Shown piece by piece: positions 1 to 46,595 of a DNA stretch of 46,595 bases. The translations under genes were made by a program, and so were the position numbers. The stretch spans positions 1 to 46,595 of the forward strand of contig DAOUWZ010000007.1 of NCBI GenBank assembly GCA_030666865.1. Reading direction: 5' to 3'. Origin of the DNA: a bacterium. GTDB taxonomy: Bacteria > Patescibacteriota > Patescibacteriia > S139-126. The notes under the pieces were generated by a model. It ran no database searches and was not told the origin of the DNA. It worked only from the letters and a program-made list of their open reading frames with translations. Position 1 is the stretch's first letter. Each line of letters begins with the position of its first letter.

Positions 1-1315
<1,315 letters not shown>

Positions 1316-1565
1316 ACAAGAATAGCATCGGCTAATTCTTGGGTTGCAAAATTGCATGACTAATTAATCATTTAATCGTAAATAATTAATTTATTTTCAA
1401 CCCATGCTCTTTGCGAAGAGCCGGGTCAAATTTTGTTACTACTATATTTAATTTTCAAATTACAGTCATAACAATCAGAGAGGCAATTGATACTAACATG
1501 CGAATTTATACAAATTTTTTCGTACTTACTCGTATATCAGCATCGTGCTTTAGGGAAACAAAAAA

Positions 1566-1581
1566 CCGCTTAGACAAGCGG
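1566..1581 (-). terminator. Terminator-like hairpin in the 23S leader (CCGCTT-GTCT-AAGCGG-TTTTTTG on minus strand)
   Basis: 6-bp stem followed by T-run on minus strand; competing upstream CAAGCGG segment at 1614-1621. Confidence 0.5.
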
Positions 1582-1730
1582 CAGACTTTTTTAGTCAACT
1601 AAAAATTAATCATCCGCTTGTTGAGTTTTTTTGATAAATAAATATTTTTTGCATAATTTTTGTGCTTATCTAATATACGCTAATTTTTTAGCTTTTGCAA
1701 GGCTTTAGTGTGGAAAACCTGCGTACACAT

Positions 1731-1759
1731 AGTGTACACCAAAATCACTGTTTTGTCAA
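1731..1759 (-). promoter_or_regulatory. Candidate sigma70-type promoter for 23S (TTGACA-17 nt-TACACT)
   Basis: Minus-strand TTGACA (1754-1759), 17-nt spacer, TACACT (1731-1736); directly upstream of the 23S leader. Confidence 0.5.
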
Positions 1760-1812
1760 TTATAATAATAAAAAATGAGGGGTTTATACCTCATTTTTTA
1801 TTATTATAATTG
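1757..1812. terminator. Perfect 24-bp-arm hairpin, terminator-like on both strands
   Basis: CAATTATAATAATAAAAAATGAGG-GGTTTATA-CCTCATTTTTTATTATTATAATTG. Confidence 0.6.
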
Positions 1813-1962
1813 AAACATAGTAGCGATATTTGGATGAAGGATTTTTTTACTCAATAGTGTTCAATAAATGAAAAATTTCTGAGCGCGTGCGGATGATCCG
1901 AAGTTTCTTTACGCAAACCCTTACAGGATTACTCTCACTAGCTCCCCTGCCTGCCAAATGCC

Positions 1963-2050
1963 TGGTGCCGAAGGGGAGACTCGAACTCCCACGAGATTAC
2001 TCTCACCAGCTCCTAAGGCTGGCGTGTCTACCAATTTCACCACTTCGGCA
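1963..2050 (-). tRNA. tRNA-Leu (anticodon TAG), CCA encoded
   Basis: Reverse complement TGCCGAAGTGGTGAAATTGGTAGACACGCCAGCCTTAGGAGCTGGTGAGAGTAATCTCGTGGGAGTTCGAGTCTCCCCTTCGGCA+CCA; long variable arm, anticodon loop CTTAGGA. Confidence 0.93.
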
Positions 2051-2196
2051 TAAGGCACCTAGCAGGCAGATCTACCAATTTCGGCAGGCAGACACCACCC
2101 CGGCACGATTTAATTAATAACTATATATACCAATCCTAATTAAAATACGAAAATTAATCCTCATTGTCAACAGTATATATTATAGTATAATTAAAA

Positions 2197-2378
2197 ATGA
2201 AATGATTGCAAAATTATTTTATAGCAAAATTTAATTCATTTCATACGAGACAAGGAAGACAAACAAAAATATTTGAAGCGTAGCAGTAGCTACGGTGAAA
2301 GTATTTTTGTGCTAGTCTGACGAAATCGCAGTTGAAATGAATGAATTTATAGCTAAAATAGCTTTGCAATCATTTCAT
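2197..2378 (+). repeat. Foldback/dispersed element copy 1 (about 182 bp)
   Basis: Near-identical core to 34011-34189; complementary ends GAAATGATTGCAAA/TTTGCAATCATTTC and central hairpin CGTAGC-AGTA-GCTACG. Confidence 0.85.
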
Positions 2379-2395
2379 CAATAACTAAATGGCTA

Positions 2396-4993
2396 ATGCC
2401 AAGGAGAGAGCAAAACTTTTTTTATATCAAACCAGCGCTGTTTTTTACAGTAGTGTTTTTTATTTTATGTAATGTATCCTCTATTCAAGCTGAAGAATCA
2501 AACATCCAGCCAGAAAACATAATAATTTCGGAAATAATGATCAACCCGAAATCAGTTAAAGATACGGACGGAGAATGGCTGGAAATATATAACAATACTG
2601 AATCTGACTTAAATTTAATAAACTGCACTTTCAAAGATAATGGCACTAACGAATTTCAAATAAATGGAGACTTAATAATTTCTGGTAATGACTTTTTAGT
2701 CTTAGGGAAAAATGATGATATAGAAATAAATGGCGGTCTGAATATTGATTTTGTTTATACTAGCTTCACTCTAGCTAATACTGAGGATGAAATTATTTTG
2801 ATTTGTGATGAAATTGAAATCGACAAAGTAGAATATAGTAAAGATCTGGATTTTAAAATCCCAGAAGGAAAATCAATATTTGTCATTGATTATAGTAAGG
2901 ATAATAATTCTGCGGACAATTGGTGTGAATCTACTAGTGAATTCGGCAGTGGCGACTTTGGCACTCCTGGTGGCCCAAATGACGCTTGCGAATTAAATAA
3001 TGAAGAAGATGATCCACCAGACATTCCCAAAAATAATCCGCCGATAGCAGAAGCTGGCGAGGACATAGACGCCAACACCAATCAAGAAATTATTTTTGAC
3101 GCTTCTGAGTCGTATGATATAGATGAAGACACTCTAATTTATACCTGGAATTTTGGTGATGGCAATACTACTAATAAAAAAATAAGCACTCATAGTTACG
3201 AAAAAGAAAATGTTTATTTAGTAGTGCTGACAGTTGACGATGGAATGGTAACTCAAACTGATTCACTGACTGTTATAGTGTCAAACAATCAAACTACTTC
3301 AACTGAAACTAGCATTATCATTAATGAACTATTACCCAACCCAGCTGGTAGTGATAATGGCGAATGGATTGAACTAAAAAATACTTCTGACAAACCAGCT
3401 AATGTTGAGGGATATAAAATTTCTGATGCTACTGATAAAAAATATACTATTAAATCTGAAAAAATTGGCAATACTACAATACCTGCCAATGGATTTTTAT
3501 TAATCTACAAAAATCAATCAAAAATTTCACTCAACAATACCAAACAAGAAACTGTCAGATTATATTCTCCAAATGATAAATTAATTGATGAAACAACTTA
3601 TTCTGATACTGCCAAAGAAAATATTAGTTATGCAAATTTTGATGGAATTTGGGATTGGACAACAATACTAACACCAGGCAATGACAATATTCTAGCTCGA
3701 CCCAAATCTTCTAAACAGGATATTAAAATTGAAAAAAATTCCAATCCACCAGCAAAAGAATCAACAAGCACCGAGATAACATCCGAACAAATCATCCAGA
3801 TAGAAAATGAATGTCAAAAAGAGAATTTGGACAATATTATTATCAATGAACTTTGGCCTTCACCAGAAGGTGATGATCGGGAAAAAGAATTTATCGAATT
3901 GAAAAATCTAAATAATTTTGATGTAAATATTTGCGGATGGCAATTGACTGATCGAAATCATAAATATATTTTACCTAATAATTCCTTTGTTGCTAAAAAT
4001 GATTTTCTGCTAATTTCACGCCAACAAAGCAGGATTAGTTTAAACAATGCTGGTGATACCATCTCTTTATTTGATTCTGCGGATAAATTGATTGAAGAAG
4101 TTAATTTTTCATCAGCCAAAACTAATTTATCGTGGTCGAAAAATAAAACTGGCGCTTGGAAATGGACTAGTGAAGTTACTCCGGCTGAAGAAAATATATT
4201 TCTTGAGTTAATTGATGAAAAAAATCAAAAGGCAAAGACTAATAGCAAAAATAAAAATTACTACCAGACTATTAATATTGATGAAATCAACAATTATCCG
4301 GCTGGACAAAAATTTATTATCCAAGGTCTGGTAACAGCTCCGCCCGGAGTATTGGGTACGCAAATTATGTATATCAGCGGCAGTAGAGGTTTACAAATAT
4401 ATCAATATAAAAAAGACTGGCCTAATATTTCTTTAAATGATTTTTTAGAAATAAAAGGCGAGCTATCTTATGCTTATGGTGCACCCCGCCTGAAAGTAAA
4501 AAATAAAAGCGATATTATACTTTTAAATAAACAAACTGAAAAAATTGAAGAACTATCTATCACCGAAATAATGCTATTGGACGACAGTATGGTAGGCGCT
4601 TTAATTAAAGTTGGCGGCGAAGTCATCGAAAAAAGTTCAAATAAAATCTTTATTGATGACGGCAGTGGAGAAATCGAAATTTATATAAAATCTTCCACAG
4701 GTATTAGTTTGCCTGAAATAAAAGAGGGTGATATACTTGAAGCAACAGGAATCTTAACTAAAAGTTCAAATAAAATTAAAATCTTTCCCCGTTATTTAAA
4801 TGATCTCAAGGTGGTTTCAGTAAAAGGATGGTCAAATGATTCCAAATTCATTCCAGTAGAAATAAAAAAAGATAATTTTATTCAAATCACCAATTTTTTA
4901 TTTGTAACTTGCGCTGGAATTATCATTATTCTTATTAGCCAAATTTATAAATTAAAGCAAAAAAGATGGAGAAAAAAGAGCAATCAAAAATAA
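2396..4993 (+). CDS. Lamin-tail-domain (LTD) and PKD repeat surface protein with C-terminal OB-like region and TM anchor
   Basis: Three LTD-like starts (IIISEIMINP..GEWLEIYN; IIINELLPNP..GEWIELKN; IIINELWPSP..EFIELKN), PKD (AEAGEDIDANTNQEIIFDASESYDID..YTWNFGDG), C-terminal hydrophobic helix. Confidence 0.8.
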   Translation: MPRREQNFFYIKPALFFTVVFFILCNVSSIQAEESNIQPENIIISEIMINPKSVKDTDGEWLEIYNNTESDLNLINCTFKDNGTNEFQINGDLIISGNDFLVLGKNDDIEINGGLNIDFVYTSFTLANTEDEIILICDEIEIDKVEYSKDLDFKIPEGKSIFVIDYSKDNNSADNWCESTSEFGSGDFGTPGGPNDACELNNEEDDPPDIPKNNPPIAEAGEDIDANTNQEIIFDASESYDIDEDTLIYTWNFGDGNTTNKKISTHSYEKENVYLVVLTVDDGMVTQTDSLTVIVSNNQTTSTETSIIINELLPNPAGSDNGEWIELKNTSDKPANVEGYKISDATDKKYTIKSEKIGNTTIPANGFLLIYKNQSKISLNNTKQETVRLYSPNDKLIDETTYSDTAKENISYANFDGIWDWTTILTPGNDNILARPKSSKQDIKIEKNSNPPAKESTSTEITSEQIIQIENECQKENLDNIIINELWPSPEGDDREKEFIELKNLNNFDVNICGWQLTDRNHKYILPNNSFVAKNDFLLISRQQSRISLNNAGDTISLFDSADKLIEEVNFSSAKTNLSWSKNKTGAWKWTSEVTPAEENIFLELIDEKNQKAKTNSKNKNYYQTINIDEINNYPAGQKFIIQGLVTAPPGVLGTQIMYISGSRGLQIYQYKKDWPNISLNDFLEIKGELSYAYGAPRLKVKNKSDIILLNKQTEKIEELSITEIMLLDDSMVGALIKVGGEVIEKSSNKIFIDDGSGEIEIYIKSSTGISLPEIKEGDILEATGILTKSSNKIKIFPRYLNDLKVVSVKGWSNDSKFIPVEIKKDNFIQITNFLFVTCAGIIIILISQIYKLKQKRWRKKSNQK

Positions 4994-5208
4994 CCGATTT
5001 CCATAGTTTTTGGAAAATTATTGTTTTGGTTTGTGTAGCTATTATTGCTGAAGGAGTAATTCTTTGGGCAGCTACTTCAGACATGGCTGTTGACTGGACC
5101 TATGAAACTGTTATCGCTCCAAGAGTTGTGGCAGAAGAAATTAACGCTGAAGCGAACACTATTCTGAATGAAACTGTTGAAATAGGCGAAGTAGAAGAAG
5201 TTTTGTAA
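4966..5208 (+). CDS. Small membrane protein, overlaps preceding gene
   Basis: 80 aa with one hydrophobic helix; 28-nt overlap with upstream CDS. Confidence 0.55.
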   Translation: MEKKEQSKITDFHSFWKIIVLVCVAIIAEGVILWAATSDMAVDWTYETVIAPRVVAEEINAEANTILNETVEIGEVEEVL

Positions 5209-5232
5209 CCATCTCAACAAACTTCTTCACAA

Positions 5233-5353
5233 AAAAACACTCATTACGCTGCGGACAAGAGAATTTTTACTAGGTAAATAAAAGCGCAAGCCTTTAAACC
5301 CTAATAAAAAACCCCATGCTTGTCGTGCCCGCAGTGAAATGAGTGTTTTTTAT
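5233..5353. terminator. Long inverted-repeat terminator region
   Basis: AAAAAACACTCATT...GCGGACAAG / CTTGTCGTGCCCGC...AATGAGTGTTTTTT. Confidence 0.55.
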
Positions 5354-5481
5354 ATAGTAATTATTTAGCAACATTTTTAAAGTTGACTATACAATTTAAC
5401 ATAAGTTTTAAAACTTGTCAAGTCAGGCAATATCCCCTATATTTAAAATAGTTAATCATAATAATAAGAGTGTAGAAAAAT

Positions 5482-6987
5482 ATGAAAATATCTGTAAAAA
5501 AACAAACTTTGGAGACAATAAATAGTGGTTTTTTAATTGTTAATTTATTCGCAGGTGAAACCAAACCAGGCGGAGGAACCGGCGCAGTTGATAAAAAACT
5601 AAAAGGTTTAATAAGTAAAAATATCAAACAACTAAAATTTAATGGCTCTAAGTCAGGTGATTTCTTTATTTTTGATAATCCAAAAAACCATACCAAAAAA
5701 ATAATGGTGATTTCGCTTGGCAAACAAGCTGATCTGGATTTTGAAACAATCAGACAAGTGGCTGCGACTTCAATATTAGAGGCAAAAAAACACAAAGTAA
5801 AAACAGTTGCGACAATTCTGCATGGAGCTGGTATTGGCAATCTGGATGCAAAAAAATGCGCCCAAACAATGGCGGAAGGATTTTTACTCAACAATTATTC
5901 CTTTAATAAATATCAAAAAAACCAAACTGCTAATAAAAATACAATCAAAGAAATTATTATCTGTCAAAAAAATGAAGAAAAAATATCTGATATAAAAAAA
6001 GGAATCAATGAGGGAATTATTTTTGCCAAAGGGCAAAATTTCGCCAGAGATTTAGTCAATGAACCACCAGAAATTTTATATCCAAAAACTTTAACTGAAA
6101 TTGCCAAACAAATTGCCAAAGATTCATCTTTTATTGATATAAAAATTTATACAAAAAAAGAAATTATTCAAATGAATATGGGAGCTTTTTTGGCAGTTGA
6201 CCAAGGTAGTGCCAAAGATCCATATTTTATTCACTTAACATATAAACCAAAAGAAAAACCAGTCAAAAAAATAGCTTTAGTCGGTAAAAGTATAACTTTT
6301 GATTCTGGCGGACTGTCTTTGAAACCATCAGACTCAATGGTAACTATGAAAATGGACATGGCCGGTGGAGCAACGATTTTAGGAATATTTTCGACACTCA
6401 ATATTCTAAAACCAAATATGGAAATTCACGGAATTTTACCTGCTTGCGAAAATATGCCCTCTGGTGAAGCTATTAAAGTAGACGACATTGTCAAAGCTGG
6501 CAATGGAAAAACTATCGAAGTGGTAAATACCGATGCTGAAGGCAGAATGGCTTTGGCTGATGCTCTAGTGTATGCAGAAAAATTAAAACCTGATGAGATT
6601 ATAGACCTAGCTACTTTAACTGGCGCAGTAATTATCGCTCTCGGAAATGATATCGCCGCTTTGATGACTGATAATGATAAACTCAATAAAAAACTAACTA
6701 CTGCCAGTAAACTATCAGGAGAAAAAATATGGCCTCTACCACTTGAAAAAACATACCAAGAACATATCAAAAGCGAAGTGGCTGATATAAAAAATATTGG
6801 TAAAAAAGGCGCAGCGGGCACAATATCGGCCGGGCTATTCTTGAAAGAATTTATCAAAAATACTCCTTGGGCTCATCTTGATATTGCTGGCCCGGCTTGG
6901 AACGAAACTAAGCATCCACTCAATCAACAAATTGGGGGTTCAGGTTTTGGGGTAAGACTTTTACTTGAGTATATTTTACAAAAATAA
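5482..6987 (+). CDS. pepA: Leucyl aminopeptidase, M17 family
   Basis: Motifs VGKSITFDSGGLSLKPSDSMVTMKMDMAGGA and NTDAEGRMALADAL. Confidence 0.95.
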   Translation: MKISVKKQTLETINSGFLIVNLFAGETKPGGGTGAVDKKLKGLISKNIKQLKFNGSKSGDFFIFDNPKNHTKKIMVISLGKQADLDFETIRQVAATSILEAKKHKVKTVATILHGAGIGNLDAKKCAQTMAEGFLLNNYSFNKYQKNQTANKNTIKEIIICQKNEEKISDIKKGINEGIIFAKGQNFARDLVNEPPEILYPKTLTEIAKQIAKDSSFIDIKIYTKKEIIQMNMGAFLAVDQGSAKDPYFIHLTYKPKEKPVKKIALVGKSITFDSGGLSLKPSDSMVTMKMDMAGGATILGIFSTLNILKPNMEIHGILPACENMPSGEAIKVDDIVKAGNGKTIEVVNTDAEGRMALADALVYAEKLKPDEIIDLATLTGAVIIALGNDIAALMTDNDKLNKKLTTASKLSGEKIWPLPLEKTYQEHIKSEVADIKNIGKKGAAGTISAGLFLKEFIKNTPWAHLDIAGPAWNETKHPLNQQIGGSGFGVRLLLEYILQK

Positions 6988-6992
6988 ACTAT

Positions 6993-7047
6993 ATTCTATA
7001 GATAAACTCGGTTTAGTGAGTCCCTAAACCGAGTTTATCTATAGAAT
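6993..7047. terminator. Bidirectional hairpin between convergent genes
   Basis: ATTCTATAGATAAACTCGGTTTAG-TGAGTCC-CTAAACCGAGTTTATCTATAGAAT. Confidence 0.7.
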
Positions 7048-7104
7048 GGTTGATTAGTAAGAGGTTCGACCGTTTCAAGGCGGTCGGACATCTTGTTTTA
7101 AAAT

Positions 7105-7860
7105 TTATTTATCCTTACTACTAGCAAATCTTTCAAACGCGCGCAATACTTCCAAAGGCAAGGCAAATATCACTGTATTTGACTGGTCAGAACTTAAATC
7201 ATTCAAAGTATTCAAAGTCCGCAAATGCAAAGCCCCAGTTTGTTCATGCAACATCTCAGCCGCCCGGGCTAAATTACCCGCTGCTTCCACTTCACCGCCT
7301 GATTTGATAACTACTGCCCGACGTTCACGTTCAGCTTCTGCCTGCTTGGCAATTACCCGCTGCATATCATCTGGCAAAATAACATCTTTCAACTCTACCG
7401 ACTCCACGCTAATACCCCAAGGATCAGTAGCTTTATCAACTATGCTTTTTATTTTCTCAGCGGCTTGTTCGCGGTTAGCTAACAATTGATCAAGCTCCAA
7501 TTCACCGCAAACATTACGCATAGTAGTTTGCGCTAGTTGCGAAACAGCGAACTTAAAATTCTCAACTTCCAAAATTGCCTTGGCAGAATCCGATACTTTA
7601 TAATAAATCACCGCATTAATTTTTGCTGAAACATTATCCTTGGTAATCGCTTCCTGAAAAGGCACGTCAACTGTTTTAACCCTGATATCCACTTTTTGCA
7701 TACTTTGAATAATAGGAAATACCAAGCGCCATCCTGGTTCTGCCACAAATTTATACTTACCCAGTTGAAATTTCACTCCTCGCTCATATTGATCTATTTG
7801 TCTTATGCTTATTAGAATTACAAAAATAATAACAATAAATAAAATTGGCAAAAATCCCAT
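7105..7860 (-). CDS. SPFH/band-7 (slipin/stomatin-like) protein
   Basis: N-terminal TM then QYERGVKFQLGKYKFVAEPGWRLVFPIIQSMQKVDIRVKTVDVPFQEAITKDNVSAKINAVIYYKV. Confidence 0.9.
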   Translation of the reverse strand: MGFLPILFIVIIFVILISIRQIDQYERGVKFQLGKYKFVAEPGWRLVFPIIQSMQKVDIRVKTVDVPFQEAITKDNVSAKINAVIYYKVSDSAKAILEVENFKFAVSQLAQTTMRNVCGELELDQLLANREQAAEKIKSIVDKATDPWGISVESVELKDVILPDDMQRVIAKQAEAERERRAVVIKSGGEVEAAGNLARAAEMLHEQTGALHLRTLNTLNDLSSDQSNTVIFALPLEVLRAFERFASSKDK

Positions 7861-8037
7861 AGATTTTTATTAATGATTAGTTACTTATAATATATAGAAT
7901 AATTAAAATTTATACAAATAAACAATTAATTCACTTTACTTGTCAAACTAGTTGGAAAAAGATAAGATTTATATAAGTTAATAGACTTATTGCGTAATTG
8001 GTTTTGTAATAAGTCTAATAATAAAAATAGCGTAAAC

Positions 8038-9057
8038 ATGGAAGATAGAATAATTTCCCCGTCATCCAAAGATGAAGATATTAAAATAGATTCTAGTATC
8101 AGGCCAAAAAAAATGGCTGATTTTGTTGGTCAAAAAAAAGTAAAACAAAATCTTGATATTTTCATGACGGCGGCGAAAAAAAGAGGCGAACCAATTGAAC
8201 ATGTCTTGTTTTATGGGCCGCCAGGCTTGGGCAAGACAACTCTATCACATATTATTGCCGCAGAAATGAATGCCAATGTCAGAATAACATCAGGGCCAGC
8301 TATCGAGCGAAGCGGCGACTTAGCCGCCATCCTTACCAATTTAGCTGATGGTGATGTTTTATTTATAGATGAAATTCATAGACTAAACAAGGTGGTTGAA
8401 GAAATCCTTTATCCGGCTATGGAAGATTTTGCTCTTGATCTCGTAGTTGGCAAAGGCCCGTCTGCTAGAACTTTGAGAATTGATTTGCCAAAATTTACTA
8501 TCATCGGAGCAACCACCAGATACAATCTAATATCTTCCCCGCTGAGAGATCGATTCGGCTCTACTTGGAGATTGGATTTTTATACTGATGAAGATATTGC
8601 TAAAATAATCCAAAGAGCCGCCAAAATCCTCAATTTTAATATTGATGAAGATAGCAGTAAAACGATAGCCAGCCGGGCTAGAAAAACTCCTAGAATTGCC
8701 ATTAGACTTTTAAAAAGAGTAAGAGATTTTGCAGATATCAAAAATAAAGGAAAAATTAATTCGAGCGTTTCCCAAGAAGCTTTAGCAATGCTTGATGTAG
8801 ATCATTTAGGTCTTGATGAAATCGACAGAAGAATCTTGCAAATTATTATTGAAAAATTCAAAGGTGGTCCAGTCGGCTTGAATACACTGGCAGCTTCCAT
8901 TGGCGAAGATATCGGAACATTGGAAGATATTTATGAACCATTTTTAATGCAATTAGGATTTTTATCTAGAACGCCAAAAGGCAGAACTGTCACCGAATCA
9001 GCTTATAAACATTTAGACATTATTCCGCCCGTTGAACAACAAAAAAATTTATTGTGA
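8038..9057 (+). CDS. ruvB: Holliday junction branch migration helicase RuvB (start set at ATG 8038; ORF opens at 7990)
   Basis: [45 protein letters not shown]; an inverted repeat lies in the putative 5' extension. Confidence 0.95.
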
Positions 9058-9061
9058 AAAT

Positions 9062-9295
9062 ATGACTATTTATCTTTGGTTATTGCTTATACCCTACCTA
9101 ATACTACTGCTAGTGTTATTTACAATGGCTATGTTTAACCTTTATCATATTTTGCGATTTAGTTTTTCCAACATCACTTCTGTTGTCACTACATTTATTT
9201 ACTTGATTGGCTTGGCTATTATTTTAATTACTTCTATTATTTACTTTTGGCACATAGATTGGCAAACGCCTATTGAAATCAATTTTTTTGTATAA
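9062..9295 (+). CDS. Small hydrophobic membrane protein
   Basis: MTIYLWLLLIPYLILLLVLFTMAMF...; two or three TM segments; just downstream of ruvB. Confidence 0.6.
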   Translation: MTIYLWLLLIPYLILLLVLFTMAMFNLYHILRFSFSNITSVVTTFIYLIGLAIILITSIIYFWHIDWQTPIEINFFV

Positions 9296-9297
9296 AA

Positions 9298-9909
9298 ATG
9301 TTAAAAAAAAGACTATTCCCAAATCAAAAGCTTGACGAAAAAATTTTAACAATCCTTAGAAGACATTGGATTATTGCTTTACTTATTGGTATTAAATATA
9401 TATTTTTTTTACTGTTTCCGATATTAGTAACTATTTTTATGTCTTCATTTTTTTCAGAAAATATTAATAAAATTTTATCCGGAACTTTTAGCTATCCAGT
9501 GCTAATCATGGCTTTTTCATTATTTTATTTATTTGTCTGGATCTTCTTTTTTCATGCCTGGATTGACTATTATCTTGATGTCTGGATAGTAACCGATAAA
9601 CGAATAGTTAATATTGAACAAAGAGGATTATTTTCCAGAACTATTTCTGAGCTAAAACTTTTTCGGGTGCAAGATGTCAAAGCTGAGGTGCACGGCATAA
9701 TACCAACATTCTTTCACTACGGCGAAGTAACAGTACAATCAGCTGGTAACGAAACATTTGCAATATTCAAACAAGTGCCGCGTCCATATGAAGTTTCTAG
9801 AGAAATCTCAAAACTGGTAGAACATGACAAAAAAATACACCCCCAAATGCCTGGTGAAAATGTAATCAATCAAGCTAATCCAAACGAAGATGAAACTATC
9901 CCTATTTGA
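9298..9909 (+). CDS. Membrane protein with bacterial PH-like domain
   Basis: Two TMs then DVWIVTDKRIVNIEQRGLFSRTISELKLFRVQDVKAEVHGI. Confidence 0.7.
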   Translation: MLKKRLFPNQKLDEKILTILRRHWIIALLIGIKYIFFLLFPILVTIFMSSFFSENINKILSGTFSYPVLIMAFSLFYLFVWIFFFHAWIDYYLDVWIVTDKRIVNIEQRGLFSRTISELKLFRVQDVKAEVHGIIPTFFHYGEVTVQSAGNETFAIFKQVPRPYEVSREISKLVEHDKKIHPQMPGENVINQANPNEDETIPI

Positions 9910-10996
9910 CTATCATCTACCTCACAAATTAATTACGCAAAAACCTGTCAGGCCGCGGGACCACTCGCGACTTTTTGTGTATAACAAAAAAACTGATAAA
10001 ATCCAGCATAAACATTTCTATGACTTGCCAAAATTTTTGAAACCAGGCGATGTGCTGGTTTTAAATAATTCAAAAGTTTTTCCAGCCAGATTGATTGGCA
10101 AAAAAACAACTGGCGGAAAAATTGAAATTTTTTTATTAAAATATTATGAACAGACATCCGATGTCGGGAGCTCCCGACATCGGATGTCTGACTGCCAAAA
10201 TACTTGGGAAGTAATGATTGGAGGAAAAATAAAACATTCTAATGAAAAAATTACGATCACAAAAAATTTATTTTGTACTATTATAGATAAAAATTCTAAT
10301 AATAGCTGGCTGGTAAAATTCAATTTATCAGGTAATAAATTTTGGCAACAAGTAGAAAAATATGGACAAGCACCTCTACCACCATACATCAAAACTAAAT
10401 CAAATTTAAAAGAATACCAAACAGTCTACGCCAAAATCAAAGGTTCGGTGGCTGCTCCTACAGCTGGCTTTCATTTTACTAAACCACTCTTAAATAAACT
10501 GAAAAAACAAGGCGTGCAAATTGAATATATTACCCTGCACGTGGGCTTGGGTACTTTTGCACCAGTCAAAGAAAAAAATATTACTAAACACCAAATACAT
10601 TCTGAATTAGCAGAAATAAATCAAACAACAGCTAGACGTTTAAACCAAGCTAAAAAGCAAGGACGTAGAATTGTTGCGGTCGGCACTACTGCAATTAGAA
10701 CTTTAGAAGCTTTCAGTGTAGTGACAGGTCGCGCCGCGTCCGCCTCTGGCGTGGACCTGTCACTACAATCTGGGAAAAAATGGACTAATATATTTATCTA
10801 CCCTGGTTATAAATTCAGATTCGTTGATTGCTCAATTACCAATTTTCATCTACCAAAAAGTACCTTACTGATGCTGATTGCGGCATTTTTGGGAAACAAA
10901 AAAACCGGTATTATAATTTTGCATCGCTTATACAAAATTGCGATCAAAAATAAATACCGATTCTATTCCTTTGGCGACGGGATGTTTATTGAGTAA
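9890..10996 (+). CDS. queA: tRNA preQ1(34) S-adenosylmethionine ribosyltransferase-isomerase QueA
   Basis: FDYHLPHKLITQKPVRPRDHSRL, GSVAAPTAGFHFT, LHVGLGTFAPV, VGTTAIRTLE, TNFHLPKSTLLMLIAAF. Confidence 0.95.
   Translation: MKLSLFDYHLPHKLITQKPVRPRDHSRLFVYNKKTDKIQHKHFYDLPKFLKPGDVLVLNNSKVFPARLIGKKTTGGKIEIFLLKYYEQTSDVGSSRHRMSDCQNTWEVMIGGKIKHSNEKITITKNLFCTIIDKNSNNSWLVKFNLSGNKFWQQVEKYGQAPLPPYIKTKSNLKEYQTVYAKIKGSVAAPTAGFHFTKPLLNKLKKQGVQIEYITLHVGLGTFAPVKEKNITKHQIHSELAEINQTTARRLNQAKKQGRRIVAVGTTAIRTLEAFSVVTGRAASASGVDLSLQSGKKWTNIFIYPGYKFRFVDCSITNFHLPKSTLLMLIAAFLGNKKTGIIILHRLYKIAIKNKYRFYSFGDGMFIE
10151..10190. repeat. Perfect 40-bp palindrome inside queA
   Basis: CAGACATCCGATGTCGGGAG|CTCCCGACATCGGATGTCTG. 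Confidence 0.95.
10717..10767. repeat. Palindromic insert inside queA (14-bp outer stem)
   Basis: TGTAGTGACAGGTC...GACCTGTCACTACA with GC-rich partly paired interior. Confidence 0.9.
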
Positions 10997-11017
10997 TATG
11001 AATTAACAATTCTATTT

Positions 11018-11398
11018 TTATTCATATGCCCTTCCATATTCAGAATATTCACCGCCCTCAATAAGATCAAGCAAACCTCCTATCCAAATTATAAATAGCA
11101 AACACTGAACAATAAACAGTACAATAAATGTTATAATAAGTAATGTCGTGGCAAGAGCATTGCCTGACCATGCGTAATTAATCAGTAAAGCAGAAATCCA
11201 AATCGGAATATAACATACAAATGTTAGGGAACAAAAAAATTGAAAATTTTTAATTTTATTACCCATGCTCGATTTTGGTTTTTCTAAAAACGATTCAATT
11301 GAACTATTGATTCGTAATAAACCAATAATTAATGGAATAATTAATAAAATTAGAGCCAATAACTCTACAGTTTTTAATACTAAATTTAAAATTTCCAT
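11018..11398 (-). CDS. Hypothetical multi-pass membrane protein
   Basis: 126 aa, three or four hydrophobic segments; AGACGGAGGTGTCAG upstream. Confidence 0.6.
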   Translation of the reverse strand: MEILNLVLKTVELLALILLIIPLIIGLLRINSSIESFLEKPKSSMGNKIKNFQFFCSLTFVCYIPIWISALLINYAWSGNALATTLLIITFIVLFIVQCLLFIIWIGGLLDLIEGGEYSEYGRAYE

Positions 11399-11499
11399 CT
11401 GACACCTCCGTCTGTTAGTTTATTTTCTGTTAAATAACTTATTTTTTCATTATTACTTTATTCTTTTATATAAAAAAAGTCAATTTTAAAAACCTATTG

Positions 11500-11841
11500 T
11501 TACTTCAATAAAGAATCCCCTTTCTGAAAATTAATCTTAAAAACAATCATTTTGAATTCCTTGTCACTTTCATTCCTAAATCCATGACTTTCATTTTTAT
11601 CAATATAAATCATATCACCAGGATTTACTTCAAATTCTTCATTATTAACAATCATTATTGCGGAATTGTTGATTATATAAAAAATTTCATCAGTAAAATC
11701 ATGACTATGACAAGGAATCTCTCCTTTTGAAACAACAATAACATCTTCAATAAGATTGATTTTCTTTTTTAAGTCCTCTATCAAGATTCTTTTTTGATAA
11801 TTTTTTCCTTTAACCCAATTATTATGATTTATTATTTGCAT
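11500..11841 (-). CDS. Cupin-domain protein
   Basis: GEIPCHSHDFTDEIFYIINNSAIMIVNNEEFEVNPGDMIYIDKNESHGFRN. Confidence 0.85.
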   Translation of the reverse strand: MQIINHNNWVKGKNYQKRILIEDLKKKINLIEDVIVVSKGEIPCHSHDFTDEIFYIINNSAIMIVNNEEFEVNPGDMIYIDKNESHGFRNESDKEFKMIVFKINFQKGDSLLK

Positions 11842-11914
11842 AATAATTATAATATATTTCTATAATTTAATATTAATTCTTAGTATCGCAATAGTCAAAC
11901 GTGCTAAATTGATG

Positions 11915-11950
11915 TGTTACGTAGCTTGTTACGTAACAAGCTACGTAACA
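11915..11950. repeat. Perfect 36-bp palindrome
   Basis: TGTTACGTAGCTTGTTAC|GTAACAAGCTACGTAACA. Confidence 0.95.
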
Positions 11951-12206
11951 ATTAGCCTGCGCTAAGTTCTATTCCGCAATCACGGAATAACAATTATTTA
12001 ATTTCCACCAACCTAACAACTTAGACTGGATAACAGACGATTGCGGGATTAAGGTGTGTAACCCCCTCTTTCAGAAGGGCCACGGGCGTTATGCCGGAGG
12101 GAGTATGTTATCATATTCTAATTATACTTGCAAAACTTACAAAAAATCACTATAATACATATACTTTATTTATACAGTGATTAATGTAATTAAATACTAA
12201 ATAAAT

Positions 12207-14024
12207 ATGAAAAATTTAAGTAAAAATTTCTTTATTTTACTGGCTGTTCTGATTATACTAGCTGCTATTTTCAGTTATTTTACTAATCCTACTAAAGAAA
12301 AAGATGAAAAAATTGGCATTAATCAATTAATAACCTATATAAATAACGAGGAAGTTGAGAAGATTAAGATTAAAAATAACATCATAACTACAGTACTAAA
12401 AAATGATGAAACCAAAATATCTACTAAAGAGACTGGTGAATCTTTTTCTGATCTGATAGCAAACTACAACATTGATACTGCTAAATTAAATCAAATTGAC
12501 ATTCAAGTAGAAGACGATCCAGCAAACTCGCTTTTCTTAGGAACTATCCTGCCTTTTATTATTCCATTCTTATTAATTGCTGGTTTTATCTGGTTTATGA
12601 TGAGCAAGGTTCAAGGCGCAAACAATCGCGCCATGTCTTTCGGACAAGCTTCCACCAAAGATGCTGGAAAAGAAGATTTGAAGAAAAAAATTACTTTCAA
12701 AAATGTAGCTGGAGCCAGAGAAGCCAAAGAAGAATTGCTGGAAATAGTAGAATTTTTAAAAAGTCCCAAAAAATTTACCGCTCTTGGCGCTAAAATTCCT
12801 AAAGGCGTACTTTTGATGGGAGCGCCAGGTACTGGTAAAACCCTACTCGCTCGAGCAGTAGCTGGAGAAGCTAATGTGCCATTCTTTCATATATCTGGAT
12901 CTGAATTTGTTGAAATGTTTGTGGGAGTTGGTGCTTCCAGGGTTCGTGATTTATTCAATAAAGCAAAAAAAACATCGCCTTGTATTGTATTTATTGACGA
13001 AATTGACGCTGTTGGTCGGCAACGCGGAGCTGGTCTTGGCGGTTCTCATGACGAACGTGAACAAACTTTAAATCAAATTTTAGTTGAAATGGACGGTTTT
13101 GATAATGAAACTAATGTCATTGTTATGGCAGCTACCAATCGTCCTGATGTGCTTGATCCAGCCCTGCTCAGACCAGGAAGATTTGACCGCCGAGTAATAC
13201 TTGATCTGCCGGATATAAATGATCGTGAAGAAATTCTCAAAATTCACGCCAGCAACAAACCGTTTACTAGCGATGTCTCCTTGAAAAAAATTGCGGAACG
13301 AACAGTTGGTTTTTCCGGAGCTGATCTGGAAAACCTACTCAATGAAGCTGCTATTCTTACTGCTAGAAAAAATAAAAAGAAAATTGAACAACAATATATC
13401 TTTGACAGTGTTGAAAAAGTTATTTTAGGACCAGAAAAAAAATCATCAATCTTTTCTGAAAAAGAAAAAAAAGTTACTGCCTATCATGAAGCCGGACATG
13501 CTTTGGTTGGACACATCCTGCCAAATACCGATCCAGTACAAAAAATTTCTATTATTTCCAGAGGCAGAGCCGGCGGATATACGCTGTCAGCGCCAACTGA
13601 AGATAAACATTTACATTCCCAATCAGAACTTTTTGAACAAATTGCTATGATTATGGGCGGACATGCTGCTGAAAAAATGATTTTTGGAGAAGTCACCACC
13701 GGACCTAGCAATGATTTACAGCGAGCAACTTCACTCGCCAAAAAACTAATAACAGAATATGGTATGAGCGATCTGCTTGGTCCTAGAACTTTTGGACAAA
13801 AAGAAGAAATGATATTTTTGGGTAAAGAAATTCACGAACGCCGAGATTATTCTGAAAATACTGCTCAAGAAATTGATAAAGAAATAAACTCGCTGATAAA
13901 AAAAGCTTATAACAGAGCTGAGGAAATACTCAAACAAAATAAAGAAAAACTAGAGAATATTGTCAGCGCATTGCTAAAAAAAGAAACCTTAGAACGAGAA
14001 GAATTTCTTAAAATTGTTAGCTAA
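12207..14024 (+). CDS. ftsH: ATP-dependent zinc metalloprotease FtsH
   Basis: [43 protein letters not shown]. Confidence 0.97.
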
Positions 14025-14037
14025 CAATAAACTTATA

Positions 14038-14101
14038 AAACAAAAAACAATCCCGTGGTCGTCCACCTAGTCGGCGAGACTGGCGGGATTGTTTTTTGTT
14101 T
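14038..14101 (+). terminator. Rho-independent terminator after ftsH
   Basis: AAACAAAAAACAATCCCG...CGGGATTGTTTTTTGTTT. Confidence 0.7.
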
Positions 14102-14171
14102 TATTTTGTTGCTTTAAAAAAATATGGTATAATATAGAATAATATCAACTCTAATAAATTAAAAAAATTAT

Positions 14172-15158
14172 ATGGAACCTTTGTACCGCAACATCTTAAA
14201 AAAATCATGGGAGATGTTAAAAAAATTCAAGTGGATGTGGTTCTTCGGTTTGTTTGCTGCCCTACTTGGCAACGGCGGAGAAATAGACATTCTAGCTCAA
14301 TACAAAAAACTAACCAATGCTCCTGAATTTTTAACAAACCTAAGAGAAAACATTACAGTATTTAACCCTAGTACGATTGGTCAAGGATTAATTGAATCTT
14401 TAGGAGACTCTCCTTTCTCAGTCATAATATTTATTGCTACAACCCTGATTTTTCTACTTCTGGCAATTTGGCTTATTACCGTGTCTCAAGGCGCTTTAAT
14501 TGAATCTGCTAGTAGAATTGATACGAATAAAAAAGTTGATTTCAAAAACGCTGTAAAGAAAGGACAAGAAAAATTTTGGCCAATTTTTGGATTAAATATT
14601 ATAACCAGATTCGTACTGTACTTTATCTTGGTGGTTCTAGCAATGCCTTTTTCTGTACTTTACCTCTTGACTGATTCTTCGATTGCGCTCACGACTATCA
14701 CTATTTTCGCTTTTATACTTCTGGTTCCAATCGCGATCATCTTATCTTTTATTTTAAAATTCGCTTTTGCCTACGTAGTAATTAAAAACCAAAAAGCGAT
14801 TGATTCATTTATTTTAGCTTGGCGGCTATTCAAAGAAAATTGGCTGATTAGTATTGAGATGGCAGTAATATTATTTGCTATAAATTTAGGAATTAGCTTC
14901 ATTACAATTACAATTCTAGCAATTATTAGCTTGCCTTTTATTGGCCTGTTTATCTTGATGTTGCTTATTCAAAATGTTGCCGGCGTAAATGCAATTATTG
15001 CGATCTCTATGATTATTTTTTTAGTTCTTATTTTATTTGTCGGATCTGGGTTGGCAACATTCCAATATTCTTCATGGACATTATTGTTTCAAAAATTACT
15101 TACTGGAAAAAGACATCCAAAACTCATTCGTTTAATTAGCAAAAAAGAAGGGAAATAA
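14172..15158 (+). CDS. Multi-pass membrane protein of unknown function
   Basis: 328 aa, several TM helices. Confidence 0.7.
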   Translation: MEPLYRNILKKSWEMLKKFKWMWFFGLFAALLGNGGEIDILAQYKKLTNAPEFLTNLRENITVFNPSTIGQGLIESLGDSPFSVIIFIATTLIFLLLAIWLITVSQGALIESASRIDTNKKVDFKNAVKKGQEKFWPIFGLNIITRFVLYFILVVLAMPFSVLYLLTDSSIALTTITIFAFILLVPIAIILSFILKFAFAYVVIKNQKAIDSFILAWRLFKENWLISIEMAVILFAINLGISFITITILAIISLPFIGLFILMLLIQNVAGVNAIIAISMIIFLVLILFVGSGLATFQYSSWTLLFQKLLTGKRHPKLIRLISKKEGK

Positions 15159-15232
15159 ATTTTATACCAAAAGAATAAACTGGGTATTATAATCTTGCAT
15201 TCTTCAAGATCCATAAATAATTTAAATAAATA

Positions 15233-16936
15233 ATGGCTAATAGCAGTCCATCAATTGAAGATTTATTGATCAATGAAAACTCAAAAAGCGCTCAAAGCGC
15301 TTTGGATAAAAAAATTCATAATATTTCATTGAAAGATAAAGAAAAAGAAACTGAACAACAAGCATCTGTTCTAGGTTTGCCTTATGTCAATCTCAAAGGA
15401 TTCCCAATTGCTCCTGAGGCTTTGGTTTTAATGGAAAAACAAAAAGCGATTGATGCTGATGTTGTTGTTTTTTATTATGATGAAAAAGAAATGAGAATAG
15501 CTACTACTGATCCAAAAAAAGAAACTGTTACTAATACTTTGAAAAAACTAAAAAAAGAATATAGCGCTAATGTTGCCCTGTATTTGGTTTCCCAAAATTC
15601 ATTTGAATATGCCATAGCTTTTTATGATAACCTGCCGCAAATAAAAGAAATACAAAGTGGAGTTGATGTTACTGAAGAAGATTTGATCAAATGGCAAAAA
15701 GAAATATCTGATTATAAAAAACTGCAAGCAGTCATCCAAAAAGCGTCTTTGACTGATATTATCACTATTGTTATTGCTAGCTCCCTGCAGTCAAAATCAT
15801 CTGACATTCATATCGAAGCCGAAGAAAAAGAGATTAAAATCCGCTTTAGAATAGACGGTGTTTTGAATACGGTTGCAGTCTTACCTCACAAGCTATGGCG
15901 AAAAATAATTTCCCGAATTAAACTGCTATCAGGCATGAAAATGAATATTGATACTATTCCCCAAGACGGCCGGTTTACTATCAATATGAAAAATGACAAA
16001 GTTGATGTCAGAGTATCAACTATTCCTACTTCTTATGGTGAATCAGTGGTAATGAGGCTCTTAAAATCATCATCAGTCGGCTTGCCGTTTGAAGAGCTGG
16101 GACTTAGAAAAAGTGAATATGAAAAATTAGAACATGAAATTCTAAAACCAAACGGCATGATCATAACTACTGGTCCTACTGGATCAGGTAAAACCACAAC
16201 ACTTTATGCCATCTTAAATAAGCTAAATGACGAAGAAACAAAAATTATCACCTTGGAAAATCCAGTTGAATACAAATTAAAAGGAATTAATCAATCACAA
16301 ATAGATCATTCCAGGGATTATACTTTCGCCAAAGGTCTGCGTTCAATCCTCAGGCAAGACCCTGATATTGTCATGGTTGGGGAGATTCGTGATAATGAAA
16401 CAGCGGAGATAGCCGTTAACGCTGCTCTGACCGGACACTTAGTTGTTTCAACTATCCATACCAACTCCGCGGCTGGTACTATCCCTAGATTTTTAGCTAT
16501 GGATACTCCACCGTTTCTATTAGCGCCAGCCATTAATGCTATTATTGGTCAGCGCTTAGTCAGAAAACTATGTCCTGACTGTAAAGAAGAAATTGAACTA
16601 GACTCAACCGTAATGAAAAAAGTAAAAACCTTACTTGATACTCTACCGGAAAATTTTCTTAAAAAAAATAATCTTGATTTAAAAAATTTAAAATTCTTTA
16701 CCGCTAAAGGGTGTGATAAGTGCCATGATGTCGGCTACAAAGGCAGAATAGGCATTTATGAAATAATGATAATGACTCCAGAAATAGAAAAACTGACTCT
16801 GGCTGGCCAGGCGACCGAATACGAGCTGCAAAAAATTGCTACGAAAGATGGTATGATTACTATGGCGCAAGACGGGGTATTAAAAGCTATTGAAGGCACG
16901 ACTAGCATTGAAGAAGTATTCAAAAAAGCTGAATAA
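15233..16936 (+). CDS. pilB: GspE/PilB-type ATPase (type IV pilus assembly)
   Basis: GPTGSGKTTTLYAIL, LRQDPDIVMVGEIRDNETAEIAVNAALTGHLVVSTIHTN, CPDC..CDKC zinc motif. Confidence 0.92.
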   Translation: MANSSPSIEDLLINENSKSAQSALDKKIHNISLKDKEKETEQQASVLGLPYVNLKGFPIAPEALVLMEKQKAIDADVVVFYYDEKEMRIATTDPKKETVTNTLKKLKKEYSANVALYLVSQNSFEYAIAFYDNLPQIKEIQSGVDVTEEDLIKWQKEISDYKKLQAVIQKASLTDIITIVIASSLQSKSSDIHIEAEEKEIKIRFRIDGVLNTVAVLPHKLWRKIISRIKLLSGMKMNIDTIPQDGRFTINMKNDKVDVRVSTIPTSYGESVVMRLLKSSSVGLPFEELGLRKSEYEKLEHEILKPNGMIITTGPTGSGKTTTLYAILNKLNDEETKIITLENPVEYKLKGINQSQIDHSRDYTFAKGLRSILRQDPDIVMVGEIRDNETAEIAVNAALTGHLVVSTIHTNSAAGTIPRFLAMDTPPFLLAPAINAIIGQRLVRKLCPDCKEEIELDSTVMKKVKTLLDTLPENFLKKNNLDLKNLKFFTAKGCDKCHDVGYKGRIGIYEIMIMTPEIEKLTLAGQATEYELQKIATKDGMITMAQDGVLKAIEGTTSIEEVFKKAE

Positions 16937-16951
16937 TCTTATAACTACAAA

Positions 16952-16980
16952 AAGAAAAAGCGTCATTATGACGCTTTTTT
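16952..16980. terminator. Hairpin terminator
   Basis: AAAAAGCGTCATTATGACGCTTTTTT. Confidence 0.7.
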
Positions 16981-16996
16981 GTATTAAACTTAAACA

Positions 16997-19102
16997 TTAA
17001 AACCTAAGAACCTTTTTGAGAAAATAAAAAATATCAGCTCTTTCCCGATAAGATTTAAATTTCTGATAGTTAGCATGTCCAGTGCCAATTTCTGTTCTTA
17101 ATAAAACTGGCTGGTTGCCAAGTTGGTTCTTTTGCATAACAAAAGTATATTTATAAGGGTGAACAGGTGTCGTGCGGTCATCATTAGCATCAGCTGTAAT
17201 CAGAATAGCTGGATACTTTAACGGGCGAATATTATGCAATGGTGAATATTTGTAAATAAAACCAAAATGTTCAGAATTATCAGGATTGCCATACTCATGA
17301 GTCCAGTTCATTCCCTGGCCAATATGTTGAAATCTTAACATATCAATCAAAGGCGCTCCGCAAACGACCGCACCATACAGATTAGGGCGTTGATTAGCGC
17401 AAGTAGCCACTAAAAGTCCGCCATTACTTCCACCTTCAATCGCCAATTTTTCGGAACTAGTATATCCTTGATCAATCAAATATTCAGCTGCAGCCTGAAA
17501 ATCATCGTAACAATTTTGCTTTTTATGAAGTTTCGCCGCTTCATGCCATTTTTCACCATATTCTGCACCACCACGAATATTTGCTAAAGCATAAACTCCA
17601 CCTTGCTCCAACCACACAATTACTGAACCACTAAAATATGGTGTATATGATATGCTAAATCCACCATACCCATACAACCATGTCGGATTCGTACCATCAC
17701 GAACAAGATCTTTTTTATAACAAATAAACATCGGGACTTTAGTACCATCATAAGATTCGTAAAAAATCTTCTCGGTTGCAAACTTCTCCGGATCAAAATC
17801 AACCTTCTCTTGCTTTAACAATTTTAATTCCCTGGTACTAGTATCAAATTCAAATATACAATAAGGGTATGTATAAGAGTAAAAACTAATATACATCTTA
17901 TTTAAAAATGATTTTCCTTGAATTGAAACAATAGTACCATCAACTGGCATTTTCACTTCGTAAGAAAATCCACCATCTAAATCAAACATATGAATTTCTT
18001 CACTCACATCCTTCATATAAATCAAACAAATTTTTCCTGCTTTGAGATAAGCTCCAGTAATCGGATATTGACTCTCCGGTATTATTTCCGTAAAAGCATT
18101 TAACTTCTGTTGTGAAATATCATAAGCAATTATACGAGAATTAGGATAACGATCAGGCGAACTATCTTCAAAATAAAAAATACTATCCTTTCTACCAATA
18201 TAGCTAAAACGCCCATCTCTAACAGAAATAATCTTCTGAAGACTACTATCTTTTCTTAAATCTTTAATGTAAACATCGTTACACCAATCTCGCCCATACC
18301 AATGACTTACCAACAAATATTTATTACCAATAACTGATGCATAGGGGATGCTATTAACAGCATTAACCTGAAAAATCTTTTTATCTTTTGATTGGCTTGT
18401 ACCTAGTTTATGGTAATACAAGGCATGTTGAATAGTATCTAATTTCGAATCAACTGTATAATTATAATAATATCCTTTATCCTTATACCAACTTGTACTA
18501 AGATACATACAATTTTTAATCGTATCAGGTAAATCTGCTTTGGTTTGCATATCCCTGATGATAATATTTTCCCTGTCACTTCCATTGTAGGAAACATGAT
18601 ACATAAGCAACTTCCTATTAGAAGTAAAACTAGTACCTTTGATAACGGCGGAATTTGGCATTTTATTAGGATTAAGGTATTCTTCCGGCTCAATATCGTA
18701 TGGATTGTCTAAAAAGTAATAAGCATAAAGATTCTCATCCTTATTCCTAATAACAGTAGTATAATATAAACTATCTTTCTTCCCTTTAACACCAATATTA
18801 CCGAACTCTTCTCCGGTTCGAATATTAATTAACCGGTCATAAATTTGTTTCCAGGTCGTAGTATCGTCATCCAAAAATTTTCTGGTATTTAAATTCTGTT
18901 TCGTCATCCATTTTTTAACGGTGTCTGATTTAGTATCTTCTAACCAACGAGAGGGATCAGTGATGACAACTTCAAAGGTGTCAATACCTACACTAAACGG
19001 ATTAATTTCTGATGATGGTAAAATTTTAGTTACTGACTTCATGCAACTACTCAAAAATAATACTGCAGTTACGGCTACAACTATCCAGATTAACTTCTTC
19101 AT
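16997..19102 (-). CDS. Prolyl oligopeptidase (S9) family lipoprotein
   Basis: Lipobox signal MKKLIWIVVAVTAVLFLSSC; catalytic GGSNGGLL and C-terminal DDRTTPVHPYK, GTGH. Confidence 0.9.
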   Translation of the reverse strand: MKKLIWIVVAVTAVLFLSSCMKSVTKILPSSEINPFSVGIDTFEVVITDPSRWLEDTKSDTVKKWMTKQNLNTRKFLDDDTTTWKQIYDRLINIRTGEEFGNIGVKGKKDSLYYTTVIRNKDENLYAYYFLDNPYDIEPEEYLNPNKMPNSAVIKGTSFTSNRKLLMYHVSYNGSDRENIIIRDMQTKADLPDTIKNCMYLSTSWYKDKGYYYNYTVDSKLDTIQHALYYHKLGTSQSKDKKIFQVNAVNSIPYASVIGNKYLLVSHWYGRDWCNDVYIKDLRKDSSLQKIISVRDGRFSYIGRKDSIFYFEDSSPDRYPNSRIIAYDISQQKLNAFTEIIPESQYPITGAYLKAGKICLIYMKDVSEEIHMFDLDGGFSYEVKMPVDGTIVSIQGKSFLNKMYISFYSYTYPYCIFEFDTSTRELKLLKQEKVDFDPEKFATEKIFYESYDGTKVPMFICYKKDLVRDGTNPTWLYGYGGFSISYTPYFSGSVIVWLEQGGVYALANIRGGAEYGEKWHEAAKLHKKQNCYDDFQAAAEYLIDQGYTSSEKLAIEGGSNGGLLVATCANQRPNLYGAVVCGAPLIDMLRFQHIGQGMNWTHEYGNPDNSEHFGFIYKYSPLHNIRPLKYPAILITADANDDRTTPVHPYKYTFVMQKNQLGNQPVLLRTEIGTGHANYQKFKSYRERADIFYFLKKVLRF

Positions 19103-19202
19103 GTTAAACTCCTTCGGTTAAGGTTTGTTATGGATTATTTAAAAGAACGGTCTTATAGTTTATAAAAAAGTTAAAATATTGTCAAATACAATTTTACCCA
19201 AC

Positions 19203-19232
19203 ACAAAATCCCGCTTGCGCGGGATTTTTTTT
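19203..19232. terminator. Hairpin between 16S 3' side and S9 peptidase gene
   Basis: AAAATCCCGCTTGCGCGGGATTTTTTTTT. Confidence 0.6.
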
Positions 19233-19390
19233 TCGAAATATTTTTTAACAACTAAAAAGTGAGAGAAAATCTATTGTCAATTAAGTGTACTTATCTCCAA
19301 ATAAATTTGGAGACCGACCATGATAGCTTAAAATAAATATAATATATCGAAATAAATTATATTATTCAAAGCCTCTAGGTATACTCCCTA

Positions 19391-20893
<1,503 letters not shown>

Positions 20894-21000
20894 ATAATGA
20901 GAAACTTGAAATTCATCCACACAACCAGATAACTATAAAATTAACTGGCGAAGGATGAAATCCTGCCTGTCCCGCAAAGCACAATGTGCGGAGCGGGAAG

Positions 21001-21027
21001 CCAGGATCAAACTCTCAAATAAATGAG
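21001..21027 (-). repeat. Upstream duplicate of 16S 5' end (27F-like site)
   Basis: CTCATTTATTTGAGAGTTTGATCCTGG versus 16S start CTCATTATTTTTGAGAGTTTGATCCTGG. Confidence 0.85.
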
Positions 21028-22033
21028 CAAAGCGAATTTATTTGAGCCCGGTCGTATGACTGGGCCAATTCACTGCTCTATAATGAGTAAGATTAAATCA
21101 GTAAAACTGATTAATCGGCTCTAAAAATATAATATATAGAAATTGACTCCCGCCTGCCACCAATTTAATATAGTGGCGGGCAGGTTAGATTTTCTCTACA
21201 CTCTTCAATTGTTAAATAGGCTTGTTGTTTAATAAGTTGCGTAACGAAATTTTCAAATTTTGAGTTATTATTTTTTTAAATAAGTTTTAAAGCTTTAGCT
21301 ATAAGCTAAGGCAAGAAACTTTTTAGAAAAATTAACCAAAATATGGAAATTGCAGTAGCGATATTATTATGCAACAGGTCTAACACATTTTTCCTAATCA
21401 TTTTTCCTGCAAAATTATTTTTTGACTAGAAAAAACAGAGATACTCAAATGTCTTTCAGTATCACTGTTTTTTCTCGTCTTAATAAAAAGACCAAATTTA
21501 CTTTTATTTTAGTTTAATTTGGGGCTTTATTTTTTAATTTTTATCGCCACGATAAGTTAAATGTACAAATTTATTGCTATATTATATTACCCTATAACTA
21601 AAACTATGTCAAGAGATTTGGGGTGTTTTTATGCAATACTAATCCACACCCTATAAACATAGATAAATATGAAAAAATACAATATAAAGTATAAAAAAAG
21701 CTTGGCTTTAAGGAGAAGCTTTACTTCGGGGAAAAGCCGAGCTTTGAGAAGATATAGATCTGATAAATTTCAAATTATAAATACTAAATTTTAAATCAAT
21801 TAAACATTATAGTCCCCCTGCCTGTCCGCCTTTGGAGGAATAAGGGGGATTTAGGGGGTTAATTCACAAACTATAACCTAAAAACTATTTCTATTTCTAC
21901 TCCACTATGTCATTCCTGCCCCCGCCCTTGTCATTCCTGCCCCCCCTTTGTCATTCCTGCGGAGGCAGGAATCCAGAAATAATAATTAAATCAACAATCC
22001 TATTTAAAAGAGAGTTTATCTTAATTTATAATT

Positions 22034-22711
22034 CTACTTCTTTTTCCTACTCTTTGCCTTTTCTTTCCGCCATTTCGCAATCTCCGCATGATTGCCAGAC
22101 AAAAGTACTTTAGGCACTTTTAATTTCTTACCTTGATGTTCAATAACTTCCGGGCGAGTATATTGCGGATATTCTATATAATCCAAACTACGGGAAAAAG
22201 TTTCATCTTCGGCGGAATGTTTATGACCAAGCACACCGGGAATTAAACGAGCGCAAGCTTCAACAATAGTCAGAGCTGGTAATTCCCCGCCTGCCAATAC
22301 ATAAGGCCCAACAGAAATTTTTTCATCAACCAACTTATCAATCCGCGCGTCAAACCCTTCATATCTGCCAGATATTAATATCAATTGATTAAACTTAGCC
22401 AATCGTTCCGCATCTCTTTGTGTAAACTGCTTCCCAGCTGGAGTAAGTAACACAACCCTACTCTTTTTCCTGCTTGATACTTTATTCTTAATACTTGATA
22501 CCAATTTCGCTATCGGCTCAAACATCAAAATCATTCCTGGGCCGCCACCATACGGCCTGTCATCCACGCTATTGTGTTTGTCATTCGCAAATTTTCTGGG
22601 AGTATGCGTCTTTATTTTTATCAATTTCTTCTGTAAGGCACGCTTAATAATTGACTCATTTAGATATGAATCAAAAATCTCTGGAAAAATTGTGATAATA
22701 TCAAACCGCAT
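22034..22711 (-). CDS. trmD: tRNA (guanine-N1)-methyltransferase TrmD
   Basis: MRFDIITIFPEIFDSYLNESIIKRA, VDDRPYGGGPGMI, GRYEGFDARI, ALTIVEACARLIPGVLG, YTRPEVIEHQGKKLKVPKVLLSGNHAEI. Confidence 0.97.
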   Translation of the reverse strand: MRFDIITIFPEIFDSYLNESIIKRALQKKLIKIKTHTPRKFANDKHNSVDDRPYGGGPGMILMFEPIAKLVSSIKNKVSSRKKSRVVLLTPAGKQFTQRDAERLAKFNQLILISGRYEGFDARIDKLVDEKISVGPYVLAGGELPALTIVEACARLIPGVLGHKHSAEDETFSRSLDYIEYPQYTRPEVIEHQGKKLKVPKVLLSGNHAEIAKWRKEKAKSRKKK

Positions 22712-22760
22712 TTATAAAAATTTATTTTATCTTTTATTAGTATAACAAAAAATATTAAAA

Positions 22761-22794
22761 TGAACATACCATTGAACGTTCATTGGTATGTTCA
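22761..22794. repeat. Near-perfect 34-bp palindrome upstream of trmD
   Basis: TGAACATACCATTGAAC|GTTCATTGGTATGTTCA, one mismatched pair. Confidence 0.85.
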
Positions 22795-23027
22795 CTAAAA
22801 AAATCCCCTGACACCTGCCAACCAGCAAGTAGAAAGGGAATTTAGGAGATTTATATTAATTGGGTAAATAATCTTTCATCCACCCTGCACCTGTTTACAA
22901 GGGAGAGAGATGGCCTTGTATTAAGACAAGTGCAGAGCGGGTGAAAGAGGGTAAGCAAGTACAATGCTTGCCCAAGAATTCGACCTTACGGATCATTTTT
23001 TCCTGCCGAATGAGGGGATCAGACTGG

Positions 23028-23246
23028 CTATCTCCCAATCTTAATATAAAAATCCCCTTTTATGACGAGATCCTCCTCGCCAAAAAGATCCTTGTTTTGA
23101 TTAACTTCTCTCTCCTTCATCCATGAATTGGAAAGAGTCGAATAAATCTCTAAATTTTTTTGTCCGGGTTTCCACCGGACTAAATTCTCCCAACCAGTCT
23201 TGATGTCAATCAAGACTTTATAAATAGCTTTTTTCCTTCCAAACAT
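23028..23246 (-). CDS. Hypothetical 72-aa protein at end of the Ubl island
   Basis: Good SD (AGGAGGAAAG-ATG); no recognisable domain. Confidence 0.6.
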   Translation of the reverse strand: MFGRKKAIYKVLIDIKTGWENLVRWKPGQKNLEIYSTLSNSWMKEREVNQNKDLFGEEDLVIKGDFYIKIGR

Positions 23247-23487
23247 CTTTCCTCCTGCCCTTATTTAACGCCGCGGTCGACGGCATTTGTTATTTTTTGT
23301 TTTCTTTAGTTGGTTATTTTTACTGACAACAAGTCAGCACAAACAACCAACTAAAAATGATATATTTAATTTCAAAGAACTACTCTTTCATTAAAACTTG
23401 GAAAAAGAAGGGAGATAAATATCTCCCTAAACTCAACTACTATCACCTAAAGGCGAGAGGTTTTTCTCCCAAAAGGGACAATAAATC

Positions 23488-23832
23488 TTAATTTTCAAAT
23501 TCAACTCTGACGGTTTTTATCCGTCGGAAACGATTGAATTTGTAATTACGATGACGATAGATAATGTCCGCCTCTTGGGCAGAACTCACCTGATTCATCT
23601 GGCACCATAGGGGTTTAATCCCCAGTTCAGTTAATTTTGAAATGACCGACAACGGCGCCACAACGACCATATCGTCAAAACCGCCAGATTTATATCGGAA
23701 CACAATCTCCTCTGCCGAAGAAAACGGCTTTGGATCCTGAATCACTTGCGTGTCAAATCCAAACATTTCCTTTAGTGCGTCAATCTGCACAGCCAATGGT
23801 TTATGCCGCGACATCCATAAAATCTTTTTCAT
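23488..23832 (-). CDS. Hypothetical 114-aa protein (possibly Rossmann-like)
   Basis: SD TAGGAGATAGAAATG; MKKILWMSRHKPLAVQIDALKEMFG...MVVVAPLSVISKLTELGIKPLW alternating helix/strand pattern. Confidence 0.7.
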   Translation of the reverse strand: MKKILWMSRHKPLAVQIDALKEMFGFDTQVIQDPKPFSSAEEIVFRYKSGGFDDMVVVAPLSVISKLTELGIKPLWCQMNQVSSAQEADIIYRHRNYKFNRFRRIKTVRVEFEN

Positions 23833-24560
23833 TTCTATCTCCTATTTTAATGAACTATTTTATTTAACTCTTCTTAATTAAATTCATGATGAATTATAAA
23901 TTTAATTAAGAAGGGGAGAAAGCGCATATTCTCCCCAAATGCAACTTTGCCAGCTAGCACTTAAATTTGTTGATATTGGGTCTAGGATTATCCACCTTTT
24001 CCCATATCTCACCTCAGCCCGCTAGGCAGATGCTGGCATTTGGCCATTTTGGCCTGCATTGTATGAGGGCTTTTCAAGGAATTAGCATCTGCTTCACATC
24101 TGCTTAAGCTTTGGTTTTCCCTTGGATGGTTTTTCTCACATAACGCCAACATGTGAGGATTTTTCATTCTGACGATTCCATAAAATCAATATATCAGAAA
24201 GTCTTAAGAGAGGTTATGTTTACCATTAGAGGGTATATTATTTTTATCAAAATATATACCGCGCAAACTTCCTCTATTCTTAAGCTACGAATCAATAAAG
24301 ATTCCAACAAACTTTATTGATAAGTCCATATAAATTTCTTTAGAGTTCACTTTCTCATTGAAAGCCTGGATTATCTCCAGATCATTCTAGACCGGCTGAA
24401 GCTTGCCCAAATGACATTGCGAAATTGTCTCGGGACTCGCCTCCCTATCTGCCTGTGTTCAGGACTCACTCAGCCCGAAATCCTTATTCCGTAAAGAAAC
24501 CACACAGATGAATAAATTATAGTTCTATGGAAAACTATAATTACCTGGAAAGTCTAGCTT

Positions 24561-24639
24561 CCCAATTAAACCTACTTAAAAAATAAGCTTAATTGGAAAG
24601 GGAAGAAGTAAGAAGTGCAATTCTTACTTCTTCCCAAGT
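24561..24639. repeat. Structured repeat unit A (two hairpins)
   Basis: CCCAATTAAACCTACTTAAAAAATAAGCTTAATTGG then GGAAGAAGTAAGAA-GTGCAA-TTCTTACTTCTTCC then CAAG. Confidence 0.7.
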
Positions 24640-24952
24640 TTATAGTACCCCCGCAATTAAATCGGGGCTTAATAGCCAACTGGCCCTTTTAAATTTCGTT
24701 TAATTTTGGAGATCATCCGCCCCTAATATAACTACTCTTTAAACTGCGCCAGACAGGAATTTGACCAATTTCTTCACGCCATAAGTTTTTGCAGAAGATT
24801 AGCTTCATACCAGTTACCTTGCGGGGCACCTGCGTCGGTCTTGTTGGTTCTCTTCTGGCTGGTTTCTTTTTTTGTCGTTCCAGCTACGACGAAAAATGAT
24901 CGGGTGGCATAATTGCCTCCTTATTTTTATTTTTGGGAAAACATTATTATTT

Positions 24953-25054
24953 TCCCAATTAAATCCACTAAAAAATAATGAACTTAATTGGAAAGAGGGG
25001 TTAAGTGAAATGTCGTCGTGCAAACGATATTTCTACCCCTCTATTTTTCCAAGT
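24953..25054. repeat. Structured repeat unit B (two hairpins), paralogous to unit A
   Basis: CCCAATTAAATCCACTAAAAAATAATGAACTTAATTGG then GAGGGGT...GTGCAA...ACCCCTC then CCAAG. Confidence 0.7.
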
Positions 25055-25316
25055 GCAATTTTTGGCTTACTCAACCATTTGGCCGCGGCGTCATCTGATT
25101 ACTCAGACATCTTCACCATTGCGACTCGTATGGATTTCGGCCGGCCCTGATAATTTAAGGCCTTTAGTCCGGGAGATTCACGCCTTTGCCCGGCTGGCGG
25201 AGAGCTTGCCTCTCAGCATCAGGAATTCCAGCCTTTATGGTCTATTTTTTCAAGACCCCTGAATGGCTACCAAGTTTTAAAAACCTGATGAAAATTTTAC
25301 CGCTTTTACCGTCGAC

Positions 25317-26282
25317 TTATAATACCTTTTGCAAAATGTTGATTGTTTCAATCAAGTCGACTTTGCGCGCCGTCGCCTTCGATTTCAAGCCGTAACCGCG
25401 GAGAACTTCGCGGAGTTCTGTGCGCTTCATCGTGGTGAGCTCATCGTCGGAGTAGCGGGTGAATACACCCAGCTCAGACAAACGAGCTTTTGCGACTTCA
25501 TAATCAGCGCGGGCAGTCTCAATTGCTTCAGCTTTGGCTTTGTGGGCCGCAACTTCTTTTTTCAGGCTTGCCGCTTTTTCGAGCAATTTGCGCGCTTCTT
25601 CTTCAGCGGATTCTGCATTTTGTATCATTATATCCGCTTCGGAATTTAATTTTTCCGGATCAGTGCCGGATACAGCAACAACTTCTGAATTACTCGGTGT
25701 GGGAATAGTTGCCGGAGCAAACTCATAGCCGGCGGAGTGAATAAAAATTTCGTCACCTTCCTGCAACTTTTGGTCCAAATCGGCCTGAAATGATTCTTCG
25801 CCGTCATAAACAACGATGAGATCATTTTCGGCAACTTTTACAGCGGCGGCGGCAAGAGCCTGTTTGATTGTCCCAGCATTATCCCCACCTTCCTCGTCAG
25901 AAGCTTCGTAAATACAAACTTCATCAAAGGAACCAGGGATCCGACCGACTTTCACCGTAAACTGGTTACCTTGGATCTTCGGAACGACTAAAACGATGTC
26001 GCCGTCAGAAACAGGGGTATCCCATGCAATATTTTCCCAGCGGTCACTAACTTTTTCAGCCAGCATTCTGCCGTTAAGTTGCGGGACATCAATCATATTT
26101 CCGCTTGAACCGCTGTATTCGCCTGTACGGATTTCAAATGCGGGATCCGAGAGTCCTTTTTTGCGGCCAATTTCTTGAGCCGCTAACTTCATGACACCCA
26201 GAACCGTGAAATGTCCGGTACCATTCAACTGTAATTCAACGATTGTGCCGGGAACTTTCCCAGCTTTGATAAAAGTACTCAT
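25317..26282 (-). CDS. Predicted tandem ubiquitin-like (beta-grasp) protein with coiled coil and C-terminal SAP/HeH-like domain
   Basis: Start MSTFIKAG at 26282 with SD GGAGGTACTTACTA. Duplicated modules KAGKVPGTIVELQLNG.../KVGRIPGSFDEVCIYEA..., each ending SDGDIVLVVPKIQGN / QEGDEIFIHSAG; tail KRTELREVLRGYGLKSKATARKVDLIETI resembles SAP. Confidence 0.72.
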   Translation of the reverse strand: MSTFIKAGKVPGTIVELQLNGTGHFTVLGVMKLAAQEIGRKKGLSDPAFEIRTGEYSGSSGNMIDVPQLNGRMLAEKVSDRWENIAWDTPVSDGDIVLVVPKIQGNQFTVKVGRIPGSFDEVCIYEASDEEGGDNAGTIKQALAAAAVKVAENDLIVVYDGEESFQADLDQKLQEGDEIFIHSAGYEFAPATIPTPSNSEVVAVSGTDPEKLNSEADIMIQNAESAEEEARKLLEKAASLKKEVAAHKAKAEAIETARADYEVAKARLSELGVFTRYSDDELTTMKRTELREVLRGYGLKSKATARKVDLIETINILQKVL

Positions 26283-26372
26283 TAGTAAGTACCTCCATAA
26301 TTTTTGTTTAAGGTCCATGGTCCTTAAATAAGTTAATAAGTTGCCATGACAACTATAATTAATTATTAAATA

Positions 26373-27110
26373 TTATTTTGTAACCCAGTTGCAGGTGGTG
26401 ATCAAGACCGGCTTGATGCACAGCATATCATAATTGCTATGATCATCACCTTCCTTAATCTCCACTTTAGATGCGATATCAAAATCGCCGGCTGTGAATT
26501 TAATCAATTTGTGTGCGGCTAAACCGGCAGTAACCGACACAACTGTGCCAATAGCGCGATAGGTACATGGGCTAGCCTCACCCTCGCCGTCCTCAAATAG
26601 TGTGTCCTCAAAGTTCTTTACGTCAGACGGGTAACAAGGCTTCACTGTGTGGACGATACAGAGTTCAGCACCCAGACGGGTTTCCACCATCAATTTGACA
26701 TTTAACTGATACTTGATGGCTTTCTCCCAAATCTCTTTCCGACTAGACATGGTGTCGGTGCAAAGAAAAATTATGCCGGAAAACTTTTGAGACCCGTCAA
26801 CTTTCTCATTGTGAGGCACAACTTCACATCCACAATCGACATCCAACCTCTGCTTAAGAGCATTGATTTTATATTCACCCACATCACCTCGACCAAAAAT
26901 TTGGTTAGGTAGATTATGAGCTTCAACAACATCAAAATCCCAAGCGTGAAGCTTTCTTACTCCCATTTTGGCTAAAATGTAAGCAATCCAGCTTCCGGTT
27001 GCGCCTACCCCAATAATATGAACTTCCTCATTGAACGCTTCGGGGTTAAAAACGTCCAATTGTCTCCAATAATCAGGAGTCGCCAATGTCTGTTTAGTAC
27101 TTTTTGACAT
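26373..27110 (-). CDS. E1-like (ThiF/ubiquitin-activating-type) enzyme
   Basis: Start MSKSTKQ at 27110 with AAGGAGGTCGTA SD; VHIIGVGATGSWIAYILAKMG, WDFDVVEAHNLPNQIFGRGDVGEYKINAL, candidate catalytic Cys in EASPCTYRAIGTVVSVTAGLAAHKLI. Confidence 0.88.
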   Translation of the reverse strand: MSKSTKQTLATPDYWRQLDVFNPEAFNEEVHIIGVGATGSWIAYILAKMGVRKLHAWDFDVVEAHNLPNQIFGRGDVGEYKINALKQRLDVDCGCEVVPHNEKVDGSQKFSGIIFLCTDTMSSRKEIWEKAIKYQLNVKLMVETRLGAELCIVHTVKPCYPSDVKNFEDTLFEDGEGEASPCTYRAIGTVVSVTAGLAAHKLIKFTAGDFDIASKVEIKEGDDHSNYDMLCIKPVLITTCNWVTK

Positions 27111-27831
27111 TACGACCTCCTTTCTTGGAGGAATGAGTCGTGCGTTTGGAGGAATGAGTAGAGCTGGGAAATTCATTTCCGAAATTCCAATTCCCGCTTT
27201 CATAATTGGTCACAGGCGGTGGTGCTTTACGCACCTTTTTGGATAATTCCGTTTTGATTTTATCCCTCAGATCCGCCTGTTCCAGCTCAAAGATTTCCCA
27301 CTCCACATCCTCGATTTTAATTCCAAGGTCGTAGAAGAAAATTTCAAACCGAAAGTTGCCGGATTTATTGGCAATCCCCATAATGAAATAATCGGAGGAT
27401 TCGCCAAACTGGTGCATCTGGCTCAAATCACCGTAGTTACCGGGACCGTATGAACCGCTAGGCGTTACTCCCATATTTACATGAGAATGCCCCCAAAAAC
27501 GGACGTTATTAACCAACTCAACTCCATCGTCTCGTCCGGCCAATTCTGCAAAAAAGGCACCTACACTGTCAGGATCCAATGCGGTCTGGGTTGAATGTAC
27601 CTCTTGATCAAAAAGGTAAACCTCTTCAATCAAGAAATTCATACCCTGCCGCTGGACTTTTCCCAGCCATGAAACCTCTTCCGGTGACTCAGACACAATG
27701 TAGTACATTATGTCGTAAGCCGTTTTCGAAATAAGAATTCGTGGTAGATCCCCGAGCAATTTCACAGTTGACGTGAATTTATGTGGCACAAACCTTTTAG
27801 CTGCCCCACATACAAAATTAATTAAATTCAT
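27094..27831 (-). CDS. JAB/JAMM (MPN) metallopeptidase-like protein
   Basis: ILISKTAYDIMYYIVSESPEEVSWLGKV...VRFWGHSHVNMGVTPSGSYGPGNYGDLSQMHQF; 17-nt overlap with E1 gene. Confidence 0.82.
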   Translation of the reverse strand: MNLINFVCGAAKRFVPHKFTSTVKLLGDLPRILISKTAYDIMYYIVSESPEEVSWLGKVQRQGMNFLIEEVYLFDQEVHSTQTALDPDSVGAFFAELAGRDDGVELVNNVRFWGHSHVNMGVTPSGSYGPGNYGDLSQMHQFGESSDYFIMGIANKSGNFRFEIFFYDLGIKIEDVEWEIFELEQADLRDKIKTELSKKVRKAPPPVTNYESGNWNFGNEFPSSTHSSKRTTHSSKKGGRNVKKY

Positions 27832-27852
27832 CAAAAAATCTCCTATTTTAAT

Positions 27853-28920
27853 TTACTTACTTTCAACGACAGGCCAATTTTCAATCTTGCGATACGGATC
27901 GCCAGAATTATAGCTATGGAGATACTGAACACACAAAATTACAATTATTGAATATTCATAATCTCCTAAAAGCTGAGGGATGGCCTCTTTGATATTTCCT
28001 AAACAAGGACTGCTGCTATCCACATGAGGGTGATCATAGCTGTCTTGTTTATTTGTGAGGTTGTACATCCTCACTCCGCCGTTTCCACCATCTGTAAAAA
28101 TTTCTATCCGAAAATCACCAATGTTATAAGTTTTACCATCGTATTCAACATAAATACGATCAGTAAAGATATTAATTTTACCAGACTCAACCTTTACCTT
28201 AACAACATGAGGTACCTCATGGAGTTTTTCAAATTCTTTTAAGTACCTCTCGCTAGCTTCAGGTTGGCTTAATTTGAGCTGAGCAAGCTTTTTCCTTTGC
28301 CCGTCAAGGATCCTTATTTGTTCCACCAACTTACGTTGATAATCCTTGATAGCGTTATCAGCTCGTTCAATCTCTTTTTTTGTGCCAGTCAAAATTTTTT
28401 CAAACCTTTTTTGGCACTCGTTGAGCCACGCCTCTCTGGCTTTAGCGATCTCAGTAGCTTTTTCAGCCATAATGACCGCTTTCTTTTCCGGATCCTGCAA
28501 TGCAACGTACTGTTGCATTATCCCTGCCATAAATTCACTATTATGACCTCCATGAGGGAGATCAAATAAAACAAATATAGTTCCATCATGAACTTCGGCC
28601 AAGGTCACGGTTTGAACAGAAATAGGATCAATAATAGGAATCCCTTGTCCGCTCGGTTTAACCCCGTCGTGTTGACCGGAGTCAGTACTGCGACCAAAAG
28701 CTTCCTCTATTTTTGTACTATTAAAAGAAGCTCCCTCGGGGAGTGACCAAAACCTGATAAATAACATGCCTGGCTCGGTCTTGATTGAACTATTTTTTCC
28801 GTGCGGATTATCTACTGAAATGTTTACTTTCAGAAGTTCCGCAAATTCCTGAAGGGCAGATTCAATCTTGCCCCAATTTTCGAGATTGTCGCCAGTCCTT
28901 TCAACTTTATATTTACTCAA
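27853..28920 (-). CDS. E2-like (ubiquitin-conjugating-type) protein with long coiled-coil N-terminal region
   Basis: TTG start at 28920 preceded by GGGAGG; C-terminal YNIGDFRIEIFTDGGNGGVRMYNLTNKQDSYDHPHVDSSSPCLGNIKEAIPQLL..CVQYLHSYNSGDPYRKIENWP matches E2 HPN-C-(SIQxLL)-PNPxxPY layout; candidate catalytic Cys codon 28003-28005. Confidence 0.72.
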   Translation of the reverse strand: MSKYKVERTGDNLENWGKIESALQEFAELLKVNISVDNPHGKNSSIKTEPGMLFIRFWSLPEGASFNSTKIEEAFGRSTDSGQHDGVKPSGQGIPIIDPISVQTVTLAEVHDGTIFVLFDLPHGGHNSEFMAGIMQQYVALQDPEKKAVIMAEKATEIAKAREAWLNECQKRFEKILTGTKKEIERADNAIKDYQRKLVEQIRILDGQRKKLAQLKLSQPEASERYLKEFEKLHEVPHVVKVKVESGKINIFTDRIYVEYDGKTYNIGDFRIEIFTDGGNGGVRMYNLTNKQDSYDHPHVDSSSPCLGNIKEAIPQLLGDYEYSIIVILCVQYLHSYNSGDPYRKIENWPVVESK

Positions 28921-29167
28921 TTTTACCTCCCTTGCCTTTAGCGCATCATCCGGCGCAGCAGGCAAATTTATTGATTTACTTGTTATTTAAATTCTTCTAT
29001 TCAGGTTTTGAGAGCGATTACTCTCTCCTCAATAATACTCTCAAAACCTTTAAGAAGAATTTAATTTTAGAAAGAATTGTTATCTTCACCCTTCACATAA
29101 ATTTATGTGAAGGATGAATATCTAATCCAACATAGCCAGATAACAAAAACTATGTGGTTTTATAATT

Positions 29168-29309
29168 ACCCAGCACTAAGTTTTGACTTGAAACGCTTTG
29201 TGCGTTTCATTTTTTATTATTCTAATCTCTACGACCGACCATTTTAAAAATTAATCTCTGTGCGACTTTTTAATTATTTTTTGTTAACTGTCAAAACTTA
29301 GTGCTGGGT
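29168..29309. repeat. 20-bp perfect inverted repeat flanking about 100 nt
   Basis: ACCCAGCACTAAGTTTTGAC ... GTCAAAACTTAGTGCTGGGT, with inner hairpin GAAACGCTTTGTGCGTTTC. Confidence 0.9.
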
Positions 29310-30242
29310 TTAATTGTCAAAGTTCATCCCGCTAGACTTTCTTGATGCCATCAAACTTCTCCTCAAAGTCTGAAGGCGCCAGATAGTAGCCAGGAAATTT
29401 ATGAATTGAATATTTATTCAAGTCATAAATTTCCTCACTAAAATATTATTTATTCTTTTTAAATGTTTTGTACCAGCCAAAGGAAAAGAAATTACACCCT
29501 CCGCCCTGTCGGGCACCTCCCTTAAGGGAGGATATTATTTTTCCTTTCCTTTGGCTGTGATCGGTTTTGACGCCAATCAAGTCAAAGGGCACTCTCCTAT
29601 AAACTTCAGATAAGTCTATAGGGCGATCAGCTTTGTTGGCCGTTCCACGGTTAATCCGTAGTTCTGGTAATTCCGGCTGTCGCATAGATCCTTCACAAAA
29701 ATTGTAAAAATCTTTGTGAAGGGTTTATCTGATGACTAATATTTTCAGCAAGATACCTCTCTTCTCTAGATTAAGGTTTAATAACTCTTGCTAAAAATAT
29801 TAATGTCTTTTTAATTTATTATTCAGTTGTAAATTTAATGAACTATTTTATTTTCCCTATCTACTTAGGAAAATTTTGGGGGGAGTGGCTATTTTGAATC
29901 TCTACCTGCCGGCAGACAGGAATTATTATTATGATTATTATCCAAAAATATTGCCCGCTCTCCTCTTTTATCTCTCTCCCCAAAATTCTCCCAACTAAAA
30001 CAAACTCTCATCCGTTATTAGAGAGAGTTTCTTTATTGCTTAAATTAAATCTATTTGACTATGTACTTTTACAGTGTACTAACTGTCTCTCTCTTAAAAT
30101 AATATGTTGTAATGAACTCAATCATACTCTTCACTCATTCCCGCACATATTTTATATGCGGGATGACTAAAGACTACTTTTAGGAGTTGATATCGGAACT
30201 ACCTCTCTCCTCATGTGTAGTTCCAATACCAGCTACCACTCT

Positions 30243-30290
30243 TATTTCGCCTTAGTATTGCGCTTATATTTGCCTTTGGCAGATTTCATA
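30243..30290 (-). CDS. Very short leader ORF MKSAKGKYKRNTKAK
   Basis: AAGGAGAGAGAAT-ATG on minus strand, 15 codons then TAA; first SD-equipped ORF after the operon promoter. Confidence 0.4.
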
Positions 30291-30362
30291 TTCTCTCTCC
30301 TTAGTAATATGACCCCTGCGATCCTGGCTTTAAAATTTTTCAATGTTTTAACTTAACAGACC

Positions 30363-30390
30363 AGTATAGCATACTAGCAAATTTTGTCAA
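30363..30390 (-). promoter_or_regulatory. Near-consensus extended -10 promoter for the Ubl operon
   Basis: Minus strand TTGACA-AAATTTGCTAGTATGC(16)-TATACT with TGC immediately upstream of the -10. Confidence 0.75.
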
Positions 30391-30474
30391 GAGTTGGTGC
30401 CAATATTTTCTATATTTATTTAACAAATACTGATTTTATTGACGAAAAGTATAATAAAAACACTACTTTTTTGT

Positions 30475-30506
30475 ATAATTTTGTCATTTTCTATTGACAA
30501 AATTAT
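30475..30506. promoter_or_regulatory. Operator-like inverted repeat
   Basis: ATAATTTTGTCA-TTTTCTAT-TGACAAAATTAT, 12-bp perfect arms; overlaps the -35 of the TrmB-like gene. Confidence 0.65.
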
Positions 30507-30521
30507 TATATCTGTTATAAT
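30494..30521 (+). promoter_or_regulatory. Consensus promoter for the TrmB-like regulator
   Basis: TTGACA-16 nt-TATAAT with TGT extended -10; ATG begins 9 nt after -10. Confidence 0.75.
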
Positions 30522-30529
30522 ACAAGTGT

Positions 30530-31321
30530 ATGGAAAAGAAAAAAAACAATCAAAAAACAACAGAGACTTCTCTACTGTCACAGGTAGGGCTTAGTAAAAA
30601 CGAGGCCCAAATATATGAAATTATGCTAAAATTAGGTAAAATTCCTGCTTCTAAAATATTTACTAATCTTAGCCAAAAACGCACTACAGTCTATGCAGTA
30701 CTGGAAGAATTGATTAAAAAAGGATTAGTAGAAAAAGACGACAGTCAACCAGTAGCTGAATTTCGAGCTAAACACCCTTACACCTTGAAAGAAATGATTG
30801 ACACACAAGTACAAAGTATAAAAACAGCTGAAAATAAGCTAGACGCCGTGCTACCTGATTTTATATCTTTTTATAACCAATCTCAAAAACGCCCTGGGAT
30901 TGTATTTTATGAAGGTATAGCCGGAATAAAAAAAATCCACCAAAACATTTTGACGGAGCAAAAAGAAATTCTAGCTTATGTGTATATAAATAAAGAGGTT
31001 GATAAAATTCTGGCTAACTACTGGGAGTCATATTATAAAACCAGAATAAAAAATAATATTCATGTTCGAGCTGTATCACCCAACAATTCTGACGGCAAAC
31101 AATACAAGAAAAACGACGAAAAAGAACTACGTGAGACTAGGCTTATACCAGAGGATCAATTTCCTATTACGATCGAAAAAAACATCTGCGGCAATAAAGT
31201 TGCTTATCTATCTTTGCAACCAAACGAACTTCTTGGCGTCATGATTGAAAGCGCTGAAATTGCCAAAACCGAAAAATCCATATTTGAACTTGTTTGGAAA
31301 CAAGCTAAAAATTACATTTAA
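30530..31321 (+). CDS. TrmB-like HTH transcriptional regulator
   Basis: LLSQVGLSKNEAQIYEIMLKLGKIPASKIFTNLSQKRTTVYAVLEELIKKGLVEKDD winged-helix pattern. Confidence 0.85.
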   Translation: MEKKKNNQKTTETSLLSQVGLSKNEAQIYEIMLKLGKIPASKIFTNLSQKRTTVYAVLEELIKKGLVEKDDSQPVAEFRAKHPYTLKEMIDTQVQSIKTAENKLDAVLPDFISFYNQSQKRPGIVFYEGIAGIKKIHQNILTEQKEILAYVYINKEVDKILANYWESYYKTRIKNNIHVRAVSPNNSDGKQYKKNDEKELRETRLIPEDQFPITIEKNICGNKVAYLSLQPNELLGVMIESAEIAKTEKSIFELVWKQAKNYI

Positions 31322-33237
31322 GCGGCTTGAGCAATATCTGGCTCATACCGATAAGAATCGCTTACAACCTTGTCTGGTTTTTTAGCAGTCACTACTAATT
31401 CCTTAACTTCCAAATATTCCTTCCTCTCTTCATCTTTTGAAGTAATAAGATAAGTATCAAGATCTATACTCTCATAACCGACACTTTTTAATAAATTCCT
31501 TATCTCATCACGGCCTGGAAAAAATCTAGGTGTAGCATTTTCATTATAAACACAAGCCACTCCGGGTTCCAAACAAGTGTCATCTCTACTAACCCCTATT
31601 GGGTCATCAGGATGACGTTTAAGATTTTCATTAAGCGCGTATTTATATGCGCCGACTGTTCTGTCTGGTATTTCAATGTAAACCATACCGCCAGGCTCTA
31701 ACCGGTTAAATACTTGAACTAAAACATCACGTTGATTATCAATTGTTCCGGTCTCGCAAAATGTATGCCAAGTAAATGTCGCCATATCAAACTTTTTATC
31801 AGGCTGATCAATTAAAGTTTCTTCAAGTTCAAAAAAATTTCCATGCTTTATCTGATAGTTTTGTAAAACCTTACCTCGATCAAAATTTAAATCTTGCTCA
31901 GTAATTACATCATCTTGTATAAGTTTTTTAAGATGAAACCAGCTAAACCCCGGTTTATCTGTTTTATCAATTTCATTTTTTATTCTTTCTTTTATACTAT
32001 CTATCTCACTTTCTACTTGATCAATCCCCAATACTTCCATCCCTTTCATAGCCAATGGTATACCGACTCTACCTTCACCAGTTCCTAAATCTAAAACCGT
32101 TTCATAGTCATTTTCTTCTATCTTTTTAAATAAATGGGCGAGTGCTTGTCTGGTATCTGCTGTTTTTTCTTCTATTCTATTTAGCGTATCTTGATTGCTT
32201 AAATTTAGCTCGTACGGATTTTCTTGCATAGCAAAAGTTTCTAGCTCATAAGCTTGCAGGTTTGCCTCATCAAATTTTATATCAGGCTTATTATTACGCG
32301 TATAAACAAAATCTTTCAACAACATCATGAGCTCCTTTTGATCATCAGTGAGTGAACTAACTAAATCATAATTATTATATAAAGCTGTAATCTCCTTTTG
32401 TCCACCAATTTTTAGTAGTTCACCCTTAATAGTTTTTGAAGAAAAACCCACGCGAATTGGTTGATTATGAAAATATTCCTCTAAACGCTCTTTTGTTTTT
32501 ACTAATTTATCATCTACTACTTGTCCTTGAGCTAACTTTTCTTTAATTTGACCTCTTATTTCATTATAAACTTCTCTAAACTGCGTTTCTATCTGAGAAA
32601 GAATTGTATTATCAAGATACCGGCCAGAATTCTCTTGTTCAAATATTATCACATCAGGAATTGCTTCAGACTGATTAATAATTTCTGCTACATCATAAGA
32701 AAAATCTTCAGTAAAAGTAACATTACTGTCAATTTGACTAAATTGTTCCTGCGCTTTTTCCCTAAACTCTTCTGAACTTTGAACTTGTATATTAAGAGAT
32801 TGATTTTTTATTTTTTCTATATTCTTGCTATCAAATATATAAGTATCAATAAGTTTAATGCCATTATTTTTTAAATCTTCAAAACTATGCACTGTTGATA
32901 CAAACTCATGCAAATCTGAAACAGCGCTTTCAATTATACTGCCTAGCTCATTATAAGATGTTATTTTTTTATATTCACCATTAACATACAAAATTGTTTC
33001 TCCATGTACCTGTAATTCGTTAACGGCATCAAGGAAATTTTCTCCATACTGCTGTAAACTTTTTGAAACACTTTGATCAAAAAAATCAGGATTTTCAACT
33101 TCTGAAAGAATATCTTGCATCCTTTGAACAAACTGCTCGGTTAATTTATTATATTCTTTTTGTTCAGTAATCACTCTTTCTAATGTATATTCTTTTAATT
33201 CTTTTTTATCTAATTCATCTTGTTCTTTATATATCAA
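31318..33237 (-). CDS. Protein with C-terminal class I SAM methyltransferase domain; true N-terminus probably further upstream but frameshifted
   Basis: YETVLDLGTGEGRVGIPLAMKGMEVLGIDQV; coding-like sequence continues upstream to ATG 33392 if one 14-nt repeat unit is removed. Confidence 0.8.
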   Translation of the reverse strand: MIYKEQDELDKKELKEYTLERVITEQKEYNKLTEQFVQRMQDILSEVENPDFFDQSVSKSLQQYGENFLDAVNELQVHGETILYVNGEYKKITSYNELGSIIESAVSDLHEFVSTVHSFEDLKNNGIKLIDTYIFDSKNIEKIKNQSLNIQVQSSEEFREKAQEQFSQIDSNVTFTEDFSYDVAEIINQSEAIPDVIIFEQENSGRYLDNTILSQIETQFREVYNEIRGQIKEKLAQGQVVDDKLVKTKERLEEYFHNQPIRVGFSSKTIKGELLKIGGQKEITALYNNYDLVSSLTDDQKELMMLLKDFVYTRNNKPDIKFDEANLQAYELETFAMQENPYELNLSNQDTLNRIEEKTADTRQALAHLFKKIEENDYETVLDLGTGEGRVGIPLAMKGMEVLGIDQVESEIDSIKERIKNEIDKTDKPGFSWFHLKKLIQDDVITEQDLNFDRGKVLQNYQIKHGNFFELEETLIDQPDKKFDMATFTWHTFCETGTIDNQRDVLVQVFNRLEPGGMVYIEIPDRTVGAYKYALNENLKRHPDDPIGVSRDDTCLEPGVACVYNENATPRFFPGRDEIRNLLKSVGYESIDLDTYLITSKDEERKEYLEVKELVVTAKKPDKVVSDSYRYEPDIAQAA

Positions 33238-33340
33238 TTCTCCTTTATCTGTTACCTCACTAGCTGAAATTTCACTTCTTTTTGGAATTTCAAAACCATC
33301 CTGACCTTTATCAAAATCTGGAGTTTGGACTGGAATATCA

Positions 33341-33368
33341 TTTTTTATTACTTCTTTTTTATTACTTC
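33341..33368. repeat. 14-bp perfect tandem duplication
   Basis: TTTTTTATTACTTC x2. Confidence 0.95.
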
Positions 33369-33529
33369 TTCTGGAATAATTGATTCATTCATAAAAATAT
33401 TCAATAGGTTATTATACACCTAATTACAGAAAAAATCAACCCTGAGCGGGGTATAAATACCTACTTTATTATAACAAAAAACCCTCACCTAGGGCGAGAG
33501 CTTTCTGTTTTATAATCAAATGATCAAAA

Positions 33530-33850
33530 TTAAAGTTGTAAATCGTCAACTGCGCTAGGAGCAGCTTCTTCAGTGACGGGAGTTTCTTTTCGCGGTCTTC
33601 GAGAACCTTCTGGTTCATCAATTTTTAAGTTAACACGAGCATTATTTCTTGCGCCAACAACGCGTAGCAAGGTTCTAATAGCTCTGACGGTCTGACCACT
33701 TCGACCGATTACCTGACCCATGTCTTCTGAGTTGATAAAAAGAGTGATAAGTACACCCATTTCATCAATTTTGCGTTCAGTTTTAACATCATCTGGATGA
33801 TCAACTAACGCTTTTACAGTTTGTTCAACAAACCCTTGATCTTGTTCCAT
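33530..33850 (-). CDS. khpA: KH-domain RNA-binding protein (KhpA/YlqC-like)
   Basis: VKALVDHPDDVKTERKIDEMGVLITLFINSEDMGQVIGRSGQTVRAIRTLLR. Confidence 0.88.
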   Translation of the reverse strand: MEQDQGFVEQTVKALVDHPDDVKTERKIDEMGVLITLFINSEDMGQVIGRSGQTVRAIRTLLRVVGARNNARVNLKIDEPEGSRRPRKETPVTEEAAPSAVDDLQL

Positions 33851-34010
33851 TGTTTTCTTGATTAATTCTTAGAAACAATTAGCTCTTTCAAAACAATTAG
33901 CTCTGGCAGTCCTATAACTTACCCGACCTGAAATGTTTAAAAAGTACGTAAATGTATAATATCACAAACATCCTATTTGTCAATAAGACATCATTAGATG
34001 TATAATAGTA

Positions 34011-34189
34011 TGAGATGGTTATAAAATTATTTTGTAGCGAAATTTAATTCATTTCATACGAGACAAGGAAGACAAACAAAAATATTTGAAGCGTAGCAGT
34101 AGCTACGGTGAAAGTATTTTTGTGCTAGTCTAACAAAATCGCAGTTGGAATGAATAAATTGTAGTCAGAATAATTTTGTAACTATCTCA
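34011..34189 (+). repeat. Foldback/dispersed element copy 2 (about 179 bp)
   Basis: Core nearly identical to 2197-2378; ends GAGATGGTTATAAA/TTTGTAACTATCTC. Confidence 0.85.
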
Positions 34190-34201
34190 ATATTAAAAAA
34201 C

Positions 34202-35371
34202 ATGGAGGAAAAAAATAAAAATTTATCAGCCACCAGTGTCCTAAATAATTACCTGCTAGAAGCGGTCCGATCAAGAGCGTCAGATATTCATTTTGAAGCT
34301 GACAATAACTTTTTACGCGTTCGTATGCGTATTGATGGCAGGTTAAAAGAAATTGGTAAAGAGAGTATGGAAACCCATTCGCAAGTCGTAGCTAGAATCA
34401 AAGTACTTGGTGAAGTTGATATGGGTGAAAAAAAACATAATATTGACGGACGTTTTCCAATAAAAATTTCAGGTGAGAATCTTGATATTAGATTCTCAGT
34501 CTTTCCAACTATTCATGGCGAGTGCGTCGTCCTTCGTATCCTGCACACTTCCAATATAGAATTAGGCCTAGAACCCTTGGGTATGAATAAAACCCAATTG
34601 AAAAATTTTATTGAGATGATTCACAAACCATACGGCTTATTACTGGTAACAGGTCCCAATGGCTCTGGCAAAACAACTACGCTGTACTCTGCGTTAAACT
34701 CAATAAACTCAATAGAAAAATCAATAACAACCCTGGAAGATCCAGTTGAATATCATTTGCCGCTCCTCAGGCAAACCCAAATTGACAAAGACAGGGACAT
34801 AACTTTCGCTACTGGCTTAAGAGCATTGCTCCGGCAAGACCCTGATGTAATCATGGTGGGTGAAATTCGTGATCTAGAAACTGCAAAAATTGCGGTTCAA
34901 TCTTCTATCACTGGGCATCTGGTCTTTTCCACCCTACACACCAATAATAGCATTGGCGCGATGATCCGCCTTTTAAATATGGGAGTTGAATCATTTTTGG
35001 TTGCCTATGCAACTCTTGGGGTGGTAGCGCAAAGGCTGGTAAAAAAAATATGTAGCGAATGCAAAGAAGCTTACATGCCGCCACCTGAATTGCTTAAAAC
35101 TTTGGACATAGATAAACCGGTTGAATTTTATCGCGGTCGCGGTTGCGCCGCTTGCGATTTTACTGGCTACCGAGGACGAATTGCTATTTTTGAACTATTT
35201 ATCATGACAGACGAAATCAGAAAATTATTATTGAAAAATGTTAGCTTTGAAGAAATATTTGAAGTTGCTCGAAATCAAGGCATGAAAACACTGCGCGAAC
35301 ACGGTATAGAAAAAATAATTGAAGGTATAACCACCCCTGAAGAAGTAATACTCATTACTGAAAGAAGGTAG
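34202..35371 (+). CDS. Second GspE/PilB-family ATPase, lacking the N-terminal domain
   Basis: GPNGSGKTTTLYSAL, LRQDPDVIMVGEIRDLETAKIAVQSSITGHLVFSTLHTNN, CSEC..CAAC. Confidence 0.9.
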   Translation: MEEKNKNLSATSVLNNYLLEAVRSRASDIHFEADNNFLRVRMRIDGRLKEIGKESMETHSQVVARIKVLGEVDMGEKKHNIDGRFPIKISGENLDIRFSVFPTIHGECVVLRILHTSNIELGLEPLGMNKTQLKNFIEMIHKPYGLLLVTGPNGSGKTTTLYSALNSINSIEKSITTLEDPVEYHLPLLRQTQIDKDRDITFATGLRALLRQDPDVIMVGEIRDLETAKIAVQSSITGHLVFSTLHTNNSIGAMIRLLNMGVESFLVAYATLGVVAQRLVKKICSECKEAYMPPPELLKTLDIDKPVEFYRGRGCAACDFTGYRGRIAIFELFIMTDEIRKLLLKNVSFEEIFEVARNQGMKTLREHGIEKIIEGITTPEEVILITERR

Positions 35372-35399
35372 TCTATAATCTATATTTATACAATAACAA

Positions 35400-35428
35400 G
35401 TAGGGACAGAGCATTGCTCTGTCCCTAC
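35400..35428. repeat. Palindrome between convergent genes
   Basis: GTAGGGACAGAGCA-T-TGCTCTGTCCCTAC. Confidence 0.9.
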
Positions 35429-35448
35429 ATATTTAAATAAACTTAATT

Positions 35449-35859
35449 TTATTTTTTTTCTTCTTTCTTCGGCTCTGCTTTGGCATCTACAACTTCTTTT
35501 TTTTCAACTTCTACTTCTTTATCACTTTCTGTTGGAGCTGACTTTTCTTCCTTACCTTCTTCTTTCTTTTCAGAATCTTTCTTTCTAACTTGTAATCCGT
35601 GCGGCCTGGTCTTATCTCCAGTTATTACTTTTTGATCAATAAGTAAATTTTTTACAGTATCAGACATTTGCGCGCCTTGTGAAATCCAATATTCAATTCG
35701 GTCAACTTTTAAATCAACTTTCACTGGATTACTGCGAGGATTATAATACCCCAAATATTCCAAAACATCACCCCAAGGATCTTTAGTTTTTTCATTAATA
35801 ATCAAACGATATTCCGCTTGTTTTTTCTTACCTACTCTAGATAAACGAATAGTTAACAT
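35449..35859 (-). CDS. rpsP: 30S ribosomal protein S16 with long charged C-terminal tail
   Basis: MLTIRLSRVGKKKQAEYRLIINEKTKDPWGDVLEYLGYYNPR. Confidence 0.96.
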   Translation of the reverse strand: MLTIRLSRVGKKKQAEYRLIINEKTKDPWGDVLEYLGYYNPRSNPVKVDLKVDRIEYWISQGAQMSDTVKNLLIDQKVITGDKTRPHGLQVRKKDSEKKEEGKEEKSAPTESDKEVEVEKKEVVDAKAEPKKEEKK

Positions 35860-36071
35860 AACTTTATAAATAATAGTTAATCGTGTTGAGCATGTGTGAC
35901 GATTAATATAGAATTAATAATACTAAATTTTAAATTAATGTCAAGCTTTATTAGGTTTTAGATAATACATGCCTGCCGGCAGGCAGGTAGGCAGGGGTTG
36001 TGGGTTTTAAAAATTTAATAATTGGGGATTAATTTTCTGCAACCTAATCACTAAAACCTACCAACTAACAA

Positions 36072-38738
36072 CTAATATCGATTTGCATATTCTTGAGCTT
36101 CTTCGAATTTAACTGACAATAAATTAGACACACCGTCATTACCCATAGTTATACCGTATAAAATATCAGCTTTTTCCATAGTAGCTCGATTATGAGTGAT
36201 CACAATAAACTGAGTTTGCTTTGATAGTTCAGAAATAATTTCAGCAAATCGAATTGAATTAGCCTCATCAAGCGCAGCGTCAACTTCATCTAAAACAACA
36301 AATGGCGACGGATTATTGGCAATCATTGCACAAATCAAAGCAATAGAAGTCAAAGCCCTCTCACCTCCCGATAACATGCCTATGCCCTTCATTTTTTTAC
36401 CTGGGGGCGTAGCTTTAATTTCTATACCTTGAATAACTTTTTTATATTTATAAAATTTTATCAATTCATCTTCATCCTCATTTTCAATAATATCAACACC
36501 TTCACTTTCACTTTCTTCATCAAATTCTTTTTCCTTTAGTTTATTATTTTCTTCACTCTTAATTAAAACCAATTCTGCTCGACCACCACTAAATAACATA
36601 CGAAAATATCTATTAAATAATTCATTTATCTGAATAAAATTTTCAGTAAACTGCCTAGTAATTATTTCATCAAGCTCTTCAATAGTCGTCTTCAATTTTT
36701 CCATTGACTCAGTTAGATCGCCAACTTGATTGGTTAAAAAATCATGTTTTTCTTTAACCTCCTTATACTCATCAATTGCTTCCGGTTCAATTCCGCCAAT
36801 CAATTCTTTTTTCTTTTTTAGATTCTCAATTTGTTCCAATATGCTAAAATTTTCTAAATCCTCATCAATAGTTGGCGAAATTTTTTGCCACTCATCAATA
36901 AGATTAGCAATAAATAAATCTAATTCCCGATGAACCTCTATTGATAAATCTTCTTGTTTGGTATCAAATCTAGCTAATTCAATGTTAATATTATTTATTT
37001 TATTATTCTCGTTATTGATTTTTTCTTGGACTTCCTGAATTTGAGTCTGTAATAACAACAGCTTATTCTTTTTTTCTTGCTCAACTTGATTAAATTGCTG
37101 CAGAGCCTTATTGGCGCCTTGCAGCCTTTCATCAACTTTAGATATTTTATCTTGCAAATCACTGGTCTTTTTTTGCAAATCTTCTGACAAATAATCTTGA
37201 CTTTCTTTAATTAGACTGTCTAATTCTCTTTTTTCATTATCTAAAAGATCTATATTTTCTTTATTTGATAATATTTTTACTTCTAAAACATTTATTTTAA
37301 ACTCAATATCTCTAATCTCATTTACCAAATTGTCCTTGCCGGCTAATAAATCAGCCAGCTGCCGTTTCAATTCTTCATGCTTTCGTTCTGTTTCAGTTTT
37401 ATTATTGTCTGGTATATTGCTTATAATATTATTCAAAGAATCTCTAACATCATCAATCAACGGAATAAGCCTGTCAATCTCTTCTTTACTCTCAGTCTTG
37501 ATAAAATCCTGTATCAATCGTTTTAATTTTTCCGAAGCTGATTCCAATGAAAATTTAACTTCGGAAAAACTTAAATTACCATTATTGTCATAATGAATAC
37601 TGCTAATTTTTTCTTCAATTTTGTTGAATCTATCAATGATATTATCCTGACTATCTTGTTTAACTGATAAATTTTTTTGCAATAAATTCAAATCATTTTT
37701 CAAAACGCTTAATACCTTGTTATTTTTTGATAATAAGTCACTAACATCGCGTTGACGCTTGATTGTCCAAACCAAATCCCTACCGCCTGATTTCTCAATC
37801 TGTAAATCCTGCTTTCCTTCCAAAACAGCCAATTCCCTCAGTAATCCTTGTTTGATCTTTTGAATATTCTCATACTCTGCCTGTAATTCATTAAACTTAT
37901 CTTCTCTTGAATCTTGACTGCCCAATTTTTTCATTTCATTGTTCAGTTCTAATTGATTGGATCCAAAATCTTCCATATTCTTCTGTAATTCCAGCTTTTC
38001 TTCTTTTAATTTTTGTTGAGCGCCAGAATACTCGCTCCAAAGACCATAATAATAATAATGCTGCAGAGCTTTCAATTTTATTTCTACCTCTTCTTTTTGT
38101 TGCAATCTTTTAACTTGCCTGGTCAAAGATCTTAAATGCGGACTAATCTCATTCAACATCAACTTACCTTGAGACATATTATCCCAGGTTCTTTCCAATT
38201 TATGCAGAGCTTGATCTCTTTTTATTTGATATTGTTTCACGCCAGTTGCCTCATCAAAAAAATCTTTTCTTTCCGCCGGAGTAGCGACCAATACAGAATC
38301 AACCTGCCCTTGTCCAATTACAGAATAAGTACGATAACCAATATTTGCTTTAGCTAATAATAAACTGATGTCTAATAATCTAGTTTTATTATTATTCAAC
38401 AAATATTCTCCTTCGCCTGAACGATAAAATCTTCTGGTCAAAACCAATTCCGAATAATCTATAAGCGCTTTATTATCTTCATTATTTAAAAATAAAGAAG
38501 CTTCAGCTAATCCTAATCTGGATTTTTTATCTGAACCTGCAAAAATTACATCTTCTGATTTTTTTCCACGAATAGACTTCATTGACTGTTCACCCAAAAC
38601 CCACCTAACTGCATCAGCTACGTTTGATTTGCCGCTGCCATTCGGTCCGACGATAGCTGTTATCCCTGAACCAAATTTAAGCTCGGTATTTTCAGCAAAA
38701 GACTTAAAACCGTTAATTTGTAGTTTTTCTAAAAACAT
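36072..38738 (-). CDS. smc: SMC chromosome segregation-type ATPase, short
   Basis: FLEKLQINGFKSFAENTELKF..GPNGSGKSNVADAVRWVLGEQ; LSGGERALTSIALI; FVVLDEVDAALDEAN; coiled coil between. Confidence 0.93.
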   Translation of the reverse strand: MFLEKLQINGFKSFAENTELKFGSGITAIVGPNGSGKSNVADAVRWVLGEQSMKSIRGKKSEDVIFAGSDKKSRLGLAEASLFLNNEDNKALIDYSELVLTRRFYRSGEGEYLLNNNKTRLLDISLLLAKANIGYRTYSVIGQGQVDSVLVATPAERKDFFDEATGVKQYQIKRDQALHKLERTWDNMSQGKLMLNEISPHLRSLTRQVKRLQQKEEVEIKLKALQHYYYYGLWSEYSGAQQKLKEEKLELQKNMEDFGSNQLELNNEMKKLGSQDSREDKFNELQAEYENIQKIKQGLLRELAVLEGKQDLQIEKSGGRDLVWTIKRQRDVSDLLSKNNKVLSVLKNDLNLLQKNLSVKQDSQDNIIDRFNKIEEKISSIHYDNNGNLSFSEVKFSLESASEKLKRLIQDFIKTESKEEIDRLIPLIDDVRDSLNNIISNIPDNNKTETERKHEELKRQLADLLAGKDNLVNEIRDIEFKINVLEVKILSNKENIDLLDNEKRELDSLIKESQDYLSEDLQKKTSDLQDKISKVDERLQGANKALQQFNQVEQEKKNKLLLLQTQIQEVQEKINNENNKINNINIELARFDTKQEDLSIEVHRELDLFIANLIDEWQKISPTIDEDLENFSILEQIENLKKKKELIGGIEPEAIDEYKEVKEKHDFLTNQVGDLTESMEKLKTTIEELDEIITRQFTENFIQINELFNRYFRMLFSGGRAELVLIKSEENNKLKEKEFDEESESEGVDIIENEDEDELIKFYKYKKVIQGIEIKATPPGKKMKGIGMLSGGERALTSIALICAMIANNPSPFVVLDEVDAALDEANSIRFAEIISELSKQTQFIVITHNRATMEKADILYGITMGNDGVSNLLSVKFEEAQEYANRY

Positions 38739-38796
38739 GAAAATAAATTTTAAATTAACTAAAACCTAACACCCCCTGCCGGCAGGCAGGTATCAC

Positions 38797-39285
38797 CTAA
38801 ACGATTTGCCAAATAAACACGCCAATCATAATAACACCAATAATAATTTTAATAAAACTGCCGGCTAACAATCCAACAACACTGCCCATAGTAGCTTTCA
38901 TAGCTAAGGGATGAGGTTTTCCGTCAATTAACTCGCCAATAAACGCTCCGATTAGCGGACCAAAAACTAAACCAAAAAAATTAAATATCACCACACCAAG
39001 CAATCCTCCTAAAATCGCTCCCCAAACACCTGACCGGGAAGCACCATATTTTTTTGCCCCAATACCAACGGCAAAAAAATCTATCCCTAAACTAATAAAT
39101 ACAACCGCTGCCATAATAATCGTAGATAATATAGTAACTTCTTGCCAAGATGTAACAAAACCATAAACCGCATAACTGACGAAAATCAACGACAAACCGG
39201 GTAAAAATGGAAATACTACTCCCAGCAAACCTATTATCATTACTATTAATACTATGATTAGTAAAATAATCTCCATATTTACCAA
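38797..39285 (-). CDS. DUF456-like membrane protein
   Basis: Gly-rich TM segments, GVVFPFLPGLSLIFVSYAVYGF, FGLVFGPLIGAFIGELI. Confidence 0.75.
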   Translation of the reverse strand: MVNMEIILLIIVLIVMIIGLLGVVFPFLPGLSLIFVSYAVYGFVTSWQEVTILSTIIMAAVVFISLGIDFFAVGIGAKKYGASRSGVWGAILGGLLGVVIFNFFGLVFGPLIGAFIGELIDGKPHPLAMKATMGSVVGLLAGSFIKIIIGVIMIGVFIWQIV

Positions 39286-39971
39286 GATTTAATTTCTAAA
39301 GCCTCAGCCGCTGCCTTAACTTGAGCCTCTTGCTTGCTGCTGCCTTTACCTTCAGCAATTTTATTATTCCCCAAATACACACCTATTTTAAAAGTTTTAT
39401 TATGATCTGGACCGCTCTCTGACAAAACTTTATAAACAGGTGTTACTCCTTCTTTTTCTTGAGCTCTTTCTTGAAAATATGTCTTTGGGTCTATATACAA
39501 TTTATTATCTAAAATGTATGATAATTTATTTAAAACATGCTTATTAATAAACTTTTCTGTCGTTTTGTAGCCTTTATCCAAATATATAGACCCTATCAAA
39601 GCTTCCAAAGCATTAGCCAGAATATAATTTCTAGCTTTCAAATTTTTGTCTTTAGCCTCTCCTTTTGATAAATATAAATATTTACCTAAAGCTAAATTGT
39701 TAGCCACATCCGCACAACTAACACCGCTTACCAGGCTAGCGCGCCAATTTGTCAGCTCCCCTTCCGGACTATCATAATTGTGATACAAATAATCAGTTAC
39801 CACCAATTCTAAAACAGCATCGCCTAAAAATTCTAGACGTTCATTGTTTGGCAAACCAAATTTTGGATGCTCATTTAAATATGATCGATGTACCAATGCT
39901 TGTTTTAATAAATCTTTATTGGCAAAGTTTACACCTATTGTTTTTTCCAACTTGCTCAAATCTTTTTCCAT
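39279..39971 (-). CDS. rnc: Ribonuclease III
   Basis: NNERLEFLGDAVLELVVTDYLY, ANALEALIGSIYLDKG, C-terminal dsRBD GKGSSKQEAQVKAAAEAL. Confidence 0.97.
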   Translation of the reverse strand: MEKDLSKLEKTIGVNFANKDLLKQALVHRSYLNEHPKFGLPNNERLEFLGDAVLELVVTDYLYHNYDSPEGELTNWRASLVSGVSCADVANNLALGKYLYLSKGEAKDKNLKARNYILANALEALIGSIYLDKGYKTTEKFINKHVLNKLSYILDNKLYIDPKTYFQERAQEKEGVTPVYKVLSESGPDHNKTFKIGVYLGNNKIAEGKGSSKQEAQVKAAAEALEIKSW

Positions 39972-40223
39972 GAGATATCTCCTTTGTCAGACACATTCAT
40001 TAATATTTTTGATCCAAGAGGATATTCGATAAATCCATTTTGACTGCTTGCTTGCAATGCTAAGGCACAGGCGTTGCAGGCGGGCAATTCCCAAATCTTG
40101 ACACAACTTTTGAAAAATTCTACTCAAAATTTGAAAACTTCGCTACAAAAACGACTTACCGAACACTCTCTAAACAAAATAATTAGTGAATAGGAACGAC
40201 TTAATAATAAAACGTACTTTACT

Positions 40224-41093
40224 TTATTTTATTTTGCTTTTAGCTTTTTGCCAAATTTCTCTTGCTTGATCATAACTCAAGACACCTTCCACTTCATCAA
40301 ATTCATACCACCTAGCATCTTTCATTTCACCAACATTCTGAGCTGGAGTAATTTTTTCATCCAAAGCCTCAATCAAATACATAAAAACGGTTTTGGGATA
40401 AGGTTTATTATTTGGCTCTCTAACTGTAAGATCCAATTCACCAATCTTTTCACCAACTTTCAAATCTTTTAATCCAAGTTCTTCACCAATTTCTCTTTTA
40501 ACAGCGTTTTCCGGCTCCTCATCTTTTTCTATATGTCCTTTAGAAAAAGTCCATCTATTATGACCATCTAAAATAAGAGCTATTTTGATACCATTAGGAA
40601 ATTTCCGCCAAACTACTCCACCAGCTGAAAACTGCCTATCTCCAAGTGATGGTGTGTCCATTCCCTGTTTTTCTCCTTTCTCTTCCATTTTTTTATAAAT
40701 GGAACCAAGCACCCCATTGATAAATTTGCCTGACGAATCACCGCCAAACGTTTTTGCCAATTCAATGGATTCGTTTATGGCTACTTTTGGAGGAATATCA
40801 CGGGTATATTTCAATTCATATATACCAAGTCTTAAAACATTTCTGTCTATCACCGTAATCTGTTCAATTGGCCATTCTGGCGCATATTTAACAATTAAAC
40901 TATCAATTTCAGGTATCTTTTCCACTACACCGTTAAGTAGACCTTCAGCAAAACCCTGATCGTCAAAATCAGGAGCAAATTCAACAAAATTATAACCAAG
41001 CATGCCAGCCAATTTATCTTTAGGCATGTTGTTAAAATCCCATTCAAACAATGTTTGTAATGCTAAAGTACGCGCTAAATGACGATTTGACAT
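40224..41093 (-). CDS. NusB fused to a Nudix hydrolase domain
   Basis: N-terminal NusB (RHLARTLALQTLFEWDF...AINESIELAKTFGGDSSGKFINGVLGSIYK) followed by Nudix box (GHIEKDEEPENAVKREIGEELGL). Confidence 0.9.
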   Translation of the reverse strand: MSNRHLARTLALQTLFEWDFNNMPKDKLAGMLGYNFVEFAPDFDDQGFAEGLLNGVVEKIPEIDSLIVKYAPEWPIEQITVIDRNVLRLGIYELKYTRDIPPKVAINESIELAKTFGGDSSGKFINGVLGSIYKKMEEKGEKQGMDTPSLGDRQFSAGGVVWRKFPNGIKIALILDGHNRWTFSKGHIEKDEEPENAVKREIGEELGLKDLKVGEKIGELDLTVREPNNKPYPKTVFMYLIEALDEKITPAQNVGEMKDARWYEFDEVEGVLSYDQAREIWQKAKSKIK

Positions 41094-41108
41094 AATTAAA
41101 AATTATAA

Positions 41109-41315
41109 CTATTTATTTTCTTTTTTAGCATTAAGCTTTGTCTTAATATCAAGTACTTGCTTGCCTTTATAATAACCACAGAACTCACACGCTCGATGCG
41201 ACATAATCGGCTTTTTACATTGCGGACAATCTGATGTAGTTATTTTATCAAGTCCATGCTGAGATCTTCGTCTGCGACTTCTGCCACTAGTCTGTCTTTG
41301 CTTTGGTACACTCAT
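41109..41315 (-). CDS. rpmF: 50S ribosomal protein L32
   Basis: MSVPKQRQTSGRSRRRRSQHGL..CPQCKKPIMSHRACEFCGYYKGKQVL. Confidence 0.95.
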   Translation of the reverse strand: MSVPKQRQTSGRSRRRRSQHGLDKITTSDCPQCKKPIMSHRACEFCGYYKGKQVLDIKTKLNAKKENK

Positions 41316-41400
41316 AAATAAAAATTTAATTAGTTAATCTGTAAAAATAAAGTGAACTTCTTATAATCTACCAGTTTTTTTACTGTTTGTCAAAAGGAAT

Positions 41401-41441
41401 ATATTAATAAAGACAGGCTATTAACCTGTCTTTATTAATAT
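41401..41441. terminator. Hairpin with 17-bp arms
   Basis: ATATTAATAAAGACAGG-CTATTAA-CCTGTCTTTATTAATAT. Confidence 0.7.
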
Positions 41442-41455
41442 ATTACGATTTATAC

Positions 41456-42610
41456 TTATTTCTTATCTTTATCTACATCAAGATCTAATTCTTGCTGATC
41501 TTGGTCATTTTTTTCTTCCTTTTCTTCTTGCTTGTCATTATCTTTTTGATCATCATCTTCCTCTTTTTCTTCACTGGCTTTTCTTCTCTCTACTATATAC
41601 CAAATTATCAATATAACAACCATGACACCCAATATTATTAAACCAATTTTTCTATTCTTTCTTTCTTTTTCACTATCAGTAATTGTATCATCATCAAATG
41701 CTTGTTCTTCCTCAATATTTTCACTATTAATTTCCTCAATACTTGATATTTCACCCGTCACCTCAAGCTCTTTTGTTTTTTCCTCTTGAACAATAATATT
41801 TTCGGTATTTTCTTGGTCGCTAACAACTTTAACGCCAGTATTATCATCCACTTCAGTAATTTTTATACTACCTCCCATCTCTTCGCTGATTACCACATCC
41901 TTATCTTTATCAGTATCTTCCACAACTGTTTCATTCTCATTGTCGCCTTTGGTTAATTTTTGCTGCTCAGTTTTGAAAGAAAGTACACTGCTATTTTTAC
42001 TTTGTCTGGTTCTGCCTTCATCTTGATAATAAGCCACAGCATAAACTTCATGAAGCCCATTTAACAAACCTTTTGATTTAAACCAAAAATTAGTAGTTCC
42101 AGAAGTATGATTGGGCACGACAAAGTCAGCATATAAAATATCATCTATAAATATTTTTACTGACATATTATTTTTTATTAAACCCCTGATCAAAATATGA
42201 TCTTCAAATTGCTCTGGTTCTACTAGAATCGGCGCTGGCACTGGTGGTTTAACAGTAAAACCTAAAACTCCACCCGGCTCTGAATATTGGCCATTGTTCA
42301 ACCCTCTAACTCTAAACTGATGAAATCCAGTTGGTAAATCTTCTTGTGGAGACCAACCAAAACTAGCTGTTCCTGATTCAGATGGCACCACTTTTGCCAT
42401 GCCGACCGAGATTTCATCCACCAAAACCTCAACCTCAACCTCGTTTGGTGTCCAACCAACAACCCATGGCCGGTAAGAATTTTCTGATGATGGCACTACA
42501 TTATAAATTTGCGGGGTTGGCACTTTAGCGCTTATTGAAAAGGCAAAAGCCCCACCAATAAAAATACATATAAATAAAAATATACTCTTCAATTTTGACA
42601 TATTTGCCAA
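41456..42610 (-). CDS. Surface/membrane-anchored protein with Ig-like repeats and acidic C-terminal tail
   Basis: Signal-like N-terminus, two similar Ig-like modules, C-terminal TM followed by D/E/K-rich tail. Confidence 0.65.
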   Translation of the reverse strand: MANMSKLKSIFLFICIFIGGAFAFSISAKVPTPQIYNVVPSSENSYRPWVVGWTPNEVEVEVLVDEISVGMAKVVPSESGTASFGWSPQEDLPTGFHQFRVRGLNNGQYSEPGGVLGFTVKPPVPAPILVEPEQFEDHILIRGLIKNNMSVKIFIDDILYADFVVPNHTSGTTNFWFKSKGLLNGLHEVYAVAYYQDEGRTRQSKNSSVLSFKTEQQKLTKGDNENETVVEDTDKDKDVVISEEMGGSIKITEVDDNTGVKVVSDQENTENIIVQEEKTKELEVTGEISSIEEINSENIEEEQAFDDDTITDSEKERKNRKIGLIILGVMVVILIIWYIVERRKASEEKEEDDDQKDNDKQEEKEEKNDQDQQELDLDVDKDKK

Positions 42611-42696
42611 TTAATTATTATTTACCAATAGACTCACTTTAATTTTTTTTATACTTTTATTCAAGTAGAAAACATGTGAAAAACCTGTTGATCTAA

Positions 42697-43176
42697 CTAA
42701 AAACCGTTGATTGGTTGAATATTTTCATAATGGCAAATCTTTATTTTCTTACTGTTTTTGTCAATATAAACAGACATTACGTCAATACTATATTCTACTG
42801 TACCCAGCCAGTCTTTTGCTCTCATGTATTTTTGAGCTGCTAAATACAATCTTTTCAATTTATACTTGTGAACCGCTTCATGCGGACTGCCAAAATATTT
42901 GGAAGTACGCGTTTTCACTTCAATTAAAGCAACTTTACCATTCTTTCTCATTATTAAATCTATTTCCCCGCCAGCAACATAATAATTTTCTGATAAAACC
43001 TCGTATCCATTATCTGTTAAATACTTTTTGGCAAGCACTTGCCCAAAATAACCAACCTTTTGCTGATAAGTTAATTTTTCAAACTCCTCTAGATTTAAAA
43101 AATCAGCTATTTGGTAGCTGATACCACGCACTGATCTGTTATTCTTATTATTTCTTTTTTGGTAAATATTTATCAT
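42697..43176 (-). CDS. YraN/UPF0102 family nuclease-like protein
   Basis: GYFGQVLAKKYLTDNGYEVLSENYYVAGGEIDLIMRKNGKVALIEVKTRTS. Confidence 0.9.
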   Translation of the reverse strand: MINIYQKRNNKNNRSVRGISYQIADFLNLEEFEKLTYQQKVGYFGQVLAKKYLTDNGYEVLSENYYVAGGEIDLIMRKNGKVALIEVKTRTSKYFGSPHEAVHKYKLKRLYLAAQKYMRAKDWLGTVEYSIDVMSVYIDKNSKKIKICHYENIQPINGF

Positions 43177-43549
43177 AAACTATTGCTTTGGCTTTAGCCT
43201 CTTTTTCCAACGGCTTTCTTTTCAAATACGCAATTATAATAAAACCAAACCAAACAATTGTTATTAACAAAAGTAATAATTGCCAAAAACGAGCTGAAAA
43301 AAATGGCACTCTTTGTTCTCGAAAAAACCATAAAATTAATTCCAAAAAACCCACGGTTATAAAACAAGAAACTAGTCTATTTATCAAGCCTGCTCTAATT
43401 CCACTAACATTTTTTAATTTAGTAACTATCTTTACAATTATCGGAGTAATAATAAAAAAAATTCCCAAACCCAATACAAAAAATCGTAAATCTTGCCACT
43501 CCCCAGGATTTAACAAAAACCAATAATCTAGTGTTAGTAATTTATTCAT
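43148..43549 (-). CDS. Hypothetical membrane protein
   Basis: 133 aa, three TM segments; overlaps yraN-like gene. Confidence 0.65.
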   Translation of the reverse strand: MNKLLTLDYWFLLNPGEWQDLRFFVLGLGIFFIITPIIVKIVTKLKNVSGIRAGLINRLVSCFITVGFLELILWFFREQRVPFFSARFWQLLLLLITIVWFGFIIIAYLKRKPLEKEAKAKAIVYDKYLPKKK

Positions 43550-43594
43550 ATTTTTTTAAATTCGTATAACCTTAAAAATAATTATTATTATAAA

Positions 43595-44209
43595 CTAATT
43601 TTTTTCTAAAATTAATGCATAGTGATACTGACCAGGATTAAAAGCTTCCAATTCTGTTAACCCGCCCACCTCTTCTAATACTTGCCTGGCAGAATCTTCT
43701 GATATTCTATCATCTACTGGCGGTCCTATTGGAGTAGGTCTTTTAATCCAATCAATAATTGCTATTTTACCTTTTGGTTTAAGCAGTCTTAATGCTTCGC
43801 TCAAAAAATCTATTCTATTTCCTGACTGGTATAAAGTATGAACAATCAATATCAAGTCTAAACTCTCGGGATTTATTTTTGTTGCCCCAACTATTTCTAA
43901 ATTTGACCAGACAGTCTTTATATTGAATAATTGGTGTCTTTGAGCTTCGCGATTAATTGTATCTAAAGAAGATTTTAAAATATCAACAGCATAAACCTGA
44001 CCCTTGCCACCTACTATTTCAGCTACTGTTAAGCTAAAATAGCCATTGCCACAACCAAAATCTGCCACTCTCATTCCTGACTCGACTTTGATTTCTTTCA
44101 ATACTTTCTCTGGGTCTAATAATTTATTCCCAGTTGCAATGGTAGTCATAAATGTATTTTTATTTATAAAAACTCTTAGTGAGATAGCTACAAAAGTTTC
44201 TACATTCAT
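43595..44209 (-). CDS. Class I SAM-dependent methyltransferase (start may be internal, MTTIATGN)
   Basis: GMRVADFGCGNGYFSLTVAEIVGGKGQVYAVDIL. Confidence 0.88.
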   Translation of the reverse strand: MNVETFVAISLRVFINKNTFMTTIATGNKLLDPEKVLKEIKVESGMRVADFGCGNGYFSLTVAEIVGGKGQVYAVDILKSSLDTINREAQRHQLFNIKTVWSNLEIVGATKINPESLDLILIVHTLYQSGNRIDFLSEALRLLKPKGKIAIIDWIKRPTPIGPPVDDRISEDSARQVLEEVGGLTELEAFNPGQYHYALILEKN

Positions 44210-44327
44210 TTTACCAAAAAATCCAGAGTCATGTAAACAGGGGTTTTTAATTTTATTAAAATCAAAAAAACAAATCTGAAGCTGAATCCTTTGGCTACAT
44301 GCTTCCCTATATTCTACATTCTATATA

Positions 44328-44942
44328 CTAAGTTACGTGTTTCTGTATTGGCGCAAAACTCAATCGGTGATGTTTGGACACCCCGTTATCAATCAAATGT
44401 TGGCGGTGAAGGCTCGTACCATAACCTTTGTGCTTGTCAAAACCCCAATCACTGACAGTTTGATGTATTTTTTTCATCAAACAATCTCGATAAACTTTAG
44501 CCACAATAGATGCAGCTGCTATTGATAATATTTTAGTATCCCCGCCTTTTATTCCTTCAGTTGTAATATCTAAACCAATATCCTTAATATAATCTATTAA
44601 TAAATAATCAGGCTTGTAGCTCAAATTTTTTACAGCCCGTCTCATAGCCAGCTTATTGGCCTTAGTCATGCCAATATTATCTATTTCTTTTGCGTTTACT
44701 ACGCCCACTGACCAAATAAAATTTATTTTAATCAATTCAAATAATTCCTCGCGTTTCTTTGAGCTTAATTGTTTTGAATCCTTAATATTATAAACAAACT
44801 TAGGAATTTTAGACTTAGTATTAAAAATCATGGTTGCGCCAGCTACAATCGGACCAGCCCAAGCGCCTCGTCCAGCTTCATCAACACCAACAATAACCTT
44901 ATAACCTTGCTTGATTAATTTTCTTTCATATTTTAAATCCAT
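44328..44942 (-). CDS. rnhB: Ribonuclease HII
   Basis: VIVGVDEAGRGAWAGPIVAGA, DSKQLSSKKREEL, SIAAASIVAKVYRD, GYGTSLH. Confidence 0.96.
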   Translation of the reverse strand: MDLKYERKLIKQGYKVIVGVDEAGRGAWAGPIVAGATMIFNTKSKIPKFVYNIKDSKQLSSKKREELFELIKINFIWSVGVVNAKEIDNIGMTKANKLAMRRAVKNLSYKPDYLLIDYIKDIGLDITTEGIKGGDTKILSIAAASIVAKVYRDCLMKKIHQTVSDWGFDKHKGYGTSLHRQHLIDNGVSKHHRLSFAPIQKHVT

Positions 44943-45502
44943 ACTTTTCTGTATTTACTCCTAATTGATTATATCTTAATCTAATATTTTTGTATAAATG
45001 TTTACAACCTGTTTATAAATTATTAAGAAAACTTGTATAAAATATGCATAAATCTATATTTAATGGTTAATAAAATGATACTAACTGCGCTTCACTATTT
45101 TTTACTTAAAATTAGCTAAAAAAAATAGATTGACACTATATTTCATAATAGTTAAATTTAATTTGGGTAATTGTAATTTCAGAATTTACATTTATTTATA
45201 CCTGTATATTTTATTACAACTACCCTTATAAACAAAAGCGTATGAGATTTAAAAAGAAATTCAAAACGCTCTTTGTCTGGAGGAGAAATTGTCGTAGTAT
45301 TATTCGCAGTTGGAAAATTAAGACACCTAAAAAGATTTCAACAAATTTTTCCAGAAATTATTTTTCTTGGAAACATCAAAAGAAAAAATTTCGGCATCCG
45401 AATTTTTACCTTCGTTTTGATTCTTCAGAAAAGGATAAAAAAATTTAATACTTCAAGCCCTTATGGTTTGGCATGAGCCATAAGAGTTTGAGCAAAAATC
45501 AG

Positions 45503-45554
45503 GGCACGGACAAGCATGGGGAATAAAACACTCTTTCGCCCTGATTTTTGTTTT
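45503..45554. terminator. Inverted-repeat terminator
   Basis: AATCAGGGC...GCCCTGATTTTTGTTTTG. Confidence 0.5.
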
Positions 45555-45683
45555 GCTTAACTGGTATTAAATGTATAAACCTACTTATCAAAAACCAGAA
45601 AAACCCAAATTCTCCCGGGCTTTTTTTAATACGAAAAGGAACAGGCGTGCCTGTTCCCTACAAATATTTAATATTCTATTCTT

Positions 45684-46595
45684 CTACTGACGAATCTCCA
45701 TATTCTCAGCAATGCGCTGAACCGCCAGTATAAACGCTGCTACCCGTAAATCAACCCTGTATTGCTCTTTTATTTTCCAAACTTCATTAAAAGAATCTTT
45801 CATTATCTTTTCCAGTTTCTCGTTTACCTCTTTTTCACCCCAATAATAATTCTGTTTGTTTTGCAGCCATTCAAAATAAGATACAGTCACTCCGCCGGCA
45901 TTAGCCAACACATCTGGGACTACTATTTTATCTTTTTTGTTTAGTTTAACATCAGCTTCTGGGGTAACACCGCCGTTAGCCATTTCCAAAATAACTTTAG
46001 CTTTAATGCGCCCAGCATTTTTCTCAGTAATAACACTTTCTAACGCCGCCGGCACTATCACGTCCACTGGCAATTCCAGAATCTTGGCATTGGATATTTT
46101 AGTGTAATTTTCGCAATCACACACACTGCCAATACAATAACAACCATTATTAAAACCTTGGTCTTGTTTCTGTTTTAAAAGATTTTTTGGATTCATTCCT
46201 TGATGTCTTTTGTCATAAATACCACCCCGGGAATCTGAAACTGCCACCACCCGATAACCAGCGTTATGCAAAAACTCTGAAATAAAATATCCAACATTAC
46301 CAAAGCCCTGCACAGCTACGGTAGTTTGAGTTGGTTTTCCGCCCGAGGCGGATCCGCCTTTGGCGGATAATTTTTTAGCAAGTTCCTCAAATACAAAAAA
46401 TCCACCTAAGCCCGTGGCTTCAATTCTCCCCTTTGATCCGCCAAGTTCTAGAGTTTTACCAGTAAAAACTCCTAAGTCATTATAACCTTTGATTTTTGAA
46501 AACTCATCAACCATCCAAGCCATAATCTGCGGATTAGTATTCACATCAGGCGCTGGCACATCTTTGTCTGAACCGATAAAATCTTTTAATGCCAC
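45684..46595 (-). CDS. gdhA: Glutamate (Glu/Leu/Phe/Val-type) dehydrogenase, 5' end beyond window
   Basis: VPAPDVNTNPQIMAWMVDEFSK, TVAVQGFGNVGYF, VPAALESVITEKNAGRIKAKVILEMANGGVTPEAD, LANAGGVTVSYFEWLQN. Confidence 0.95.
   Translation of the reverse strand: MALKDFIGSDKDVPAPDVNTNPQIMAWMVDEFSKIKGYNDLGVFTGKTLELGGSKGRIEATGLGGFFVFEELAKKLSAKGGSASGGKPTQTTVAVQGFGNVGYFISEFLHNAGYRVVAVSDSRGGIYDKRHQGMNPKNLLKQKQDQGFNNGCYCIGSVCDCENYTKISNAKILELPVDVIVPAALESVITEKNAGRIKAKVILEMANGGVTPEADVKLNKKDKIVVPDVLANAGGVTVSYFEWLQNKQNYYWGEKEVNEKLEKIMKDSFNEVWKIKEQYRVDLRVAAFILAVQRIAENMEIRQ
46338..46367. repeat. Double palindromic insert within gdhA
   Basis: TCCGCC-CGA-GGCGGA then TCCGCC-TTT-GGCGGA, exactly 30 nt. Confidence 0.9.

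What the first reader, a model, noticed from the sequence alone, without database searches (positions are those of the whole stretch)
28966..30360. About 1.4 kb hairpin-dense leader between the operon promoter and the first Ubl-system gene
From the strong promoter (30363-30390) to the E2 gene there is no sizeable convincing CDS but a succession of stems: GGTATTGGAACTAC/GTAGTTCCGATATC (with G.U pairs), TCCCGCATATAAAATATGTGCGGGA, AAACTCTC..GAGAGTTT, GGAGAATTTTGGGGAGAG/CTCCCCCCAAAATTTTCC, CCTTCACAAA..TTTGTGAAGG, CAGCCAAAGGAAA../..TTTCCTTTGGCTG, AGGAAATTTATGA..TCATAAATTTCCT, the 20-bp repeat 29168-29309, CCTTCACATAAATTTATGTGAAGG and AGGTTTTGAGAG..CTCTCAAAACCT. This suggests a large structured RNA or a cascade of regulatory elements made from the same promoter as the Ubl system.
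Basis: partly seen in the sequence, partly recalled or inferred. Interest (0 to 1): 0.75.

Follow-up and report, generated by a model that had tools for sequence, protein, structure and literature searches.

The report
Hairpin-rich RNA leader of ubiquitin-like operon
A bacterial gene cluster resembling the ubiquitin machinery of higher organisms is preceded by a 1.4-kb untranslated, heavily folded RNA leader whose hairpin loops are exactly complementary to the exposed loop of a previously uncatalogued non-coding RNA found across this bacterial class, suggesting that the cluster is controlled by loop-to-loop RNA pairing.

Summary
Minus strand 30362-28921 carries 7 long inverted repeats against 0.07 in shuffles. 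It folds 18 SD below shuffles, against 11 for the opposite strand. It has one strong promoter, no intrinsic terminator on its strand and no Rfam match. It is not conserved as one large RNA, and other long spacers here also fold strongly. A homologous operon in genome G163 has a comparable 1.07-kb structured leader with unrelated sequence.

New here: six leader sites match GAGGAGAGAG with at most one mismatch (0.1 expected, 0/2000 shuffles). Three, including both exact copies, lie mainly unpaired in hairpin loops. They complement AAAWCUCUCUCCUC, the unpaired element of an Rfam-unknown ncRNA across this class (54 hits versus 3 for the reversed pattern), often just upstream of murJ. This genome has one copy; a variant, CUCUCUCCC, ends the same gene cluster in a similar terminator-closed hairpin.

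Best reading: a structured 5' leader controlling the operon by loop-loop pairing in cis or trans, perhaps with boxA antitermination (boxA-like sites in four homologous leaders). Structure is well supported; the pairing mechanism is inferred.

The parts
30530..31321 (+). TrmB-family regulator, divergent from the leader
   Evidence: Pfam TrmB 2.2e-14; 39% identical to the TrmB gene next to the related ncRNA in genome G002
30475..30506 (.). Operator-like palindrome ATAATTTTGTCA/TGACAAAATTAT between the divergent promoters; its TGACAAAATT half also overlaps the leader's -35 region
   Evidence: 12-bp perfect inverted repeat I22; function inferred
30363..30390 (-). Sigma-70-type promoter TTGACA-N16-TATACT of the leader and operon
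   Evidence: 11/12 match with TG before the -10
28921..30362 (-). Untranslated, hairpin-dense 5' leader RNA
   Evidence: MFE -472 vs -315 +/- 8.5 for shuffles; no Rfam family
30242..30289 (-). Possible 15-codon leader peptide MKSAKGKYKRNTKAK with SD-like AAGGAG, inside the first GGAGAGAG hairpin (30287-30311)
   Evidence: Sequence; coding not tested
30185..30234 (-). Hairpin H2, 18-nt arms, 14-nt loop ACATGAGGAGAGAG (exact GAGGAGAGAG)
   Evidence: motif P(unpaired) 0.90
30138..30162 (-). Hairpin TCCCGCATATAAAATATGTGCGGGA
   Evidence: Sequence
30002..30030 (-). Hairpin AAACTCTC..GAGAGTTT; its 5' arm CTCTCTC could compete for the GAGAGAG sites
   Evidence: Sequence; competition inferred
29860..29999 (-). 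Hairpin H6, 26-nt arms, containing GGGGAGAGAG and GAGGAGAGCG; perfect complement of CUCUCUCCC at 22909-22901
   Evidence: weak match to the GGGGAGAGAG-domain model R2, 14.3 bits, E 0.33, not significant
29735..29804 (-). Hairpin H7, 19-nt arms, loop with GAGAAGAGAG
29690..29722 (-). Hairpin CCTTCACAAAGATT/AATTTTTGTGAAGG
29446..29685 (-). 79-codon frame with codon-like start (MRQPELPELRINRG...); in-frame tail GYYLAPSDFEEKFDGIKKV* at 29391-29332 beyond two hairpin inserts; possibly a broken gene
   Evidence: only matches itself in 287 class genomes
29474..29557 (-). Hairpin H9 with a repeat-like palindromic sequence (CCTCCCTTAAGGGAGG...) in its loop
29387..29440 (-). Hairpin H10, 25-nt arms, 4-nt loop
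29310..29326 (-). boxA-like element TGAACTTTGACAATTAA
   Evidence: Best hit of a textbook boxA matrix, 1/200 shuffles as good; equivalent sites in G163, G073 and G182 leaders
29168..29309 (-). Hairpin H11, 20-bp perfect stem enclosing 102 nt
29082..29121 (-). Hairpin ATATTCATCCTTCACATA/TATGTGAAGGGTGAAGAT
28987..29064 (-). Hairpin H14, two stacked perfect stems, loop with exact GAGGAGAGAG
   Evidence: motif P(unpaired) 0.80
27853..28920 (-). E2-like protein; TTG start, conserved HPH...PC motif
   Evidence: Alignment A1; class homologues
27094..27834 (-). JAB-like protein
   Evidence: phmmer match to JAB-like proteins of homologous operons, E 6e-59 in G163; no Pfam hit
26373..27203 (-). E1-like ThiF protein
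   Evidence: Pfam ThiF 1.1e-23
25317..26318 (-). Ubiquitin-like protein
   Evidence: Weak ThiS-like hit below cut-off; operon position; weak match in G163
22797..23020 (-). 3' structured domain: closing stem GATCCCC/GGGGAT followed by TTTTTTT (terminator-like), enclosing a long hairpin that exposes CUCUCUCCC (22909-22901)
   Evidence: Fold, P(unpaired) 0.77; same architecture as the class-wide ncRNA, but model R1 gives only 12.8 bits, E 0.055

Best explanation
The stretch is the transcribed, untranslated 5' leader (about 1.44 kb, minus strand 30362-28921) of the E2/JAB/E1/Ubl operon, made from the promoter at 30390-30363. It is an array of long hairpins, and several hold the sequence GAGGAGAGAG (or one mismatch) in or beside the loop. 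These loops are complementary to CUCUCUCCUC, the conserved unpaired element of a class-specific ncRNA whose copy in this genome lies upstream of murJ (G000:C35 about 3255-4090), and to a CUCUCUCCC hairpin that ends the same gene cluster (22909-22901). Proposed mechanism: loop-loop (kissing or pseudoknot) pairing between the leader and this ncRNA in trans, or the 3' hairpin in cis, controls stability or translation of the operon, while the dense folding and the boxA-like element near the E2 end help transcription of a long untranslated stretch. Shown computationally: structure, strand bias, motif enrichment, exposure of some sites, conservation of the partner element. Inferred: that the pairing forms, and its effect on expression.
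For: Structure. Promoter and absence of a minus-strand terminator in the leader. Motif: 2 exact and 6 sites with at most one mismatch against 0.003 and 0.10 expected, 0/2000 shuffles; mean P(unpaired) 0.64 against 0.38 at random positions, P 0.0028; predicted duplexes of the exact copies with the L056 loop -18.7 and -21.4 kcal/mol. GGAGAGAG occurs in only 3 of 81 long spacers of the genome: this leader, the Ubl 3' spacer and the L056 ncRNA. Partner ncRNA: promoter and terminator in L056 (sequence; fold), homologues in G001 and G002, 13 of 43 pairs with two-sided changes in three sequences, AAAWCTCTCTCCTC 54 hits against 3 reversed-control hits in 307 class genomes and not clearly enriched elsewhere in the phylum, median P(unpaired) 0.98 over 30 loci. 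In those loci GAGGAGAGAG-like sites on the same strand fall 10 upstream and 0 downstream of the element. boxA-like sites. The same TrmB family neighbours the G002 ncRNA.
Against: The leader itself has no homologue, so its pairing has no covariation support. The other Ubl leaders examined (G163, G073, G182) lack GAGGAGAGAG, so the link is not a general property of this operon. Model R1 does not recognise the window's 3' hairpin significantly and R2 only weakly matches H6, slightly better on the wrong strand. Two of the six leader sites are mostly paired and one is intermediate. Seven GAGGAGAGAG-like sites also lie on the opposite strand in the 30 loci. A possible terminator at 23428-23409 may separate the 3' hairpin from the operon transcript. 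No expression data.
Confidence: 0.5

Rival explanations
1. A structured leader whose main purpose is processive antitermination: boxA loads NusB/NusE onto RNA polymerase so that the operon is reached despite a long untranslated, folded leader. The GAGGAGAGAG loops would be incidental.
For: An independent boxA matrix has its best hit in all four homologous leaders (1/200, 0/200, 0/200, 10/200 shuffles as good) between promoter and first gene. NusB is encoded in the window (TIGR01951 128 bits). boxA in mRNA leaders outside rRNA operons is documented (PMC5725501).
Against: No rho gene found in this 99.6% complete genome, so the classical target of boxA antitermination is missing. The genome's own 16S leader has no strong hit with the same matrix. 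Does not explain six GAGGAGAGAG-like sites.
Confidence: 0.2
2. Non-functional spacer: palindromic repeats and hairpin insertions accumulated in decayed DNA between a promoter and an acquired operon; folding energy is a by-product.
For: A repeat-like element sits in the loop of H9, an apparent small gene is interrupted in frame by hairpin inserts, operon GC (0.42-0.47) exceeds its surroundings, and other spacers also fold strongly.
Against: Operon-strand bias of folding and of G.U mismatches; motif enrichment and exposure; a 1.07-kb structured leader (z -15.7) before the same operon in G163; boxA-like site in homologous leaders.
Confidence: 0.2
3. A large stand-alone structured RNA (architectural or catalytic, in the manner of OLE, ROOL or GOLLD) that happens to share the operon promoter.
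For: Size and density of stems.
Against: No Rfam match, no homologue in 96 genomes, no terminator before E2.
Confidence: 0.05
4. Leader-peptide attenuation: translation of the 15-codon basic peptide at 30289-30242 controls refolding of the leader.
For: SD-like AAGGAG with good spacing to ATG; a short basic frame also occurs in the G163 leader (sequence).
Against: No anti-terminator/terminator pair on the minus strand; the peptide is not conserved.
Confidence: 0.05

Closest known systems
C-rich-loop regulatory RNAs that pair with Shine-Dalgarno-like G-rich sites (such as RoxS and IsrR; PMC5419742, PMC9410917, abstracts listed)
   Same: A pyrimidine-rich unpaired stretch of a small RNA complementary to SD-like GGAG sequences in mRNAs; often a stand-alone gene with a terminator
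   Different: Here the complementary sites are several, lie in hairpin loops of one very long leader, mostly far from a start codon, and the RNA has no match among known families
boxA-containing leaders of rRNA operons and of suhB (PMC5725501)
   Same: boxA-like sequence between promoter and first gene, near structured RNA
   Different: No Rho found in this genome; leader is over 1 kb and precedes a ubiquitin-like operon
OLE, ROOL, GOLLD, HEARO large bacterial RNAs
   Same: Hundreds of nucleotides of dense structure
   Different: No Rfam match, not conserved in sequence, continuous with an mRNA
Bacterial ubiquitin-like conjugation operons (E1, E2, JAB, Ubl)
   Same: Gene set and order E2, JAB, E1, Ubl
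   Different: To my knowledge the leader is not a described part of these systems; among homologues examined only G163 has one of similar length

Membership tests
GOLLD / ROOL / OLE / HEARO and other Rfam large RNAs | Match to the family covariance model | tested here: not met
   No Rfam family over the region; best sub-threshold hits are chance-level
Class-specific CUCUCUCCUC ncRNA (new, defined here) | Terminator-closed 3' domain with unpaired AAAWCUCUCUCCUC within the leader | tested here: not met
   Not in the leader on the operon strand; R1 finds nothing in the window in the full search; one plus-strand palindromic hit at 28977-29071, 21.4 bits, in the restricted search
Class-specific CUCUCUCCUC ncRNA (new, defined here) | Same domain at the end of the Ubl cluster (23020-22797) | tested here: inconclusive
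   Architecture fits with variant CUCUCUCCC, but R1 only 12.8 bits, E 0.055
Class-specific CUCUCUCCUC ncRNA (new, defined here) | GGGGAGAGAG hairpin domain (model R2) | tested here: inconclusive
   H6 14.3 bits minus, 16.3 bits plus, E 0.33 and 0.089
Regulatory RNA target by loop pairing | Exact complementarity of exposed loops | tested here: met
   Two exact copies in loops with P(unpaired) 0.90 and 0.80
Regulatory RNA target by loop pairing | Demonstrated effect of pairing on expression | not testable with these tools
   Needs mutants or RNA-RNA crosslinking
boxA antitermination leader | boxA sequence at a comparable position in homologous leaders | tested here: met
   Four leaders
boxA antitermination leader | Binding of NusB/S10 and anti-termination | not testable with these tools
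   NusB present, rho not found
Transcription attenuator cascade | Intrinsic terminators on the operon strand | tested here: not met
   None on the minus strand within the leader
Ubiquitin-like conjugation operon | E1 (ThiF) with E2, JAB and Ubl genes | tested here: met
   E1 by Pfam; E2/JAB/E1 order shared with homologous operons; Ubl only weakly supported

The most novel reading that the evidence does not exclude
The leader and the 3' hairpin are two halves of one bipartite RNA element (5' GAGGAGAGAG hairpins, 3' terminator-closed CUCUCUCCUC domain, joined by long-range pairing) that frames exchangeable genes. In this genome the framed cargo is a whole ubiquitin-like conjugation operon. In G004 (L157) a 122-aa frame, in G076 (L159) a frame of about 100 aa, and in G142 (L187) one of about 200 aa lie between GAGAGAG-type hairpins and the 3' domain.
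Probability: 0.2. Interest if true: 0.85.

Novelty: new variant of a known kind. Interest (0 to 1): 0.6.

Why it matters
If right, a bacterial ubiquitin-like system is under RNA control through loop-loop pairing with a non-coding RNA that is conserved across a class of ultra-small bacteria and, as far as Rfam 15 shows, uncatalogued. That would give an entry point to post-transcriptional regulation in a group with almost no experimental genetics, and would tie a regulatory RNA to the murJ neighbourhood of the genome.

Tried and rejected
Known large RNAs and any other Rfam family: no match. DNA homologues of the leader in its own genome, 96 relatives and plasmids: none beyond self-palindromes and short low-complexity stretches. 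The small frame at 29685 as a conserved gene: no relative. Hairpin density as such as a mark of distinction: weakened, since other spacers are also structured. A first loop test with permissive stems found nearly every motif 'in a hairpin' and was discarded. Internal promoter as the reading of TTGACAA: no -10 in three of four leaders. Membership of the leader in the L056 RNA class by covariance model: not met.

Full report
Setting. The window is contig 27 of a 1.09-Mb, 99.6% complete genome. Homologous operons lie in genomes the search tool places in the same class; the named ones are Candidatus Buchananbacteria and Uhrbacteria, so the class is probably ABY1 of the Patescibacteria (inference). 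The operon reads, on the minus strand, E2-like (TTG start 28920), JAB-like, E1 (ThiF, Pfam 1.1e-23) and Ubl. A TrmB-family regulator is divergent at 30530.

Observation. Seven inverted repeats of 14 bp or more compare with 0.07 in shuffles, and the full leader folds at -472 kcal/mol against -315 +/- 8.5; the opposite strand gives -402 against -282 +/- 11. With every mismatch penalised equally, stem mismatches are G.U 8 times and A.C 4 times on the operon strand, and 5 against 0 in the spacer after the operon. This favours a minus-strand RNA, though counts are small. The promoter is strong and no intrinsic terminator lies on the minus strand within the leader.

Controls. Folding far below shuffles is not unique: L056 spacer z -15.7, L048 -10.8, L053 -8 to -11, the spacer after the Ubl operon -8.8, E2 coding sequence -6.9, a neighbouring methyltransferase gene +0.2. 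Among 81 spacers of 400 nt or more the leader has the most hairpins per kb. rho was not found in the genome, which may make long untranslated leaders tolerable (inference).

Homologous operons. A profile of E2 found 17 of 383 class genomes. G163 has the closest full operon, with a promoter of the same form (11/12) and a leader of about 1.07 kb that folds at z -15.7. G073 and G182 have leaders of about 180 nt sharing a hairpin AGGAGGAAAAGCTAAACAGGCAAATTTTG...CCTTTCCTC; their two differences in it keep the pairs. A boxA matrix built from three textbook rrn sequences (from memory) has its best hit between promoter and first gene in all four leaders: 1, 0, 0 and 10 of 200 shuffles as good. NusB is encoded in the window. 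boxA in leaders outside rRNA operons is known (PMC5725501).

The loop motif. GAGGAGAGAG occurs twice exactly and six times with at most one mismatch in the leader; 2000 shuffles gave 0.003 and 0.10 on average and never reached either count. The sites at 30302, 30212 and 29030 are mainly unpaired (0.80, 0.90, 0.80); 29965 is 0.60, 29766 0.45 and 29981 0.28. The mean, 0.64, exceeds random positions (0.38, P 0.0028). In 1.01 Mb of the genome only three of the 81 long spacers hold GGAGAGAG on either strand: this leader, the Ubl 3' spacer and L056 3079-4257.

The partner RNA. L056 3226-4090 has its own promoter, dense structure (z -18.9) and a hairpin with a U-tract, between a DUF4012-type gene and murJ (gene names from my reading of the proteins). 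It is conserved in the same family: G001 at the same place, G002 beside a TrmB gene 39% identical to the window's. In the 3' domain, 13 of 43 pairs have two-sided changes in three sequences (three sequences only, structure derived from them). The model finds further copies in G004, G051 and G076. Its invariant unpaired element AAAWCTCTCTCCTC occurs 54 times in 51 of 307 class genomes against 3 hits of the reversed pattern; in the phylum sample, genomes outside the class have 14 hits against 9 in the control by my count, not clearly more. Ten of 30 loci have murJ just downstream. In five murJ-linked copies the invariant parts are AAGCTG, the element and GGCAGCTTTTT, a terminator-closed small RNA. 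No Rfam family matches in 20 loci. CUCUCUCCUC is the exact reverse complement of GAGGAGAGAG.

End of the cluster. On the minus strand, 23020-22797 folds as GATCCCC...GGGGAT-TTTTTTT enclosing a long hairpin with CUCUCUCCC (P unpaired 0.77), complementary to GGGAGAGAG of H6. The covariance model does not recognise it significantly (12.8 bits, E 0.055), and a possible terminator at 23428 may lie before it. Cis pairing over 7 kb is therefore only a possibility. In the 30 loci, GAGGAGAGAG-like sites on the element's strand lie 10 upstream and 0 downstream, but 7 lie on the other strand, and two control words had 3-5 sites in all on that strand.

Mechanism. I think it most likely that the leader is a platform for loop-loop pairing with the class-wide RNA, in trans or with its relative at the cluster's end, tuning operon expression; boxA may help transcription through the leader. 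Structure and complementarity are computed results; pairing and effect are inferred. The main weakness is that leaders of homologous operons lack GAGGAGAGAG and that no close relative of this genome was available.

Verdict. Observation confirmed, interpretation partly supported; the new class-wide RNA and its complementarity with the leader are the more interesting result.

Noticed in passing
L056 3226-4090 (G000:C35), L142 about 950-1665, L143 about 1002-1620: A free-standing structured ncRNA not in Rfam, with promoter and terminator, conserved in three genera; shorter relatives across the class, often upstream of murJ.
   Followed up: yes
window 29310-29326; L086 about 3447-3463; L057 and L085 leaders: boxA-like element in four leaders of homologous Ubl operons.
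   Followed up: yes
whole genome G000: No rho gene found with TIGR00767 although the family is detected in 12 of 14 control genomes.
   Followed up: partly
window 40224-41093: NusB fused to a C-terminal Nudix-like domain in one reading frame.
   Followed up: no
window 10149-10193: A long near-perfect palindrome inside a 368-aa reading frame (9890-10996), found as a chance hit of model R2.
   Followed up: no
window 29332-29685: A small frame apparently interrupted in frame by two hairpin inserts, one carrying a repeat-like palindrome.
   Followed up: partly
L018 17956-18017 (minus): Another exact GAGGAGAGAG on top of a 24-nt stem, at the end of a gene and just before the next.
   Followed up: partly
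L057 12030-12205 and L085 5980-6145 (minus): Conserved short leader hairpin with AGGAGG in its stem and no start codon nearby, before Ubl operons of two related genomes.
   Followed up: partly
L157 1054-1422, L159 (reverse strand), L187: Small unrelated reading frames lie between GAGAGAG-type hairpins and the CUCUCUCCUC domain.
   Followed up: partly
window 22711-25316: Long, structured, mostly non-coding spacers after the Ubl gene with two small frames (114 and 72 aa).
   Followed up: partly
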